A DNA stretch of 64,000 nt from Salicibibacter cibi (lineage in GTDB: Bacteria > Bacillota > Bacilli > Bacillales > Marinococcaceae): positions 1,612,001 to 1,676,000 of the forward strand of contig NZ_CP054706.1 in the NCBI RefSeq assembly GCF_016495865.1, in the 5' to 3' direction. Numbering within the stretch: the first letter of the stretch is position 1; every line of letters starts with the position of its first letter. This document shows positions 1 to 64,000 of this stretch, piece after piece. The notes beneath the pieces were generated by a model, which was not told the origin of the DNA, did no database searches, and saw only the letters and a list, made by a program, of their open reading frames with translations. A program made the translations under genes and the position numbers.

Positions 1-1113
1 CTCTCCTTGCTGCAAACATTGGCAAGCGATGGGCATGATGCATATATTGTCGGCGGAGCTCTTCGCAATTGGCTTTTAAAAGAAGCTTCCGCTGACCTTG
101 ATATCGTCACCTCGGCAACGATGGATGAACTGGAGGGCATTTTCCCAGAGGCGGCCATCATTGGAACGAACATTCCGCTCCTTTCCATGATGAAGGCCAA
201 AGTGCGTGTGGAAATCAGTGAATTACAAGGGCACTCACTGATGGAGAATTTAGCGGCAAGAGATTTTACCGTAAACGCGATAGCCATAAATGAAAGGGGA
301 GAATGGATCGATCCTTTTTATGGAAAGGTCGATATTGAACGCCAAGTGCTTCGGCTTGTCCGCGAGGATTCGATTCAATCGGACCCTCTGCGTATGCTGC
401 GTGCCGCTCGCTTGGTGGCTGACTACCAATTCACGGTCGATCCCCGTGTTGCAAAAAGTAGCAAAGCAGAGCGTCAGCGCATAAATACAATCGCAGCCGA
501 AAGAATCGGGGAGGAATTGAACCGTTTGTTGCGAAGCCGCGATGCTGCTTCCGGGATGCAATGGTTAGCCGAGCAAGGCATCCTTTCGATTTTATGTCCG
601 GATGCCACACGGTTACATAAACCTCCCGTCTTTTCGGCGTTGCATAAAGTCAATACGCTTGTGGAAAAATGGGTGGTATTTTTCTATCTGCTCGGAGAGG
701 AAAACGTGCGCCATTGCTTGAAAAAGTGGCGATTACCGAAAACAATGGCAAAAAAAGCGGAACAATTGTTTTTTTATACGAAAAGGCGAATGGAGGCCCC
801 GTGGGATCGGTGGCGCCTCTATGAGGCCGGAAAAACGACAGCTTTGGCTGCGGAGAAGATGGCGCACATTCTCTCGGGTTCGGTTCCCGGAGGAGTAATG
901 AATGTGAGGAGCCTTTTGGCTGAACTGCCGATTCAAAGCCGGCATGAGCTGGCCGTTTCTCCGCTTGAAATCAGCACCCATATGAATTGGGAACCAGGAC
1001 CATGGCTCGGGGACATGTTGCATGCGTTGGAATTGGCCGTGGTGGAACAACAGGTGGCAAATGAGCGAGCGGCGTTACTTACTTGGGCAAAGGAGCGTTT
1101 GTATGAAACATGA
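1..1113 (+). CDS. cca: CCA-adding tRNA nucleotidyltransferase (5' end outside window)
   Basis: Adds or repairs the 3' CCA of tRNAs. The N-terminal nucleotidyltransferase fold is visible as GGALRNWLL followed by DLDIVTSA, which carries the metal-binding acidic residues. Next comes the RDFTVNAIAI block, then the RMLRAARL region of the neck, then a poorly conserved helical tail. The frame is still open at base 1, and about 370 codons are present against roughly 395 in Bacillus, so the true start is probably just upstream and this copy is partial only because of the window edge. It overlaps birA by 11 bp, the tight coupling seen in related Bacillaceae. Confidence 0.93.
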   Translation, partial: LSLLQTLASDGHDAYIVGGALRNWLLKEASADLDIVTSATMDELEGIFPEAAIIGTNIPLLSMMKAKVRVEISELQGHSLMENLAARDFTVNAIAINERGEWIDPFYGKVDIERQVLRLVREDSIQSDPLRMLRAARLVADYQFTVDPRVAKSSKAERQRINTIAAERIGEELNRLLRSRDAASGMQWLAEQGILSILCPDATRLHKPPVFSALHKVNTLVEKWVVFFYLLGEENVRHCLKKWRLPKTMAKKAEQLFFYTKRRMEAPWDRWRLYEAGKTTALAAEKMAHILSGSVPGGVMNVRSLLAELPIQSRHELAVSPLEISTHMNWEPGPWLGDMLHALELAVVEQQVANERAALLTWAKERLYET

Positions 1114-2065
1114 TCTGTTGCAAGTGTTAACGGAAATGCAGGACGGCTATGTTTCCGGACAGCAAATAAGCGACCGCTTAGGAGTGAGTCGAACAGCCGT
1201 ATGGAAACATATGGAAGATTTACGCAAAGAAGGGTATGTAATCGAAGCCATTCCCCGGAAAGGTTATCAATTGAAAACACGTCCGGAAACATTAAGCGAA
1301 GCTGAAATCAAAGCCGGCTTATCGACAAAAAGCATTGGGCAGACAACTTTTTTTAAATCAAAAGTGACCTCGACGCAAACGCTTGCAAAAAAGGCCTATC
1401 GTGAAGGAACCCCCCATGGAACAGCGATCGTTGCCAGTGAACAAACTGGAGGAAGGGGACGGATGGAACGGCCGTGGCAATCGCCGGAACAGACGAGCGT
1501 CAGCGTATCCATCGTTGTCAAACCGGACATATCGATCAGAGAAGCACCGCAGTTAACATTAGTGACTGCGGTTGCGGCAGCAGAAGCGTTGGAACAAACG
1601 ACGCAACTTCCTGTGCAAATCAAATGGCCGAACGATATATATATTAATAACCGAAAAGTTTCGGGCATTTTGACGGAAATGCAAGCGGAAGCGGACAAAA
1701 TGCAAATGATGATCGTCGGGATCGGATTAAATATTAATCAAAAACAAGCCCAATTTCCCGAAGAGCTCCAGGAAAAAGCGACGTCATTATACGTGGAAAG
1801 CGAAAAGGAATGGCCGCGGGCACATATTCTGCAGGCTTTGTTTATTTCTTTTGAAAAATGGTATGACACTTGGATTGAAAATGGATTTGATTACATTCGC
1901 GAAACGTGGGAAAAGTATGCGGCGCTTTATGAGCGGCCGGTAAAAGCCGTGCAGGGCAACACAACCGTAGTTGGGCACATGCTAGGTATTAATCGTGAAG
2001 GCGTCTTGCAATTAAAGGATCAACAGGGGAAGGTTCATTTGATTTACAGCGGTGATTTGGAATAA
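1103..2065 (+). CDS. birA: Bifunctional biotin--[acetyl-CoA-carboxylase] ligase / biotin operon repressor
   Basis: Transfers biotin to carboxylase biotin domains and represses biotin genes. The N-terminus is a winged helix (QQISDRLGVSRTAVWKHMEDL, read across residues 18-38). The catalytic domain has the biotinyl-AMP loop GGRGRMERPW and the KWPNDIY motif, followed by a C-terminal SH3-like cap. The ATG at 1103 was chosen because AAAGGAG lies about 8 bases upstream and the protein then begins directly with the DNA-binding domain (320 residues, normal for Bacillus). The longer reading upstream is the shadow of cca. Translational coupling to cca is likely. Confidence 0.94.
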   Translation: MKHDLLQVLTEMQDGYVSGQQISDRLGVSRTAVWKHMEDLRKEGYVIEAIPRKGYQLKTRPETLSEAEIKAGLSTKSIGQTTFFKSKVTSTQTLAKKAYREGTPHGTAIVASEQTGGRGRMERPWQSPEQTSVSVSIVVKPDISIREAPQLTLVTAVAAAEALEQTTQLPVQIKWPNDIYINNRKVSGILTEMQAEADKMQMMIVGIGLNINQKQAQFPEELQEKATSLYVESEKEWPRAHILQALFISFEKWYDTWIENGFDYIRETWEKYAALYERPVKAVQGNTTVVGHMLGINREGVLQLKDQQGKVHLIYSGDLE

Positions 2066-2083
2066 TCCAAAGGAGGAACGAGG

Positions 2084-2935
2084 ATGCTTATTTGCCGAAC
2101 AAAAAAAGAATGGCTGAACTGTCGTGATCAAATGGAGGGAAATGGTTCCATTGCCCTCGTTCCGACAATGGGGGCGTTGCATCAAGGACATCTGCAGTTG
2201 GCAAAGCAAGCAAAGGCCGATCATGACCAATTGGTTATGACGATTTTCGTCAATCCCTTACAGTTCGGGGAAGGGGAAGATTATGACCATTATCCGCGCC
2301 AGGAAGAGGCGGATATTGAAAAAGCAAAAGCGTCAGGTGTCGACGTCCTTTGGTTGCCGTCGGTGGACGATATTTATCCAAGGGATCCGGCTGTAACCGT
2401 TAGGGTAGGCAAAATGAGCGAACGTCTTTGCGGTCGTCACCGTCCCGGTCATTTTGACGGCATGGCTACCGTTGTAATGAAATTCTTGCAACTGGTACGC
2501 CCGGACGCTGCTTATTTTGGAAAAAAAGACGGCCAGCAACTCGCGATTTTAACACGCATGTGTGAGGATTTTCATTTAGACGTTGCCGTTGTGGGCGGCG
2601 AAACCGTTCGAGAAGAAGATGGCTTAGCGCTTTCCTCGCGAAATGTATTTTTAAGCGAGGGCGAACGAAAGGAAGCGCCGCTTTTATACAAAACCTTACA
2701 AAAAGGTTATGAACGGTTTCGTCAACAGAAGGAAAGCCCGGTGAAAACGGAGCGTGAGGTCACTGCCGAGCTCTCGGAACGTATTACTGCTTCCATCGAT
2801 TACGTGGAGCTTTTGACATACCCGAGCCTGGAGCCGTCAGATGAAAATGACACGGACGAACAGCTCATTCTCGCCGCTGCCGTTCGCTATCCGCAAGCGC
2901 GTTTGATTGACAATGTAATTTTTGAGCGGGAGTAA
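2084..2935 (+). CDS. panC: Pantothenate synthetase
   Basis: Condenses pantoate with beta-alanine using ATP, the last step of pantothenate synthesis. The family hallmarks are present: VPTMGALHQGH (HxGH nucleotide-binding motif), FVNPLQFG, RLCGRHRPGHFDG, YFGKKDGQQ, and the SSRN motif near residue 190. Length 283 is normal. A clear AAAGGAGG precedes the ATG by about 7 bases. In B. subtilis this position holds panB-panC-panD; here panC directly follows birA and no panB or panD is next to it. The 160-bp gap to dinG shows no recognisable panD remnant. Confidence 0.94.
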   Translation: MLICRTKKEWLNCRDQMEGNGSIALVPTMGALHQGHLQLAKQAKADHDQLVMTIFVNPLQFGEGEDYDHYPRQEEADIEKAKASGVDVLWLPSVDDIYPRDPAVTVRVGKMSERLCGRHRPGHFDGMATVVMKFLQLVRPDAAYFGKKDGQQLAILTRMCEDFHLDVAVVGGETVREEDGLALSSRNVFLSEGERKEAPLLYKTLQKGYERFRQQKESPVKTEREVTAELSERITASIDYVELLTYPSLEPSDENDTDEQLILAAAVRYPQARLIDNVIFERE

Positions 2936-3110
2936 CTTTTAGCGCGCCCATTGCTTGAGGGATTACTATGCCTCACTTGTACCTTTCGGAGCATCGCGCC
3001 CTCTGTTAGAGGTTACTCTGCTCTTCTTGTTCCTCCTCGGGAAATTGCCGCTATGACGATCATGATGCTTTATGATAAAATGTAGACATTGATTAGTGAA
3101 GAATGATGTG

Positions 3111-5951
3111 ATGAATGCCATGACCATAGATAAATCGAATAAATTCGTCGTGATTGACGTGGAAACGACGGGGAATCGGCTGCAGGACGGCGACCGAATC
3201 ATCGAAATAGGTCTGGCCGTCGTATGGAACGGTCAAGTCACGAAGACGTTCTCTTCTTTTGTGTCTTGTGATCGGAAAATCCCCTCCTTTGTTAGCCGGC
3301 TTACAGGCATAACAGAAGATGACTTAATGGATGCGCCGTTATTTTCGGAGTTGGCGCCCGATATTTTAAATGATTTGGACGGCGCTTGTTTGGTCGCCCA
3401 TCATATTGATTTTGATTTACATTTTTTGAATAATGAACTCGTTGAAGCCGGTTATGAAGGATTTCGCGGAGACGTGTTGGATACGGTGGAAATGGCGCGT
3501 ATGCTCTACCCAACGCTTGATGGGTATCGTTTAGCATCATTAGCAGACCAATTCAACCTTTCTCACGAGAACCCTCATCGTGCCGGAAGTGATGCAGAAG
3601 TTACGGCTCATCTTTTGCTCCTGATGTTAAAAAAATTGGATGCATTGCCCCATGTTACGTTGCAGCAGCTTGAAGCCTGTACCACTGATATGTATAGAGG
3701 TTTGCATTTATGGGTATACGATGCGATGAAAACGGCGAGAACACGCCATCGAAAAAAAGCAAGTACCTATGACATTTATCAAGATTTTGCCTTGAAAAAG
3801 CAAACGGCCACCCGAGCGGAAGTGAAAGCGACAATCCCTTTTAATGCCGAGGATTTTTTCGGGATGAACGGTGCTCTTGCGAATGTCTCTCCTTCTTTTG
3901 AACATCGAGACGGCCAAGAACACATGGCCGATAACGTCTATGCTTGTTTTGCGGATGGAAAGCATCTTATCGCGGAGGCGGCAACCGGCACGGGGAAAAC
4001 GTTGGCTTACTTGTATCCTGCCGTTGTCAAGAGCAGAGAGAAAAATCGTCCGGTGGTGATCGCAACGGAAACCGTTGCTTTACAACAGCAAATTAAAGAT
4101 CGGGATGTGCCTTTATTGGAAAAAGGGTTGAGCCTTCCGATTGAAGCGACGGTACTGAAGGGGCGTAGCCATTATTTATGCTTGCAAAAATTCGCCCATT
4201 TTTTGGAGCAGATAAGGGGAACGAGACAAGCATCTTACGACGAACAATTAAGTGCCGCCCAACTTTTGATTTGGCTGACAGAGACGGAAACAGGCGACGT
4301 GGAAGAGCTTAATTTGCCAAACGGGGGATATGCCCTGTGGGATGAGTTGAAAAGTGATCCGGAATCTTGCACACATTCGAATTGCGCTTTTTTCTCCCGC
4401 TGTTTTTATCCGAGAACCAAGGAGAACGCCAGACAGGCAGATATCATTATCACCAATCATGCGCTTTTGTTTACCGATCATTTTCAGGGAACGCGTACGC
4501 TCCCTGCCTATGAATATTTGGTCGTGGATGAAGCCCATCATTTGGAAGAAGCTGCGGGGCGTCACTTGGGAGCAACCATGAGCTACCAACATTTTATGCG
4601 TTTGTATAATCAATTTGGGGTACAGGAACATGCGGGATTATTCGCCGATATTTCCGTTTTGATCGACCGCCACCCAACTGCGGTTTCCGCCGATTGGCTG
4701 AGTGAACGCAAACGGGAATTGCAATCGTTGCATCATGAATGGAATCAATTATTTACCGTTTTGCAAACGGCGATTGTAAAAAATGACAAACGCACACGGG
4801 AAAAAAGCGAAGTATATATCCCCGATGACGTGCTCAATGCTCATGTGTTTGATGTATGGAAGCGAACGGAAGCAGGAGGAAATGATGTCATTCGTGCCTG
4901 GCGTTCCCTCATCCGCACGCTAAAAAACGAGGCGCTCGCGCCCGCGGAAGAAACGTTGCTTCAAAAAGTGAACACACTCTGCAACGATTTGGAAGAAGCG
5001 CAAACGATACTGGCATCGCTCTTAACTTCCGAAGAAAAAAACGAAGTGTATTGGGCAGAAAGCGATGCCAACAAGCGCCCGGATCGTTTACGATTGTACC
5101 GTAGGCCGATTAATATTAGCGAGCAACTCGCCGGAGATTTTTTTTCAAACACGAAAAGCATTATTCTTACCTCAGCGACGCTTACCGTGAAAGGGTCTTT
5201 TCAATATACGATCGACCAACTCGGATTAACAAATGCACAGCCGGAATGTTTACAGCTAGCTTCTCCTTTTCAGTATGAGAAGCAAGCGCAGTTGCTCGTC
5301 CCGGAAGATTTTCCGGACATCCGCCTGGATGGGGAAGAGCGTTTTACGGATGCCGTCGCTCATTTTATTTGTTCACTCACATCCTGTGTCAACGGTCGGA
5401 TGCTCGTCCTGTTCACCTCCCATCAAATGGTAAAAGACGTGTCCAAATTGATGAAACCGCATATGCAAGATTTGAGTTACTCCCTTTTTGCTCAGGGAGT
5501 GAATGGGGATAATCGTTCTAAACTTGTGAAACAGTTTCGTAGCCACGAGCGGTCGATTTTAATGGGAACGACGACATTTTGGGAGGGCATTGATTTGCCG
5601 GGAGAAGACGTCCGAGCGCTCATTATCGTACGTTTGCCTTTTGCCCCGCCGGATGATCCGGTGTACATGGCGAAAGCAAAACAGATTGAAGCGGATGGGA
5701 GCAACGCATTTAGCCGGCTGGCATTACCCCGGGCGGTTCTCCGATTTAAACAAGGGTTCGGACGTTTGATTCGCACAAAAAGGGACCGTGGACTTGTCTT
5801 TGTTTTAGACAAGCGGCTCATCCAAGCCCGTTATGGAAAGGTGTTTTTGCGCTCCTTGCCGACTATGCCGCAATTATTCGCACCTGCGGAACAATTGCTT
5901 GCACGTGCGGAGGAATTTTATCAGGAGTATCAGGAGGATGACCCCCGATGA
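3111..5951 (+). CDS. dinG: DinG-family exonuclease/ATP-dependent helicase
   Basis: XPD-like superfamily 2 helicase fused to an N-terminal DEDD exonuclease domain, the Bacillus DinG (YpvA) architecture. The exonuclease motif VVIDVETTG is near residue 15. Walker A EAATGTGKT is near residue 290, VVDEAHH near 472, and the late motif QGFGRLIRTKRDRG near the end. Four cysteines between the first two helicase motifs (CLQKF, then C-x4-C-x5-C) fit an Fe-S cluster. The start is uncertain: GTG 3096, ATG 3111 and ATG 3120 are all in frame with weak ribosome sites. Length of about 945 residues matches the family (931 in B. subtilis). The 3' end overlaps the next gene by 4 bp. Confidence 0.92.
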   Translation: MNAMTIDKSNKFVVIDVETTGNRLQDGDRIIEIGLAVVWNGQVTKTFSSFVSCDRKIPSFVSRLTGITEDDLMDAPLFSELAPDILNDLDGACLVAHHIDFDLHFLNNELVEAGYEGFRGDVLDTVEMARMLYPTLDGYRLASLADQFNLSHENPHRAGSDAEVTAHLLLLMLKKLDALPHVTLQQLEACTTDMYRGLHLWVYDAMKTARTRHRKKASTYDIYQDFALKKQTATRAEVKATIPFNAEDFFGMNGALANVSPSFEHRDGQEHMADNVYACFADGKHLIAEAATGTGKTLAYLYPAVVKSREKNRPVVIATETVALQQQIKDRDVPLLEKGLSLPIEATVLKGRSHYLCLQKFAHFLEQIRGTRQASYDEQLSAAQLLIWLTETETGDVEELNLPNGGYALWDELKSDPESCTHSNCAFFSRCFYPRTKENARQADIIITNHALLFTDHFQGTRTLPAYEYLVVDEAHHLEEAAGRHLGATMSYQHFMRLYNQFGVQEHAGLFADISVLIDRHPTAVSADWLSERKRELQSLHHEWNQLFTVLQTAIVKNDKRTREKSEVYIPDDVLNAHVFDVWKRTEAGGNDVIRAWRSLIRTLKNEALAPAEETLLQKVNTLCNDLEEAQTILASLLTSEEKNEVYWAESDANKRPDRLRLYRRPINISEQLAGDFFSNTKSIILTSATLTVKGSFQYTIDQLGLTNAQPECLQLASPFQYEKQAQLLVPEDFPDIRLDGEERFTDAVAHFICSLTSCVNGRMLVLFTSHQMVKDVSKLMKPHMQDLSYSLFAQGVNGDNRSKLVKQFRSHERSILMGTTTFWEGIDLPGEDVRALIIVRLPFAPPDDPVYMAKAKQIEADGSNAFSRLALPRAVLRFKQGFGRLIRTKRDRGLVFVLDKRLIQARYGKVFLRSLPTMPQLFAPAEQLLARAEEFYQEYQEDDPR

Positions 5952-7243
5952 CACGCCCATATGTGGTAACGAATGTAACGATTATCGATGCAGTGCGGAT
6001 GATCTCCAAAGGTTTTGTCAAAGTGAAAGACAAAAAAATTGTTGCAGTCGGAGAAGGAGAACCGCAGGCCGAATATGGGTGGGAAAGGATAGACGGGCAG
6101 AAGAAAATCCTCATGCCCGGGCTCGTCAATACCCACGGCCATACGCCGATGACATTGCTTAGGGGGATCAGTGATGATTTGCCCCTTGAGCGTTGGTTAA
6201 ACGAAAAAATTTGGCCCGCGGAAGCTGCATTGGATGATGAAAGTGCCGCTGCCGGAACGGCACTCGCGATCGTTGAAATGATTCGTTCCGGTACGACTTG
6301 TTTTGCCGATATGTATCATCTCAACCGGGAAGGCGCGGCGGCGTTGACAGAGGAATCGGGCATGAAAGCTTCCCTCTCGCGCGGAATGATCGCTTTCGGC
6401 TCAAAGAAAGAACAACAGGAAAAGCTGAAAACGGCCATTGATTACGCGAAATCATGCCAATCTTCCGCGAGTGGACGCCTGAGGGGCGCCGTTTTCCCTC
6501 ATGCCCCTTATACGTGTCCGCTTGAATTTTTACGGGAAACAAAAGCAAAAGCGGAGGAAGCGGCACTGCCTTTGCAGATTCACATTGCCGAAACACGAAA
6601 GGAAGTAAAGGAACACGAAACAAAGCATGGCTTGCCGCCTGTCGCTCATCTTTTGGAAGAAGGCATCTTGACAAAGGGATCTCTCGCTGTGCACGCTGTC
6701 CATATTAACCATTCGGAACTCACGGGGCTGAAAGACAACGGCGTCCATGTATCCCATAATCCGCAAAGCAATTTAAAATTGGGTTCGGGAATCGCACCGT
6801 TGCCCCAATTGTTAAATCATCATATCCCGGTTTCTCTCGGTACAGATAGTGCAGCTTCGAATAACACATTGGATGTCTTTGATGAAATGCGACAAGCAGC
6901 GATGGTTCATAAAGGATTGGAAGAAGAGGCGAATGCGACGGATGCGCAAACGATTTTGGAAATGGCAACGGTGAATGGCGCAAACGCGCTTGGCTTTTCC
7001 AACGCGGGATTCATTGAAGAAGGCTATGATGCCGATTTTATTTTCATTAACAGCGATCAAGCACATATGATTCCGCGCATTAATCACGGAACACTCGTTT
7101 ATTCCGCTACCGGACGGGATGTAACCGACGTTTTTGTTGAAGGGAAGCCTCTCATGCGAGATGGCAGACTTCTCACTGTTGATGAGGAAAAGATTCGCCA
7201 TGAAGCGATGGCTGCATCAGAGAAGCTTGCTGACGATCACTAA
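5948..7243 (+). CDS. mtaD: 5-methylthioadenosine / S-adenosylhomocysteine deaminase
   Basis: Amidohydrolase of the TrzA/AtzA group that deaminates MTA and SAH. Metal ligands appear as NTHGHTP (His63, His65), HIAETRKE, AVHAVHINHSE, and the LGTDSAASNN motif carrying the catalytic Asp. Length 431 is typical. The ATG overlaps the dinG stop (ATGA), and CAGGAGGATG upstream is a strong ribosome site, so dinG and mtaD are probably co-transcribed. Family members also include guanine and chlorohydrolase-type enzymes; the LLRGISDDLPLERWL segment favours MTA/SAH deaminase. Confidence 0.85.
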   Translation: MTRPYVVTNVTIIDAVRMISKGFVKVKDKKIVAVGEGEPQAEYGWERIDGQKKILMPGLVNTHGHTPMTLLRGISDDLPLERWLNEKIWPAEAALDDESAAAGTALAIVEMIRSGTTCFADMYHLNREGAAALTEESGMKASLSRGMIAFGSKKEQQEKLKTAIDYAKSCQSSASGRLRGAVFPHAPYTCPLEFLRETKAKAEEAALPLQIHIAETRKEVKEHETKHGLPPVAHLLEEGILTKGSLAVHAVHINHSELTGLKDNGVHVSHNPQSNLKLGSGIAPLPQLLNHHIPVSLGTDSAASNNTLDVFDEMRQAAMVHKGLEEEANATDAQTILEMATVNGANALGFSNAGFIEEGYDADFIFINSDQAHMIPRINHGTLVYSATGRDVTDVFVEGKPLMRDGRLLTVDEEKIRHEAMAASEKLADDH

Positions 7244-7254
7244 TCCTAAAAAAA

Positions 7255-7279
7255 GAAAGGCTGCGTGGAACAGCCTTTC
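7255..7279. terminator. Hairpin after mtaD
   Basis: GAAAGGCTG and CAGCCTTTC form a perfect 9-bp stem with a 7-base loop. The A-run lies on the 5' side, so the U-tract would only be present in a minus-strand transcript. On the plus strand the stem has no T-run, so its role as a terminator for mtaD is uncertain. Confidence 0.5.
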
Positions 7280-7439
7280 ATGTGCGGGCGTATTTTAATT
7301 TCTCTCTAGAAGAGAACAGTCTTATTATGCTCAATGAAGGGGCGGCGCTTACGAAGAAAATCACGGCAAGGATGCAATTCCGTCCCTCGTTTGGGAAGTT
7401 AACGGCTAAAAAGGAATCGCATCAGTTGGGAGGTACGCG

Positions 7440-7925
7440 ATGCGGAGTTGGATCATTTTGGGAGTTGTTGCCCTTGTCCTTTTATTGGGGCTGGGGGTGT
7501 ATGGATTTTACCAAAGCATTGAAGCCCCGAAAGAAGAACAAAAAGAAGCAGTTGCATGGCTTGTTTCGGAGGATGAAGACGCGGAAACATTTGACGATTT
7601 CCATGTGTTTTACGGGATGGAAACGATCTACGTAGCCACGACAACGCAAACAGACGGTGACCAATATTATTGGTTTTATGATGAGGGTTATGAACAGATC
7701 GAGCGCGTTCCCCTTGCCGACGTAACGGATGAGGAAACGGTCATCAACGAGGCCCGTTCCGAGCATGGAGAGATCGACGTACGAGAGATCCGTATCGGTT
7801 TCGAAGAAGAGGAAATCGTCTATGAACTCGTTTATTCGGACGCAGATGACATCCTTTACTATGACTATTATACAGCGGAAGAAGGAGAATCATTCAAACA
7901 ATACCGTCTGCCCGGCAACGGATAG
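7440..7925 (+). CDS. ypmB: YpmB-like membrane-anchored protein (DUF5590)
   Basis: 161 residues with one N-terminal membrane segment (about residues 4-24), then an acidic extracytoplasmic domain rich in Glu, Asp and Tyr. The position immediately before aspB matches ypmB of B. subtilis, where the protein is of unknown function. GGGAGG lies about 8 bases before the ATG. The conserved neighbour ypmA is absent; the 200-bp upstream gap contains a long overlapping frame without ribosome site or homology that I do not call. The very acidic composition fits a salt-exposed domain. Confidence 0.75.
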   Translation: MRSWIILGVVALVLLLGLGVYGFYQSIEAPKEEQKEAVAWLVSEDEDAETFDDFHVFYGMETIYVATTTQTDGDQYYWFYDEGYEQIERVPLADVTDEETVINEARSEHGEIDVREIRIGFEEEEIVYELVYSDADDILYYDYYTAEEGESFKQYRLPGNG

Positions 7926-8046
7926 GCCTGAGAGGCATACAGCAGACAAAACACCTTATTTCGGGTGTTGCAGTTCATCTTGTCATTGCGTACACTTTAA
8001 ATTAAGAAAGTCGGCCAAGGGAACATCCTGCAACAACGCCGGCATT

Positions 8047-8065
8047 AGCGCACCTTGCGCTTTTT
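8047..8065 (+). terminator. Compact terminator-like hairpin abutting the aspB ribosome site
   Basis: AGCGCA and TGCGCT form a 6-bp stem with a 3-base loop, followed at once by TTTTT and then by AAAGGAGG, the aspB ribosome site. It could end the ypmB transcript or attenuate read-through into aspB. A second small stem (AACACC/GGTGTT) lies at about 7949-7970. Confidence 0.5.
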
Positions 8066-8079
8066 AAAGGAGGAACAAC

Positions 8080-9264
8080 ATGAAACTGTCGAAACGAGTA
8101 GAAACGATTACCCCATCATCAACGCTCGCCATCACAGCAAAAGCGAAAGCATTGAAAGCGGCGGGGCATGATGTGATCGGTTTGGGTGCGGGAGAACCGG
8201 ACTTTAACACGCCTGACTACATCATTGATGCGGCAACCCTTTCCATGAAAGAAGGCGAGACAAAATATACGCCGTCCGGAGGTTTGCCCACGCTTAAAGA
8301 AGCGATTATCGATAAATTTAAAAGAGATCAAAACCTCACCTACATACAAGAAGAAATCATGGTATCCTCGGGTGCCAAGCACGCGTTGTATACGATTTTT
8401 CAGGCTTTGTTGGACGAGGGAGACGAGGTGATTGTACCCGCTCCCTTTTGGGTAAGTTACCCTGAACAAATTAAACTCGCCGGCGGAACCCCCGTCATTT
8501 TGCAAACAAAAGAAGAAAATGATTTCAAGATGACAAAAGAAACATTGACGAATGCGATAACGCCGAAAACGAAGGCAATGATTGTAAACTCCCCGAGCAA
8601 TCCGACCGGGGGAATGTATACAAAAGAGGAACTGCAAGCTATCGGCGAAGTGGCGGCAGAGCGTGATATCTTGATCGTTTCGGATGAAATTTATGAAAAA
8701 CTGATCTATGGAGATGCAAAACATTACTCCATTGCAGGCCTTTCGGAAGATTTAAAAGCGCGTACCATTATCGTAAATGGTGTTTCTAAATCCTATTCCA
8801 TGACGGGATGGAGAATTGGCTACGCTGCAGGTGATAAGGAGCTTATTCGGGCAATGAGCAACTTGGCGAGCCATTCCACGTCGAACCCGACGACGCCGGC
8901 GCAGTACGGCGCAATCGCCGCTTATAATTCGGACCAAGCACCTGTGGAAGAAATGCGACAGGCGTTCGAAGAACGGTTGGACCTGGCATATGAACAACTC
9001 GTGGGAATCCCGGGTGTCAGTTGCATGAAACCGCAAGGCGCATTTTATTTATTCCCGAATGTAAAGGAAGCTTCGGACGCCGGCGGATTTGCATCTGTGG
9101 ACGATTGGGCTGCCGCTTTGTTGGAACAAGAACAAGTGGCGATCGTTCCCGGTGCAGGATTCGGCGCTCCTGACAATGTGCGTTTATCCTATGCTACCTC
9201 CCTTTCGTTCATCACGGATGCCTTAGAGCGAATCGAACACTTTATTAAGCGCACGACGTCCTAA
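8080..9264 (+). CDS. aspB: Aspartate aminotransferase (class I)
   Basis: PLP-dependent aminotransferase interconverting aspartate/2-oxoglutarate and oxaloacetate/glutamate. NSPSNPTGG, VSDEIYEKL and VNGVSKSYSMTGWRIGY (PLP lysine near residue 237) define the class I fold type I family; the C-terminus has the substrate-arginine segment VRLSYATS. Length 394 equals Bacillus AspB. AAAGGAGG lies 7 bases before the ATG. In B. subtilis asnS follows aspB; here dnaD follows directly. Confidence 0.93.
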   Translation: MKLSKRVETITPSSTLAITAKAKALKAAGHDVIGLGAGEPDFNTPDYIIDAATLSMKEGETKYTPSGGLPTLKEAIIDKFKRDQNLTYIQEEIMVSSGAKHALYTIFQALLDEGDEVIVPAPFWVSYPEQIKLAGGTPVILQTKEENDFKMTKETLTNAITPKTKAMIVNSPSNPTGGMYTKEELQAIGEVAAERDILIVSDEIYEKLIYGDAKHYSIAGLSEDLKARTIIVNGVSKSYSMTGWRIGYAAGDKELIRAMSNLASHSTSNPTTPAQYGAIAAYNSDQAPVEEMRQAFEERLDLAYEQLVGIPGVSCMKPQGAFYLFPNVKEASDAGGFASVDDWAAALLEQEQVAIVPGAGFGAPDNVRLSYATSLSFITDALERIEHFIKRTTS

Positions 9265-9324
9265 ATCGCAGAATGGAACGACCCGATCAAAGGGAGACAA
9301 TCACGAACGAAAGGGAGAATACGC

Positions 9325-10026
9325 ATGGAACGGGACGTTATGATCAAGCTTTTGGAAAAAGGTCATGTATCGATTCCAGCCGTATTTCTTGATTATTACG
9401 ATGCGCTCGGCATAAACGAAAACGATATGATGCTGCTGCTGCACATCCATCGTTTTGTCCAACAAGGCCATAACTTCCCGACTCCGGAGCAATTGGCACA
9501 AAAAATGACATTGACTGTGAATAACTGTCAACAGGCGATCGGTCGGTTATTAAAGCGGGGAGTCCTTCGTCTTGAACAAAACGAGGATGATAACGGTGTA
9601 ATGTATGAAACGTATAGCCTGGGGCCTTTTTATGACAAAGTCATTGCTTATCTTGAAGCAGAACATGCACCGGAGAATAATGAGAACGATATAGATGCCG
9701 GCGAGCTGTACAGATTATTTGAAAATGAATTCGGGCGACCGCTCTCCCCGATGGAAGGGGAGACGCTCGCCATGTGGATAGACCGGGACCAGTACACGTA
9801 TCCATTAATAAGGGCGGCATTGCGGGAAGCTGTGATTTCGGGCAAATTAAATTTGCGTTACATTGACCGCATCTTGTTTGAATGGCAAAAAAATGGCATT
9901 AAAACGCCTGAAGAAGCGGATGCTTTCAGTGAAAAATTCCGACAAAAACAAAGGGGTAAAGCACCATCGGAGGAACAGCCCCAGACCCAGCCTTATCCAA
10001 ACTATAATTGGCTGGAAGCCGATTAG
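9325..10026 (+). CDS. dnaD: DNA replication initiation protein DnaD
   Basis: Helicase-loading and DNA-remodelling primosome protein. The N-terminal winged-helix domain (about residues 1-110, with PTPEQLAQKMTLTVNNCQQ) is followed by a DDBH2 domain (LYRLFENEFGRPLSPMEGET, then YIDRILFEWQKNGIKTPEEA). Length 233 is normal. AAAGGGAG lies 9-10 bases before the ATG. The aspB-dnaD-nth order supports the call. Confidence 0.93.
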   Translation: MERDVMIKLLEKGHVSIPAVFLDYYDALGINENDMMLLLHIHRFVQQGHNFPTPEQLAQKMTLTVNNCQQAIGRLLKRGVLRLEQNEDDNGVMYETYSLGPFYDKVIAYLEAEHAPENNENDIDAGELYRLFENEFGRPLSPMEGETLAMWIDRDQYTYPLIRAALREAVISGKLNLRYIDRILFEWQKNGIKTPEEADAFSEKFRQKQRGKAPSEEQPQTQPYPNYNWLEAD

Positions 10027-10057
10027 ATGACCGAAAAGGGGGGTGGCAAAAGAGAAA

Positions 10058-10714
10058 ATGCTATCCAAAAGAGACACCGTTCACGCCATCGATACGATGG
10101 AAGAGATGTTTCCGGATGCCCAATGTGAACTTTGGCACCGAAACGCTTTTGAGCTGCTAGTGGCTGTCATATTGTCTGCCCAATGCACCGATGCCCTCGT
10201 CAATAAAGTGACTCCACATTTATTTGAAACCTACAAAGGGCCCGAAGATATTGTCGCCAGCTCCTCGGAAGATCTGGAACAAGCAATACGCTCCATCGGT
10301 CTTTACAGGAATAAGGCCAAAAATCTAAAGAAAATGAGCCATTCCCTTCTAACGCAATACAACGGAAACGTGCCTGCCGATCGCGATGCATTAATGGAAC
10401 TTGCCGGTGTCGGACGCAAAACCGCGAATGTGGTGGCATCGGTAGCTTTTGATTTGCCGGCAATCGCCGTGGATACACACGTGGAACGGGTGTCGAAAAG
10501 ACTCGGCATTTGCCGCTGGAAAGATAGTGTCCTGCAAGTAGAAAAAACACTCATGGAAAAACTGCCGGAAGAAAAATGGTCGAAAAGCCACCACTTGCTT
10601 ATTTTTTTTGGCCGCTATCATTGCAAAGCACGTAATCCATCCTGTCCGGCATGCCCGTTGCTTTCCATCTGCCGGGAAGGCCAAAAGCGAATGAAAGAAA
10701 AAGCAACTGGATGA
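10058..10714 (+). CDS. nth: Endonuclease III
   Basis: Bifunctional DNA glycosylase/AP lyase for oxidised pyrimidines. The helix-hairpin-helix ELAGVGRKTANVV is followed by VDTHVERVSKRLG with the catalytic Asp, and the C-terminal 4Fe-4S ligands are C-x6-C-x2-C-x5-C. A GTG at 10043 would add five residues, but the G-run abuts it with no spacing. The ATG at 10058 begins MLSKRDTVHAIDTMEEMFP, aligning with the B. subtilis start and giving 218 residues. Confidence 0.92.
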   Translation: MLSKRDTVHAIDTMEEMFPDAQCELWHRNAFELLVAVILSAQCTDALVNKVTPHLFETYKGPEDIVASSSEDLEQAIRSIGLYRNKAKNLKKMSHSLLTQYNGNVPADRDALMELAGVGRKTANVVASVAFDLPAIAVDTHVERVSKRLGICRWKDSVLQVEKTLMEKLPEEKWSKSHHLLIFFGRYHCKARNPSCPACPLLSICREGQKRMKEKATG

Positions 10715-10726
10715 TCTTGAACCGTA

Positions 10727-10829
10727 ATCCCGGTGGTAAGCGCCCGGAGTTAACGGGCGACTAACACCCCGATTTGTTCAACGAACCATCAGAGGGAAAA
10801 CCACCCTCTGTTGAAAGTTTCACTTTATG
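10727..10829. repeat. Structured dispersed repeat, copy A (upstream of dynA)
   Basis: About 100 bases sharing most of their sequence with copy B at 14404-14539: the blocks ATCCCGGTGGTAAGCG, GAGTTAACGGGCGA, ACACCCCGATT, AACCATCAGA and GAAAGTTTCACTTTAT occur in the same order. Internal stems CGCCCG/CGGGCG and CAGAGGG/CCCTCTG are visible. The 3' end runs straight into the dynA ribosome site. The layout recalls IS200/IS605-type ends or a structured RNA, but the family is not established here. Confidence 0.7.
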
Positions 10830-10842
10830 AGGAGGAGAAGGC

Positions 10843-13800
10843 GTGACGACGGAAACCCTCACCCCTTTGGAAGAACGAAAACGAACATTGCCATTCGGCG
10901 AACCGGAGAAAGCCAGGTTGGAAAAGCTTGACGGGAAACTCGCATACGATTCCCCGTTTTCCGTTGCCGTTTGCGGACATTTTTCCGCAGGAAAATCAAC
11001 GTTGTTAAACCATTTGCTGGGTGCTGATCTTTTACCATCCAGCCCTATTCCAACGACCGCAAATATTATGACAATCGCTGCTGGTGATCCCGGTCTTACA
11101 GCCATCACGAATGATGGTAAAACTCACGTTTTTTCCGGCCGCATCCCTTGGGAGAAGTTGCAATCCTTTGCACTCGATGGTGCGAGTATTCGGGAAATTA
11201 AACTTTCCCTCCCGTTGCCTTTTCTTCCCGCGGGCGTAACACTGGCGGATACACCCGGGGTAGATTCAACCGATGGCACCCATGAAAGCTATACGGGAAC
11301 CGAATTGTTAACGACAGATGCGATCATTTATATTACGGATTATAATCATGTACGCTCGGAGACGAATCTTCGTTTTTTACGGCAAATGCAACGGGAAAAC
11401 AAACCAATCGTTCTCGTTGTGAATCAAATTGACAAACATGATGAAAACGAGTTGTCTTTTTCTATCTTCTCCCATGGTTTGCGGGATATGTTGCAACGGT
11501 TTGACATTCATCCGATTGCCCTTTATTTTACATCCGGCTATCAACTCGATCACCCGGAAAATGAACTTACAAGTTGGATCGGGGACATGCGGTCCTTTCT
11601 TTATCACGCTGCATCGCTCAAAGAACAGTCAAAAACGCGAATGGTCCGCAGTGCCGTCTCCGCTCTTTTAGAACGCTTGTATCGGGACCGCGCAAGGGGA
11701 GAGCAAGCAATTGAAGATTCCCTGCAGGCACACGGATTTACGGTCGGAGACCATCAAATGCTCGTGCAGATCCGCGAAAGGGTAAAACGTTTGGATGAAG
11801 AAAGCCGTCAAGCGATCGCTGACATGCGTCATCGGCTTGATGAATTTTTTAAGCAAACCTATTTGTTTCCCCACGACTTGATGGAAGACACAAAAACATG
11901 GATTGAATCGCTGGATTCATCGTTCAAAGTCGGCATGTTCGGATCGAAAAAGAAGAAGATCGCCGAACAAGAGAAGCGGGAAGAAGCGTTGACACTTGCG
12001 CTGAAGCGGCGTTGGGATACAGAAGTGCAGTTGTATTTAAGCGAGTACTTTAAGAAATTACCCCTTTCGCCATCCATCGCCCGACATGCGGAAGCGATTG
12101 TGCAAACCATCCCGTTTCGCGCCGGGGAATCCGGCTGGTTACGTTCGTTTGTTGGCGATGGGGTGAAAAACGATCAATACGTTTATACGTTGGCCTCCCG
12201 TCTGAATCACGCATTGTTAAAAGAAGTCAAAGATATAGTCTGGCCTCTATTCCGGGAAATCGTTGCCGACGTTGAACGGCAAGCTGAAGATGAACGATTT
12301 CGGCTTTCGGAAAAAGCCGGAGAGTTTCAGGAAATTGAAGCGTTGGAAGCAGAAAATGAAGAACACTTGAAAACAATCGATGATTCAATCACACATGTAA
12401 AAGCATCGTCGGAAGCGTTAGCAGGTGACGAAGGCTTAGAAGAAGCTATGGGAGCATTATTGGGGCGCTCGCCGGATCTGGATGGTTTGCATGTCGACAT
12501 TGAAGTAAGCGAACAAGTCGAGCCGGTCAAGACGGAAACGAACACGTTCCCACGTGATGAATTTTCACAGGGAGCGGGTAGCCTACCGCAAGTTGATTGG
12601 CAGGCATGGAAAGAAACCGTGGAAAAATATATGGGCAAGCCTTACGCGGAAGACGAGCGCAAAGATTTGCTAACCACCATTAAAAAGGCGGGAAAATGCG
12701 AGTATACGTTTGTAATGGCAGGCGCATTCAGTGCCGGCAAATCAACGTTTTTGAATGCCCTCGTTCAGGAGGAGATCATGCCGGTGTCCCCCCATCCGAC
12801 GACGGCATCGCTGACGATCGTTCGTTACCCGGATGAGAAATATCAACACGGCGATGTAACCGTGCAAATAAAATCCGAAGCCGTATTGGACGCGGAAATA
12901 CAAGCGGTCGCCTATGAATGCGGCTATACGTTTAATTTAACACGATTGAAAAAAGCCGAGGGCTTATCAATTGCAAAAACAAATACGTTGGAGGAAAAAC
13001 AACGCCTCGAGTATTTACGTGCGCTACAATTAGCCGTGAAGAAAGAACAATATGGATACGGAAAAACCTATGACATGCCTCTTCATAATTGGCAAGAAAT
13101 CGCCGCAAAAGAAGACCATGCCTGTTTGATTGAAACATCGACGGTCTATTTTCGTTCGGATATTACCGCAAAAGGCTGGTCACTCGTGGACACCCCAGGC
13201 GTTCAATCCGTGAACGAGCGCCATACGAGAATGGCGGTCGAAAAAATAAAGAGCGCCGATCGGTTTATGTATCTTACGTATTATCATCATGCTTTTTCTC
13301 GGGCAGACCAATCGTTTATCAAACGAATAAAAGAGATTCAAGTTCCTCATTACATGGTGGTCAACGCGGCAGACTTGGCAAAGGATGAGCAAGAAGCGCA
13401 GTACGTAACGTCATTCGTCAATGATCAATTAAAACAAGCCGGCTGCCACGAAAGCATTACGGTCCCCCTTTCAAGCAAGCGTGCCCTTGCTCCTGATGGT
13501 GATCAACGGTTTTCCGATTTTATGCATTATTTGGAAACAGTGGAAGGGCCTCGCTTGCAGGCGGAATCTATTCGGGAAATCAATAAGCAATTGTATACCT
13601 TAATCGACGCCCTTCATACGGTTGCAAACATTGGCAAACAGCCATTAGAAGAGCGAAAAAGGCTAGCCGAACAGGAAAAGTGCACACACATGGAAACCGA
13701 ATGGAACCTTAAAAACGTTGATGCAGATGATGGGGAAATAAAAGTTTGGGAAGGGCATGTAACGAGGCGATTGTTATTGGTTTTTGCGGATCGTTTCGCC

Positions 13801-14379
13801 GCGTCGATCCATGTGGCGTCCGTAAATGCAAAGGATAAAAGTGCACGGGAAAGACAGCTGCATCAGGCATTGGACGTGTTTCTAAAGGAATGTGAAGAGG
13901 AATGGCAAAAAGAACAGTATGCATTGGAAAAAAGCGTACATGCATCGTTAGTAGATCAAATGACTCGGATGTACGGGGACGGGCGTTTATTTGAAGACAT
14001 GTACGTCCGTTTGGAAACAGGGATTGACCTTCAATTGCCGGTTCAATTGCTCCAAACGTTAGCGAATAAGCGAAAACTGAAAAAGTCCTTTTTTTACGAT
14101 GGCGAATTTGACGCTTTCAAAACAGATGTATTTTCTTTATTGGAAGAGCATGTTCGTGCGCGCATTCAAGTTGCGGCCGAATCGGCAAGAAAAGGCAAAA
14201 GCGACCAACTGGGGAACATCAAGGAGCATATGCAAACAAAGATGAAAATCAAAGAGAAGAAACAAGCGGACAGGCTCCAATTTCTAACGTCTGAAGAGCC
14301 GGATGTGATCCCGATCGAGGAAGAAATTAAAACGCTCAGGAAAAACGCCGAAATCACCGGATTGCAGATGGAATTGTAA
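10843..14379 (+). CDS. dynA: Two-headed bacterial dynamin-like GTPase
   Basis: Membrane-remodelling GTPase of the DynA (YpbR) type, 1178 residues against 1193 in B. subtilis. Two complete dynamin modules are fused: P-loop GHFSAGKSTLLN near residue 45 with SSPIPTTAN and LADTPGVDS, and a second P-loop GAFSAGKSTFLN near residue 626 with SPHPTTASL and LVDTPGVQS. Long charged helices lie between and after the heads. B. subtilis DynA bridges and fuses membranes and protects against pore formers and phage (family knowledge). Start GTG with AGGAGGAG upstream. Both flanks carry copies of the same structured repeat. Confidence 0.93.
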   Translation: MTTETLTPLEERKRTLPFGEPEKARLEKLDGKLAYDSPFSVAVCGHFSAGKSTLLNHLLGADLLPSSPIPTTANIMTIAAGDPGLTAITNDGKTHVFSGRIPWEKLQSFALDGASIREIKLSLPLPFLPAGVTLADTPGVDSTDGTHESYTGTELLTTDAIIYITDYNHVRSETNLRFLRQMQRENKPIVLVVNQIDKHDENELSFSIFSHGLRDMLQRFDIHPIALYFTSGYQLDHPENELTSWIGDMRSFLYHAASLKEQSKTRMVRSAVSALLERLYRDRARGEQAIEDSLQAHGFTVGDHQMLVQIRERVKRLDEESRQAIADMRHRLDEFFKQTYLFPHDLMEDTKTWIESLDSSFKVGMFGSKKKKIAEQEKREEALTLALKRRWDTEVQLYLSEYFKKLPLSPSIARHAEAIVQTIPFRAGESGWLRSFVGDGVKNDQYVYTLASRLNHALLKEVKDIVWPLFREIVADVERQAEDERFRLSEKAGEFQEIEALEAENEEHLKTIDDSITHVKASSEALAGDEGLEEAMGALLGRSPDLDGLHVDIEVSEQVEPVKTETNTFPRDEFSQGAGSLPQVDWQAWKETVEKYMGKPYAEDERKDLLTTIKKAGKCEYTFVMAGAFSAGKSTFLNALVQEEIMPVSPHPTTASLTIVRYPDEKYQHGDVTVQIKSEAVLDAEIQAVAYECGYTFNLTRLKKAEGLSIAKTNTLEEKQRLEYLRALQLAVKKEQYGYGKTYDMPLHNWQEIAAKEDHACLIETSTVYFRSDITAKGWSLVDTPGVQSVNERHTRMAVEKIKSADRFMYLTYYHHAFSRADQSFIKRIKEIQVPHYMVVNAADLAKDEQEAQYVTSFVNDQLKQAGCHESITVPLSSKRALAPDGDQRFSDFMHYLETVEGPRLQAESIREINKQLYTLIDALHTVANIGKQPLEERKRLAEQEKCTHMETEWNLKNVDADDGEIKVWEGHVTRRLLLVFADRFAASIHVASVNAKDKSARERQLHQALDVFLKECEEEWQKEQYALEKSVHASLVDQMTRMYGDGRLFEDMYVRLETGIDLQLPVQLLQTLANKRKLKKSFFYDGEFDAFKTDVFSLLEEHVRARIQVAAESARKGKSDQLGNIKEHMQTKMKIKEKKQADRLQFLTSEEPDVIPIEEEIKTLRKNAEITGLQMEL

Positions 14380-14403
14380 ATGTAAATTAAAGTTGCATCG
14401 TTT

Positions 14404-14539
14404 ATCCCGGTGGTAAGCGTCCGTAAAACCCCTGCTTCAATCCCGTAAGCGAGAGTTAACGGGCGACCGACACCCCGATTGGTTCAACTAACCATCAGAA
14501 GGGGATAAAAAACTCCTTCTAATGGAAGTTTCACTTTAT
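14404..14539. repeat. Structured dispersed repeat, copy B (downstream of dynA)
   Basis: Same orientation and block order as copy A (10727-10829), with about 30 extra bases between GTCCG and GAGTTAACGGGCGA. The terminal stem is CCATCAGAAGG/CCTTCTAATGG with compensated changes relative to copy A, followed by AAGTTTCACTTTAT. The paired changes suggest that structure is or was under selection. Confidence 0.7.
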
Positions 14540-14561
14540 CAAAAAAAGATGTATCGTTTCG

Positions 14562-14595
14562 CCCCTTTAGATGCAGTTTGTCTAAAGGGGTTTCT
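14562..14595 (+). terminator. Intrinsic terminator downstream of dynA
   Basis: CCCCTTTAGA pairs with TCTAAAGGGG around a 9-base loop and is followed by TTTCTT. Confidence 0.75.
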
Positions 14596-14705
14596 TATGG
14601 TAAAAGTAGTACTGAGTGCTTATAAGAGGGGAAAAGGGGAACGATAACTTCAAACCCTTACCTATCCAAAATTCAATGAAATTGAGCTGATTCCTTCGGG
14701 CGCTG

Positions 14706-14734
14706 TTCTAAAACGATTTGAATTGTAGTACAAT
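14706..14734 (+). promoter_or_regulatory. Candidate SigA promoter of the T-box leader
   Basis: TTCTAA (weak -35), 17 bases, then TACAAT (-10), placing transcription start near 14741, just before the T-box stem I. Confidence 0.45.
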
Positions 14735-14740
14735 ATATTC

Positions 14741-15056
14741 ATACTAAAAAGCGATGAAGAGAGGAGTACATGTAGCTAAGCATGACAGAGAACTCCGTTT
14801 GCTGCGATGGAGGATGTACAGGTACATGGAACCAAACCTTGGAGCTGCACAGAGGATACTGTTATTATGACGATTGATGATGTGCCGGTATCTCCCGTTA
14901 TAGAGATAGAGTATATCCTACAGTATACACTGCAGGCGTACTTGAAAAGGTTTTTGTGGTGACACAAGAACAAACTGGGGTGGCACCGCGAACTTCTAAA
15001 TTCAAGGAGTCTCGTCCTCAAGTCGAATGACTAGGAGGAGAGGTTCTTTTTTTGTT
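14741..15056 (+). promoter_or_regulatory. T-box riboswitch leader (tRNA-sensing attenuator)
   Basis: All T-box landmarks are present: GCGATGAAGAGAGGAGTA (start of stem I with the AGTA loop), CAGAGA, TTGCTGCGA (distal loop), the T-box GGGGTGGCACCGCG at 14977-14990, and a long terminator stem ending in TTTTTTT near 15056. CATGTA pairs with TACATG, placing the specifier in GAACCAAACC at 14829-14838. Read as GAA-N-codon the specifier is CAA (Gln); read directly after GAA it is CCA (Pro). UGGC in the T-box predicts a G discriminator base, which suits tRNA-Gln better than tRNA-Pro. It controls the MFS gene that follows. Confidence 0.9.
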
Positions 15057-15090
15057 GTTTCAAAACATCGAATTTAGGGGGGAGTGAGAT

Positions 15091-16323
15091 TTGAAGCGGT
15101 GGAAAAGTCCCTTATTGCTTCTTGTAGGTATTGGTGTATCAAATTTAGGTGCTTGGGTTTATTTAATCTCGCTAAACTTGGTTGTTTTGGATATGACAGG
15201 CTCGCCACTCGCGGTATCGATTCTGTACATCCTTATACCAGTCGCCACTATATGTACTAATTTTTGGTCGGGAAGTTTTATCGATAGATTAAATAAGAGG
15301 AATCTGATGATTTTCTTAGACTTCATGAGAGCGATATTCATATTTTCGCTTCCATATATGGATTCTCTTATTTTCATTTATGTATTTGTTTTCATCATCA
15401 ATATTGCAAGTTCAATTTTTGAGCCTACATCCATGGTCTACATGACGAAGCTTATACCTAAAACAAATCGTCAAAGATTTAATGCACTTAGAAATTTCAT
15501 TAATTCAAGTGGTTTTATATTAGGGCCTTCAATTGCAGGTTTTCTGTTTATTTTAGGATCCCCGTATTTAGCTATCCAATTAAATGCTCTTGCATTATGT
15601 ATATCAGCCTTAATCATCCTTTTGCTCCCGAACTTGGAATTAAGAAGACAATCAGTAATGTCGGAAAAAGTAAATGTAAAAGTAATAAGAAATGATTGGA
15701 AGCAAATTCTTCGTTTTGGTAAATCAAATTTGCACATTACGTTGGTGTACATTCTCTTTAGTGGAATGACTGTATTTATGACCGCGTTAGATTCTTTAGA
15801 GGCAGCATTTGCAACTGAAGTGCTTTCCTTATCTGAAAGTGCGTATGGATTTTTGGTGAGTATTGCGGGAATAGGCATCATAGCTGGTTCATTAATAAAT
15901 GCTTTATTCGTTAAAAACTTAAAACTAAATATATTAATCGGCGTTGGTGCTATCTTTACGCCGGTTGGTTATTTAATTTTTGCGTTTTCGCATGACTTTA
16001 TTTTTGCATCTATAGGCTTTTTCACTCTAACCTTTGCCCTGTCATTCGCAAACACAGGCTTTTTAACTTTTTATCAAAATAATGTCCCGGTAAACATTAT
16101 GGGGAGGTTTTCGAGTGTTCTAGGTATTTTAGAAGCTGTGCTAATAATTTTACTCACGGCAGTGATTGGGGTTTCAGCTGATCTATTTGAAATTCGTCCA
16201 GTTTATATCATTGGTTCATTTGTATTTTTGACTTTAGGATTAATGATTAATCTAGTTGTATTTGATAATTCGAAAAGTAAATACTATAGCCAAAAACAAA
16301 TGGATGAAGGAAGTGTTGGATAA
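15091..16323 (+). CDS. MFS transporter (efflux-type, MFS_3-like), T-box controlled
   Basis: 410 residues with about 12 hydrophobic segments, resembling the MFS_3 efflux group (N-terminal GVSNLGAWVYLISLNLVV, loop GSFIDRLNKRNLM, and FEPTSMVYMTKLIPK). The substrate cannot be read from sequence. Start TTG with AGGGGGGAGTG about 8 bases upstream. The upstream T-box means expression rises when a particular tRNA is uncharged, so it could move an amino acid or peptide, or export an aminoacyl-tRNA-synthetase inhibitor (inference). AT-richer than the preceding core genes. Confidence 0.8.
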   Translation: MKRWKSPLLLLVGIGVSNLGAWVYLISLNLVVLDMTGSPLAVSILYILIPVATICTNFWSGSFIDRLNKRNLMIFLDFMRAIFIFSLPYMDSLIFIYVFVFIINIASSIFEPTSMVYMTKLIPKTNRQRFNALRNFINSSGFILGPSIAGFLFILGSPYLAIQLNALALCISALIILLLPNLELRRQSVMSEKVNVKVIRNDWKQILRFGKSNLHITLVYILFSGMTVFMTALDSLEAAFATEVLSLSESAYGFLVSIAGIGIIAGSLINALFVKNLKLNILIGVGAIFTPVGYLIFAFSHDFIFASIGFFTLTFALSFANTGFLTFYQNNVPVNIMGRFSSVLGILEAVLIILLTAVIGVSADLFEIRPVYIIGSFVFLTLGLMINLVVFDNSKSKYYSQKQMDEGSVG

Positions 16324-16413
16324 AGGTAAGGTTAGACGTCGCATATAATTCTGCATACCAGCTTATATGTGACTTATCTTTATTCTTTTAAGGGAGGCGA
16401 AAGGAATAAAAGT

Positions 16414-16445
16414 TGTGCCAGAATCGAGACCTTTAACGGAATAAC
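16414..16445. repeat. Degenerate cassette-junction palindrome
   Basis: GCCAGAATCGAGACC...AACGGAATAA resembles the TATTCC...GGAATA palindrome family found between accessory genes of this window (clear copies at 27327-27357 and 30449-30478). The left arm is degraded. Confidence 0.4.
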
Positions 16446-16479
16446 TCCTGATGAAAATATTAATGAAGGGAAGATTAAG

Positions 16480-17622
16480 TTGATATATATCATCGCAGCA
16501 GGGCTTGCAGTATTCTTATTGTTAGCAATCGGATTCTTCTGGTTACATCGATGGACGCAAAAGCCTGATGCAGATTACGTTTTAAAATTTATTGCCAAGA
16601 ATCCAAAGCGAGCATCGTTGTCTATTGTGAGAAATGGAAGAGATCTTGCCGATGTTCAGTCGGATGAATTGCGTCCTTTAGCGAGTACAGTTAAGATCAT
16701 CGTAGCTATTGAGTGTGCTCATCAGGTGGCTAACGGAGAGATTGATCCGGAAGAGAGGATTAAACACGGATGATCTTGCCCGTTATTATATTCCGCGAAC
16801 GGACGGTGGCGCGCATGAAACGTGGTTAAAGTCGATGGAATCGAAGGAACTTCTCCAAAATGGAAACGTTTCATTAGAAGAGATTGCTAAAGGAATGATT
16901 TCCCACAGTTCCAATGCCAACACGGAATATTTGATGATGCGGTTAGGACTTGCCCGAATGAACGACAATCTAAAACAACTTCAATTACCGAAACACGAAA
17001 AACTTTACCCTTCTTTGGTATCAAGTCTTCTTATTCCATATGAGATCGCACAAAAACATAAACTGAATATATTTAAGAAAACAGATGCAAAAAAAGTACA
17101 AACCTTCATCGAAGAAATGTCTCAAGAGGCATACATTGAAGAGGCGATAAATATTCATACAAAGTTAAGCCAAGACCACGACGGTTTTTACAAAGAACAG
17201 GTGAATGTAAAAGCATGGCATAATATGGCATTTGATCAGATAGCCTCTAAAAGAGATATTCGTTCCACAACATCAGAATATGTTGTTTGCAAAAAATCAA
17301 TGACTTATTTTATTTTACGCAGGCCGTGCAGGGAATACTTCGACCTATTTTGGAATGGCCAATGAAACATCCGAAAAACCAAGAAAAATTTCACCATTTA
17401 GGTGGAAAGGGAGGATCAACGGCTCAAATTGTTACCTATGCGTTATATGCGGAAGACAAACAGGAAAACAAAACGGAGGTAGCGATCTTCTTCAACGATG
17501 TTCATGGTTATGAGACGACAAAACTTTCCAATAGTGTATCCGCCTTTCAGTTAGCGGTTGTAACGGATAGTTCGAATTGGCAAAAGAAACTTGACAAGCT
17601 TCATAATGCACAAGCTTTATAG
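16480..17622 (+). pseudogene. Serine hydrolase related to class A beta-lactamases, two frameshifts
   Basis: Three consecutive frames reconstruct one protein. Frame 1 has an N-terminal membrane anchor (IYIIAAGLAVFLLLAIGFFW) and the active-site motif STVK. Frame 2, joined near 16766 after a one-base loss, has ARYYIPRTDGGAHETW and the second motif SHSSNANTEYL. Frame 3, joined near 17290 in an A-run, has the third motif GGKGGSTAQ and runs to 17622. The SxxK, SxN-like and KGG motifs fit Beta-lactamase2-type serine hydrolases. The likely original start is the TTG at 16480. As read, no full-length product can be made. Confidence 0.8.
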
Positions 17623-17742
17623 GGGTTATTCTCAGATGTTTTTGTTTGATTAGTACAATTTGCAGGTTTTGCATTTTTGTTTCAATTTCTAAAGGGTCAA
17701 CACTAAAACCTATGGTTGACAAATAGGTGTAATTGATGATAA

Positions 17743-17877
17743 ACGCTACGGAAAAACACTACGCTTTCCGTGGGCTTGCGCTCAGCCTCCTCGAAAAAAG
17801 AAGTTCGCTTTTTTCTGCGGGGTCTTCGCCCTGCGCTTTCCCACAGGAGTCTCCGTGTTTTTCCTCCGCTAGCTAGT
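17743..17877. repeat. GC-rich dispersed repeat with bracketing CTTTCCG/CAGGAGTCTCCG
   Basis: CTACGCTTTCCGTGGGC, CAGCCTCCTCG, CTGCGGGGTCTTCG and CCCACAGGAGTCTCCG follow each other; this non-coding repeat type is common in Bacillaceae. A diverged relative is at 48600-48682. The following IS begins directly after its 3' end, so the repeat may be truncated. Confidence 0.55.
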
Positions 17878-19740
17878 ATAGCCTCTCGGCATTCGCCAAG
17901 GCTGGCGCGGCAAGGGATTCCTTGTCGCACCCATTTTGCTATCCTCCTACCTTCGGTAGGAGATTTTTATCTTTTCAATTTTAAATCCAGTCATGTGAAT
18001 CACGAAAATTTCTTTTATAATTGGGTCTGTAAGCCCTTGACTTTTTCAAATCACCCTCATAATCGCCGGTGAAGGGAATGTATTTTCCTTTACTACGATT
18101 TTTGGGGGTTTTCTTTTGAAACCAACGGTTTTTCCTCATGACACGTATCAAACCTTTGTCCTTGAACAACTTCAGGAACACTACGGACGCTCCATTATCC
18201 ATTTGAGTCAGGATTGGCCGCTCATCCTCAAATGTTGGCAAGCCGACCTTTCAGGCATTACCGGCCAACTGATGGAGCAGTATGCGGATCAAGGGCCAGA
18301 ACCCCGCGATCCGGCTTCCATGTTGCGTTCCTATCTCGTCTTTTTGTTCACAAATCCCGGCATCGGGATCACCCAATGGATCAACGAAATGAAACGCACA
18401 CCTATTTACGCGATCTTGAGCGGCTTTTCTCCTGATGATATCCCCGGGGTTGGCACGTTCTATGAGTTTATCGAGCGCCTCTGGCCCGAGGCGACCAAAA
18501 ACTTAAAACCCAAGAAGCAAAAACCGAAAAAGAACAAGAAGAAGGGCCAAAAAGGAAAGAAAGGCCAAAAAGCCAATTACAAACCGGGTAAAGTCGAACG
18601 CTTCGCACGATGGTCGGAACGCCATATGGACATCGTCAAACCATTGCCCGGCGACCCACTTTTTCAGTTTTTCGAACAGAATATCTTAAAGGTTTCTGCG
18701 GACCTAGGCCTGATCGGAGATCCTGATGCGCTCAGTGTCGCCGGGGATGGTACGCCTGTTGTCACGCAAGCTTACCGGCGAAGCAAACCGACCTGTGATT
18801 GTCGCGCGAACGGGATTTATGGCTGCCATCATCATCGCATCTATTCCCAGCCGGATTGTGACGGTGGATGGGACAGCTCCCGTGAGAAGTACTTTAACGG
18901 CTATCATCTCTATATGTTAGCGGCCGCGGACAGCCCGCATGACCTGCCATTGTATCCACGTCTGCATCCGGCATCCCGGCATGATGCCGTCAGTTTGGTC
19001 GCGAGCGCGGTTGAATTCAACCAACGCTACACCTTGGGATCCGTGAATCGTATGCTTCTCGATGCCGCTCATGACGCCGAGGCTATCTATGAGCTCTTGG
19101 ATAAGCAAGGTACCGAGCCTTTCATCGATTTGAACAACAGAAGCAAAAAGAATATCGAAACGAACAGTGATATTCAGATTTCACCCGAGGGCATTCCCAT
19201 CTGCCCCAACGGTCGTGAAATGAAACCAAATGGCTTCGACAAATCCCAGAATCGCAGGAAGTGGCGCTGCACGCCATCCTGCGGGTGTTCGGACGCGACA
19301 TACGGCCGGACCTATCACACGAAATCAAGTGACAACCTGCGTTTGTTTCCCAAAACGCCACGCGATTCTCAAGCGTGGAAAGACATCTACAAACGCCGCA
19401 CTTCAAGCGAACGGACAAACAAACGCGAGAAGAATGATTATCAACTGGAAGCCGGTCGACACCGATCAACGATGATGTGGTACATGCGTATTTATGGCAT
19501 TATGATCTGCCAACACATAGACGCCTGGTATGAAAGCCAAAAAGACGACTGGAACCAGCTCAAAACGACTATCTGCCCTGCCGCTGCTTAAGTTTTAAAA
19601 AACGACATCCAAAATTCTGCACGTATGCCCTTTTTTGAAAATGGTTTTCATTTCCATATGCTTCAAACCATTTTAGGCCTATTGTCTATCCGTTTCTTGC
19701 CTCGAACCACCCCCGTCGCCTTCTAATTCCGAGAGGCTAT
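17878..19740 (+). mobile_element. Insertion sequence with 12-bp perfect terminal repeats
   Basis: ATAGCCTCTCGG at 17878-17889 is exactly inverted at 19729-19740, and TAGT occurs directly outside both ends (candidate 4-bp target duplication). The 1863-bp unit encloses one transposase gene, about 240 bases of left non-coding DNA and 150 bases on the right. A 5'-truncated methyltransferase gene begins 18 bases beyond the right end, so flanking DNA was lost or rearranged. Confidence 0.8.
18116..19591 (+). CDS. DDE transposase (IS1182/IS4-like)
   Basis: 491 residues. A first catalytic Asp sits in SVAGDGTPVV, a second in LLDAAHDAEAIYELL, and a C-terminal Glu in RRTSSERTNKREKNDYQLE. A basic Lys-rich linker (about residues 122-145) and a Cys/His cluster (CDCRANGIYGCHHHR) are present. 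Starts at TTG; GGGGGT lies about 9 bases upstream. No frameshift is seen, so it may be active. Confidence 0.85.
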   Translation: MKPTVFPHDTYQTFVLEQLQEHYGRSIIHLSQDWPLILKCWQADLSGITGQLMEQYADQGPEPRDPASMLRSYLVFLFTNPGIGITQWINEMKRTPIYAILSGFSPDDIPGVGTFYEFIERLWPEATKNLKPKKQKPKKNKKKGQKGKKGQKANYKPGKVERFARWSERHMDIVKPLPGDPLFQFFEQNILKVSADLGLIGDPDALSVAGDGTPVVTQAYRRSKPTCDCRANGIYGCHHHRIYSQPDCDGGWDSSREKYFNGYHLYMLAAADSPHDLPLYPRLHPASRHDAVSLVASAVEFNQRYTLGSVNRMLLDAAHDAEAIYELLDKQGTEPFIDLNNRSKKNIETNSDIQISPEGIPICPNGREMKPNGFDKSQNRRKWRCTPSCGCSDATYGRTYHTKSSDNLRLFPKTPRDSQAWKDIYKRRTSSERTNKREKNDYQLEAGRHRSTMMWYMRIYGIMICQHIDAWYESQKDDWNQLKTTICPAAA

Positions 19741-19757
19741 TAGTGTAAATACCATAA

Positions 19758-20201
19758 TTATTCACTTATATCAACCATGCTTTACATCATTTTAAAAATA
19801 AAGATCAAGTCTTGACTGAAATTCACCGTATTTTGAAAAATGGCGGTATCTATGAGCTACATAATATATCTATTCATGACATGCCCAAATGGTGGATTTA
19901 TTATTACTTTCCCTCAGCTTATGATGAAGATGTGAAAAGATATTGGAGTAAAGTGACCATATTTAATGAATTATCAAACTTGGGATTTAAAGCACAGTTG
20001 AAGATTGGCTATCGAATGGAAGAAGTAAAAGCTGCTGATTATTTGGATCACGCTGAAAATAGAGGTATATCCGTACTTACGTTAATAAACGACGAAGATT
20101 ATAAACAGGGGTGTGAAAGACTCAAATATGACGTGAAAAAAGATCGGCAGAGCACAATTACAAATGATTTTGCAGAAATGTTTTGCATAGCTATGAAATA
20201 A
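19758..20201 (+). pseudogene. C-terminal part of a class I SAM-dependent methyltransferase
   Basis: The frame opens at 19758 with HALHHFKNKDQVLTEIHRIL followed by KNGGIYELHNIS, the typical post-motif strands of class I methyltransferases (HHL..., EIHRVLKPGG), and continues to a normal-looking C-terminus. The SAM-binding GxGxG part is missing; the IS at 17878-19740 ends 18 bases earlier. Probably truncated by an IS-associated deletion. Confidence 0.75.
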
Positions 20202-20267
20202 TCTTTACACAAAATAATTTTATTTAAGAAATGAACGGTTGAAGAATGTGAGAAGGGTGATTTATTA

Positions 20268-20564
20268 GTGGATGTTGCGCAATTTCAACATTACGTAAAA
20301 GAGTTCAGTAGACAAAAAGGATTCGAAGAATTAACCGTAGAACAGCGTTATCAATTTCTAGTCAGTGAAATTGGTGAGATTTCGGATGAATTGCTTAAAC
20401 TTAAACTTAATCCAAATGTTAACGAAGAAGAGGCGAAAACAAATCTTGGGATGGAAATGTTTGATGTGGTCTGGAATGTGTTTGACCTTGCCAACAAACT
20501 TGATATTGACTTATCACAAGCATTCGCGGAGAAAATGAAAATAAATGAGAGTAGAACATGGTAG
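20268..20564 (+). CDS. MazG-like nucleotide pyrophosphohydrolase
   Basis: 98 residues with the all-alpha NTP-PPase pattern: EIGEISDELLK (ExxE) and EMFDVVWNVFDLANKLDID (ExxD), then SQAFAEKMKINESRTW. Such proteins hydrolyse non-canonical or excess NTPs to NMP and PPi (family knowledge). GTG start with AGAAGGGTG upstream. Stand-alone gene flanked by AT-rich spacers. Confidence 0.8.
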   Translation: MDVAQFQHYVKEFSRQKGFEELTVEQRYQFLVSEIGEISDELLKLKLNPNVNEEEAKTNLGMEMFDVVWNVFDLANKLDIDLSQAFAEKMKINESRTW

Positions 20565-20696
20565 TTTACAATAAACACTTTAATCGAGCAATCTCTATTC
20601 CTGACTTGAGTCAGATTTAATAAGGGAAAAGGAAAAATGATTCTATTTTTTGGTGTTTAGATCGTTGGAGAATTTTTATTCATAAGGGGCAGTATA

Positions 20697-21563
20697 ATGA
20701 AATTACAGGTTCCGTTTCAACAAGTAGACGTGTTTTCAAATATTCCATTTAAAGGTAACCCTGTTGCTGTTGTGCTTGATGGAAATGATTTGTCTTCAGA
20801 TGAAATGCAATCAATAGCAAATTGGACGAATTTATCGGAAACGACCTTTGTGTGTAAACCTACAGACTCACAAGCAGACTATAAACTACGCATTTTTACC
20901 CCAAATAATGAACTGCCTTTTGCTGGTCATCCTACGTTGGGATCAGCTTTTGCTGTACTTAAAAATGGGCTTAAGCCAAAGATATCGGGGCGTTTGGTGC
21001 AGGAGAGTGGAATCGGATTTGTTACCATTGTTTCTGAAGGGGATAAACTGTTTTTTACTTTGCCTGAATCAAATGTAAGATCTATAGATCATGTGGACGT
21101 TAATGATCTTGCAAATGCTTTAGGAGTAGATTCAAACAATGTAAAGGCAAGTCTCATTATCGATATTGGAGCAGTATGGATGACATTACAGCTTTCTGAT
21201 GAAGAAATGGTACGACGTTTAAAACCGGATATGGAGAAGCTAACTGCTTTGACTCCTGCTGATGTAACTGGTGTCACTGTCTTTGGAAGAACATCAACAA
21301 ATACAGATACACTGTTTGAAGTGCGTTCATTTGCTCCTAGTGAAGGGGTACCTGAAGACCCTGTATGTGGTAGTGGCAATGGCTGTGTTGCGACAATGGT
21401 CAGACAGTTACAACTTATAAGTGATTCAAGTTACATTGCTAGCCAAGGGTATTGTGTAGGGCGAGATGGTCGAGTGGAGATACGTTATCAAGAAAACGGA
21501 GACATACTTCTTGGAGGACATGCAGTGACTTGTGTAGAAGGACAGATAAATATAGGAGAATAA
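20697..21563 (+). CDS. PhzF-family isomerase
   Basis: 288 residues of the PhzF/diaminopimelate-epimerase-like fold: FQQVDVFSNIPFKGNPVAVV at the N-terminus, LSETTFV with the conserved Glu, LPFAGHPTLGSAFAV, and VPEDPVCGSGNGC in the second half. The physiological substrate is unknown for most members. The ATG at 20697 follows AGGGGCAG. Single gene, no phenazine genes nearby. Confidence 0.88.
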   Translation: MKLQVPFQQVDVFSNIPFKGNPVAVVLDGNDLSSDEMQSIANWTNLSETTFVCKPTDSQADYKLRIFTPNNELPFAGHPTLGSAFAVLKNGLKPKISGRLVQESGIGFVTIVSEGDKLFFTLPESNVRSIDHVDVNDLANALGVDSNNVKASLIIDIGAVWMTLQLSDEEMVRRLKPDMEKLTALTPADVTGVTVFGRTSTNTDTLFEVRSFAPSEGVPEDPVCGSGNGCVATMVRQLQLISDSSYIASQGYCVGRDGRVEIRYQENGDILLGGHAVTCVEGQINIGE

Positions 21564-21663
21564 ATATGTGTTGCCGATATTAATGTATAATAAAGTCAAA
21601 TAGCATTTCACCTATTTTTTCCATATATGTATTTGAACGATGGAAATATGAAAGGAACCAGTT

Positions 21664-22284
21664 ATGTTTGGTGCTATCATACACGGATTCGTATTATCCT
21701 TTGGGTTAATTTTAGCTTTTGGAGCGCAAAATATATTCCTTTTTAATCAAGGGGCTGCTCACAAAAAGTTACGGCATACGATGCCCTCGGTGGTAACAGC
21801 TTCCATTTGTGACACCATCTTAATTATTCTCGCAGTTCTAGGTGTGTCACTCATCGTCATGACTGTCCCTGTTTTTCAAGTGATATTTTTTGCTGCTGGA
21901 TTCCTTTTCCTTATTTACATTGGATGGACAATATGGGCCAGTGATCCAGTAAAAGTGAATAAACAGCACGGTGCTATGAGTGCAAAAAAACAAATCCTAT
22001 TCGCTATATCTGTTTCCCTTTTGAACCCACATGCTGTGCTTGATACGGTAGGAGTTATTGGAACCAACTCTTTAAGATATTCAGCAGCACCCGAGTTAAT
22101 CGGGTTTACAGTCGCCTGTATAGCTGTATCTTGGATTTCTTTTCTTGGGTTAGTAATGATCGGAAAAACCATTCGAACGATCGATCAGGAAGGGAAGATA
22201 ACTGTTCTTATTAATAAAATTTCCGCAGTGATTATCTGGGGGGTAGCCATTTACTTAGGATATCAGCTGTATCTGATAATTTAA
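21664..22284 (+). CDS. LysE/ArgO-family amino-acid exporter
   Basis: 206 residues, six hydrophobic segments. The N-terminal FGLILAFGAQNIFLFNQGA is diagnostic of the LysE group (basic amino-acid export), and LLNPHAVLDTVGVIG is the second conserved block. GAAAGGAACC lies just upstream of the ATG. A strong terminator follows at 22422. Confidence 0.87.
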   Translation: MFGAIIHGFVLSFGLILAFGAQNIFLFNQGAAHKKLRHTMPSVVTASICDTILIILAVLGVSLIVMTVPVFQVIFFAAGFLFLIYIGWTIWASDPVKVNKQHGAMSAKKQILFAISVSLLNPHAVLDTVGVIGTNSLRYSAAPELIGFTVACIAVSWISFLGLVMIGKTIRTIDQEGKITVLINKISAVIIWGVAIYLGYQLYLII

Positions 22285-22324
22285 CACTACAGTTCATCTG
22301 CCACGATCTTCATCAAACAAGGCT

Positions 22325-22412
22325 CTTATGCGGAATAACGATCAGCGCCAATCTTGCGGAAAAGGGCTAATCTCATGTCTTTATTCAAGGGCCATTATCT
22401 GGAATAATTAAA
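22325..22412. repeat. Composite of degenerate cassette-junction palindromes
   Basis: TGCGGAATAACGATC, CTTGCGGAAAAGGGC and TCTGGAATAATTA occur in series, with the half-sites of the palindrome family. The arrangement resembles 29931-29985, where TGCGGAATAAG is followed by CTTGCGGAAAAGAGG. Confidence 0.4.
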
Positions 22413-22421
22413 CCGATTATT

Positions 22422-22457
22422 AGTAACCAGGGTTCACAGCACTGGTTACTTTTTTTT
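22422..22457 (+). terminator. Intrinsic terminator
   Basis: AGTAACCAG and CTGGTTACT form a perfect 9-bp stem with an 11-base loop, followed by eight Ts. Confidence 0.9.
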
Positions 22458-22529
22458 ATACAAGCTTTCTGTAAAATAGCTCGAAAAATCATTCAATGAG
22501 TAACCTGTTTTAGATAATGTAAACAAAGC

Positions 22530-22558
22530 TTTACGTAAATGAAACTTTACGTTAAAAT
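22530..22558 (+). promoter_or_regulatory. Promoter overlapped by two TTTACGTWAA palindromes
   Basis: TTTACG at 22530 (-35), 17 bases, TAAAAT at 22553 (-10). TTTACGTAAA (22530-22539) covers the -35 and TTTACGTTAAA (22546-22556) reaches into the -10. The next gene encodes an HTH regulator, so this is a likely auto-repression site. Confidence 0.6.
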
Positions 22559-22594
22559 GGGAATATACATCCCTATAGAGAGGGAGATACATGG

Positions 22595-22822
22595 ATGAAA
22601 AATAACATTAAACATCGTAGAAAGGATCTGCAGATTTCTCAAGAATATTTAGCCGAACAAATGAATGTCTCAAGGCAATCGATTATTTCCATTGAGAAAG
22701 GAAAATATAATCCCTCGCTTGAACTTGCCTATCGGATATCCAAGTTCTTTGGAGCGACGATTGAAGAGGTTTTTTTGTTTGAAGATAATCATCATGAAAC
22801 GACGAAAGGACGATACAGATGA
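22595..22822 (+). CDS. Small XRE-family HTH regulator
   Basis: 75 residues, nearly all HTH_3 domain: IKHRRKDLQISQEYLAEQMN, VSRQSIISIEKGKYNPSL, then ISKFFGATIEEVFLFED. GAGAGGGAG lies upstream of ATG 22595. It overlaps the next gene by 4 bp (ATGA), the common arrangement in which a small regulator is paired with a membrane protein. Probably represses its own promoter through the paired palindromes upstream. Confidence 0.88.
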   Translation: MKNNIKHRRKDLQISQEYLAEQMNVSRQSIISIEKGKYNPSLELAYRISKFFGATIEEVFLFEDNHHETTKGRYR

Positions 22823-23217
22823 AGAGCCGTACGCAGAAAAAATATCGAAAATTTGAAAGAAGAACTTTTCTGCCGTTAGGCGTATTTTTTTCATTGCTCA
22901 CGTTATTTTATCTATTTGTAGCTTTTATGGCTTCATCGGTACCCAGTTCGCAAACATATGTGAATGCAGCAATGGCCTTCCTTAGTTTTGTCATGTACCA
23001 CCTTTATCCACAATTGATTGCAAAAGATGAACGATCGGTGCTAATTAAGGATAAAGCCATGAAGACATCTATGTTTATCACATTAGGATTAATCGTAGTG
23101 GCATTTGGCCTGACAGTCATATTTGGGCTTTCTGCGACATGGATGTTCACTTTGTTAATTAGTGCAATCGTAATCACAATGTATTTGTCATTATTATATT
23201 ACAGTAAGGTTTACTAA
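22819..23217 (+). CDS. Four-segment membrane protein paired with HTH regulator
   Basis: 132 residues; about four hydrophobic segments (residues 19-37, 47-62, 79-100 and 104-125) after a basic N-terminus. No family recognised. Its 4-bp overlap with the HTH gene implies translational coupling and a shared job, perhaps signal sensing or immunity (inference only). Confidence 0.7.
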   Translation: MKSRTQKKYRKFERRTFLPLGVFFSLLTLFYLFVAFMASSVPSSQTYVNAAMAFLSFVMYHLYPQLIAKDERSVLIKDKAMKTSMFITLGLIVVAFGLTVIFGLSATWMFTLLISAIVITMYLSLLYYSKVY

Positions 23218-23317
23218 CAAGAATCGATCTTATTCCAAGAGACGATACATTTAGTCAGTAATAGGTGAGGGGTTTCGCTCCTCGTCTTAGTCTATATTTT
23301 TAAAAGAGGGGATTAAT

Positions 23318-23521
23318 ATGTTTTTTATCACTGAGCTATTTTTGGCGACAGGATTACCAGCGTTACAACCTATTGCATTTTGGGCGGTTATTATTCTTTC
23401 CGTTATCTGTGCGATTTTTGCTGTGGGAAGTTTTTTGAGTGGAGAAAAGGGGAGATCCTTTGGATTATTTGTTATTAACGTAGTAATGGTATTTGTTTAT
23501 TATGGATTCGTACAGAATTAA
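23318..23521 (+). CDS. Small two-segment membrane protein
   Basis: 67 residues with hydrophobic stretches at about 15-40 and 48-65. AAGAGGGG lies about 8 bases before the ATG. No family recognised. It sits as a single short gene between spacers bearing palindromes, like other small cassettes in the region. Confidence 0.6.
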   Translation: MFFITELFLATGLPALQPIAFWAVIILSVICAIFAVGSFLSGEKGRSFGLFVINVVMVFVYYGFVQN

Positions 23522-23590
23522 AGTAGCTCCTAGTAAACGAAAAAACCAGAGTAATAGCAAGCATACAAAGTTGTTGAATGGAGACATAAA

Positions 23591-23640
23591 TTTATACCGC
23601 AAACGAGGCGCTTTTGTAAATAAAAGTTATGCCAGAATCG
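23591..23640. repeat. Cassette-junction palindromes (two tandem)
   Basis: TTTATACCGCAAACGAGGCG followed by CTTTTGTAAATAAA forms the family palindrome with loop ACGAGGCGC. It is followed directly by GTTATGCCAGAATCGGGC, a second left arm. Confidence 0.55.
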
Positions 23641-23676
23641 GGCAATTAAATGAAAAACGGCTACTATTTGGTACCG

Positions 23677-23720
23677 CACCCCAAGAGTGAGAGTTAAAAA
23701 CTCATTTTTGGAGTGTTTTG
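23677..23720 (+). terminator. Terminator-like hairpin
   Basis: CACCCCAAGAGTGAG pairs imperfectly with CTCATTTTTGGAGTG, followed by TTTTG. From here to 23940 I see no gene. Confidence 0.5.
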
Positions 23721-23940
23721 TTTGGTGAAATATGACAGTACGTAGACCTGGTGTATGATCTGCTTGCCCACGGAGGAGTGCAATACTTCATAGATGGGGT
23801 TACAGCAAGGTGAATTCAAAGAACGACCCATACAAGTTCATCAGTACCATAAGCGGTCGTTTGTGGTATCTTTATGTAAAAAGGAAAATGAGCATATACG
23901 TTACATTTAATAAAGGATTGGGATAGTATTCAATAAAGGT

Positions 23941-25146
23941 ATGGGTGTACTAATGGATATAAAAACATTATGGGGTTTAAGGGTACAGGAATATTCTAAA
24001 AAAATGTTCAGATACTATTCAATAATTGGAGCAAATGTTTTTTATTTTTTTCTGATCATAAGCAGTATTTTTATTTATTATTTTAATTTATTTCTACAGT
24101 GGTTACCTCTTCAACTATCTGTTGAAGTAATCGTATCACTATTTGTAACCTACATTTTAATGCGATCAAAAGTTCGCACTTTTGTTAAAAGGGCAGATAT
24201 CCCCTTTTTGTTGCCATTAGAATGGCGTTTGAAGAACTATTTTATTAAATCACTTATGTATAGTTTTGTTATTGATGTTATTAAATTGGTAAGTTTCTTT
24301 ACTGTTTTTTTATCCTTATTTTTGCACGCAACTAGTATAAATCTTCTCTTTCTTTTTATTATAGTGGGGGTTGCTGCTTATAACATTTTAATGAAGTGGA
24401 TTGAGCAATGGTTAGATAGCCATGTACAACTTGTGTTACATAGGTTGAATAGATTTTTTTTACTATATTTAATGTGTTATTTTTTGCTTGGAAATGACTG
24501 GATTTATGTACTTGCATTAATGAGTATAAATTTCGTGTATTTGATTTACTTTACAAGAAAAAAAAGAAAGTTAAATTGGCAGTGGCTAATAGATGAAGAA
24601 GAAAGTGCCTTAGTAAGAAATTACAAATTTATTAATTTTTTCATAGATGTCCCTAATCTTAAACGTTCTTTTCGGCGTAGACGATTGCTCACAATGATTC
24701 TGAAAAGATGTATCTCATATAGACAGAGTAATACATTCGTATATCTATATTCACAATTATTTGTAAGATATAATGATTACTTTTACCTTTATTTAAGACT
24801 GACTGTAATTGGCATATTTGTTAATTATGTAATACCAACAAGTGGATGGGTTTTTAATCTCCTAATTCTAATTATGACAGGATTTCAAGTAATTCCTTTG
24901 CAACATGAAATGAAGCAAAATGTCACACTTTATCCTATTTCAAAATCTCAGATAAAAGATTCTTTCTTAAAGTTTGTCTTGGTCATGCTATATACTCAAT
25001 TTTTTATTCTATATTTCGCAACGTTCATGCTTACTTCTACTGCTAACGTATTCAACCTTATAATTGGAAGTGTATTTGTTTATGTATTTGTATATTTCTT
25101 TGTATCAAAGAGAGTCAATGTCTCAGGAAATGCCACTAAAAAATAG
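23941..25146 (+). CDS. EcsB-like ABC transporter permease (orphan)
   Basis: 401 residues, at least eight hydrophobic segments. The segment VKRADIPFLLPLEWRLKNYF resembles EcsB, the membrane subunit of the Ecs transporter implicated in secretion and intramembrane proteolysis in Bacillus. EcsA, the ATPase, normally lies directly upstream but is absent here. The start could be ATG 23941 or ATG 23953; neither has a strong ribosome site. Very AT-rich compared with the core genes, suggesting acquisition. Confidence 0.65.
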   Translation: MGVLMDIKTLWGLRVQEYSKKMFRYYSIIGANVFYFFLIISSIFIYYFNLFLQWLPLQLSVEVIVSLFVTYILMRSKVRTFVKRADIPFLLPLEWRLKNYFIKSLMYSFVIDVIKLVSFFTVFLSLFLHATSINLLFLFIIVGVAAYNILMKWIEQWLDSHVQLVLHRLNRFFLLYLMCYFLLGNDWIYVLALMSINFVYLIYFTRKKRKLNWQWLIDEEESALVRNYKFINFFIDVPNLKRSFRRRRLLTMILKRCISYRQSNTFVYLYSQLFVRYNDYFYLYLRLTVIGIFVNYVIPTSGWVFNLLILIMTGFQVIPLQHEMKQNVTLYPISKSQIKDSFLKFVLVMLYTQFFILYFATFMLTSTANVFNLIIGSVFVYVFVYFFVSKRVNVSGNATKK

Positions 25147-25189
25147 CGTGGTATTCAATTAACGGAGTGCATTAGCTTGATAAGGGTAG

Positions 25190-25229
25190 ATCTATTGTTC
25201 CGTTAAAGGGCGCGATTGTTGAATAAAGG
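25190..25229. repeat. Cassette-junction half palindrome
   Basis: AAAGGGCGCGATTGTTGAATAAAG carries the loop and right arm of the family (GGCGCGATTGTTGAATA); the left arm TTGTTCCGTT does not match it. A further left-arm-like ACTATTATACCG follows. Confidence 0.45.
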
Positions 25230-25339
25230 GACTATTATACCGTGCGAAACGTTGCCAATCCGTTGCCAGTTGACCCCAGAACATTAAAAATGCGAGTTTC
25301 GGTAAACACCTGGAACCCGCACTATGAAAGTATTTATAC

Positions 25340-25386
25340 TGGAGCTTCCTGCCGGACTCGAACCGGCGACCTCATCCTTACCATGG
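25340..25386 (-). other. 3' fragment of tRNA-Thr(GGT), integration scar
   Basis: On the minus strand 47 bases read as the anticodon loop ATGGTAA (U33, anticodon GGT, A37), anticodon 3' stem GGATG, variable loop AGGTC, T arm GCCGG/CCGGC around TTCGAGT, acceptor strand AGGAAGC, discriminator T and CCA. The 5' half (acceptor strand, D arm, most of the anticodon 5' stem) is missing and replaced by unrelated DNA. Integrative elements commonly duplicate such 3' tRNA pieces as att sites. A minus-strand hairpin followed by T's lies just beyond, at about 25288-25325. Confidence 0.75.
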
Positions 25387-25467
25387 GAAAATAAGAGAAA
25401 TATAAGCAATATTTATGAATGAAACCGAGGAAAATCACCACTTTTGGAAAAGGTATTGACCATAAAG

Positions 25468-25530
25468 AGCATATAAAGTGATGAAGTCGTCATTGTTTCG
25501 TCACTGAAATGGAGAACAGTTACATACAAT
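25468..25530. repeat. Left part of a dispersed repeat split by an IS
   Basis: AGCATATAAAGTGATGAAG through CATACAAT matches 47855-47917. The right part continues at 27266 after the IS. ACAAT at 25526-25530 is the target duplication. Confidence 0.75.
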
Positions 25531-27265
25531 GAGCTAATTGCGCTGTTCCAGAATCCTTGCCACGTAACGGCTAAGGGTAAGGAGAAAATAAACTTTCCCC
25601 CAAAATTCAATATACTCATGGGCTTAGCGACGTCCAAAAGCATTATGTTTGAAAAATCGACCCCAAAGCATAAAAAACAGGTGAAACCGCGCCGCCAGTA
25701 GGTTACAATGGTTATAGCCAAACAATTGAACACTGGAATGGAGGGGTCACCTGTTATGGGTATTATACCACAAATGAGTTTATTTTCGTGGGAAGATCTT
25801 GAGGATCTCGGAGATTTAGAACGTTTACGTTTGGTGCTGGACTATTTGCCGGATGAAGCGTTGATGAAAACGTTGGAGAAAGAACGATATAAAGGCCGCA
25901 ATGACTACCCTGTTCGCGCGGTTTGGAATTCGATGCTTGCAGGGGTTGTCTTTGAGCATACAACGATTGAATCATTACGTCGGGAATTGAGCCGCAATGG
26001 GCAACTACGTGCATTGTGTGGCCTTCATAACGTTCCCCCTGCTTATGTGTATACGCGTTTCCTCAAAAAGCTTTTGGCACACGAATCAAAGGTAGAAGCG
26101 ATCTTTGAAACGATGGTGGAACAGTTGAGCGATCTCCTTCCTGATTTCGGGAAGTCGCTTGCGATCGATGGCAAGGCGGTCGAATCTTTTGCAAAGGGTA
26201 AAAATAAGCATGAGGACCCCGACGGGCGCCGTGATACCGATGCCGATTTTGGAAAGAAAGCGTATAAGGGGAAGCACAAAGACGGGACGATCTGGACTAA
26301 AGTCGTTAAATGGTTCGGCTATCAAATCCATCTGATCGTTGATGCGGCCTATGAGTTGCCTGTGGCTTATTCAGTCACGAAAGCATCGGTTCCCGATATT
26401 AACGCCGGTCATGATATGATCAAGGATCTGACAAAGGAACGGCCTTGGATCTTGGAGCAAGCAGAAACACTTGCCGGTGATCGCGGTTACGATGACACCA
26501 AAATGCTTGAGAGGCTGTGGGATGATCATCGTATCAAGCCTGTGATTGATATCCGGAACATGTGGAAAGATGGCGATGAAACCCGTCAATTAATGGACAT
26601 TGAGAATGTCACTCATGATTACAAAGGTACGGTGTACTGCCACTGCCCAGCGACCGGGAAAGAGCGCGAGATGGCAAATGGAGGCTTCGAAAAAGATCGG
26701 AAAAACCTCAAGAAGCGTTGCCCGGCCAAGCAATATGGCATCACCTGTGAAGGGCAAGCGGAGTGTCCGGTTGCCCAAGGGATTCGGATTCCGCTCAAAA
26801 AAGACCGTCGGATATTCACACCGATCGATCGAGCCAGTTACACATGGAAGAAGGAATACGCGAAACGAACGGCCGTGGAGCGCGTGAACAGCCGGCTTGA
26901 TGTTTCTTTTGGCTTCGAACAGCATACCACGCGCGGGCAAAAGAAGATGAAAATGAAAACCGGGTTAGCCCTGTGCACCATGTTGGCAATGGCTATCGGT
27001 CATAACCAGGAAGGGCGACCGGAAAAAATGCGAAGCCTGGTGTCCTGAGTAATCCACATGTGGAGAAGGCGGATTTTTAAAAAGGCTCTGTGGACAACAG
27101 GATACCTGTGTGTCCTTTTTAGAGCATAAAACCGAACAATATTCGATCAATACCGACTATTGTTCGTGTAAGGGAATTTCAAAGCGATTTTAGCAAAAAA
27201 GCTAGGTAAAACCTGGTGCTGTCTTTACGCCTAAAACGAAAAAATTCTTACAACGCAAAAAGCTC
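25531..27265 (+). mobile_element. IS element (1735 bp), copy 1
   Basis: Ends are GAGCTAATTGCG (left) and CGCAAAAAGCTC (right), imperfect inverted repeats; ACAAT is duplicated on both sides (25526-25530, 27266-27270). The IS at 41337-43072 has the same ends, near-identical transposase and a 5-bp duplication. An unoccupied relative of the target is present at 47855-47980. Confidence 0.9.
25756..27048 (+). CDS. DDE transposase of IS copy 1
   Basis: About 430 residues starting MGIIPQMSLFSWEDL; GGAGGGGTCACC lies before the ATG. The longer frame upstream is not needed because copy 2 starts at the equivalent ATG. First Asp in SLAIDGKAVESF, second in LAGDRGYDDTKMLERL, Glu in RTAVERVNSRLDVSFGFE; a Cys-rich insert (CHCPATGKE, CPAKQYGITCEGQAECPVAQG) lies between. 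IS4/IS1182-type DDE_Tnp_1 family. Intact. Confidence 0.9.
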   Translation: MGIIPQMSLFSWEDLEDLGDLERLRLVLDYLPDEALMKTLEKERYKGRNDYPVRAVWNSMLAGVVFEHTTIESLRRELSRNGQLRALCGLHNVPPAYVYTRFLKKLLAHESKVEAIFETMVEQLSDLLPDFGKSLAIDGKAVESFAKGKNKHEDPDGRRDTDADFGKKAYKGKHKDGTIWTKVVKWFGYQIHLIVDAAYELPVAYSVTKASVPDINAGHDMIKDLTKERPWILEQAETLAGDRGYDDTKMLERLWDDHRIKPVIDIRNMWKDGDETRQLMDIENVTHDYKGTVYCHCPATGKEREMANGGFEKDRKNLKKRCPAKQYGITCEGQAECPVAQGIRIPLKKDRRIFTPIDRASYTWKKEYAKRTAVERVNSRLDVSFGFEQHTTRGQKKMKMKTGLALCTMLAMAIGHNQEGRPEKMRSLVS

Positions 27266-27326
27266 ACAATTAAAATAATTAGCTGTGTAAAGGTTTTTGA
27301 TGTTAATGTGGAAATGTAAGAATTAC
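27266..27326. repeat. Right part of the dispersed repeat split by IS copy 1
   Basis: AAAATAATTAGCTGTGTAAA and GATGTTAATGTGGAAATGTAA match 47920-47965, completing the sequence begun at 25468-25530. Confidence 0.75.
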
Positions 27327-27357
27327 TATTCAACAATCGAGGCCAGATTGTTGAATA
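27327..27357. repeat. Cassette-junction palindrome, perfect 12-bp stem
   Basis: TATTCAACAATC, loop GAGGCCA, GATTGTTGAATA: the best-preserved member of the family. The stem bases differ from the TATTCCGCA/TGCGGAATA copies yet pair fully. Confidence 0.8.
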
Positions 27358-27385
27358 ACTCTGACTTGAAAGAGGTGTGATTGGG

Positions 27386-27532
27386 GTGGTTAATCCGTTC
27401 TTAGTGATTCTTTTAATTATAGTTGTAGTGATCTTTGATTATTTCGCTCTTGATGTGGATCAACAAAGATGGGGATGGCTTAAGAGTTTGTCAAAAGGGG
27501 CGGGGATTAGGTCTTTGATAATTCTGAAATGA
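27386..27532 (+). CDS. Small membrane peptide of the MVNPF family (48 aa)
   Basis: GTG start with AGAGGTG 8 bases upstream. Sequence begins MVNPFLVILLIIVVVIFDYF and contains DQQRWGWLKS: one hydrophobic segment plus a short charged tail. A close relative is encoded at 58687-58815 and a more distant one at 48113-48310, and the upstream junction DNA is shared too. Conservation of the peptide between copies supports translation. Function unknown. Confidence 0.65.
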   Translation: MVNPFLVILLIIVVVIFDYFALDVDQQRWGWLKSLSKGAGIRSLIILK

Positions 27533-27567
27533 ACGTATTTTTGGCATAAGTATCGAGAGAGGATGTT

Positions 27568-27773
27568 ATGGAAACTAAGGTGAAAACTCTAAAAGCATGG
27601 CTTATCTTATCAAGTGTTTTTTCTCTGTATTACTAATTATAATGGCTGTTTTAGCGATGAACACTCTAAGTATTACATATGTGGTAACGATTATTCCACC
27701 AATAATAGTAGTTATGTTTATCCTCGTACAACAATACAAAAAAGCAAAGCTCGAAGAATCTACGAATGGCTAA
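27568..27773 (+). pseudogene. Small two-segment membrane protein, frameshifted
   Basis: ATG 27568 with GAGAGGA upstream gives METKVKTLKAWLILSSVFSL, then a stop. One base over, the frame continues LLIIMAVLAMNTLSITYVV and ends VQQYKKAKLEESTNG at 27773. A single-base indel near 27635 would restore a protein of about 67 residues with two membrane segments. Confidence 0.5.
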
Positions 27774-28139
27774 ATAAAAGTACCGTAATCGAGTCGCGAT
27801 TGTTGATGACGCATTAGAAATCGATCAAACTTTTGTATAGAAATTAAACCTCACGAAGAAAGAACCTATTTTGATCACTCTTTTTTCAAAAATGGACTTT
27901 TCTGTTTATGCTAATAAGGATTTGTGAGGTATTTTTGATCAAACTTTATTTTAAAGCTATACCTTGGATATGATGATTTTAAAATCAATAGGTTATTGTT
28001 ATATTACTGAAAAAACTTGGAAATTGGTGCTGAAACGGGTAAAATAAACAGAGACATTTTATAGATTATGATAGACTTTTGTTGTGGTTTAGGCTTTATC
28101 TTGGCTAAATTGTAACGCACAAGGGGGAGGTAATTTGAA
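27774..28139. other. AT-rich spacer without a gene
   Basis: Contains a degenerate junction palindrome at 27778-27812 (TACCGTAATCGAGTCGCGATTGTTGATGAC) split as left arm TACCGTAATC and right arm GCGATTGTTGATGA. CCTCAC (27850) and GTGAGG (27926) could pair across a long loop. Nothing else recognised. Confidence 0.4.
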
Positions 28140-28982
28140 ATGAGGGTGAATTTTTTAAAGAAAAAACCATCTCACGATGATCCCAGATTACAAAAAGAAA
28201 TAGAAAGGTTAGAGGAAGATCCAGAATTCCAAAAATTATTAAAGAGTCGACGAAATATTAAAATTTTAAGTGTATTAATTGAACATGTTGTACCTGTGAC
28301 AGCAATCTTCCTGCTTTTTATTTCATTTTTTATATTTCAAGATAACGAGTTTTTTGTAAATTCATTAGTATTAGCTTTGAGTCCCATTATAATTTACTAT
28401 GTATATTCAATCTTTAATTCAGCATTAGATTCTGATGAAATTAAAAGACCTAGGGTAAAATATCCGTTCATTGCAGATTGGATTAGCGAAATGAATGACA
28501 ATGACGATCCGATTTCTAGTTATGTTTCCCATACAGAATTTAGAGAGAAAAAGAAAGATAAATATAAAGGTAATCATATTAACAGTATTGATGTTAGTGG
28601 GAATTTGCATTTTATTAGAGATAGTATAATTGAATATTGTTATGAGTGGAATCAGGGTGATAATACTCTAAGGATGATGAGAGCTTACTATGGCAATTTA
28701 ACTACTAACAACAAAAAACCTATTGTACAAACAGTTTTAGGGTTATTTTTAGTCTTATCAGTTTTTGCTTTACAAGGAATAATTAGTGGAGATTATATTC
28801 CCATAGTACTAAATATAGAAATCTCAGGTTTCACATTAATCATTAGTACCTTATATGTAATAGTAACGGTAATGAAAGATACACTGAGAAAACAACGGAG
28901 GTTTACTCTAATTTACAATATAATTAATGAACTAATTGAAGAAAATAACAAAAAAGAACAAACCGATGGAAAATCCATTTAA
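28140..28982 (+). CDS. Hypothetical four-segment membrane protein
   Basis: 280 residues. Charged N-terminus (LQKEIERLEEDPEFQKLLKS), two hydrophobic segments near 47-68 and 76-95, a soluble middle of about 100 residues, two more segments near 203-220 and 226-246, and a charged C-terminus. No family recognised. GGGGGAGG lies about 10 bases before the ATG. Strongly AT-rich; possible defence or stress cassette, but nothing in the sequence proves it. Confidence 0.6.
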   Translation: MRVNFLKKKPSHDDPRLQKEIERLEEDPEFQKLLKSRRNIKILSVLIEHVVPVTAIFLLFISFFIFQDNEFFVNSLVLALSPIIIYYVYSIFNSALDSDEIKRPRVKYPFIADWISEMNDNDDPISSYVSHTEFREKKKDKYKGNHINSIDVSGNLHFIRDSIIEYCYEWNQGDNTLRMMRAYYGNLTTNNKKPIVQTVLGLFLVLSVFALQGIISGDYIPIVLNIEISGFTLIISTLYVIVTVMKDTLRKQRRFTLIYNIINELIEENNKKEQTDGKSI

Positions 28983-29073
28983 CAAAAGTTTTCCAATACA
29001 GGAATCGTTTTTATTATGTTTTCTTGCTGTAATACTTATTTTAGGGCTCAAGCGAGATACCCTGTGGGGATTC

Positions 29074-29139
29074 AAAATAAAGTTTGCAAAGGTTTACCCC
29101 TTTGAAAATGCTTCAAAGGGTATTTTCACGGAAAACAAT
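29074..29139 (+). repeat. Cassette 3'-end repeat with terminator stem, copy 1
   Basis: AAAATAAAGTTTGCAAAGG, stem CCCTTTG/CAAAGGG (29098-29120), then TATTTTCACGGAAAACAAT. A diverged copy at 58562-58630 has the same order with stem CCCTTTGG/CCAAAGGG. Each runs into the left arm of a junction palindrome. Confidence 0.6.
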
Positions 29140-29170
29140 ATTCCACAATAGAAGCGCGATTCTGGAGTAA
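29139..29170. repeat. Cassette-junction palindrome
   Basis: TATTCCACAATA, loop with AAGCGC, then GATTCTGGAGTA: 9 of 12 positions pair. Confidence 0.6.
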
Positions 29171-29232
29171 CAGGGATTGCGCTCTCAAAACATATTGTGG
29201 AACATCACTATGTTGGGATTGGGAGAGTTTTT

Positions 29233-29853
29233 ATGTTAAACAATAAAGGGTTTAATTTATGGGCAGATAACTATGATGAAACAGTTCAGGTTAGCGATGA
29301 AAAGGATCGTTATCCCTTCGCAGGATACAAGGAAATCCTTAATACAATTTTTGATGAAGCGATGCAGAAAAGAAATTCTACAGTTTTAGATGTCGGGTTT
29401 GGAACAGGGGTATTATCAAGTGCATTATATGAAAATGGACACCAAATTGATGGTATAGATTTTTCATCTGAGATGCTTGCTATTGCAAAAACTAAAATGC
29501 CTCATGCAAATTTGTTAGAGTGGGATATTTCAAATGGTCTACCACCTGAAATTACTGGTAACAAATATGATTCAATTATAAGCACATATACCTTGCATCA
29601 TCTTGGAGATCAAGAAAAAATATCGTTCATATCCAATTTGCTATCTCTTCTTAAAAAGAATGGTGAAATTTTGATTGGTGATGTTTCTTTTGAAACAAGG
29701 GATGAACTTGAAAAATGCCGTTTAAATAATATTGATAACTGGGATGATGACGAATTTTATTTTGTTTACGATGAAATTAATTCTTCATTAAAGAGCGAGT
29801 GCCAGTTTTATCCGATTTCTCATTGTGGTGGCGTATTCATCATTAAAAAATAA
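29233..29853 (+). CDS. Class I SAM-dependent methyltransferase
   Basis: 206 residues. Motif I LDVGFGTGVLSSALY, motif II IDGIDFSSEMLAIAK, then STYTLHHLGDQEKISFI and LKKNGEILIGD. The N-terminus MLNNKGFNLWADNYDETVQ resembles the YrrT-like group. ATG 29233 has GGGAGAG upstream; the frame extends to a GTG at 29197 with no ribosome site. Substrate unknown. The gene lies between two junction palindromes (29139-29170 and 29909-29939), like a single-gene cassette. Confidence 0.8.
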   Translation: MLNNKGFNLWADNYDETVQVSDEKDRYPFAGYKEILNTIFDEAMQKRNSTVLDVGFGTGVLSSALYENGHQIDGIDFSSEMLAIAKTKMPHANLLEWDISNGLPPEITGNKYDSIISTYTLHHLGDQEKISFISNLLSLLKKNGEILIGDVSFETRDELEKCRLNNIDNWDDDEFYFVYDEINSSLKSECQFYPISHCGGVFIIKK

Positions 29854-29908
29854 TCACGTCTAAATATTGGTACCCGTGTAACTATATCAGCTTATAAAAG
29901 AACTGGAC

Positions 29909-29939
29909 TATTCCAGAATCGTGGCGCTTTTGCGGAATA
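29909..29939. repeat. Cassette-junction palindrome
   Basis: TATTCCAGA, loop ATCGTGGCGCTT, TTGCGGAATA. From the base C at 29920 in the loop onward the sequence is identical to 33676-33945. Confidence 0.7.
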
Positions 29940-30189
29940 AGAATAAATGGCCTTTCTTGCGGAAAAGAGGCCATTTAATTGAATAACAGTATTCATCGGA
30001 GGCGATCAATTTGGCTGAAGTTACGTTGAAAACACATAAAGTTTATAATGCGAAGGAAATCTCTAAACTTTCTTCACACGAAAAAGTACAAGATGCACTA
30101 GGATTAAGTGCTGAGCATACATCTGTTGAAGGAACCGAGGCTTTCATAAACTTTGTCAATGAGCAAGAATTACAAGACAATGTATATTC
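29920..30189 (+). repeat. 270-bp exact direct duplication, copy 1
   Basis: Identical by eye to 33676-33945. It starts in the palindrome loop and ends inside the coding frame after TGTATATTC. The two copies enclose about 3.5 kb including a small gene, a broken gene and the group II intron. Confidence 0.85.
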
Positions 30190-30346
30190 AGTTATTATGT
30201 TCAATGGATCTGAATTTGCGATTGGAGCACATGCTGCAAATAATGTGATGCTATCGACTTTCTTGGCTTTAGAATATAATGCACTTGGCATTGAAATATC
30301 TTTATGGACAGTATTCTATTCTATTCTAATTCAACCTTCATCATGA
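30011..30346 (+). CDS. Hypothetical protein (first copy of a duplicated 5' end)
   Basis: 111 residues from TTG 30011 with CGGAGGCG 8 bases upstream. N-terminus MAEVTLKTHKVYNAKEISKL; the C-terminal LWTVFYSILIQPSS looks unlike the rest and may be a frameshift. No family recognised. The first 60 codons are repeated exactly at 33767. Flanked by junction palindromes on both sides. Confidence 0.55.
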   Translation: MAEVTLKTHKVYNAKEISKLSSHEKVQDALGLSAEHTSVEGTEAFINFVNEQELQDNVYSVIMFNGSEFAIGAHAANNVMLSTFLALEYNALGIEISLWTVFYSILIQPSS

Positions 30347-30448
30347 CAGTATGGATGATGAATATTTTGTGGTATGTGTTGGTTTTTGTTGCAAGTAGAA
30401 TGCTACCAGCGAAAGATCAATGTACTACTTGAAAAAGAATGATTTAAC

Positions 30449-30510
30449 TATACCGCAATCGGGCGCTTTTGCGGAATAAAAGTTGTACCAGGATCACGCT
30501 TTTCGGAATA
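30449..30510. repeat. Two adjacent cassette-junction palindromes
   Basis: 30449-30478: TATACCGCAA, loop TCGGGCGCTT, TTGCGGAATA (9 of 10 pair). 30484-30510: TGTACCAGGATCACG then CTTTTCGGAATA, a weaker second unit. Confidence 0.65.
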
Positions 30511-30529
30511 ATTAAAGGTAGGGGTCTTC

Positions 30530-30721
30530 ATGATGGTCTACAACATTTTAATGAAAATGAGCTTTTTCCTTGCTGGAGTTAGTATGATCATTCAATTAGT
30601 ATTTCTTGATTCAGGACTAGGATTTTTCATTGGTATGTTGTTTTTTGTTTTAGCTATAATTTTGTTGGCTATTGGAAACAAAAAAATATCTCAAAAGCAG
30701 AACGATGAACAAAAGCATTAG
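30530..30721 (+). CDS. Small two-segment membrane protein
   Basis: 63 residues: MSFFLAGVSMIIQLVFL and GFFIGMLFFVLAIILLAIG as membrane segments, then a charged tail KKISQKQNDEQKH. AGGTAGGGG lies about 7 bases before the ATG. No family recognised; directly follows a palindrome pair. Confidence 0.55.
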   Translation: MMVYNILMKMSFFLAGVSMIIQLVFLDSGLGFFIGMLFFVLAIILLAIGNKKISQKQNDEQKH

Positions 30722-30786
30722 TTAGGCAAACGAGCGTAATTGTTTAAAATCATCGCCTGTATCTATGAATTCGGCAAGATTGGGGG

Positions 30787-30884
30787 TTGAACATTATTTT
30801 AGGTGCATTGTTCTTAAATGGGGTGTACTTGCCATAGGAGCAAAGAAAATGAGTCATAAAGATCTTAAAACCAAGACGTGGTGA
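30787..30884 (+). pseudogene. Broken small membrane protein
   Basis: TTG 30787 after a G-run reads MNIILGALFLNGVYLP and stops; a one-base shift continues LAIGAKKMSHKDLKTKTW to 30884. The combined product would be a single-span peptide of about 32 residues. Weak evidence, no family. Confidence 0.3.
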
Positions 30885-31032
30885 CAACTTCTTGTTTGAG
30901 ATTGAATGGCTTACACTGTTAATCTACAATTTACCTTTTTCCTTAGCTCGGCCATTTGTAATCATCGTTGGAGTGGGCTTTTTCAGGTCTTGGTTTGTTC
31001 CTGATTGTTTAATACAATTTATACCGCAAACG

Positions 31033-33676
31033 GTCAGCAATAGGTAAGCGTTTGACGTTATCTCCGGCTTTTCCCCTGCTCCACACGGAGCGTGCTAGTT
31101 TCCCAGCACTCCGCGTTCCATCTAACGACATATACTTGACCATAAGTTCCCCGTTACTTTCGTGTTTAGGATTGCTCGATTTTTGATAATCTACAGTTTT
31201 CTCTATATCTGTTGATCTTTTCAAGCATAGATGCAGTAATACTATACCGACGGAGGAGCATCTTTATCTTCTCTTTGTCGGTATAATGGATGAGTCGGTG
31301 TATATCTTTATGAAGGATTCGTAAGTTGTTGAATTGATCGGTTCCACCTAAACATGTTGGGGTATAATGATGGCAATGGACGTCTGAAGCCAGCAAGTCA
31401 TTGCCTGTGATTTCGCATTTCCCCATTTTCATGCTATATCGGCTGATCCGATTATCCATATACTCCACACTTCGATTCGGAAGCGTTGAGGTCATCAAAA
31501 CGCCAATCTCACGTTGGATATCAGGACGTAGCTGTTTGTGTATGCCTTCCCTGCCTTTCTTCGTGTAAGGCGTAAGCGCAGGAGTAAACCCCCTAGTGTT
31601 CGCCGTTTTCACGTCGGCAAGTGGAAATAAATACACACCGGCGATTTTGAACGTTTTGAAACCCAAACTATAGAGCTTATGATAAACTGGTGGCGGATTG
31701 GCAGGATGTTCGTATCTCCCGACCGGCTTGAGATGGTTATAGATATAGGCTTGTAGATCATAGGCAAGACGTGAGAACTCTAGATTTACTTTTGTGGCTC
31801 GTCTAAAATAATGATGAAGTCCTGAAACAAAACTGTTGAAAAGGAGCGCATTGAGTGCAGAAGGTGAAGCTTTGATCCTTCGAATATGCTCTTTCGCTTT
31901 TTGCTTGATTTTCTGCTTTTTATTTGCTTTGATCCCTGTACGCGCGACTCTCTTATTGCCCTTTTTATCCGCACGGATGGTGAACCCGAGAAATTCCGAT
32001 TCCCTTTTCCGCATATTCACAATATGGGATTTCTCTGGCGATATATCCAGTTTCAAACGATCTCTCAGGTATAAGCGAACCGCATGATACCATTTCTGTG
32101 CCGTTTCCCCATCTTTACAGAGGATTTTAAAGTCATCTGCATAACGGATAAGGTAACCTTCTTTGAGTCGGCTGCGTTTCTTGGCATTTCTTTCCCCAAC
32201 TTTGGATTGATAGGGCTTTGACAAAGGGAAGAACTCCCATTGACCGGCGACCCATTGGTCTAAATCATTCAACACGATATTTGAAAGTAAAGTTGATAAC
32301 AATCCACCCTGCGGTACGCCGCAGGTAGGTTTACCTTCTCCATCAATTTCCGCCTTGAGCATTTTCGAAATGCAAGCCAAGACTTTTCGATCTTGCACGC
32401 CCAAGTGCCATAGTTGCTTAATGAGTAACGTATGGTTAATATGGTCAAAGAAGCTTTTTATATCAATGTCTACCACGAAATGGAACTGGGCAGTATTGAT
32501 CAGCGTTTGGATTCTTGCCATTGCATGATGGGCAAACCGAAGAGGGCGAAATCCATCGCTGTGATTGTAAAATTGCGCTTCCGCAATCGGTTCCAGCACT
32601 TGTTTAAAACATTGCTGGATCATACGGTCGAGTATACATGGAATACCCAGTGGTCGCCATTTTCCGTTATCTTTTTCAATCCACTTCCTTCGGACTTTCT
32701 TTGGGCAATAGTTTTTGAGTTTGTTTCGGACTTCAGTAATTAATTCTTCTTCCGACCACGATTTTAAATCGGCGATGGTTTTCCCATCGGTTCCCGATGT
32801 CTTTGAACCTTTGTTGGATTTGATGGTCCGATAGGCTAAAAGGATATTTTCCCGTGCTGTGATGACATCATAAAGACGAGAAAAGCTTTGGCGTTCGATG
32901 GACTTTTCATACAAATCCGTAAATGTTTCCGTCATATCGTAGTAATCCCAATAACGTAAAGCTTGCATTGTGGCATCCCTCCCGAAAGAGTGATGTTCCC
33001 ACGTTCTTACCCGATCGATGCAATGCACGTTTGGAAAATGATCGTTCCATTCGCTAGACTTGGGGCTATTCCTCCCCTCCCATTACAGGAGCTTCCTTGG
33101 TCATGCCCCTACCCTCGCAAGGATAAATGCCTTTCGACATTAAGTCTTATAGCAACCATTTCGGATGACAGTCCTTGTTTCAATGGTCCTTGTTTTCCAA
33201 GTCCCTTACAACTTAGCTTTAGATACTGGACGTAGGTGTTCCCTCTAAGCCTGTGAGCTGGATACCGCCGTTGTTCGGTATAGCGTGTTTCAGAGCGCCT
33301 AGTTTTACTTCACACCACTCACGCCATCGTTAAATGGCCTATAGGTTTCCCTATAGTCAAAATCTAGACCTGTATATTCGGGCGTTCGTCAGTTTCCTTC
33401 TGTGGAAACCATTCTCACCCTATCCAGTTTTTCAGCCGTGCGGCATATCCGTCGGCATACCTTCTCTTTTCCCGAGTGGCTCCAGCCTTCGTTCTGCCGA
33501 ATCTACCTGTACTTCAAACCCCGTAACCTGTCCGTTACGACGCATGCAGGAGGATTGACGGGATGGTTTCGGGAAACGTGGTTCCGTCATTCCCATCCTC
33601 GGTTGTAAAGTTAGGGTGTCTTTTAAAACCCTCTGTATTTCGCGCTATAAAGCGTTTATAACAGAACTTGTCGAGC
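31033..33676 (-). mobile_element. Group II intron inserted in a junction palindrome
   Basis: Encodes an RT-maturase with HNH domain. The 3' end on the minus strand has a domain V/VI-like fold (GGAGTGCTGGGAAACTAGCA, then a bulged stem near AACGTCAAACGCTTACC) and ends in GAC at 31033. The 5' end lies at about 33676 (GCTCGACAAG). Joining the flanks regenerates TATACCGCAAACG + GTGGCGCTTTTGCGGAATA, an intact family palindrome with the intron in its loop. The 5' boundary is less certain than the 3' one. Confidence 0.75.
31166..32968 (-). CDS. ltrA: Group II intron reverse transcriptase/maturase
   Basis: About 600 residues from ATG at 32968; the longer frame starts 20 codons earlier without need. 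RT motifs: GIPCILDRMIQQCFKQVLEP, DIDIKSFFDHINH, GVPQGGLLSTLLSNIVLNDLD (as two blocks) and the active site YADDFKIL. The maturase X domain follows, then a C-terminal HNH endonuclease region (CEITGNDLLASDVHCHH, then GGTDQFNNLRILH). It promotes splicing and retrohoming of its host intron. Intact. Confidence 0.92.
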   Translation of the reverse strand: MQALRYWDYYDMTETFTDLYEKSIERQSFSRLYDVITARENILLAYRTIKSNKGSKTSGTDGKTIADLKSWSEEELITEVRNKLKNYCPKKVRRKWIEKDNGKWRPLGIPCILDRMIQQCFKQVLEPIAEAQFYNHSDGFRPLRFAHHAMARIQTLINTAQFHFVVDIDIKSFFDHINHTLLIKQLWHLGVQDRKVLACISKMLKAEIDGEGKPTCGVPQGGLLSTLLSNIVLNDLDQWVAGQWEFFPLSKPYQSKVGERNAKKRSRLKEGYLIRYADDFKILCKDGETAQKWYHAVRLYLRDRLKLDISPEKSHIVNMRKRESEFLGFTIRADKKGNKRVARTGIKANKKQKIKQKAKEHIRRIKASPSALNALLFNSFVSGLHHYFRRATKVNLEFSRLAYDLQAYIYNHLKPVGRYEHPANPPPVYHKLYSLGFKTFKIAGVYLFPLADVKTANTRGFTPALTPYTKKGREGIHKQLRPDIQREIGVLMTSTLPNRSVEYMDNRISRYSMKMGKCEITGNDLLASDVHCHHYTPTCLGGTDQFNNLRILHKDIHRLIHYTDKEKIKMLLRRYSITASMLEKINRYRENCRLSKIEQS

Positions 33677-33945
33677 GTGGCGCTTTTGCGGAATAAGAAT
33701 AAATGGCCTTTCTTGCGGAAAAGAGGCCATTTAATTGAATAACAGTATTCATCGGAGGCGATCAATTTGGCTGAAGTTACGTTGAAAACACATAAAGTTT
33801 ATAATGCGAAGGAAATCTCTAAACTTTCTTCACACGAAAAAGTACAAGATGCACTAGGATTAAGTGCTGAGCATACATCTGTTGAAGGAACCGAGGCTTT
33901 CATAAACTTTGTCAATGAGCAAGAATTACAAGACAATGTATATTC
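33676..33945 (+). repeat. 270-bp exact direct duplication, copy 2
   Basis: Same as 29920-30189. It begins exactly at the 5' boundary of the intron, inside the palindrome loop. Confidence 0.85.
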
Positions 33946-33961
33946 TAGACAGATGTCCTGA
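33767..33961 (+). pseudogene. Truncated second copy of the hypothetical gene at 30011
   Basis: The first 60 codons are identical to 30011-30189; the frame then diverges (RQMS, stop). Keeps the ribosome site CGGAGGCG. Probably a non-functional remnant of a duplication. Confidence 0.7.
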
Positions 33962-33993
33962 ATGTAATCAAGTGATTAAGGTGGTTGACGTTA

Positions 33994-34821
33994 TTGAGAA
34001 TATCTAAACTGTTTACTTTAGTTATAGCATTTATGGTGTTAATTGTCGTTGAACCGTTTCTTGCAACTGTTCAAAATCGAGATTTAATGTCTGGGTATCC
34101 TGCTTTAGTTGGTGGGTTTATTTTATTTGTTGCAGTTCTTATAGGATGGAGATTATACACTATATCAGCAAGAGCAAAAGCACAAAGGAATCTAGAAAAT
34201 GAAAAAAATGTAGGAGAAAAAAATAATCATGATGAACTCAATGAAAACCAGTATATATACCAGGAGCCACTTCACCAGTTAGATCATCAGCCGGTGCGTA
34301 TATTTAATAAAAAAGGGCATCCGAGTGCTATATTAGACATACGTTTCAAGAATAATTGGGAAAAATTAACAAGTGTAACAGGATTTATGGATTATAGCAA
34401 TATTCTAATAAAATTGGCAGATGGGGAAGACATCGTCTATTTTCAAACAATGCCTATTAGAAAGTCGTTACGTAGGTATAAGTGGAAGGTTTTCCTAAAC
34501 AGAGAAGAGCATGCAATATTAGAGATGGAAACTGGGATGAAAAATTTAAAAAGGGGATTATCATTTAAGTGTTTCTATCACGTAGAAGGAAAAACATACG
34601 TACTCGAAACCTCGAAATTTGGAACTAAAACATTAATTTACCTAAAAGGCAAAGAAGGTAACCCTGTTTTCCATAGTGAACGATCATTTATAGGTATGGG
34701 TAAAAAAGGTAGGGATGAAAGTAGAGGGCGAAAACATTTAATAGATGATGTGAAAGATCCATATATCTCCTTTATAGAAAAAGTAGGAGTTTACCAGCAA
34801 ATCATTACAAGGATAAAATAG
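33994..34821 (+). CDS. Membrane-anchored protein with beta-rich C-terminal domain
   Basis: 275 residues from TTG 33994, which lies 9 bases after AAGGTGG (an in-frame TTG at 33985 is too close). Two N-terminal hydrophobic segments (about 4-24 and 36-55) precede a charged linker and a domain of about 180 residues with alternating strands. That domain (ILEMETGMKNLKRGLSFKCF, KTYVLETSKFG) is vaguely like tubby/LURP-one-type folds, a guess from pattern only. Followed 27 bases later by an ABC ATPase gene, so perhaps one operon. Confidence 0.5.
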   Translation: MRISKLFTLVIAFMVLIVVEPFLATVQNRDLMSGYPALVGGFILFVAVLIGWRLYTISARAKAQRNLENEKNVGEKNNHDELNENQYIYQEPLHQLDHQPVRIFNKKGHPSAILDIRFKNNWEKLTSVTGFMDYSNILIKLADGEDIVYFQTMPIRKSLRRYKWKVFLNREEHAILEMETGMKNLKRGLSFKCFYHVEGKTYVLETSKFGTKTLIYLKGKEGNPVFHSERSFIGMGKKGRDESRGRKHLIDDVKDPYISFIEKVGVYQQIITRIK

Positions 34822-34848
34822 TATACCACACTTTCCGGAGGTTATGTG

Positions 34849-35754
34849 ATGAAGGAAAATAATATCGAGATATTAAATGTAAATAAAAAAATTGGAAAAA
34901 AACATTTGGTCAAAGAATTAAATTTTAATGTTAGTGGCGGGGAAGTATTTGGATTTATTGGTCCAAATGGTGCTGGTAAAACAACAGCGATCCGTATGAT
35001 GGTTGGTTTGATTAATATATCCAGTGGAGATGTGAGGATTTGTGGACATAGTATCATTACTAATAAAAAAGAAGCATTAAAAAATATTGGAGCAATAGTT
35101 GAAAAGCCCGAGATGTATCCTTTTATGACTGGGTATCAAAACTTGAAATTTTTTGCAGAAATAAGTGGTGGGACGTTTAAAAATATCCAAGAGATGATAG
35201 ATATAGTTGGGCTTCATGACAGTATAAATGATAAAGTTTCTACTTACTCTCTTGGTATGAAGCAAAGATTAGGGATTGCTCAAGCTATGTTACACGACCC
35301 TAAAGTCCTTATATTCGATGAACCAACAAATGGTCTAGACCCCGTCGGTATAAGAGAAATAAGGCAATATATTCGAAGAATTGCAATAGAAAAGAAAAAA
35401 GCAATTATTGTATCGAGTCACTTAATGAGTGAAATTGAACTCATATGTGATCGAATCGGCATTATAAAAAACAGTGATCTATTGGCTGTGGAGAATGTAA
35501 ATAAAACATCAGAGAAGATGTATAACATAAAAACTGTTCAATTACAATCAGCGTTAAATTGCCTCAGACAAAACCAATATAACTCAATGATTAAGAACGA
35601 ACAACTTTTTATTCAATGTGATTATAAGGAAATACCTGAGGTTATACGATTATTAGTTAATCATCAGATTGATATCTATGGGTTTGAAGAAAAGTCACAC
35701 AACCTTGAAGACAGATACCTTGAATTAACAGCAAGGACTGGAAAAGGTAAATAA
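34849..35754 (+). CDS. ABC transporter ATP-binding protein (BcrA-like)
   Basis: 301 residues. Walker A GPNGAGKTT, Q-loop region MYPFMTGYQNLKFF, signature YSLGMKQRLGIAQAML, Walker B VLIFDEPTNGLDP, H-loop VSSHLMSE. Fits the BcrA/lantibiotic-immunity class. The start is ATG 34849 after CGGAGG (GTG 34846 also possible). The cognate permease gene starts 3 bases downstream but is cut after 14 codons, so the transporter is probably orphaned. Confidence 0.88.
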   Translation: MKENNIEILNVNKKIGKKHLVKELNFNVSGGEVFGFIGPNGAGKTTAIRMMVGLINISSGDVRICGHSIITNKKEALKNIGAIVEKPEMYPFMTGYQNLKFFAEISGGTFKNIQEMIDIVGLHDSINDKVSTYSLGMKQRLGIAQAMLHDPKVLIFDEPTNGLDPVGIREIRQYIRRIAIEKKKAIIVSSHLMSEIELICDRIGIIKNSDLLAVENVNKTSEKMYNIKTVQLQSALNCLRQNQYNSMIKNEQLFIQCDYKEIPEVIRLLVNHQIDIYGFEEKSHNLEDRYLELTARTGKGK

Positions 35755-35757
35755 AAT

Positions 35758-35802
35758 ATGAATAGATTAATAAAAGCTGAATTAAGAAAAGAAATGTTGT
35801 GA
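35758..35802 (+). pseudogene. ABC permease gene truncated by IS21-type insertion
   Basis: ATG 35758 reads MNRLIKAELRKEML, a typical ABC-2 permease N-terminus, then hits TGA where the IS21-like left end (TGTGACTGCTAAACTAAAG) begins. The remainder of the gene is not in the window. Confidence 0.65.
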
Positions 35803-36740
35803 CTGCTAAACTAAAGTAGACAGTTTCCGCTAAATAAAAATGAACACTTTCTGGCAGGGGGTAGCAGCGAATGGAGGGCTGCCCCGAGGGGCAGCCCTCC
35901 ATTCGCTTTCGAAAATTTTTCTCCCCTGATCTTGAAATTTTTGCTTCACCATTCCTGTATAATGCTTAGATGTTGAACATTTCTACTACATACAGCAATG
36001 GGGGAGACGGAAAGGTGGAAAAGTGGCACGTGTACATGGATATTTATCAATTAAAACAGCAAGGGTTCAAGATTCGAGGAATTGCCAGAAAGCTAGGCAT
36101 CTCAAGGACGACGGTCTACAAGTATCTCGAAAAATCTCCGGAAGAAATGAGTGAATGGATGGCCTCAACTCAAACCAGAAAGAAAAAGTTAGATCCGTAT
36201 GAAATGCTCATCCAAACATGGCTCAGTGAACATCCGGATCTATCCGCATCACAAATTCATGATTGGTTATTTGAAAGACATTCGAATCTCAAGGTTGGCG
36301 AAAGCACCGTGCGTCTGTATGTCAATGAGCTTCGTGAAACATACAACATTCCTAAAACGGCGGAGGCGCGCGACTTTCAAAGCCTTCCAGATCCACCGAT
36401 GGGCGAACAGGCTCAAGTAGACTTTGGTCACACCGTCCAAAAAACAGCTGACGGCAAGGAGATGAAGCTCACGTTCATTACATTCGTTCTTTCGCACTCG
36501 CGCTATAAATTTGTCGAGTGGCTGGACAGGCCTTTTACAACAAAAGATGTGATTAACTGCCACGAGAAGGCCTTTCATGCTTTTGGAGGCATGCCTTATG
36601 AAATCGTTTATGACCAAGATGCCTTGCTTGTCGTGAGCGAAAATGCTGGGGATTTGATCTTGACGGAGGCATTTCAGGCGTATCGCGAGGAGAGGAAATT
36701 AACCATGTACATCTGTCGCAAAGCAGACCCTCAGAGCAAG
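35801..36740 (+). mobile_element. Left part of an IS21-family element
   Basis: Starts TGTGACTGCTAAACTAAAG with repeated sub-terminal motifs (AAAGTAGACAGTTT, AAAATGAACACTTT), followed by istA. The element ends at the RIT inverted repeat; istB and the right end are absent. Confidence 0.75.
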
Positions 36741-36752
36741 GGTTATGTATAG
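36015..36752 (+). pseudogene. istA: IS21-family transposase IstA, cut before catalytic Glu
   Basis: GTG start with GGGGGAGACGG upstream. The N-terminal HTH (GFKIRGIARKLGISRTTVYK) is followed by the integrase core: first Asp in EQAQVDFGH, second in EIVYDQDALLVV. The frame ends ...DPQSKGYV then TAG, the stop being supplied by the RIT inverted repeat. In IS21 transposases the sequence is SKG-x-VE, so the next codon would have been the catalytic Glu. Not functional. Confidence 0.85.
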
Positions 36753-36774
36753 TAAATGATAATGTAAAGTAAAC
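36741..36774. repeat. RIT left terminal inverted repeat
   Basis: 34 bases, exact reverse complement of 40151-40184. Contains GATAATGTAAAGTAAA, repeated inverted at 36809-36828. Confidence 0.9.
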
Positions 36775-36830
36775 CTTTTCTTGTGGTCATATTAATTAAT
36801 TTATGCGAGATTTACTTTACATTACCACTA

Positions 36831-37850
36831 TCAATTATTGAAACTTTGCAGCCAAGTCAATAGATTTTCATTTTCTTGCCACTCCGGTGCCTCAGAAGGT
36901 GCTACATCAGTGTATGCTTTCTCTATCGCCTCTCTTTTTTGTTTTGAATCTGTTTTGGCATAGATTTCTGTCACTTGTACAGAACTGTGACCAAGAATAT
37001 CTCTTATATATACAAGATTTACACCGGCTTGAAGCAAGTGCATTGCCTTTGAGTGTCTGAGACAATGGCAGGTAAACACTTCTGGAATCAATGTTTTGTT
37101 TTCTTCACGTGCTAAATTTTTGTATTTGGTTAATACATAGTTTACCCCGGCTCTTGTCAGTTTCTCCTTCCTCTTGTTGAAAAACAGAGGATATAAATTC
37201 GAAGAATTCCTCAAAAGACTTTGTTCTTCCATATATCGCCTTAGTATCTGTACAGTAGGATCCATTAAAGGTACAATCCTGGCTTTGTTTCCTTTACCGA
37301 TCAATTTTATTGTATAGGGTTTATCAAACCTAACCATTGATGGCGTTAAATCTATTATTTCCTGTACCCTGGCACCCGTTTCATACATTAGTGTTAATAA
37401 AGCTAAATCTCGACGTCCGGCTATTGTTTCTAAATTTGGCATTTTTAGAAGTAGCTTTATTCCATCAAGGGTTAGATAGTTTATGGCTTTCTTGTTTGTC
37501 TTTTTGACTGGAACAGAAAGGATCTTCTGCCATTCCAATAGATGATCTGGATTCTCGTATTGAAGATACTTAAAAAAGGAGTGGATAGCTGCCAGTCGCA
37601 CATTCCTTGTTGATGTGCTGCATCTACGTACGTCTTCCATCCAATCCAGATATTCCACTACGATATGTTTGGTTACCATATTCAAGGTCAAACTATCCGC
37701 GGGAATTTCCTTTTCATCGTTTAAGAAGCGAAGAAAAAGAATAAACGAGTCCCTGTAGGAGGCTATGGTGTTTGTGCTTGCGCCGGCTTCGCCTGGAAGG
37801 TATTTAGTCAGAAACCTCGTTAGATAATAGGAAAAATCAGTGGGCTTCAT
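36831..37850 (-). CDS. RIT tyrosine recombinase C
   Basis: 339 residues. Catalytic residues: Arg in YETGARVQEIIDLT, Lys in LIGKGNKARIVPL, HxxR in CHCLRHSKAMHLL, His in DILGHSSVQ and Tyr in VTEIYAKTD. An N-terminal SAM-like core-binding domain precedes. Third gene of the trio; its start overlaps the previous gene by 14 bp, so the three are translationally coupled. RIT recombinases are thought to act together (family knowledge). Confidence 0.9.
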   Translation of the reverse strand: MKPTDFSYYLTRFLTKYLPGEAGASTNTIASYRDSFILFLRFLNDEKEIPADSLTLNMVTKHIVVEYLDWMEDVRRCSTSTRNVRLAAIHSFFKYLQYENPDHLLEWQKILSVPVKKTNKKAINYLTLDGIKLLLKMPNLETIAGRRDLALLTLMYETGARVQEIIDLTPSMVRFDKPYTIKLIGKGNKARIVPLMDPTVQILRRYMEEQSLLRNSSNLYPLFFNKRKEKLTRAGVNYVLTKYKNLAREENKTLIPEVFTCHCLRHSKAMHLLQAGVNLVYIRDILGHSSVQVTEIYAKTDSKQKREAIEKAYTDVAPSEAPEWQENENLLTWLQSFNN

Positions 37851-38796
37851 TTGGCTTCACCTCCGGAAACAAGTATGAACACAGCTTGTTTACATCTTGA
37901 ATTAATTCCGGATACATATCCGAGGTTAATCTGACATACTTGTCGGTAGCTTCCAATGAATTGTGACCCAAGTATTTGGAAAGAATCGGGAGAGAATAGT
38001 ATAAATCCATTCCTTTACGGGACATTTCTGCCAATGAATGCACACTGAATGAATGTCTAAGATCATGTACCCTTGGCCCCAAACCCTTCCCACCATGGGA
38101 AATCCCAGCTTCCCAGAGAATTTTACGAAACCACTTATATACTGTGTCCGAAGCGTACCGGCTACCATTCCACTGTATAAAAAAGTAATCCTCGGAGCCG
38201 TTTGACGATAAATGAAGATTGTATTGTTTACAAATAGTTATTAAAGAATCGGAAAGGGGGAGTATTCGATCACTTCCATTTTTCGTTTCCCGAACCATAA
38301 TATAACCTTCGTCAAGGTTCACATCTTTATTTTTAAGGGACAATGCTTCATTTATCCTTAACCCGCAGCCGTAAATTACACGGAAAACGACAGGAAGAAT
38401 ATACTTCATATTAGAATTACGATGAACCCTTATCGTATCACATGCAGTAAAGAAAGATTTTAGCTCCTCTTTTGAAAAAATATATGGTGTGAAAGTTGAT
38501 TGATACTTTTTAGGCGTTCTCGGAATGCAAGACTGATATCCCAGCTGATTCAGGTATATACAGAAGTTGGCTATATCATTAATTCGTTTATACCTGGTGA
38601 CATCAGATTCATTCGGGCGTTTTTCTATCCATTTGTCTGCCAATTCCTTTGTCAAGCCGACTGAAGTTGATTCATTTTTGATTGTAAAATCGTCAAACAT
38701 TTTGAAAGTATAAGTATCACTTAAGGCATAGCCCATATTTCTTTTAAATGCTATATATTGCTCTATCAAATACGTATTAACCCCTGATAATTTCAT
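37837..38796 (-). CDS. RIT tyrosine recombinase B
   Basis: 319 residues. Arg in YGCGLRINEALSL, Lys in ETKNGSDRILPL, HxxR in RVHDLRHSFSVHSL, His in KYLGHNSLEAT, Tyr in DKYVRLTSD. Middle gene, overlapping the first by 4 bp (ATGA type) and the third by 14 bp. All catalytic positions appear present. Confidence 0.9.
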   Translation of the reverse strand: MKLSGVNTYLIEQYIAFKRNMGYALSDTYTFKMFDDFTIKNESTSVGLTKELADKWIEKRPNESDVTRYKRINDIANFCIYLNQLGYQSCIPRTPKKYQSTFTPYIFSKEELKSFFTACDTIRVHRNSNMKYILPVVFRVIYGCGLRINEALSLKNKDVNLDEGYIMVRETKNGSDRILPLSDSLITICKQYNLHLSSNGSEDYFFIQWNGSRYASDTVYKWFRKILWEAGISHGGKGLGPRVHDLRHSFSVHSLAEMSRKGMDLYYSLPILSKYLGHNSLEATDKYVRLTSDMYPELIQDVNKLCSYLFPEVKPNEAH

Positions 38797-40046
38797 TTCA
38801 GTTCACCCCCCTGGTAATGGGGTGATTGAATTTTTGGTACATCCAGCGCACATTCACGAAGGGATTCCAAATCAATCCGAAGGTAAGTTTTTGTGCTTTC
38901 CGTATTGGTGTGTCCTAAAACCTCTGAAATAACTGGAAGGGGTGTCTTCTGTTCCAGAAGAATTCCCGCAAGACTGTGCCGCAATGCATGGGGACCATGT
39001 TTTTTATGATCAATATTACTGATGTTTGCGTGTTTTAGATAAAAGGAAACGATACTATGAAGCGTAGGCTCTTCAAGTTTGTCATATGGTTGCCCAGCTC
39101 GTAAAAATATATATGGAAGATCTGATTCAGGCCTTCCGTATTTAAGGTAATCGATAATAGCGTTTCCAAGCTCAACTAAAAGTGGGAGCTCTAATTTTTC
39201 TTTGGTTTTCTTTTGAATTAGATGTATAGTGTTGGTTTCCCAAAGTATATTTTCAAATTTTAAGCCACAGATGTCCGAGGCTCTCAATCCGAGTCTGGCT
39301 GCCAATAGTATCATAGCTTTATCTCTTTTACCTTTAGGGCTGGCTGTATCTACAGTGGCCAATACCCGTTCTACTTCATCTTTTGTATAGGTTGTAGGGA
39401 GACGTGCTTCTTTTTTATAGCTACTTTTAGGTACAAGATACGTTAAATCATAATCTAAATATTGATTATCAAATAAGTATCTTAGAAAACCACGTATGGA
39501 ACTAAGCGTACAGTGTATTGTCGACTTAGAAGAAAAGCCAAGTACATTAATAAATCCCAGAATGTGTTGTTTGTCAAGACCAGAAAGAGACAATATTTTG
39601 TTCGAATTAAGATAGCTTAAGAATCTATGGAGATACAATTTGTTGCTAGCTATAGTGTCTTTCGACATCCCTTGTGCCTTTCTATAGGACAGAAAATTTT
39701 GCATAAGGTTTCCTATTTCACCTTCAAAATTATAGTCCTTTCGAACAGACCGGAATTTTATCATCCCGGTGGTTTGATACTCAATAAGCACATTGGTACT
39801 CCGTATTAAGTCCTTTTCTTTCCTGCTAAGTTCCGTATAAGATCTTTTATTTAATATGTTTGTTATGAATGCATCGCCCACCTTCGCATCAAAGATTTCC
39901 GTTCGCTGCTCTTCCATAAATTGCTTCAGACGTTTCCAACCATTTTGGTAAACCCTGATTCGCACTTTGTGATATGAAAGTTCGTTAAAATAAGCCTCCA
40001 CCTCCGATGTAATTTCACAAAGTGTCTGTTTCTTTTCACCCGTCAT
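38793..40046 (-). CDS. RIT tyrosine recombinase A
   Basis: 417 residues, the longest of the trio and first transcribed. Arg in AARLGLRASDICGL, Lys in IQKKTKEKLELPL, HxxR in GPHALRHSLAGILL, His in EVLGHTNTEST, Tyr in KTYLRIDLESL. The N-terminal half is a larger core-binding region. The ATG lies about 50 bases inside the inner right repeat, so recombinase binding at the end could also control transcription (inference). Confidence 0.9.
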   Translation of the reverse strand: MTGEKKQTLCEITSEVEAYFNELSYHKVRIRVYQNGWKRLKQFMEEQRTEIFDAKVGDAFITNILNKRSYTELSRKEKDLIRSTNVLIEYQTTGMIKFRSVRKDYNFEGEIGNLMQNFLSYRKAQGMSKDTIASNKLYLHRFLSYLNSNKILSLSGLDKQHILGFINVLGFSSKSTIHCTLSSIRGFLRYLFDNQYLDYDLTYLVPKSSYKKEARLPTTYTKDEVERVLATVDTASPKGKRDKAMILLAARLGLRASDICGLKFENILWETNTIHLIQKKTKEKLELPLLVELGNAIIDYLKYGRPESDLPYIFLRAGQPYDKLEEPTLHSIVSFYLKHANISNIDHKKHGPHALRHSLAGILLEQKTPLPVISEVLGHTNTESTKTYLRIDLESLRECALDVPKIQSPHYQGGELK

Positions 40047-40150
40047 TAAATTCCTCCCTATATTTTTTATTAGGCATCTGCCTATTTAAAATATAGGGTG
40101 ATAATGTAAAGTAAATCAATAAAAAGTTTTGAAAAATAGGAGATTTATTA

Positions 40151-40184
40151 GTTTACTTTACATTATCATTTACTATACATAACC
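40151..40184. repeat. RIT right terminal inverted repeat
   Basis: Exact inverse of 36741-36774. The companion inner site is at 40098-40117. Confidence 0.9.
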
Positions 40185-40937
40185 TTTTGCAGGGGCATCA
40201 TAAGGTTGCGTATGTGATAAGGTAATTCCCAACTGCGCACAAGCGAATTGCAATGTTTCCGACCGATAGATTTTACCATTGTCCGCATATAGGACTTTTG
40301 GAACCCCTCGGCGAAGCAATGCTTCTTTGGTAATCTCACGAAGGCCGTCAAATTTCTCGTTATCGAAAAACTGTGCGTATGGGACGAGGCGCGAACAATC
40401 ATCGATGTACGCATATAGATACGTTTGTTTCTTCCTGATAAATGGCCCATGGGAGACATCGCCTTGCCAAAGCACATTCACTTTGCCGTGGGCGAAACGT
40501 TTTCGGCGCGCATCTTTGGTCTCTTTGTCTGTGAGGCCCTGTTGTTTCAATAACCGGTTCACCGTGGCGTAGGACACTTCCCCGGCGTTGATGTCACCTT
40601 TTTGGATCAGCTGTTGATAAAAGACGGTCACCGGCATATCCGGCACCTCTTCACGACAAGCGAGAATATGATCCTGTTGGTCGGGCGACAACCGTCGGGC
40701 ATTCCCTTTGTCCCCGCGATGTCTTGGCTTTAAGCCATCAAACCCCTCTCGCCGATACGCCGACAACCATTCCAGGATGGTCTTTGCGGCAATCTGCTTT
40801 TCACCGTAATACGGCATGTCATGCGTCTTCTGCGCTTGCTGATCCAAGTAGTCTTTGCGCTCCACCAAGTCATTGAGTAATGGCGTGATCAGCCCGTAGC
40901 GAAATAGAGCCACGTTTTCTTTCGTTTGTTCATCCAT
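40173..40937 (-). pseudogene. DDE (rve-type) transposase, cut before catalytic Glu
   Basis: Starts at ATG 40937 (MDEQTKENVALFRYG) with GAAGGGGG upstream. An N-terminal HTH pair is followed by the integrase core: first Asp in LWQGDVSHGP, second in LYADNGKIYRS. The frame ends PYDAPAKGYV then a stop supplied by the RIT terminal repeat; the Glu of KGxVE and the C-terminus are missing. It belongs with the DUF6431-like gene at 41094-43362 as one IS. Confidence 0.82.
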
Positions 40938-41336
40938 GGATTCGGATTCCCCCTTCAAAAATGTTGAAGGATGGCCGGCCATCCGTTATCTATGATTCTA
41001 TCTTTTTCCTCTTGGCACGTATACGCAAACGTTATGTGGGATGGCCAAAACAACGAATGAGCGGTGCCCTGATGCCGAAATAATTTGATTATGTTATACT
41101 GGTCGTGCCATAAAATAGCTTGATAAATGACCCTTTGACCTTTTTAGGAAGGTGGATTCTCCAAAATCTCGGATCATTGTCAGGTATTTTGTGGCATTTT
41201 CTTTTTTACACCGGACGTTCAGGGCAACCCTCTGATCCATGAAGAAGCTGTGCAACCAAGTAAGGAAATAAAGAAACCGCCGCAGGTAAAAAGCGACAAG
41301 CTGGCGAAGGATCTGTCCTTTTTTCTTTTTCAACAC

Positions 41337-43072
41337 GAGCTAATTGCGCTGTTTCAAAACCGTTGCCGCACAAGGGGTGCGAGTGACGTAAAAAAATATT
41401 TTCTCCCAAAATCAAACGGAATTAAAGGCTTGGCGAAGGTCAAAAGCACGGATCCTGATACATCGACCCCAAATCATAAAAAAACAGGTGAAACCGCTCC
41501 ACTAGTGGGTTAGAATAGTTATAGACAAAAAACCAACTATTACCCTGGAGGGTCACCTGTTATGGCTATTATACCACAAATGAGCTTGTTTTCATGGGAA
41601 GATCTTGCGGATCTTGGAGATTTGGAACGCTTACGTTTGGTGCTCGATTATTTACCGGATGAAGCGTTGATGCGAACGTTGGAGAAAAAACGATATAAAG
41701 GGCGAAATGAATACCCTGTTCGCGCGATGTGGAATACGATGCTTGCAGGGGTTGTCTTTGAGCACACATCGATTGAATCATTGCGTCGGGAATTGAGCCG
41801 CAATGGACAGCTACGCGAATTGTGTGGCCTCACCGTGATCGTGCCCCCTGCTTATGTATATACGCGCTTTTTAAAAAAGCTGCGGGCGCACGAATCAAAG
41901 GTTGAAGCGATTTTTGAAACGATGGTGGAACAATTGAGCGAGCTCCTCCCTGATTTCGGGAAGGCCCTTGCGATCGATGGTAAGGCAGTAGACTCTTTTG
42001 CGAAGGGAAAACATAAGGATGAGGATCCTGACGGACGCCGTGATACCGATGCCGATTATGGGAAGAAAGAATATAAGGGGAAACACAAAGACGGGACGAT
42101 CTGGAACAAAGTGATCAAATGGTTCGGCTATAAAATCCACCTGATCGTCGACGCGGCCTATGAATTGCCTGTGGCTTATTCAGTTACGAAAGCATCGGTG
42201 CCCGATATTAACGCCGGTCATGATATGATCAATGAGCTTGAAAAAGAACGCCCTTGGCTTTTGGGACAAGCAGAAACACTCGCCGGTGATCGCGGTTACG
42301 ATGACACCAAAATGCTTGAGCGGCTGTGGGATGACCATCAAACCAAGCCTGTCATTGATATCCGGGACATGTGGAAAGATGGCGAGGACACGCGCCAACT
42401 GATGGACATTGAAAATGTCACGCATGACTATAAAGGCACCGTGTACTGTCACTGCCCGCTGACCGGGAAAGAGCGCGAAATGGCGAATGGGGGCTTTGAG
42501 AAAGATCGAGCCACCCTCAAAAAGCGTTGTCCGGCCAAACAATATGGCATCACCTGTGAAGGACAAGCGGAGTGTCCGATTGCCCAAGGAATTCGGATTC
42601 CGCTCAAGGAGGACCGCCGGATCTTCACGCCGATCGATCGAGCCAGTTACACATGGGCGAAGGCATACGCGAAACGAACGGCCGTGGAACGTGTGAACAG
42701 CCGGCTTGACGTCTCCTTTGGCTTCGAACAGCATACCACACGCGGGCAAAAGAAGATGAAAATGAAAACTGGGTTGGCTCTGTGCACGATGTTGGCGATG
42801 GCTTTAGGCCATATCCAAGAAGGCCGCCCGGAAAAAATGCGAAGCTTGGTTTCCTGAAAGCATCCACATGTGGGAAACCGAATTTTAAAACAGTTTTTGT
42901 GGATAACAGGGTACGTGTGTCTTTTTTGAGGTATAAAAACGAATGATATTCGAATAGTAGCGATTTTGGTTCGTGGAAGGAAATTTTAAGGCGTTTTCAA
43001 CAAAAAACCAGGAGTGAACCTGGTCCCGTTTTTACGCCTAAAGCGCAAAAATCGTTACAACGCAAAAAGCTC
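41337..43072 (+). mobile_element. IS element (1736 bp), copy 2
   Basis: Ends GAGCTAATTGCG and CGCAAAAAGCTC as in copy 1 (25531-27265). AACAC is duplicated at 41332-41336 and 43073-43077. Confidence 0.92.
41562..42857 (+). CDS. DDE transposase of IS copy 2
   Basis: 431 residues, nearly identical to the copy 1 protein (start MAIIPQMSLFSWEDL, Asp in ALAIDGKAVDSF, LAGDRGYDDTKMLERL, Glu in RTAVERVNSRLDVSFGFE). GGAGGGTCACC precedes the ATG. Small differences, such as ERPWLLGQAE versus ERPWILEQAE, show the copies are not from a very recent single event. Intact. Confidence 0.92.
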   Translation: MAIIPQMSLFSWEDLADLGDLERLRLVLDYLPDEALMRTLEKKRYKGRNEYPVRAMWNTMLAGVVFEHTSIESLRRELSRNGQLRELCGLTVIVPPAYVYTRFLKKLRAHESKVEAIFETMVEQLSELLPDFGKALAIDGKAVDSFAKGKHKDEDPDGRRDTDADYGKKEYKGKHKDGTIWNKVIKWFGYKIHLIVDAAYELPVAYSVTKASVPDINAGHDMINELEKERPWLLGQAETLAGDRGYDDTKMLERLWDDHQTKPVIDIRDMWKDGEDTRQLMDIENVTHDYKGTVYCHCPLTGKEREMANGGFEKDRATLKKRCPAKQYGITCEGQAECPIAQGIRIPLKEDRRIFTPIDRASYTWAKAYAKRTAVERVNSRLDVSFGFEQHTTRGQKKMKMKTGLALCTMLAMALGHIQEGRPEKMRSLVS

Positions 43073-43606
43073 AACACGTTTTCCACTTGATCGAGAACGG
43101 TATGTAAGGTGTGTTGGTAATAGGGAATGAGGAAGTCCGGCAAAATGGCAAAGGTTTTCTTACAAACCGGACATTGAAGCCGACAAATCGGTATGTACTC
43201 GATGTCTTCCTCAGCGATCCCGTAACGCCAATAAAACCCATGCCGATGAAGGATGTTTATGGAAGAACATTCTGGATTAGGGCAGGCATAGGCGGGAAAA
43301 TCATTATCCAAGCCCTTTTCGGCATACGTGGTCAAATCCATCTCAAAATCATGAATAATCATAAAAAAAATCCTTCCGAAATAATCTGCTTAAACTTTAG
43401 CACATTATTTCAGAAGGTTTCACTTAAACATCTGAAATAATTTGAAAATATAGTAGGGTTTTGTTCGGAATTAATGTGATCACTTACAACACTCACAAAG
43501 CCCTGTATGACCTTCAGGTATTTTTGGATGAGGTAACAAAACGATGAACATTTAGATGCTCAAAAAAGAGAAGTTTGGAAATTCACAAGAAAGGGAAGGG
43601 GATAGC

Positions 43607-43795
43607 GTGGATAAAAACCTTATAAACGCCGACACTAAGCGCCAAATCGAAAGAATTATGACATTAAAAAGTATATCCGAAGATGAAGCCATTATTCTAG
43701 TTTTAGACAGCTATGCTGCAAGGCATGCTCGCATGTTAGAGAAAACTGTTGTAGCTTCAGAACGTGCTATGATGAAGATGAAAGAAGATATATAA
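43607..43795 (+). CDS. Small hypothetical protein
   Basis: 62 residues from GTG 43607 with AAGGGG 6-7 bases upstream; a longer in-frame start at 43556 lacks a ribosome site. The sequence begins MDKNLINADTKRQIERIMTL and looks helical, with a ribbon-helix-helix-like first part. No family recognised. Confidence 0.5.
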   Translation: MDKNLINADTKRQIERIMTLKSISEDEAIILVLDSYAARHARMLEKTVVASERAMMKMKEDI

Positions 43796-43807
43796 TATCC
43801 ACTAAAT

Positions 43808-43836
43808 TTGCCATAAAACCGATGTTATTGTATACT
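43808..43836 (+). promoter_or_regulatory. SigA promoter for antisense RNA
   Basis: TTGCCA, 17 bases, TATACT. Predicts a transcript from about 43843 toward the terminator at 43941-43987, antisense to the 3' end of the toxin mRNA. Confidence 0.65.
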
Positions 43837-43842
43837 ATGGAT

Positions 43843-43987
43843 AGAAAAGGCATACATTAAAAAAGACCGAACGGTGCTGATACACCGACGGTCTCCCAAT
43901 AGAACTCGTCCCACAGAGGCGAAGTTCACCTTTGTGCAAGGTGACTACCTACTAGATGGCTAATCCCAGGGGTAGTCACTTTTTTTT
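43843..43987 (+). ncRNA. Probable type I antitoxin RNA
   Basis: About 145 bases between a good promoter and a strong terminator (GTGACTACC/GGTAGTCAC then eight Ts). It contains stem-loops near ACCGAACGGT and ACCGACGGTC. Its 3' end overlaps the end of the small toxin gene on the other strand, the geometry of TxpA/RatA- and Fst-type systems. The terminator stem serves both directions. Confidence 0.65.
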
Positions 43988-44068
43988 ATCTTCATCATGT
44001 GACACGACATAATAAACGAGTGTGCCAACTGCAATACATAGCATCAATGACTCGTACGTGACATACAT
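43976..44068 (-). CDS. Holin-like type I toxin peptide (30 aa)
   Basis: ATG at 44068 with GGGAGGTG upstream encodes MYVTYESLMLCIAVGTLVYY followed by VVSHDEDKKK: one short membrane segment and a charged tail, the pattern of the putative holin-like toxins (relatives start MTVYEALMLM...). A stem (ACCCGT/ACGGGT at about 44087-44102) sits just before the ribosome site on the mRNA, as in toxins whose translation is delayed. The antisense RNA on the plus strand overlaps the 3' end. Confidence 0.75.
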   Translation of the reverse strand: MYVTYESLMLCIAVGTLVYYVVSHDEDKKK

Positions 44069-44214
44069 GACCGTTCACCTCCCTTCTACCCGTTAGCGAC
44101 GGGTGGAAGGTACAAACGGTAAACTCCTACCCCTGAGAAACGACATTCTATTGTTCCGTCCAGTATATCATATGTTTAAAGAATTGGCTTCCGTCGATCA
44201 TGCATACACCATAT

Positions 44215-44251
44215 GTATGTCATTGACATATATATGTAAATGACATACAAT
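44215..44251 (+). promoter_or_regulatory. PadR-gene promoter inside a 10-bp inverted repeat
   Basis: TTGACA (44223) and TACAAT (44246) with exact 17-base spacing. GTATGTCATT (44215-44224) is perfectly inverted as AATGACATAC (44239-44248), overlapping both hexamers; inner ACATATATATGT is also symmetric. A classic autorepressor operator. Confidence 0.8.
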
Positions 44252-44272
44252 TTTGATATGGAAAATAAAAAC

Positions 44273-44590
44273 ATGAATAGCCTAAACACTGAATTGTTGA
44301 AGGGAATTTTTGAATTAGTTGTACTCTTTTTAATATCGAAGAAGCCAATGTATGGTTATGAAATTACAACTTACCTTCAAGAAAACCATACCTTTACTTT
44401 AGCCAATGGTTCCATTTATCCCATTTTACAAAGATTAATTAAAAAAGGATGGGCTTCTTCTTTTGAGGAGTATCATAAAGGACGTATTCGAAAGTACTAT
44501 GAAACAACAAAAGAAGGGAGAACTATAGCATTGAGTAACTTTAAACGTTTAGAAAATGTGTATGATTTTTTACGGCTTTTAAAGGAGTGA
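44273..44590 (+). CDS. PadR-family transcriptional regulator
   Basis: 105 residues: winged helix with MNSLNTELLKGIFELVVLFL, YGYEITTYL, NGSIYPILQRLIKKGW and RKYYETTKEGR. The promoter -10 ends at 44251, so starts at 44240 or earlier are impossible; ATG 44258 would be nearly leaderless and ATG 44273 is preferred, though its ribosome site is weak. Followed after 10 bases by a HAAS-type membrane protein, its usual partner. Expected to repress the pair until a signal binds. Confidence 0.88.
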   Translation: MNSLNTELLKGIFELVVLFLISKKPMYGYEITTYLQENHTFTLANGSIYPILQRLIKKGWASSFEEYHKGRIRKYYETTKEGRTIALSNFKRLENVYDFLRLLKE

Positions 44591-44600
44591 AAGCACAAAT

Positions 44601-45224
44601 ATGAAAGAATATGCATCAATTGAAACCTATTTAGATATATTAAAATACCACTTACATCCACTACCTGAAGAAGAAAAAAAACAGCAAATAAATGAAATCC
44701 GTGATCACTTGTATGAGATAAAAGATAAAAGTGATTCCTCTGAAAAGAAAACATTGCAGTCTTTTGTCTCGCCTGAAAAGCTAGCCGATGATATTCTAAA
44801 CGAACATTATAAAGCAAAAAAACATTCGTTAGATGCACATGATACAAAATTTAAATTAGCGTTTGTTTCAGTGATTGCACCATTTGGACCTTTAGCTTTA
44901 CCTATATTACATGGAGAATTTAACGCTTCTATTGCTGGTATTATGACAGTTTTTCTTCTTCAATTAATAGTTGGTACAGTTTCCTTTTTTGGCTACTTTA
45001 AATCAAATTTAAATCAACAAAGGTTAAAGTACCTTCGTCAAGGCATTTTAACTATGTTATTAGTTATTGCTTTACCCCTCTTTTTTTATGGTTGGAGAAT
45101 CGGGCAAGATGATTTTATTTCAACATTTTCAACTATATATCTGATTATATTTTTCATAATATTTTCCTTTTATATAATGTCATTGCGAATATTATATAAA
45201 AGGAAAATCATAAACTATTATTAA
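44601..45224 (+). CDS. HAAS/DUF1700-like membrane protein
   Basis: 207 residues. The N-terminal soluble helical domain (LHPLPEEEKKQQINEIRDHL, then FVSPEKLADDIL) fits the HAAS signalling domain, followed by about four membrane segments (87-103, 110-130, 150-166, 180-200). AAAGGAG lies upstream of ATG. The PadR-HAAS pair is common in Firmicutes; it probably senses envelope state and works with the regulator (family knowledge). Confidence 0.78.
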   Translation: MKEYASIETYLDILKYHLHPLPEEEKKQQINEIRDHLYEIKDKSDSSEKKTLQSFVSPEKLADDILNEHYKAKKHSLDAHDTKFKLAFVSVIAPFGPLALPILHGEFNASIAGIMTVFLLQLIVGTVSFFGYFKSNLNQQRLKYLRQGILTMLLVIALPLFFYGWRIGQDDFISTFSTIYLIIFFIIFSFYIMSLRILYKRKIINYY

Positions 45225-45259
45225 ACCTATATAGACATGGAAACGGTTTGCTTATACAG

Positions 45260-45290
45260 AAACACCACCGATAAAATCGGTGGTGTTTCT
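45260..45290 (+). terminator. Strong intrinsic terminator
   Basis: AAACACCACCGAT and ATCGGTGGTGTTT form a perfect 13-bp stem with a 3-base loop, then CTT. Confidence 0.85.
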
Positions 45291-45407
45291 TAAAGCTAAA
45301 ATTGGATTATTTTTTTGAATTTAGTCTGGATATTGAGAGCAAACAGTTGCTGAAAATACTCCAGCACACAATGCTTCACAAAAAGCTGTTAACCCCCACC
45401 CAGCAAA

Positions 45408-46067
45408 GTGATGATTGAAAACTTTCTAAGAAAAGATGGTTTTACACGTGTTTATAAAGCCGGTGATTGCTCTCAAGCTTTATCTTTATGCCGGTCGGTT
45501 AAACCTGATATTGCAATACTGGATGTCATGTTACCTGATGGGGACGGCTTCTCGCTTCTCACTTCTATTCGAAAGTTTTCGGATATGCCTGCCCTATTTT
45601 TGACGGCTCGCGGTGAAGATGAAGATCGAATTTTAGGTTTGGGCTTAGGTGCAGATGATTATATCGTAAAACCGTTCCTACCTCGCGAGATGGTATTGCG
45701 CTTGATCGCCATCCTAAAACGTACCTATAGCTCCTCTGACACAGAAGAAAGATTACCTATTTTCCAATTAGGTGACCAGACGGTTGATTTAGAAAGTGCA
45801 GTGGTAACTAACAAGCAAAACACCGTACCTTTGACAGCGAAGGAACATGCGCTTCTTGTAAAATTGTACGAGAATCAAGGAAGAATTGTCACGAACGATG
45901 CTCTATGTCAATCTGCCTGGGGAGATGACAGTTACGGTTACGAAAATACATTGATGGTTCATATTAGGCGAATTCGAGAAAAAATCGAACAAGAGCCTTC
46001 CAAGCCCGGTTATCTACTCACCGTTCGGGGACTTGGTTATAAACTGATAGGGAAGGAGCAACGTTAA
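45408..46067 (+). CDS. OmpR-family response regulator, N-terminally truncated receiver
   Basis: 219 residues as read. The receiver keeps the phospho-acceptor Asp (DIAILDVMLPDGDG), Thr in LFLTARG and Lys in DDYIVKPF, and a full OmpR winged helix follows (LTAKEHALLVKLYENQGRIV, HIRRIREKIE, TVRGLGYKL). But it opens at VMIENFLRKDGF, so strand beta1 and the acidic pair that binds Mg2+ (about 14 residues) are absent. A stop lies 18 bases upstream in frame. Pairs with the histidine kinase that starts one base after its stop. Confidence 0.8.
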   Translation: MMIENFLRKDGFTRVYKAGDCSQALSLCRSVKPDIAILDVMLPDGDGFSLLTSIRKFSDMPALFLTARGEDEDRILGLGLGADDYIVKPFLPREMVLRLIAILKRTYSSSDTEERLPIFQLGDQTVDLESAVVTNKQNTVPLTAKEHALLVKLYENQGRIVTNDALCQSAWGDDSYGYENTLMVHIRRIREKIEQEPSKPGYLLTVRGLGYKLIGKEQR

Positions 46068-47453
46068 GTGGAAGGCGTTCTTCATATATTACGACGCTAT
46101 GTCGTTACGACGATCTTAATTTCCATATTTCTTCTTCTGATTAACTTCTTCCTATTAGGCACACTAGTTTTCACTGAAATCAACCAAGAACCTTCACCTG
46201 AGAACGTTGTAGAGGAGGTTGCTGATGATTTAAACATACAGGGCGGAAGCTATGATCTGAATGAGCATAGTGAGGCTCTTTTGCAAGATAATCAGGCTTG
46301 GGCGATGTTACTTGGTAACGATGGCGACGTTCAATGGAACTATCGTTTGCCAGATGATCTGCCGCGTTCCTACGATTTGGTAGATGTTGCGCAATTCTCC
46401 CGTTACTATCTAAATGATTATCCTGTTTATATTTGGGAGCATGAGAATGGCTTAGTTGTGATGGGCTATCCTCAGGATAGTTATTGGAAATACCAAATTC
46501 AATTTTTGTCAGACTGGATTGAATCATTCCCATTGAGATTAGTGCTTCTGTTTTTATTTAATATTGCTTTAGCTATGCTTATTTCGATCATCATGGGTTC
46601 ACGGCTCATAAAAAAAATACGCCCTTTGGTAACTGCAGTCCATAATCTGGGTAAGGAAAAAGACGTTCAATTAGATCATAGTGGGCTATTTGGTGATTTG
46701 GCGCAAAGTATTAATGCCGCTTCATCTACGCTTGAAAATAAAACAATGGCATTGAAAGAAAGAGATGAAGCAAGGTCTAACTGGATAGCCGGAATTTCGC
46801 ATGATATTCGGACACCACTTTCCATGGTGCTTGGCTATGCAAGCGACATGGAAGATAATACGAACTTAACGCACGAGCAACGAAATCAGGCTACTGTTAT
46901 TCGACGGCAAGGGGAAAAGCTTGGTTCACTGATCAATGATCTGAATTTGGTTTCGATGCTCGAGTACGAAATGCAGCCGATAAATTTAAAGAAGGTTCGA
47001 CTTTCAGTTTTGGTTAGACAGGTTGTCACAGACTTTTTGAATGATGGGTTAGACGATAAGTTTAATATTGAACTAAACATGTTGGTTGAAAGCATCCAGA
47101 TTATTGGAGATGAGAAACTATTGTCCCGAGCAGTTGGTAATCTGGTCCAAAATAGCATCCGCCATAATCCTCAAGGTTGCGACATCATGTTGGAAACCCA
47201 CTTATCCGAGGATCGGTCAAAATATTACCTGATCGTAGAAGATAACGGGAAAGGGATACCAAAGAGAGACATAGCAGATGTCACCGAATTGCCTTATACA
47301 TCAAAAAAACCTCGACCTGACAAACATGGTCATGGACTTGGAATACCAATGGTTGCGAGAATTGTTGAAGCCCATGGTGGTAACCTAACGCTTGAAAGTG
47401 ATGCCCCCCACAAAGGCTTAATAGTTTCAATGGAATTTCCAGTTTCGGAATAA
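46068..47453 (+). CDS. Sensor histidine kinase
   Basis: 461 residues from GTG directly after the regulator. Two membrane segments (about 9-32 and 158-180) enclose an extracytoplasmic sensor of about 120 residues; a HAMP-like linker follows. The HisKA box is GISHDIRTPLSMVLGY. HATPase_c has N box NSIRHNPQG, G1 VEDNGKGIP and G2 HGHGLGIPMVARIVEAHGG. Looks intact, but its partner lacks part of the receiver, so signalling may be broken. Confidence 0.9.
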   Translation: MEGVLHILRRYVVTTILISIFLLLINFFLLGTLVFTEINQEPSPENVVEEVADDLNIQGGSYDLNEHSEALLQDNQAWAMLLGNDGDVQWNYRLPDDLPRSYDLVDVAQFSRYYLNDYPVYIWEHENGLVVMGYPQDSYWKYQIQFLSDWIESFPLRLVLLFLFNIALAMLISIIMGSRLIKKIRPLVTAVHNLGKEKDVQLDHSGLFGDLAQSINAASSTLENKTMALKERDEARSNWIAGISHDIRTPLSMVLGYASDMEDNTNLTHEQRNQATVIRRQGEKLGSLINDLNLVSMLEYEMQPINLKKVRLSVLVRQVVTDFLNDGLDDKFNIELNMLVESIQIIGDEKLLSRAVGNLVQNSIRHNPQGCDIMLETHLSEDRSKYYLIVEDNGKGIPKRDIADVTELPYTSKKPRPDKHGHGLGIPMVARIVEAHGGNLTLESDAPHKGLIVSMEFPVSE

Positions 47454-47490
47454 AGTTTACACGCATGTTCCTTTTTTGATCCATCAATGC

Positions 47491-47520
47491 CACTTCACAG
47501 AATGCCCCTTCTGTGAAGTG
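47491..47520. terminator. Hairpin after kinase gene
   Basis: CACTTCACAGAA and TTCTGTGAAGTG form a perfect 12-bp stem with loop TGCCCC; there is no T-run on either side. Confidence 0.45.
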
Positions 47521-47548
47521 ACACTAACAAAGGAGAGGAGAAATCGCT

Positions 47549-47644
47549 ATGGTGAACTCCATTATCCAACCAGTTCACTTCACGAAAAAACAAACGTTGG
47601 AAAGTGAGCGCCCGACAGACTTATCAGATGGTTCAACAGAGTAG
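47549..47644 (+). CDS. Short frame, possible truncated gene start
   Basis: AAAGGAGAGGAG precedes ATG 47549; reads MVNSIIQPVHFTKKQTLESE then PTDLSDGSTE, 31 residues. The good ribosome site suggests the 5' end of a lost gene, perhaps the effector of the adjacent two-component system. From here to 48112 only the repeat at 47855 is recognised. Confidence 0.35.
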   Translation: MVNSIIQPVHFTKKQTLESERPTDLSDGSTE

Positions 47645-47854
47645 ATGCAAAAGTATATACAATTTGCTGTGCCATAATCAAAGGGAAAACGTATTGAACC
47701 ATTTTGCGAATGTCAGGCAGTATTTCATATGGAATGACACTCATGTATGGATTCTTATGGTGATTTTATAGATTGAGCATTAGAGGAACGCATATTCTTT
47801 GCGATATTTGTGATTAAAACAGTGGGAAATAAACGCTTAGTATTAATTATAAAC

Positions 47855-47980
47855 AGCATATAAAGTGATGAAGTCGTCATTGTTTCGTCACTGAAACAGA
47901 GGACAGGTACATATATTTAAAATAATTAGATGTGTAAAGGTTTTGATGTTAACATGGAAATGTAAAAAAATCACTATTTT
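47855..47980. repeat. Unoccupied copy of the repeat hit by IS copy 1
   Basis: AGCATATAAAGTGATGAAG...GGTACATATATTTAAAATAATTAG...GGAAATGTAA aligns with 25468-25530 joined to 27266-27326 minus one ACAAT, with few mismatches and no gap at the junction. Contains a stem GTGATGAA/TTTCGTCAC. Confidence 0.75.
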
Positions 47981-48112
47981 CAGGACAAATCGAAAGGTTT
48001 AACTCAAGAATGAATGTAAAATTTTCCGGAATTGGGGTGTCTTAATCAAATACAAATTATACCAGAACCAGGCTTTAATTGAGGAAGTCTTGTAATATCA
48101 GGAGGTGTTTTC

Positions 48113-48310
48113 ATGGTTCACCCATTAATAGCTTTACTTATAATTGTTGCTGTTACTTACGGGAGTTATAGCATCTTTAAAGTGAATCTTGAAAAATTTG
48201 GATGGATGAGGAAGATATCTACGGCAGGAAAGATTACAATATTTTCTGGATATATCGTATTGGCAGGGGCGTTTTTTGTAATTATTAGTTGGCAATACAT
48301 TAGTTTTTAA
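48113..48310 (+). CDS. Small membrane protein, distant MVNPF-family relative
   Basis: 65 residues: MVHPLIALLIIVAVTYGSYS then a linker EKFGWMRKISTAGK and a second membrane segment. The N-terminus and the FGWMRK motif resemble the 42-48 residue peptides at 27386 and 58687 (RWGWLKS). AGGAGGTG lies about 7 bases upstream of the ATG. Function unknown. Confidence 0.6.
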   Translation: MVHPLIALLIIVAVTYGSYSIFKVNLEKFGWMRKISTAGKITIFSGYIVLAGAFFVIISWQYISF

Positions 48311-48322
48311 ATAGCCCAATTA

Positions 48323-48586
48323 GAAACAAACTTTTCTATTAGTATTGGGAAATTCGGAAAGTATTTAGAAAAATTTCTAATGCAAGAATATTGGCAATCA
48401 CTCCTTCTAACGTATGCAGATGGCAGTGATGAAGGAGTTTGGGAAGCTTTGTTTACAATGAAAGAATTGTTTCAGAAGCATGCAAAAATCGTTGCTGATG
48501 TGTTCTATTTTGAGTATCCGCACGAAGAAGCATAACATGTTACCCGTTATTTAAGGATTGCTGAACAACTTGCAGCTATCAGCTGA
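48323..48586 (+). pseudogene. C-terminal remnant of an ANT(6)-type aminoglycoside adenylyltransferase
   Basis: The frame reads FSISIGKFGKYLEKFL, then WQSLLLTYADGSDEGVWEAL and FTMKELFQKHAKIVADVF, then FEYPHEEA-stop-HVTRYLRIAEQLAA. These match the C-terminal part of ANT(6)/AadK enzymes (VGKNYKFIERY, YENIWEALF, LFRAVSGEVAE, YPEYDRNITKY). The nucleotidyltransferase half is missing and an internal TAA is present, so it is non-functional. Confidence 0.65.
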
Positions 48587-48599
48587 AGCCGGGATGCCG

Positions 48600-48682
48600 C
48601 TTCCATGGCTTCGCTTTCCGCGGACGAACGGTCAAGCCTCCTCGCGCAACACCGGCGCTGCGGGGGCTTGACGCGTCTGTTT
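48600..48682. repeat. GC-rich dispersed repeat, diverged copy
   Basis: TTCGCTTTCCGCGGACG, TCAAGCCTCCTCG and GCTGCGGGGGCTTGA follow the order seen at 17743-17877. Confidence 0.45.
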
Positions 48683-48776
48683 TGATGTCTACGCCATTGC
48701 AGCGTCATCCCTCCGTACGTTGCCAGAAGTGCAAGGGTTTTTTGCTTAATGGAAAGCATGTTAGAAATCTCCTTTC

Positions 48777-48983
48777 TCAGTGGAAGAAAGTTGAAGGCGA
48801 AATTCAAAAACCTTATGGTCCTCGGAATTCCACGCTCTAAAAGCATGGACATGGGCGAACACAAGAAAGGGCTATTGGCATATCGCCCATAGCCCGATCC
48901 TACACAAAACCCTCGGCACCCAATACTGGACGAACAACGGGTTGAAAAACTTGTTAAACCGTTATGTGAACGTCTTCGTTTGA
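48777..48983 (+). pseudogene. C-terminal remnant of another group II intron RT-maturase
   Basis: The frame reads KAKFKNLMVLGIPRSKAWTW, ANTRKGYWHIAHSPILHKTL, then YWTNNGLKNLLNRYVNVFV-stop, the conserved C-terminus of bacterial group II RTs (WANTRKGYWRIA...SPIL). No upstream RT domain is present. It differs from the intact intron at 31033-33676. Confidence 0.75.
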
Positions 48984-49055
48984 CTTGACCGGAACCGCCG
49001 TATATGGTCTCTGCTACTCGATGGCTTCAGCATGTGCCTTTAGGATTTTGTTGCT

Positions 49056-51656
49056 TCAATTTTCCTCGTCGTCATCATCGTCATCATCGTCATCCTCATC
49101 GTCCTCGTCATCCTCTTCATCATTCTCGTTGTCCTCATCGTCATCCTCATCCTCATCCTCGTCTCCATCTCCCTCTTCCTCTTCCTCTTCCTCTTCATCA
49201 TCTTCCTCGTCATCCTCATCTTCGGTACGTCCTTCTTCGTCCTCATCCGGATCGTCCTCGTCATCCTCGACGCCATCCGGGACGTCTACGCTCGTTTCGG
49301 CAGAGTCGATACTGTTTCCATCTTGTGTTGCCACCACTTCAAAGCTGTGCTCACCGGATTCGGGTTCGGAAAGAACGTATTCTTGTTCATCGCTATCGGC
49401 AACTTCACTCATGCCATCCCCGGGATCATGGCTGACCGAGAACGTGACATCATCCGCCTCATCTTCTGGAAAGTCCCAACTAACGACGATTTCCTCGTCT
49501 TCTTCATCATAGGTGGCATCCAACTCCGAAATCGAAGCATCCACTTCATAGGTGTCGGAGGTTTCCTGTGGTTCGTTTCCGCAGATGAATAGCTCCGTTG
49601 TGATCTCATTACTCGGGGTAAAATCACTCGGTAGTTGCCCGCTGCCTTCTTCCATTTCACTTTCACAAACGGAATTAGGCTGCGAGAAGTCAGCGGTGTC
49701 TTCCCCTTCGTGGACGTTCGACATGATTATCCTAAAAATATCCCGGGCGATCTGTTGCTCCTCACCGGCAGCTAAATAACCGTCTCCACGATTGCTGTGG
49801 CCGGTCCATACAGCTGCCGTATAATCGGTCGTGTAACCGTTAAACCAAACGTCGGGAACCGCGCCCTCAGGCACGTTTGCCCGTTGATCCTTGTCAAAGT
49901 TCGATGTGCCGGTTTTGCCCGCTAGCGGCAATCCTTCGATGTTGGCCCGCTGTCCGGTCCCCGATGAATCGCTCACTACACCCTTGAGCATATCCGAAAT
50001 CATATAAGCGGTGTAGTCATTCATCGCGCGCTCGGATTCAGGGGAGAATTCGATTTCCCGACCGTCCCGGAATTCAATCTTGCGGACAGCGTGCGGTTCA
50101 TTGTATACGCCGTCATTGCCAAAGGCTGCGTACGCACCCGCCATATCCAAACTCGGCACGCCTTCTTCGGTACCACCCAATGCGTAGGATTCATAAATTT
50201 CATCACCTAGGTCGAGCCCAAGCCCTTCCGCGAAAGCTTGTGCGTCGTCTGTTCCGACCTCCTGGATCGCTTTCACGGCCGGAATATTCAAAGAGCGCAC
50301 GAGGGCTTCACGCATTGTCACTTCACCGCTGTAGCCTCCGCCGTAATTCGTCACCTCGGTTTCATCAACGTCGGTATACGAATGGGGCTCATCGACGAGC
50401 GGTTCTCCCGTTGACCATTGCTGATAATCAATGGCCGGTCCGTAATCAAGGATTGGTTTGATCGTAGATCCAGGTTGGCCACCACCTGTGGACGCGTGGT
50501 TCCAGCCTCTTTGCTCATCGGTTTCCTGACGATTTCCGACCATTGCGCGCAAGGCTCCGGTCTCGGTATCCAGCAGGGTAAAACCGACTTGAAAATCTTC
50601 ATTATCCGGGTATTGGGCAATATAATCATCGGTTTGAATCACGTCTTCGGCGTATGCTTGGGCGTCTGGATCCAATGTGGTGTAAATATCAAAACCGGCA
50701 GCATACAAGTCCGCGCTTTCAATCCCCTCGATATTTTCCACTTCATTCATGACTTGATCGACAAATGATTCATACATCCCCTCGTCTTCGGCAGGCGTGT
50801 AATCCAGTTGATCTTCAATATCGACCGCTCTTGCCTCGGCGGCTTCATCACCTGTGATTAGCTCCTGTTCCTCCATCAGGGAAATGACCAAGTTTCGTCG
50901 CTCCTCGGCATTTTCAGGGTTACTTTCCGGGTTATAATAGGAGGGGCGCCGTGGAATGGCCGCCAATGCAGCTGAATCGGCCACCGTGAGTTCGCTTAGA
51001 TCATCTTTGTTGAAATAACGAATGGCAGCCTCGCCAACCCCCCAAGCGCTTTCATCAAAATAATTAATGTTCAAATACATTTCCAGGATTTCATCTTTGG
51101 AATATTGTTGTTCCATGCGCACGGAAAGCCATTGCTCTTGCACTTTTCTTTCAATCGTTTGATCCGTGGACAAAAAAGCTTGTTTAACAAGCTGCTGTGT
51201 GATGGTGCTCGCGCCTTCCGAACCGAAACCTTGCGTAATATTCGAAGTGATGGCTCCGCCAATCCGGCGGACATCAATACCCATATGATCGTAAAAGCGA
51301 TAATCTTCAACAGCAATGAAGGCATCTTTCATGTGCTCGGGCATTTCCGAAATATCACGATACGTGCGATTTTCCGTCCCTTGTAAGCGAAAAATTTCAT
51401 TGTCATCCTGGTCATAAATCGTTGAACCTTCTGCGAACACCAGCTCATCGGCATCAATGGGAGGGGCGTTTGAAATCATCGCTACCGCTGTCGCTGTTCC
51501 GCCGATAATGGCAACAAGCATGACAATGAGCGCGCTTACCAAGCTCTTCTTTAAAGCGCCACTTTTCTTTTTCCTCCGTTTTTTAGTGTTTTTATTTCCT
51601 TTACGCGCCGTTTCCCGGGCACGCCGTTTTTCAGTTCTCGATCTATATTCGGACAT
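49056..51656 (-). CDS. ponA: Class A penicillin-binding protein (PBP1) with acidic tail
   Basis: 866 residues. A basic cytoplasmic start, one membrane anchor (about 38-60), glycosyltransferase domain with EDYRFYDHMGIDVRR (catalytic Glu near 117) and GASTITQQLVKQ, then transpeptidase with STIK (GQPGSTIKP), SLN (RSLNIPAVK) and KTGT (LAGKTGTSNFD). An FN3-like domain follows, then about 70 residues almost wholly Asp/Glu. Polymerises and cross-links peptidoglycan outside the membrane. The acidic tail, coded by a low-complexity tract at 49059-49275, resembles halophile surface proteins. recU lies just upstream, as in B. subtilis. Confidence 0.94.
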   Translation of the reverse strand: MSEYRSRTEKRRARETARKGNKNTKKRRKKKSGALKKSLVSALIVMLVAIIGGTATAVAMISNAPPIDADELVFAEGSTIYDQDDNEIFRLQGTENRTYRDISEMPEHMKDAFIAVEDYRFYDHMGIDVRRIGGAITSNITQGFGSEGASTITQQLVKQAFLSTDQTIERKVQEQWLSVRMEQQYSKDEILEMYLNINYFDESAWGVGEAAIRYFNKDDLSELTVADSAALAAIPRRPSYYNPESNPENAEERRNLVISLMEEQELITGDEAAEARAVDIEDQLDYTPAEDEGMYESFVDQVMNEVENIEGIESADLYAAGFDIYTTLDPDAQAYAEDVIQTDDYIAQYPDNEDFQVGFTLLDTETGALRAMVGNRQETDEQRGWNHASTGGGQPGSTIKPILDYGPAIDYQQWSTGEPLVDEPHSYTDVDETEVTNYGGGYSGEVTMREALVRSLNIPAVKAIQEVGTDDAQAFAEGLGLDLGDEIYESYALGGTEEGVPSLDMAGAYAAFGNDGVYNEPHAVRKIEFRDGREIEFSPESERAMNDYTAYMISDMLKGVVSDSSGTGQRANIEGLPLAGKTGTSNFDKDQRANVPEGAVPDVWFNGYTTDYTAAVWTGHSNRGDGYLAAGEEQQIARDIFRIIMSNVHEGEDTADFSQPNSVCESEMEEGSGQLPSDFTPSNEITTELFICGNEPQETSDTYEVDASISELDATYDEEDEEIVVSWDFPEDEADDVTFSVSHDPGDGMSEVADSDEQEYVLSEPESGEHSFEVVATQDGNSIDSAETSVDVPDGVEDDEDDPDEDEEGRTEDEDDEEDDEEEEEEEEGDGDEDEDEDDDEDNENDEEDDEDDEDDDDDDDDDEEN

Positions 51657-51738
51657 AGAATTACGGTTCCCTCATTTCTGAATGAGCCATTTTCCTCATA
51701 CATTTGTCGACGTTTGTCCTTATTTGTTACGCAGTTAC

Positions 51739-52344
51739 CTAAAAAAATAACCGATGCACAGCCGGTAAAAAATCGATCGGCGGAATGAAACCACTCGACA
51801 CAGCTAAGCTATTTTCGGCAATCACTTGCTTTTGTAATGATTTGCGTGTGCTTCTCTCTTTTAATTGTACAAAAACAGAAGCCTTCATTACAAAAATTTC
51901 GTCGGTTTCCGCGAAGCGAAGGATCAGAAAGGCGCACCCTTGTTGCTCATCCACATCCGCTAAGTGACGCAGTTGATGCTCATGAAAATTTTTAAAGGGA
52001 AACGATTGTTTCTGTCTCGTTTCCTTCGCTTCAAAATCGAGATAACATCCACGGTAAACCCCATTGTAGTCAGTTGTGGAAGCTTGCCGAAAGTAGGCTT
52101 CCGTAATTTTCGCCCGGCTTCTTGCCGGATAGTCGACGTTAACAATTTGCACGGGTGTTGGTTTTTTGTGAATGACGGCCAACTTTTCCCGCCGATAGTA
52201 AGCGATCGATTCGTTGATATCATCTTCCAACCGCATCCCCCGATTCCCGTTGTTCGTTGCAGGAAGGGAGGAGGACGTTTTTTTTGACGTATATAATTTT
52301 CCGTTGGGGTATCGAAAGCGCAACCGAGTTCCCCATCCTTTCAT
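51739..52344 (-). CDS. recU: Holliday junction resolvase RecU
   Basis: 201 residues from ATG 52344 (MKGWGTRLRFRYPNGKLYTS); the longer frame starts 25 codons earlier without homology. Conserved: NRGMRLEDDINESIAYY, AVIHKKPTPVQIVNVDYP, STTDYNGVYRG, YLDFEAKET with the catalytic Asp/Glu, and FPFKNFHEHQL. Cuts four-way junctions in recombination and segregation. Adjacent to ponA as in B. subtilis. Confidence 0.94.
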   Translation of the reverse strand: MKGWGTRLRFRYPNGKLYTSKKTSSSLPATNNGNRGMRLEDDINESIAYYRREKLAVIHKKPTPVQIVNVDYPARSRAKITEAYFRQASTTDYNGVYRGCYLDFEAKETRQKQSFPFKNFHEHQLRHLADVDEQQGCAFLILRFAETDEIFVMKASVFVQLKERSTRKSLQKQVIAENSLAVSSGFIPPIDFLPAVHRLFF

Positions 52345-52469
52345 TATGCATGGTTTCCAATCAACATTAAATAATACCATAAATATAAGAATTATAGAAC
52401 CACCTTTCGCCTTGTCCATTGAAATGTTAAACTTTCATTGGGAACAATATTACGGAAATGAGGCATATT

Positions 52470-52709
52470 ATGACGCAGAAGCCTTTAAACATCGGTTTTG
52501 GCAACATTGTGCCTTCGGGTCGGATCGTTTCGATCGTACAAGCAGATTCTGCGCCGACCAAAAGGATGATTCAGGAGGCACGAGAGCGCCAGATGCTCGT
52601 CGATGCGACAAATGGCCGCAAAACGAGAAGCATTATATTGGTGGACAGCGAGCACTTAATCTTGTCGGCGATCCATCCGGAAACCGTCGCGCAAAGATTG
52701 GATGCTTAA
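52470..52709 (+). CDS. remA: RemA/DUF370 DNA-binding regulator
   Basis: 79 residues from ATG 52470 ([20 protein letters not shown]); GGAAATGAGG lies upstream. Conserved: [33 protein letters not shown], and PETVAQRL. RemA-type proteins form rings that bend DNA and activate biofilm and osmoprotection genes in Bacillus. B. subtilis remA sits beside gmk, so this copy next to recU may be a paralogue or a relocated gene. Divergent from recU, with about 125 bp between. Confidence 0.82.
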
Positions 52710-52833
52710 GGAAAACATGCAGCGAAATCCCGGAACCTTTGCCGAATAGACACCTCTTTTGTCAGGCTTGCAGGTTTCTTTTAACGAAAAGAGAAACTTA
52801 AAAGTTACAAGCGTGAAAAGGAAGGTGTTTAGG

Positions 52834-53316
52834 ATGGCAACCTTGGTGAAGACGAAAAACGTCGCTGAAGTATTGCGAGTTGCCCCAAAGACGGTGCAAA
52901 CGTGGGTAAGAAAATATCAAATTCCGGTGCAAACGAATGACCGTGGCCACTATTTATATGACCATAACTCCATTGACCGTTTGCGAACCGTAAAGTCCAC
53001 GCAGATGCCGGAGGAAAAGGAACCATTCATTGAACGAGAGGCAAAGCCGACATACGAAGAAGCGGAGAAGCGCATGGATGACATTTTGCGCAGGTTGGAT
53101 CATCTTGAAAATATGATCGAGCAAAAAGCCGATGAAGTCGTTAGTTTCCAACTCCTTAAGCATCGACAAGAATTGGACGACGTTCAGTGTTCCCTGGCCG
53201 CGATGGAAAAAGATCTGAAAGATTTGCAAGTCGAAAAGATTGAACCCGAACGAAGGATTGAAGGTCCGAAGAAAGAACGGGGAAAATTAGCAAATATGTT
53301 TTTATTTTCAAGTTAG
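52834..53316 (+). CDS. racA: RacA-like chromosome-anchoring protein (MerR-type HTH)
   Basis: 160 residues from ATG 52834 with GGAAGGTG upstream. The N-terminal MerR-like HTH KNVAEVLRVAPKTVQTWVRK and GHYLYDHNSIDRL is followed by a coiled coil (MDDILRRLDHLENMIEQ onward). This is the layout of RacA, which anchors the origin region to the pole in sporulation. Length is slightly shorter than B. subtilis RacA (184). Alternative: another small MerR/coiled-coil regulator. Confidence 0.65.
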   Translation: MATLVKTKNVAEVLRVAPKTVQTWVRKYQIPVQTNDRGHYLYDHNSIDRLRTVKSTQMPEEKEPFIEREAKPTYEEAEKRMDDILRRLDHLENMIEQKADEVVSFQLLKHRQELDDVQCSLAAMEKDLKDLQVEKIEPERRIEGPKKERGKLANMFLFSS

Positions 53317-53327
53317 AAGGTTGGATC

Positions 53328-53690
53328 ATGGAAAAAGAAATCATCGCCCTGAGCCGGCGTTTATCGAAAGATATGGAAGAAGCAAACTTTTATCGAAACG
53401 CGGTTGACGAAGGCAGATCGTTTTCGTTTCAAGAGGAGATCGTTCCTTTCGTGGACGATGTACAGGCCAGAGCCGAGGAGTGGCGTGCGGACGTGCAATC
53501 GCTCCTTTCCAAACGCGCACTCGGTGTACTGCATCCCGACCAGGTGGAGCATACGTATGAAAATATGTACGTACTGGCCACGGAATCTTTTCAACCGCAT
53601 ATACAAAAGCAGCGTTATCAAGAACGGCAACAAGCAATTGCGTACATTTTGAATATCGTACTCGAAGAATTGGAAACAAGAAAACGATAG
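53328..53690 (+). CDS. yppE: YppE-like protein (DUF1798)
   Basis: 120 residues, all helical. FQEEIVPFVDDVQARAEEW, KRALGVLHPDQVEHTYENMY and FQPHIQKQRYQERQQAI align in order with B. subtilis YppE, which also lies near recU/ponA. Function unknown. AGAAGG lies about 8 bases before ATG 53328, which is 11 bases after the previous stop, so it is probably co-transcribed with racA. Confidence 0.75.
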   Translation: MEKEIIALSRRLSKDMEEANFYRNAVDEGRSFSFQEEIVPFVDDVQARAEEWRADVQSLLSKRALGVLHPDQVEHTYENMYVLATESFQPHIQKQRYQERQQAIAYILNIVLEELETRKR

Positions 53691-53722
53691 CAGGGTTCCG
53701 ACAGGTCCCGCTATCGTTTTTG
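53681..53722. terminator. Bidirectional terminator between yppE and the AarF kinase
   Basis: AAAACGATAGC and GCTATCGTTTT form a perfect 11-bp stem around AGGGTTCCGACAGGTCCC, with A-rich and T-rich flanks, between convergent genes. Confidence 0.85.
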
Positions 53723-53738
53723 CTATTCCAGAATGCTC

Positions 53739-55409
53739 TTAAAATCGTCCGGAACGAAAAATAGAGAAGATGATGAGACAGAACATAAGAAACGAAATGA
53801 TAAAACTAATTTCAATGACGGGAAGTTGCACAAGAAAGGATGAAGAATCGCCAAACGTTGAACCGACGATCAACCCGACCATAATAATGGAAAACGCAAG
53901 CAGCGTTAAACTAAACGAAATTCGGTTGCTGATCCGGTCAAGCTTATTCAAAAAAATGTTGAGTTTCGGCAGCCGTATCCCAATAGAGAGCTCATCCTCA
54001 TTGACTTTCGCCAATGCCGCTTTCAATGAGTGGGGCAATACGAGCAAGGTGTCCCGTTGCCGCTTTGCTTCTTTGAGCCATTTTTTAGACCATGTTTTTG
54101 GATTTATCCGCTCGCGGGCAAGCAATCGCCCGTAAGGTTCCGCGATTTCCACAATGCTTAATCCGGGGTCTAGCTCGGAAATAACGCTTTCGATCGTAAT
54201 CACGGCTTTTGCAAGCAGCGTGTATTCCTTGTAAATACGAATACGAAAGCGTTGCGAAGCGGAAAAAATATCGTTGAGCGCTTCGCCGATGCGCACCTCT
54301 TCAAATGGGCGATCGTAATATTTTGATAATAAATGTTCGACTTCGTCCGCAAATTCTTCAGCGTCCACATCCTCGGGAACATCAGCCATGTTGTAGACCA
54401 TACGGGCAACTTCCTCCGGATCTCTTTTCGTCATGGCAATCACATAATTAATGAAATCATTACGCATCGAACGGTTTAAACGTCCGACTTGTCCGAAATC
54501 AAGTAAGCATAACTTGCCGTCAGCGGTGAGGAGTAAATTCCCGGGATGGGGGTCGCTATGAAAAAAACCGTCGATGAGCACTTGGTGCAGAAAAGCGTCC
54601 GCAAGTTCACGAGCCAATTTGGGATGGTCTCCTTCTTGCTCGTCCTTCCAATGTTTAAACTTTATGCCATCCATAAAAGCCATCGTGATCATTTTACCGG
54701 TCGAATAGGCCGGATGAACTTCCGGAGTTATGATGCTGCTGAATTTTTGCATATTCACGTGCATTTTTTCCGTGTTGCGCAGTTCCAGTGTATAGTCCGC
54801 TTCATTGCGAATGGCTTCAGCGAATTCATCGGCAACGTCTTCCAACCGGTAATACTGAGCCCAATGAAATCGTTGGGACAAAAGGCGGGTAAGGTCATGC
54901 AAAATGTCCAAATCTTTTTCGATGGTTTCTTTGATTTTTGGGCGGGATACTTTGACAGCGACGACGGTCCCGTCGGGAAGCTGGGCTTTATGTACTTGGC
55001 CGATGGAAGCAGCCGCGAGCGGTTCTTCGGAAAATGAAGCATATGCTTCATTAATCGGCGCTTGCAACTCTTGTTCCACTATTCTTTTAACTTCTGCATA
55101 ATTAAACGGAGGCACATCATCCTGTAATTTTTGCATTTCATCGACGATATAGTCGGGAAATAAATCGCGGCGCGTACTGATCATTTGGCCCAATTTGATA
55201 AAGGTCGGGCCAAGCTCTTCCATTACGTTACGAATGCGCTCCCCGATTAAGCGATAATTGGGGTCTTTAGGGTTCGTGGCCAAACGCTTTGGCAACGATA
55301 GAACGTGAAAAAGACCAACTTCTTGCAAAATATAACCAAAGCCGTGTCTGGCCAACACGGTGGCAATTTTTCGGTAGCGATTGGCGTGTTTCAATCCTGT
55401 AGAGAGCAA
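53739..55409 (-). CDS. AarF/UbiB-family atypical protein kinase
   Basis: 556 residues. Ala-rich nucleotide-binding loop PLAAASIGQVHKAQL, KVSRP lysine, then HSDPHPGNLLL and LLDFGQVG with the catalytic and metal-binding residues; two C-terminal membrane segments. The N-terminal LGPTFIKLGQMISTRRDLFP (KxGQ) is the family hallmark. UbiB members support quinone and lipid metabolism; the exact role in Bacillaceae is unclear. TTG start with AAGGAAG upstream. The phasin-like gene lies 120 bp upstream on the same strand and probably belongs with it. Confidence 0.9.
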   Translation of the reverse strand: MLSTGLKHANRYRKIATVLARHGFGYILQEVGLFHVLSLPKRLATNPKDPNYRLIGERIRNVMEELGPTFIKLGQMISTRRDLFPDYIVDEMQKLQDDVPPFNYAEVKRIVEQELQAPINEAYASFSEEPLAAASIGQVHKAQLPDGTVVAVKVSRPKIKETIEKDLDILHDLTRLLSQRFHWAQYYRLEDVADEFAEAIRNEADYTLELRNTEKMHVNMQKFSSIITPEVHPAYSTGKMITMAFMDGIKFKHWKDEQEGDHPKLARELADAFLHQVLIDGFFHSDPHPGNLLLTADGKLCLLDFGQVGRLNRSMRNDFINYVIAMTKRDPEEVARMVYNMADVPEDVDAEEFADEVEHLLSKYYDRPFEEVRIGEALNDIFSASQRFRIRIYKEYTLLAKAVITIESVISELDPGLSIVEIAEPYGRLLARERINPKTWSKKWLKEAKRQRDTLLVLPHSLKAALAKVNEDELSIGIRLPKLNIFLNKLDRISNRISFSLTLLAFSIIMVGLIVGSTFGDSSSFLVQLPVIEISFIISFLMFCLIIFSIFRSGRF

Positions 55410-55527
55410 TGGACATCTTCCTTTTTAGGATGCTCTTAAAGTGTAAGAAAGAATGACGATCAATCGGTGATCGCCAAGGTTCATCAATGATTGTGGTGTT
55501 GAGAAACGCACCGGAGAGCGAGTGATA

Positions 55528-55854
55528 TTATGAAGGCTTTGTGTCATCATCTGTCCCGGACTGTTTTAGCATGTTTTCCAAACGTTCAATTTTCGCTTCC
55601 AATTGCTCGACATCATCGCGGGTGGCCACTCCCATATCGTTAAAAACCCCTTTGACACGGTCTTTGGACGTTTGCGACCATTCTTCCTCTTTCGTTTCCC
55701 CTTTGCGAATTAATTCTTCGGCAAATTCTTCCGCTTCTCGGGGGGTGATTCGTCCTCTCGTGACGAGATCATCCAGATACGCTTGCACTTTTTCTTTGCC
55801 GGCGACAGCAGCGCCTAAACCTAGAAAAAAACCGTTTCTGAGCCATTCGTTCAT
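55528..55854 (-). CDS. Phasin-superfamily (PhaP/PhaI-like) protein
   Basis: 108 residues. An N-terminal small hydrophobic patch (WLRNGFFLGLGAAVAGKEKV) is followed by YLDDLVTRGRITPREAEEFA and a C-terminal coiled coil (RDDVEQLEAKIERLENML). Such proteins are listed as polyhydroxyalkanoate granule-associated or phasin-like and are often found next to AarF/UbiB kinases. ATG at 55854 with AGGAGCG upstream. Confidence 0.75.
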   Translation of the reverse strand: MNEWLRNGFFLGLGAAVAGKEKVQAYLDDLVTRGRITPREAEEFAEELIRKGETKEEEWSQTSKDRVKGVFNDMGVATRDDVEQLEAKIERLENMLKQSGTDDDTKPS

Positions 55855-55934
55855 GAAAAATCGCTCCTATCTTTATTATTTTATTTCATTTCCCGAGGAA
55901 ACGGCAGGATGGCGTAACGTATGGGAGGTGTTCC

Positions 55935-56117
55935 CTAATCATTATCTTTAAACATGGAAATGATGAAATAAACAATCGTACCTGCAGATAGAACATAGAT
56001 GCTGTTTACAAGAAAAGGTTCGGCATCGTGAGGGGTCGTCGCTGCACCATGGACAATATTTGCCGGAACAATGGCGAACAACATAACGATGAGGCCGGTG
56101 ATTAATTTCATTTTCAT
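55935..56117 (-). CDS. Small exported/membrane protein
   Basis: 60 residues: signal-like N-terminus MKMKLITGLIVMLFAIVPAN, short polar loop, then a membrane segment SIYVLSAGTIVYFIISMF. AAGGAGGATG lies upstream on the minus strand. No family recognised. May share transcripts with the phasin gene downstream. Confidence 0.65.
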   Translation of the reverse strand: MKMKLITGLIVMLFAIVPANIVHGAATTPHDAEPFLVNSIYVLSAGTIVYFIISMFKDND

Positions 56118-56399
56118 GGAACATCCTCCTTCAATGACTATTCAATCACATTCATTATAGAAGTTTGGAAGCAATTTAGCAATTCTCAATTAGAAAATAC
56201 TTGTCCGTGAAATCGGGTACCCGACGCAAAAGATGAAACTTTGGTTAATGTGTCACAAAAAAAGCTCTATCATTCATGAGCGTAAGCTTCCCACACACTC
56301 ATGACGGATGTAAAATTGTTGCTATACATGGCAAAACAGACGATAAATATGTTAAATTTAATGGATGATAAAGAATACGATGACAAAAGGCGGTTACGT

Positions 56400-57671
56400 A
56401 TGATGACACGAAAGGAAATGACCACGAGTCCGTTACAAATTGAAGATGTAATCATTGCTTACCAAACGTTAAAAGATATTGTGAAACACACCCCGTTGCA
56501 AAAGGACGAGGTTTTATCCGATCGGTATGATGCGAATATTTATTTAAAGCGCGAGGACTTGCAGCTCGTTCGCTCATTTAAATTGCGAGGCGCTTATTAT
56601 TTAATGAAGACCCTATCCGGTGAACAAACGGAAAATGGCGTCGTATGCGCAAGCGCCGGTAATCACGCGCAAGGAGTCGCTTATGCTTGCCGGGCGCTGA
56701 AAGTTCCGGGGAGAATTTTCATGCCGACAACGACCCCGCGCCAAAAGAGAGATCAGGTAAAACAATTCGGCAAAGACTATATTGAAGTCGTCATCACCGG
56801 CGATACGTTTGATGATTCTTACGCGGAAGCGATTCACTACCAAGAAGCAAATGATATGGCGTTTATCCATCCTTTCGATAATGAGAAAACGATCGCCGGA
56901 CAAGGAACGGTCGGGATGGAGATCATGAATGACATCGATGAAAACATCGATTATTTGTTTTCTTCCATTGGTGGAGGAGGGCTGATCTCAGGCTTAAGCA
57001 CCTATGTTAAATCGATTAGCCCCGGCACGAAAATTATTGGTGTTGAGCCGGGAGGCGCCCCATCCATGAAAAATTCCCTCGCGAAGAATGAAGTCGTTGC
57101 CTTACAGGAAATGGACAAATTTGTGGATGGCGCAGCCGTAAAGCAAGTCGGAAATATCACGTATGAGATTTGCCGCAGATTCGTCGATGATATTGTCCTC
57201 GCTCCGGAAGGGAAAATTTGCACGACGATCCTGGAATTGTACAATCAACACGCCATTGTTGCCGAGCCGGCAGGGGCAATGCCGATCTCTGCGTTGGATT
57301 TTTACAAGGACGAGATAAAAGGTAAAACGGTCGTTTGCGTTGTCAGTGGCGGAAACAATGATATTGGCAGAATGGCGGAAATGCGGGAACGTTCCATGGT
57401 ATACGAAGGCCTTCAACATTACTTCATTGTTAATTTCCCACAACGGGCAGGCGCATTGCGGGAATTTTTGAATGATGTATTAGGGCCCGATGATGACATT
57501 ACCCGCTTTGATTACACGAAAAAGAACAATAAATCAATTGCTCCTGCACTCGTCGGCATCGAGTTGGCCGATGCGAATGATTACCCGGTTTTGATGGAAC
57601 GGATGCGGGCGGAAGGTTTTATTGTCGATAAAATCTCCGCGGATGATAACATGTTCAATTTTGTTTTGTAG
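56400..57671 (+). CDS. ilvA: Threonine deaminase (biosynthetic, with C-terminal regulatory domain)
   Basis: PLP enzyme forming 2-oxobutyrate for isoleucine. 423 residues from ATG 56400, which has AAAAGGCGG at a 6-8 base spacing and matches the B. subtilis length (422); the frame runs 33 codons further upstream without support. PLP lysine in VRSFKLRGAYYL, GNHAQGVAYA, phosphate loop SSIGGGGLISGL, then VSGGNNDIGRM. One ACT-like domain (HYFIVNFPQRAGALREFLND) closes the protein. No ilv operon genes adjacent; no T-box seen upstream. Confidence 0.92.
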   Translation: MMTRKEMTTSPLQIEDVIIAYQTLKDIVKHTPLQKDEVLSDRYDANIYLKREDLQLVRSFKLRGAYYLMKTLSGEQTENGVVCASAGNHAQGVAYACRALKVPGRIFMPTTTPRQKRDQVKQFGKDYIEVVITGDTFDDSYAEAIHYQEANDMAFIHPFDNEKTIAGQGTVGMEIMNDIDENIDYLFSSIGGGGLISGLSTYVKSISPGTKIIGVEPGGAPSMKNSLAKNEVVALQEMDKFVDGAAVKQVGNITYEICRRFVDDIVLAPEGKICTTILELYNQHAIVAEPAGAMPISALDFYKDEIKGKTVVCVVSGGNNDIGRMAEMRERSMVYEGLQHYFIVNFPQRAGALREFLNDVLGPDDDITRFDYTKKNNKSIAPALVGIELADANDYPVLMERMRAEGFIVDKISADDNMFNFVL

Positions 57672-57684
57672 GAGGAGGGAAGAA

Positions 57685-58437
57685 ATGATCGTAAGAGACG
57701 CAGGAAAGCATTTGGCGTGTATTCATCAAGACGAACACGCGCGCTTAAGCGGTGCTCTATTTCGACAATGGGGAGACCCATTGCTTGAGCAAAAAGGGTG
57801 GAAGGAAAGCTTGCACACAGCGATTGCCGAACATGACCGGGCATGGATCTCGCTGGACACGCATCCGATATGGAATGACGCCGAAGAAAGGCCTTATGAT
57901 TTCACCGATTATCCCGAGCGCGAAAAAATCGCTGCCTATCAAACGGGAATCAATGAAACGGAAATGATGGACGAATGGGCGGGGCTGCTCGTAAGCCGCC
58001 ATTTGCATTCCTTTTTTGCTCGGATCAACACAGATGCTGCAGAAGCGTTTAAAGCGGAGGAGCAAGAACGATGGGAACGCTTGCGGGGGGCAGAAGAAAG
58101 CAAAGATGAAAAAACAGCCCTTTCGGTTTTAAAAATGTGCGATGAACTTTCGCTGTTTGCTTGCATGAATAACCCGGGCGTCCGGAAAGAAGATGAAGTT
58201 TCCTGGTTTCGAAACGGGTTCACGATGCACTTTGATTTCTTGAATCATCAAACGGTCATCCCCGCTTGGAAAAATGAAGAAGAAATTGAGCTAACACCTG
58301 CACCCATCAGTGCTGAAGTGCAATTCCCATTAAAACTGCGGCGAGTGCCCAAGGAAAACATTCGGAAGTATGGATGGAAAAACGCGTATGGCCGTACGCC
58401 GGTATCCACGCAGGTCGTCACGCTCCTGTCGAAATGA
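57685..58437 (+). CDS. DUF3891-family protein
   Basis: 250 residues from ATG 57685 after TAGGAGGAGGG. Conserved His/Asp-rich helices ACIHQDEHARLSGALFRQWG, AIAEHDRAWISLD and SRHLHSF suggest an HD-domain-like metal site; the HDEH and EHD pattern is typical of DUF3891. Function unknown. Only 13 bases after ilvA, so probably co-transcribed. Confidence 0.8.
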   Translation: MIVRDAGKHLACIHQDEHARLSGALFRQWGDPLLEQKGWKESLHTAIAEHDRAWISLDTHPIWNDAEERPYDFTDYPEREKIAAYQTGINETEMMDEWAGLLVSRHLHSFFARINTDAAEAFKAEEQERWERLRGAEESKDEKTALSVLKMCDELSLFACMNNPGVRKEDEVSWFRNGFTMHFDFLNHQTVIPAWKNEEEIELTPAPISAEVQFPLKLRRVPKENIRKYGWKNAYGRTPVSTQVVTLLSK

Positions 58438-58561
58438 AGGCAAACGGGACGGGGGCTTTCGGGTTCCGGGGCACCCGGCTGGTTCGCACGTAATTAGCCA
58501 CTCCATGTGTTTATTTCGGCTTTTAAAGCATCCGTATCTTATATGGTATGGGTGTGGAATT

Positions 58562-58652
58562 AAAATAAAGTTGCGAAGGATTATCCCTTTGGATTTGATG
58601 ATTCCAAAGGGAATTTTTACAGAAAATAATCTTCAATTAACGACCAGATTGT
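58562..58652 (+). repeat. Cassette 3'-end repeat with terminator stem, plus junction palindrome
   Basis: AAAATAAAGTTGCGAAGG, stem CCCTTTGG/CCAAAGGG (58585-58611), AATTTTTACAGAAAATAAT, then a degraded left arm CTTCAATTAACG and intact CAGATTGTTGAATAAC. The first part matches 29074-29139; the last part matches 27340-27358. Confidence 0.6.
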
Positions 58653-58686
58653 TGAATAACTCTGACTTGAAAAGGGTGCGATAAGG

Positions 58687-58815
58687 GTGGTTAATCCGTT
58701 TTTAGCGATTCTTTTGATAATAGCTGCAGTGATGTTTGATCATTTCGCTCTTGATATGGATCAAAAAAGATGGGGATGGCTTAAGAGTTGGAAGGTCTCA
58801 ACAGTAAATAAGTGA
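58687..58815 (+). CDS. Small membrane peptide of the MVNPF family (42 aa)
   Basis: GTG start; begins MVNPFLAILLIIAAVMFDHF and contains DQKRWGWLKS. Close paralogue of 27386-27532; substitutions are mostly conservative (Val/Ala, Tyr/His, Gln/Lys) and the frame is kept, which supports coding. AAAAGGGTG lies about 10 bases upstream. Function unknown. Confidence 0.62.
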   Translation: MVNPFLAILLIIAAVMFDHFALDMDQKRWGWLKSWKVSTVNK

Positions 58816-58847
58816 AGAAATTGTAGATTTTACTGGAGTGAATCTTT

Positions 58848-59348
58848 ATGGAAGATGAGAATCGTTCGATAGCATACCTCAAAATGGATGAAAACCCTTC
58901 TACAGAATTGAAATCATATGAAGATTATTTAAGATGGTCAGAAAATTGTCTTAATGAAGCGAATGCGTATTTTGAAGTATCATCCAGATGTAAGGATATG
59001 TTTCTTAGTGAATATAAGAACGCTTTTTTAACAAATGTTTCATTTGCATGTGAACTATATTTAAAATATTTGCTCTTAAAACAGTATATAAACTGCAGAA
59101 AAGAACATAATCTCTATAAATTATATAAAAAATTACCTGAGAAAATACAAGAAGATTTAAAGAAAAAGCACCCCTGTGGAAATATTTCAATAGATGAATT
59201 TGAACTAGAACTTGATAATATTGGTCAAGCATATATGATTTTCCGTTATATATATGAGCGAGGGAATAGGGCATATAATTTTCAGTTTTTGATGGAATTA
59301 TTATTTACGCTTCACAGCGTAATTCATTATAATAAAAAATGTGAGTGA
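58848..59348 (+). CDS. HEPN-like protein
   Basis: 166 residues, mainly helical: SFACELYLKYLLLKQYINCR, EHNLYKLYKKLPEKIQEDL, and a last helix FRYIYERGNRAYNFQFLMEL. The E-L-x-L-K-x-LL, H-x-L-xx-L, and LP pattern resembles HEPN proteins of the abortive-infection/toxin type, but a clear Rx4-6H RNase motif is not certain. ATG 58848; the ribosome site is weak (TGGAGTG). Stands alone without an MNT partner. Confidence 0.55.
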   Translation: MEDENRSIAYLKMDENPSTELKSYEDYLRWSENCLNEANAYFEVSSRCKDMFLSEYKNAFLTNVSFACELYLKYLLLKQYINCRKEHNLYKLYKKLPEKIQEDLKKKHPCGNISIDEFELELDNIGQAYMIFRYIYERGNRAYNFQFLMELLFTLHSVIHYNKKCE

Positions 59349-59587
59349 ATTTTTATTCTCCATGTGCAGTCACTAGCGATGCATAAAATTCGCTGAGAAT
59401 TGCTCTCCAAGCTAATTAAAATATTATTATGCATATTCTGACATATAAGCTTGGCCGTTTTTTTAAAAAAAGCTAAGCATTCCTGTCATAAAAGAATTTG
59501 GGGTTTAACAAAAATGAGTCCCCCTTGGTATCATACGGGATGTCGATCCGGATCGACTCCTAATTAAACAACCAAGGAGGACTCAAA
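59349..59587. other. Spacer and IS110-type left end
   Basis: GTGCAGTCACTAGCGATGCAT at about 59364 resembles the inverse of ATGCATCACTAGTGATGTGC at 60091, suggesting IS ends. The stretch 59510-59587 before the IS110 start may be the non-coding left end where IS110-type elements encode bridge RNA; I cannot confirm a fold. Confidence 0.35.
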
Positions 59588-59722
59588 ATGAATTATAACG
59601 CGAATGAAAAACTCGAGCAAATCACACCGGAAACATTGATTGTAGGCATTGATATTGCGAAGGACAAACACGTCGCACGAGCGGTCGATGATCGCGGTTA
59701 TGAATTTGGCAAGAAAGATTGA
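59588..59722 (+). pseudogene. IS110-family transposase, N-terminal fragment
   Basis: CCAAGGAGGACTC precedes ATG 59588. Reads MNYNANEKLEQITPETL then IVGIDIAKDKHVARAVDDRG, the first DEDD motif, and ends after GYEFGKKD where unrelated IS4 sequence begins (junction about 59712-59722). Confidence 0.75.
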
Positions 59723-59939
59723 CGCTTTCTTGGAGTTCTTCGCTATTCTTGAGGGTCAACGCTAACTGCTTCGCGCTTGGCATTTGGTAGATCTGTGCAT
59801 AAATCATCAGGGCAACCAATTTTTCATAGGTTAATTTTTTGACGTATCGATCGACCCCTAAAAAATCTTCTAAAACCTTTTTGGTATTTAACGGATGTAT
59901 AGTTTCTTTAAATGTGGTTGTTGTGGTATCCTTGTCCAT
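59712..59939 (-). pseudogene. IS4-family transposase, N-terminal fragment
   Basis: ATG at 59939 after AGGAGTCC on the minus strand: LGVDRYVKKLTYEKLVALMI, YAQIYQMPSAKQLALTL, then LQESVNLS, a typical IS4 N-terminal domain. Homology ends where the IS110 fragment abuts. The two fragments face each other, indicating a deletion or a nested insertion. Confidence 0.7.
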
Positions 59940-60448
59940 AGGGACTCCTTATAGTGAGAGATTTGGACGTGGACCACCGTTACCTCTCATTATAAGGTTT
60001 TTTTGTGTTTTTTTTGGACAGAAATCCCATACTTTTTTTTAGCGGATTTCGGGTCTTTTTGCTTGACAATTAGAGTGTTAACTTAATGCATCACTAGTGA
60101 TGTGCAGTAAAGAAGTTATACCTAGAACTTGTGTATTTATATTGTTTTTCTAATATGTGTTTTGACAATGGGGTCCACCTTAAAAGGTGAATCATAGGAT
60201 GCTAAACCCTTTTTCACATGTTATTGCAATTCCATTAATAGGCGCGATTGTTTAAGATCGCATCCGATGCCGATGTGTGAAACGGGGCGCGCATCCAGTG
60301 CGAGATGGCGATGCGGGGTTTCGGTGAGGGTTGGTCTGGTTTTTCATATAAAGTGGTTTGTTACTTCACTGTTCAAAGATCGATCGCGACTTCATTTCAA
60401 TTATTGTATAATAAAGATAAAGCCGAAGCGCTCCAAGGAGATGATTGT
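59940..60448. other. Non-coding: IS remnant end and toxin-antitoxin promoter
   Basis: Holds the outer part of the IS4 remnant up to about 60115 (ATGCATCACTAGTGATG palindrome), a junction half-site GGCGCGATTGTTTAAG at 60241, and TATAAT at 60407-60412 upstream of the antitoxin gene with a weak -35 overlapped by GATCGATCGCGAC. No gene seen. Confidence 0.45.
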
Positions 60449-60700
60449 TTGAAAAAACTTGAAGGGCAAAGTGCAGAATTAATGAAAAGAATCATCCACG
60501 ATGGTGATACCGTTATCGAAGTAGATGGAAAGAAATATTACCTATATCTAACTGAAGAGCCAGCGACAACGGTTACAGAAGATGTTGAAGCTGATCCGGA
60601 ATTAAAACAAAAATTACTGCAAGCAAAAAAGGATATATTGGAAGGAAAAAGCTATACGACAGAAGAAGTTATGGAAATGATTGATCAGGGAGAAATATAA
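60449..60700 (+). CDS. Antitoxin of a RelE/ParE-type system
   Basis: 83 residues from TTG 60449 with CCAAGGAG 7-8 bases upstream; the longer frame is not needed. Beta-strand-rich start (GDTVIEVDGKKYYLYL) and acidic helical C-terminus ELKQKLLQAKKDILEGKSYT, like RelB/YefM-type antitoxins that wrap their toxin. Abuts the toxin gene without a gap (TAA then ATG). Confidence 0.68.
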   Translation: MKKLEGQSAELMKRIIHDGDTVIEVDGKKYYLYLTEEPATTVTEDVEADPELKQKLLQAKKDILEGKSYTTEEVMEMIDQGEI

Positions 60701-60943
60701 ATGAATTTGGAATGGACTGAGCAAGCATTAGAAGGCTTAAATAATATTCGCAGTCGCCACTTCACCTCGATTGAGACAAAAGAGTACAAAAAACGTTTGC
60801 TCAAAAACATTAAAGAAAAAGTCTCTCTTTTAGGAACAAGCATACCAGTTGGAAAAGAGGGATGGGAAGGCAGTTATAAAATAATCATTGATAAATTTGT
60901 TGTTTACTATTCGTTTTCTGAAGACCGGGAACTTGTTATATAG
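60701..60943 (+). CDS. RelE/ParE-family toxin
   Basis: 80 residues: MNLEWTEQALEGLNNIRSRH, SIPVGKEGWEGSYKIIIDKF and VVYYSFSEDRELVI, the RelE/ParE fold pattern. The frame stops directly after RELVI; one base over it would continue YRILQAF, like the usual C-terminal strand-helix, so the last few residues may be lost through a recent indel. Toxins of this fold cleave mRNA at the ribosome or poison gyrase. Confidence 0.72.
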   Translation: MNLEWTEQALEGLNNIRSRHFTSIETKEYKKRLLKNIKEKVSLLGTSIPVGKEGWEGSYKIIIDKFVVYYSFSEDRELVI

Positions 60944-61282
60944 AATACTTCAAGCATTCTAGCCAGGATAGATGAAAATGGATACAAGCATCGATGCGAG
61001 TTGGCCTGGTTTTTCGGGAAAATCTAATCTGCTGCCGAGAAAAGCGTCGCATTGTGTGTTCACATGCAATGGAGGTTAAGAACCAAAACTTATATGATTG
61101 GGAACATAAGTTACTCAACAAACGAGGCCATATTGTTGAATAACTCATTAGGGTGTATGCCCGAGTAATGAGGGATATCAGAAAACATAAATTCAGATGT
61201 AACCAGAAATCCAATAAACCGTCATATGCAATTTAAACGTTAAAGTTTATACCAAATAAATATCCTTAAGGAGGTGCAGGTG
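60944..61282. other. Spacer with junction palindrome
   Basis: TTACTCAACAA (61111) and TTGTTGAATAA (61132) form a 10 of 11 bp stem with loop ACGAGGCCATA, a clear family member. No gene is seen. GTTGGCCTGGTTTTTC at about 61000 resembles GTTGGTCTGGTTTTTC at 60330. Confidence 0.6.
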
Positions 61283-63523
61283 GTGAACGAAAACGGTTAT
61301 ATCAAGCTTCAAGAAGTAAACGAAAATAATCTAAAAGACGTCTCCCTTGAAATTCCAAAGAAGAAAATCACCATATTTACAGGTGTATCTGGTTCAGGAA
61401 AATCATCCATTGTCTTTGATACGATCAGTAAGGAAGCCCAACGCCAGTTGAACCAGACTTTTACGATATTTATGCAAAATCGATTACCTACATACAGTAA
61501 ACCTGATGCCTTATCTATTGATAATCTCTCCCCTGCAATGGTTATTGACCAAAAACGTTTAGGAGGAAATGCACGTTCAACACTTGGCACGATCACAGAT
61601 ATCTATTCATTATTACGATTGTTATTTTCTCGTATTGGAAAACCGTTTGTTGGCGAATCCAAAGTTTTCTCTTTCAATAATCCGGAAGGAATGTGTCCGA
61701 AGTGCCAGGGAATCGGACGAAGGATAAAGCCGAATATAGAAAAGTTATTCGATACCACAAAGTCGCTTAATGAAGGAGCGATTTTGTTTTCCACTTTCTC
61801 CGTGGGGACTTGGTATTGGCAGAAGCATTTAATTTCAGGTATATTCAATCCAGACAAAAAGTTAATGGATTACACGGATACAGAGTGGCAAACATTATTA
61901 TATGGAAAAGACAAGCAAATCGTATTGCCCTTAAAAAATGAACCCGTCAAGTATTTTGAAGGTGTTGTAGACAGGTTTAGACGCATGTACTTAAAAAATG
62001 AGATCAATCAATTATCAAATAATGTTAAGAAGTTTATTACCTTAACACATTGCACGGCATGCAATGGAAGTCGGTTAAATCAAGAAATATTAAATTGTCA
62101 AATTAATGGTTATAACATTGCTCAGTTCACTGCTATGGAAGTAGGAGAACTGATAAAGGTAATTGAAACAATAAAAGATCCAATAGCAAGACCGATTACT
62201 TCCAACATTGCAGGTCGATTACAGAATCTCATGGACATGGGACTTTATTATCTTACATTAAATCGAGAAACATCAACTTTATCGGGCGGCGAATCACAAC
62301 GTGTTAAAATGGTACGACATCTCAATAGCAGTTTGACAGACATGATTTACATTTTCGACGAACCGAGTATCGGACTTCACCCTCGTGATGTGCACAGACT
62401 CAATGAGATGCTGCAAAAACTTCGAGACAAAGGGAACACAGTAATTGTGGTGGAACATGACCGGGATGTTATTGAAATCGCAGATTATATTGTAGATGTT
62501 GGGCCACGGGCTGGTACAAACGGCGGCGAAATTGTCTATGAAGGAGGCGTTCCTGGGTTATACGATGCTGATACATTAACCGGAAGGTATATGAGGACTG
62601 AACAATCGATCAATAGGGAAACCCGCCAACCTAACAGATATCTTGCCATTGCCGAAGCCTCAAAACACAACCTAAAGAACGTGACTGTTCAAGTTCCCTG
62701 CGGTGTGCTTACGGCAGTTACTGGTGTAGCTGGTTCAGGGAAAAGTACATTGATTTTTGATGAGTTTGTGGCACAGCATCCAGATGCCATTGTTATCGAC
62801 CAAAAGCCCGTAGGTACCTCAATTCGGTCAAATCCGGCGACATATACGGGCATTATGAATACCATTCGAGATTCCTTTTCAAATGTTAACAAGATAAGTA
62901 AATCATTTTTTAGTTTTAATTCAAAAGGGGCTTGTCCGGAATGCCAGGGGAATGGATTTATTTATATGGATCTTGCATTTCTTGAGGATATGAGAACCAC
63001 TTGTGACACCTGTCATGGTAAACGGTTCAAAGATGAGGTCCTTCAATATAAGTTAGATGGTAAATCCATTTCAGATATTTTAGATATGACAGTATTTGAG
63101 GCCCTTCAATTTTTCGATAAAGAAGATATTTACCGTAAATTACAGGTATTACATGATGTAGGCTTAGATTATCTAACATTGGGGCAGCCATTAAGCAACC
63201 TTTCAGGAGGAGAATGCCAGCGGATTAAACTTGCCGATGAGTTACACAAAGAGGGACATGTCTATATTCTGGATGAACCTACGACAGGTCTTCATATGTC
63301 GGACATCACCAATTTGTTGGACATTTTAACTCGTCTGGTTGAAAATGGAAGTTCTGTGATAGTGATTGAACACAGCATGGATGTTATAAAACAAGCGGAT
63401 TGGATTATTGATCTCGGTCCTGATGGAGGACGCAAGGGTGGGCAAATTATCTTTGAAGGCACGCCTATGCAATTAACTCATGAAGGGGGATCAATTACAG
63501 CACAGTATCTTAGAGAAGACTGA
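61283..63523 (+). CDS. UvrA-like ABC protein lacking the UvrB-binding domain
   Basis: 746 residues; GTG 61283 is preferred because AAGGAGG (61268-61274) gives correct spacing, whereas GTG 61274 overlaps it. Two ABC modules: GVSGSGKSSIVFD, then LSGGESQRVKM and IFDEPSIGLHP; and GVAGSGKSTLIFD, then LSGGECQRIKL and ILDEPTTGLH. Zinc-type motifs CPKCQGIG, CTACNGSR, CPECQGNG and CDTCHGKR are kept. The region that binds UvrB in classical UvrA (about 940 residues) is absent after the first Q-loop block. Fits class II UvrA / drug-resistance-type proteins. Confidence 0.85.
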   Translation: MNENGYIKLQEVNENNLKDVSLEIPKKKITIFTGVSGSGKSSIVFDTISKEAQRQLNQTFTIFMQNRLPTYSKPDALSIDNLSPAMVIDQKRLGGNARSTLGTITDIYSLLRLLFSRIGKPFVGESKVFSFNNPEGMCPKCQGIGRRIKPNIEKLFDTTKSLNEGAILFSTFSVGTWYWQKHLISGIFNPDKKLMDYTDTEWQTLLYGKDKQIVLPLKNEPVKYFEGVVDRFRRMYLKNEINQLSNNVKKFITLTHCTACNGSRLNQEILNCQINGYNIAQFTAMEVGELIKVIETIKDPIARPITSNIAGRLQNLMDMGLYYLTLNRETSTLSGGESQRVKMVRHLNSSLTDMIYIFDEPSIGLHPRDVHRLNEMLQKLRDKGNTVIVVEHDRDVIEIADYIVDVGPRAGTNGGEIVYEGGVPGLYDADTLTGRYMRTEQSINRETRQPNRYLAIAEASKHNLKNVTVQVPCGVLTAVTGVAGSGKSTLIFDEFVAQHPDAIVIDQKPVGTSIRSNPATYTGIMNTIRDSFSNVNKISKSFFSFNSKGACPECQGNGFIYMDLAFLEDMRTTCDTCHGKRFKDEVLQYKLDGKSISDILDMTVFEALQFFDKEDIYRKLQVLHDVGLDYLTLGQPLSNLSGGECQRIKLADELHKEGHVYILDEPTTGLHMSDITNLLDILTRLVENGSSVIVIEHSMDVIKQADWIIDLGPDGGRKGGQIIFEGTPMQLTHEGGSITAQYLRED

Positions 63524-63560
63524 AAAGTGTTCTGCAATACCAGCCAATATCAGAAAAGAC

Positions 63561-63591
63561 TATTCCAGAAACGAGGCGTTTTAATGGAATA
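63561..63591. repeat. Cassette-junction palindrome
   Basis: TATTCCA and TGGAATA pair perfectly; loop contains ACGAGGCG. The arm change C-A to T-G relative to the TATTCCGCA copies is compensated. Confidence 0.65.
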
Positions 63592-63675
63592 CGGGAACAC
63601 TCATTTACCAATGGAAACCTCGGAAAATTAAAAAAGTGATACAATATATTTAAAATGAAAAGGAAGGGGTAGCTT

Positions 63676-63783
63676 GTGGATTTTATTATAGTACCACTGT
63701 TAGGGTTTATTTTTATTATTGGAATGGTTCTTATTCCTTTCCTTCTTAATCGCTCATTTAGTAAAAGAGAACAATTCAAATAA
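63676..63783 (+). CDS. Small single-span membrane peptide (35 aa)
   Basis: GTG 63676 after GGAAGGGGT: MDFIIVPLLGFIFIIGMVLI then PFLLNRSFSKREQFK. One membrane segment and a basic tail. It lies directly after a junction palindrome. No family recognised. Confidence 0.5.
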   Translation: MDFIIVPLLGFIFIIGMVLIPFLLNRSFSKREQFK

Positions 63784-63987
63784 CATTGAAAAAAATTGGA
63801 TAGAATAATTGTATTACTTGAACAGAATAAGAATGAATAGTCCTTCTACTCTGTTTTACGCTAAAACTCGTTTTGCACTTTATGTGACAAATAACAGTGG
63901 CAGTATTGAGATTTTGGAGTTAGTAGGATCGAATTAGATAACCCCTCATTCTGCTTATGGCAGCTTTGATAAGGAGAGGAATACTTT

Positions 63988-64000
63988 GTGAAAAAGAAGA
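63988..64000 (+). CDS. Start of a gene running off the window
   Basis: AAGGAGAGG precedes GTG 63988 (MKKK...). The basic start may be a signal peptide; nothing else can be said. Confidence 0.4.

Follow-up and report, generated by a model that had tools for sequence, protein, structure and literature searches.

What has placed a single recombinase-in-trio (RIT) element between the 5′ halves of two different transposase genes, each ending in the same four residues? The locus lies in Salicibibacter cibi (GCF_016495865.1, NZ_CP054706.1, positions 1,612,001-1,676,000 of the forward strand); the window is this whole stretch of 64,000 nt, and all positions given are window positions. We consider it likely that a RIT lineage targeting the core xAARGG in Lys-Gly (KG) codons, followed by an exchange of ends between two copies, explains the locus.

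A RIT element flanked by two half genes

The features of the locus are as follows.

35970..36752, plus strand: IS21 istA, 5′ half, native to 36742, then Tyr-Val-stop from the RIT arm
36737..36742, plus strand: left core CAAGGG, Lys-Gly codons of istA
36738..36774, plus strand: left inverted repeat, 37 nt, containing most of the left core
36743..40182, minus strand: RIT element proper, measuring 3440 nt from one outer arm end to the other
36743..36752, plus strand: arm repeat TTATGTATAG, left end
36760..36769, plus strand, and 36815..36824, minus strand: further left arms
36831..37850, minus strand: ritC, 339 aa, 14-nt overlap with ritB
37837..38796, minus strand: ritB, 319 aa, 4-nt overlap with ritA
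38793..40046, minus strand: ritA, 417 aa, tyrosine recombinase
40102..40111, plus strand, and 40156..40165, minus strand: further right arms
40151..40187, minus strand: right inverted repeat, 37 nt, 97% complementary to the left arm
40173..40182, minus strand: arm repeat TTATGTATAG, right end
40183..40188, minus strand: right core AAAAGG, Lys-Gly codons of the IS481-type gene
40173..40982, minus strand: IS481-type transposase, 5′ half, native from 40183 on, Tyr-Val-stop from the RIT arm

Profile searches found Phage_integrase (PF00589) in RitA, RitB and RitC, and pattern matching located the catalytic Arg, HxLRH (HALRH in ritA) and Tyr (GH..Y) motifs in all three proteins. With three adjacent, overlapping tyrosine-recombinase genes, a length of 3440 nt (about 3.5 kb is typical) and 37-nt arms (terminal inverted repeats of about 28-34 bp are typical), the element is a RIT by content and by size. 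Gene order matches that of the trio on pHG1 of Cupriavidus necator H16, to which RitA, RitB and RitC are 31%, 34% and 44% identical, respectively. No additional ORF of at least 80 aa lies between the repeats, save one that is antisense or out of frame inside the rit genes. The genome, assembled as one contig, contains no other RIT, and no relative emerged when IMG/VR viral contigs were scanned once with RitA.

The left ORF terminates in ..DPQSKGYV and the right ORF in ..YDAPAKGYV. The istA half matches columns 2-230 of 294 of the IS21 profile NF033546 at 152 bits, below the cut-off of 160 as expected for a half gene, and the right half matches columns 23-231 of 284 of the IS481 profile NF033577 at 152.7 bits (cut-off 224). 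These matches and ORF ends agree with the first-pass annotation of this DNA, which had called an IS21 istA ending SKGYV on the left and an rve-type transposase ending AKGYV on the right. The rve domain (PF00665, 102 columns) stops at column 102 in the istA half and at column 101 in the IS481-type half. In both genes the cut directly follows the Lys-Gly codons of KGx(I/V)E and deprives the transposase of its catalytic Glu, as that annotation had claimed; it was equally correct that the RIT ends supply both stops, since Tyr, Val and stop belong to the element arms. Its KGYVE is two residues off, the native sequence ending at the Gly and the Glu being the third residue after it; KGYVE is ruled out as the native motif by intact homologues, which read KG(K/R/M)(I/V)E.

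Homologue sets comprised the best 120 of 854 IS481-type proteins and the best 120 of 298 IstA proteins, the window's own gene being in each. Of the former, 109 continue past KGK(I/V)E; the other 11, among them the window's own protein, all end in ..KGYV. Among the latter, 82 read through KG(K/R/M)(I/V)E, 10 (own included) end in ..KGYV or ..KGYVKxxxM, one ends in SKG and 27 are otherwise shortened. In these best 120 of each family, 21 homologues, including the window's own two, are thus cut with RIT ends, and the intact homologues carry KGx(I/V)E at the joint, as the earlier reading of the site demanded.

Target choice across Bacillota RITs

A survey of Bacillota returned 43 RIT matches, of which 38 were assigned to a target; G581:C75 and G424:C1:840389 (inside L094) were left out, and L107, L108 and L110 stop at contig ends. 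Further plasmids were also drawn on. Thirty-four of the 38 assigned RITs lie inside transposase, IstB, group II reverse transcriptase (RT) or recombinase genes (P = 5e-20 for at least 34 of 38 if such genes make up 20% of the DNA, a fraction that is assumed, with rows that are not independent: those from the same genome reduce the 38 to 30 genome-class pairs). The sites mostly fall at one fixed motif, namely KG|xxE, IstB Walker A or B, or RT PQGG. The break falls at column 104 in 7/7 IstB Walker A cases, at column 160-161 in 8/8 of the IstB Walker B 5′ halves scanned and at column 122 of RVT_1 in 6/6 cases, and in IS66 it varies with RIT lineage (137, 153, 157). Several KG labels were assigned from the motif or the 3′ half, either with no transposase Pfam match (L073, L076, L078, L105) or with only HTH or weak Pfam matches (L074, L075, L103, L104, L024); L095 also lacks a Pfam match and was classed by eye from HDLRH.

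The RitC tree comprised 45 rows, with a single row for some multi-copy genomes and without L078, L109 and others for which no complete match to RitC or RitB was available. Nine rows form the window's clade (SH-aLRT 96), all labelled KG, one of them a bare RIT contig (L007) labelled from its ends alone. Target labels change 14 times on the recombinase tree as compared to a shuffled mean of 28.9, and 0/200 shuffles were as low. Judged from these sequences, target class follows the recombinase tree and RIT target preference is real. The first-pass annotation had proposed a preference for DNA coding the KG motif: this stands for the window's clade (9/9) and is too narrow for RITs at large, since other lineages choose other motifs. 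Nor are transposases the sole kind of gene hit: some RIT relatives lie in ArdC, amidoligase, Sno, lysozyme or phage portal genes.

Could the shared KG motif be chance, with a RIT that inserts anywhere or at a short run such as AAAGG? The core is just 6 nt and its letters vary within a lineage, as such a reading would predict. Against it stand the fixed break columns in IstB and RVT_1, the 21 truncated homologues, the 34 of 38 targets and a window clade with no relative in unrelated sequence, so that we give this explanation almost no credence. Relatives in random sequence, which would have undercut the earlier proposal, did not turn up in that clade; the flanks of other RIT copies show fixed break columns, and together with the truncated database homologues these rule out random insertion. 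That this RIT sits in the codons of a catalytic motif, and many of its relatives in equally conserved motifs of mobile-element genes, suggests that it lives by breaking into other mobile elements, and multi-copy relatives in three genomes (G129, G641, G732) suggest that RITs are mobile.

Cores, spacers and a putative circle

In a standard RIT copy the core is 6 nt long, and one side additionally bears a palindromic spacer of 20 bp framed by inverted cores. This arrangement occurs beside 46 of 68 loci, on a single side in 44, and in 0/855 control stretches; only some of the 22 remaining loci are copies with two 5′ halves or with one end only. Core letters differ inside one lineage (CAAGGG, AAAAGG, GAAGGG, TAAAGG). 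Core shuffling is seen in L081/L082 and L101/L102, L091 has different genes as flanks with unmatched cores, and inner and outer cores mismatch in L098; the automatic core parse was wrong for L039, L102 and L111, of which L102 alone was re-read. Genome G129 carries four RIT copies in istA, two in each orientation, and the asymmetric spacer base is reversed along with the element; inversion of the RIT by itself is therefore rejected as an explanation for both orientations.

From the one-sided spacer between inverted cores we infer a circular form with two usable cores; the circle, the chemistry and the order of events described here are likewise deduced. The window's lineage would integrate by site-specific recombination at the 6-nt core xAARGG, which spells the Lys-Gly codons ahead of the catalytic Glu of rve-type (DDE) transposases. 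The RIT would leave as a circle whose joint consists of the reverse-complemented core, the 20-bp palindromic spacer, formed by two back-to-back recombinase arms, and the core. Either of the two inverted circle cores could pair with a target core, giving 5′ half-core-[RIT]-reverse-complemented core-spacer-core-3′ half; the RIT could face either way, and the letters of an earlier target would survive in the inner core.

Mismatched flanks in the window

In the window, the RIT is bordered by a 5′ half on both sides and lacks the spacer at both ends; the missing palindrome fits the two-5′-half form, which recurs in L040, L092, L106 and L117. The converse form, with two 3′ halves and two spacers, is found in L087 and L120. 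Genome G732 carries both reciprocal products, L106 and L087, about 30 kb apart on contig C1, with RITs that are 99.78-99.96% identical, and the window's mismatch is therefore best read as an exchange between two RIT copies, as the first-pass annotation had suggested. The two copies, residing in istA and in an IS481-type gene respectively, would have swapped ends either at their own cores or through homologous recombination within the RIT. Of the two products, the spacerless one flanked by 5′ halves would be that in the window, and the reciprocal, with two 3′ halves and two spacers, would have been lost. A search of the S. cibi genome found neither missing 3′ half, no RIT spacer within two mismatches, and no second RIT or reciprocal product. 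The check for the missing halves beside another RIT thus drew a blank in this genome, and the exchange is read from other genomes.

A single RIT might instead have bridged two targets: after insertion in the IS481-type gene, its inner inverted core would recombine with an empty istA core elsewhere, leaving a RIT-free 3′ half-spacer-3′ half joint as the reciprocal. Both cores of the proposed circle seem usable, the bridge would likewise yield two 5′ halves with no spacer, and it is precisely at the core that L096 and L097 diverge. But L087, the partner in G732, contains a RIT and two spacers, which requires two copies; L120 has the same form, and the RIT-free spacer joint was not found in the S. 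cibi genome. We regard this bridging as unlikely. Still less probable is an assembly artefact in which a 3.4-kb repeat joined unrelated contigs. Repeats of this length can cause such joins, as the bare RIT contig L007 illustrates; yet the S. cibi genome is in one contig, where neither a second RIT nor a stray 3′ half occurs, and the two-5′-half form recurs in four other loci, one of which (L106) has its partner on the same contig. Exchange between two copies remains our preferred explanation.

RITs as possible hyperparasites, and comparison with known systems

We lean toward a wider view of all RITs as hyperparasites of mobile DNA, in which every recombinase lineage homes in on codons for a single catalytic or nucleotide-binding motif in a gene of another mobile element. 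Such motifs would include the DDE Glu or Asp, IstB Walker A or B, RT PQGG, ArdC HExxH and the HxLRH of tyrosine recombinases, a RIT's own RitB included, and a circle with two inverted 6-nt cores would permit entry in either orientation. If so, insertion destroys an active site and cripples the host element, and the joining of two targets deletes or inverts the intervening DNA. RITs could then act as a natural brake that keeps IS21, IS481, IS66 and group II introns in check, and could also give rise to deletions and inversions. Conserved protein sequence in other mobile elements would serve as a transposon's address, as for inteins, though here the host gene is sacrificed. A motif-level rule predicts the landing site of each lineage, the circle joint and the hybrid joints of two copies. 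RITs were described in 2009 (cited in PMC10214605), and in a paper of 2023 their target choice, empty site and movement were still listed as untested.

The RITs of Cupriavidus and others have overlapping ritA, ritB and ritC genes, a size of about 3.5 kb and terminal inverted repeats, all shared by the window element, and a terminal palindrome, which the window copy lacks; single insertions in transposase genes (Tn6049-like, IS66) and radC are on record (PMC3414803, PMC2864759, PMC8138268). The palindrome by one RIT end is mentioned, not required (PMC3414803). The accessible portions of these three papers contain neither the motif rule, nor the core and double-core joint, nor an account of mismatched flanks, and no statement of a RIT target motif was found in the literature searched, mostly papers outside subscription. 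The 'RITs' of PMC12306157 are Rho-independent terminators.

Strand-biased circularizing integrative elements (SEs; intA, tfp, intB, srap) likewise have tyrosine recombinases, inverted end motifs, a 6-bp core as footprint and fingerprint, and target preference; their circle joint has a single 6-bp spacer, whereas that proposed for RITs has two inverted cores around a 20-bp palindrome (PMC10214605). GInts also carry three tyrosine-recombinase-type genes, and their circle was demonstrated by PCR, but they have a fourth essential gene, ginD, and often insert at the start or end of ssb, reportedly sparing target function (PMC5385486). The Tn554 family shares multiple tyrosine recombinases, a 6-bp footprint and target preference but encodes tnpA, tnpB and TnpC, the last not a tyrosine recombinase (PMC10214605). 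The partner genes of SEs (Tfp, Srap), GInts (GinD) and Tn554 (TnpC) are absent from the window element.

Inteins and homing introns also target conserved active-site codons that recur in many hosts, using an endonuclease and repair, and splice out so that the host gene stays working. RITs, in contrast, disrupt the gene and use tyrosine recombinases; in the window, both host frames stop inside the RIT arm, and recombinase domains were the only ones found in the element. The window RIT thus resembles an intein or homing intron in its choice of site alone.

Results

Both host genes of the window's RIT element are cut after Lys-Gly codons

The RIT (recombinase-in-trio) element in the window lies between halves of two different transposase genes.

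36743-40182, minus strand: RIT element, three overlapping tyrosine-recombinase genes
Left of the element: 5' half of IS21 istA
Right of the element: 5' half of an IS481-type transposase gene, facing the element

The Arg, HxLRH and Tyr motifs are present in all three recombinases. The element is bounded by 37-nt inverted repeats (97% complementary), and each end contains the 10-nt arm T(T/A)ATGnnnAG three times. Every RIT-defining feature tested was found except the terminal palindrome, which a copy flanked by two 5' halves would lack. A DNA search of the 3.81-Mb, one-contig genome found no second copy. Shortly upstream of istA, a 42-nt stretch (35866-35907) is 95% identical to its own reverse complement, forming a strong hairpin that is perhaps a terminator or a piece of the IS21 end. 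A 431-aa ORF at 41562-42857, DDE transposase-like by eye, adjoins the IS481-type half, and this region seems rich in insertion sequences.

Both half-gene frames end in (S/A)KGYV followed by a stop. Among the best 120 of 298 istA homologues, 82 continue as KG(K/R/M)(I/V)E, and among the best 120 of 854 IS481-type homologues, 109 continue as KGK(I/V)E. The remaining 11 IS481-type proteins, the window's own among them, all end KGYV. The remaining 38 istA proteins comprise six that end KGYV (again including the window's own), four that end KGYVKxxxM and match the element ends of another RIT lineage (L100-L103), one that ends SKG, and 27 shortened in other ways. Because intact homologues read on through KG and K, R or M, the RIT joint lies after the Lys-Gly codons; Tyr, Val and the stop are RIT-end sequence, and the catalytic Glu, three residues past Gly, is lost. 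The first-pass annotation was therefore right that both genes are cut before this Glu and that the RIT end supplies the stop, while its KGYVE target motif is displaced by two residues. An istA homologue from Lentibacillus kapialis (P0002, 88% identity to the window's half) stops right after SKG and lacks the YV of known RIT ends, perhaps at a contig end or another element.

RIT elements recur, mostly at fixed points, in genes of mobile DNA

A RitC search of 398 genomes drawn from Bacillota returned 43 matches from 30 genomes, of which 41 (40 fetched regions plus the window) were read. Targets were assigned to 38; the three others run into contig ends.

Targets of the 38 assigned Bacillota matches (30 pairs when reduced to one row per genome and class)
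rve-type transposases, between KG and x(I/V)E: 14
IstB Walker A: 7
IstB Walker B: 3
Group II intron RT: 4
IS66: 3
Tyrosine recombinase: 2
IS4-type DDE: 1
Amidoligase: 2
Phage portal: 1
ArdA-type gene on one side, serine-recombinase zinc ribbon on the opposite side: 1 (L091, G415 contig 5)

The seven transposition, recombination and reverse transcriptase classes together account for 34 of the 38. Some KG cases lack a Pfam transposase hit (L024, L073-L076, L078, L103-L105). Pfam columns show the same residue broken repeatedly: column 104 of 238 in all seven IstB Walker A cases, column 160-161 in each of the eight 5' halves scanned for Walker B (a count that takes in plasmids and L028), and column 122 of 205 in six of six RVT_1 cases (plasmids counted in). 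IS66 breaks are more scattered (column 157 in three matched halves of genome G732, 153 in L111, 137 in L119). In genome G498, two different amidoligase genes (L085 and L086) hold a RIT at the same point, between SCG and IH(V/I)H, all four halves being broken at Amidoligase_2 column 113. One element (L095, G566 contig 92) seems to interrupt the ritB of another RIT at its HDLRH codons; pieces of a further RitA and RitB adjoin it, and the short half-genes gave no Pfam hit.

Outside Bacillota, targets were read at plasmid loci only and are not informative on chromosomes. Twelve plasmid RITs were picked by score and diversity, and targets were assigned in 11 (L034 being the exception): IstB Walker B (four), group II RT (two), the Tyr region of a tyrosine recombinase (two; L033 by Pfam, and L032, without a RitA match, by eye), an ArdC-type metallopeptidase at HExxH, a Sno gene and a lysozyme (one each). 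A further ten were drawn from a spread listing once the rule had been formed, and the joint was readable in eight (L121 and L122 stand outside the count): ArdC (four, three at HExxH and L114 further on), IS66 (two), the first Asp motif of IstA (AQVDFG; one) and a tyrosine recombinase on both sides (one). A gene carried by mobile DNA was hit in 8/8 and a transposase or recombinase in 4/8; for RITs beyond the window's lineage, the earlier suggestion that the element hits transposases is too narrow. The RIT of L122, on a Dinoroseobacter shibae plasmid, adjoins a gene with a TOTE-type primase domain and helicase, beside a strawberry notch gene.

Target choice follows RitC lineage

On a RitC tree (45 proteins), in which some placements are uncertain from long branches and near-copies favour clustering, the target labels require 14 changes, compared with 28.9 on average after shuffling (0/200 shuffles as low), and the KG label alone 3 compared with 12.1 (0/500). 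The window belongs to a nine-row clade (SH-aLRT 96) that is KG in 9/9, one row (L007) being a bare contig with only the core visible at both ends. L007, from Terrihalobacillus insolitus, is the nearest relative found (RitC 87%); its 3472-nt contig is the RIT alone, GTCAAAAGG precedes the arm at both ends, and the 127-fold coverage given in the record title suggests that several copies have probably been collapsed.

Cores and spacer define the standard insertion

A standard copy reads half-gene, 6-nt core, element, reverse-complement core, 20-bp palindromic spacer, core and other half-gene, the spacer being two arms back to back. Under a fixed rule, which asks for a minimum of 8 palindromic pairs out of 10, followed by 6 nt and an arm, a spacer flanks 46 of the 68 loci. 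In 44 of these it lies on a single side, and none of the 855 control stretches from the same loci contains one. L087 has one on both sides; the second hit of L073 is probably chance. The other 22 loci include two-5'-half copies, one-end loci, loci whose weaker spacer was recognised by eye (L039, L041, L077, L089, L120) and some unexplained cases.

Genome G129 carries four copies in one istA type, two per orientation, with the spacer beside the 3' half in all four. Flipping of the RIT alone does not account for the two orientations, since an asymmetric spacer base is reversed together with the element; the arrangement fits a putative circle that carries two inverted cores and could use either. 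The attL, outer and inner cores are TCCACC, GCCGCC and ACCCCC in L081 and GCCGCC, ACCCCC and TCCACC in L082, and CAAGGG and TAAAGG are likewise swapped between L101 and L102; through this shuffling the inner core resembles a record left by a previous target.

Mismatched flanks point to exchange between RIT copies

The window copy has a 5' half on each side, no spacer and two different cores. Two RIT copies that swapped ends would yield one such 5'/5' product without a spacer and one 3'/3' product with two. The window's form recurs in L040 (distinct istB genes on the two sides, cut at Walker B), L092 (IstB, the two halves agreeing throughout the 154 nt available on one side), L106 (IS66 on both sides) and L117 (tyrosine recombinases on both sides, cut at HVIRH). 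The converse arrangement, in which two 3' halves come with two spacers, is seen in L087 and, by eye, in L120. L106 and L087 lie ~30 kb apart on contig C1 of the two-contig genome G732, and their RITs are 99.96% identical over 2575 nt and 99.78% over 906 nt; they are the two products expected of an exchange, which supports the first-pass proposal of recombination between two copies. Exchange may be homologous or occur at the cores. L096 and L097 share 6371 identical nt and diverge at the core, another apparent trace of exchange in a genome 85% complete and 7% contaminated. L091, whose cores are unmatched, is perhaps a further swapped copy. L037 has one istB 5' half and no spacer; its other flank gave no identification.

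The missing halves, which that proposal would place beside another RIT, were sought in the window's own genome: at E 1e-8 only 5' halves of both host genes were found, and the spacer had no hit within two mismatches, the single three-mismatch hit being at control level. The loss of the reciprocal product suggests that DNA was deleted in the exchange or that the composite reached this genome in its present form.

Discussion

Searches of the literature, incomplete in coverage so that priority is only partly judged, found no target-motif rule for RITs. The portions of PMC3414803 and PMC2864759 available to us describe single RITs in transposase genes and radC, and the former leaves the palindrome without explanation and mobility without proof. 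Table 1 of PMC10214605 marks the target specificity, the empty site and the movement of RITs as not tested. The same source describes SE elements with a 6-bp footprint, to which the inner core of RITs is comparable.
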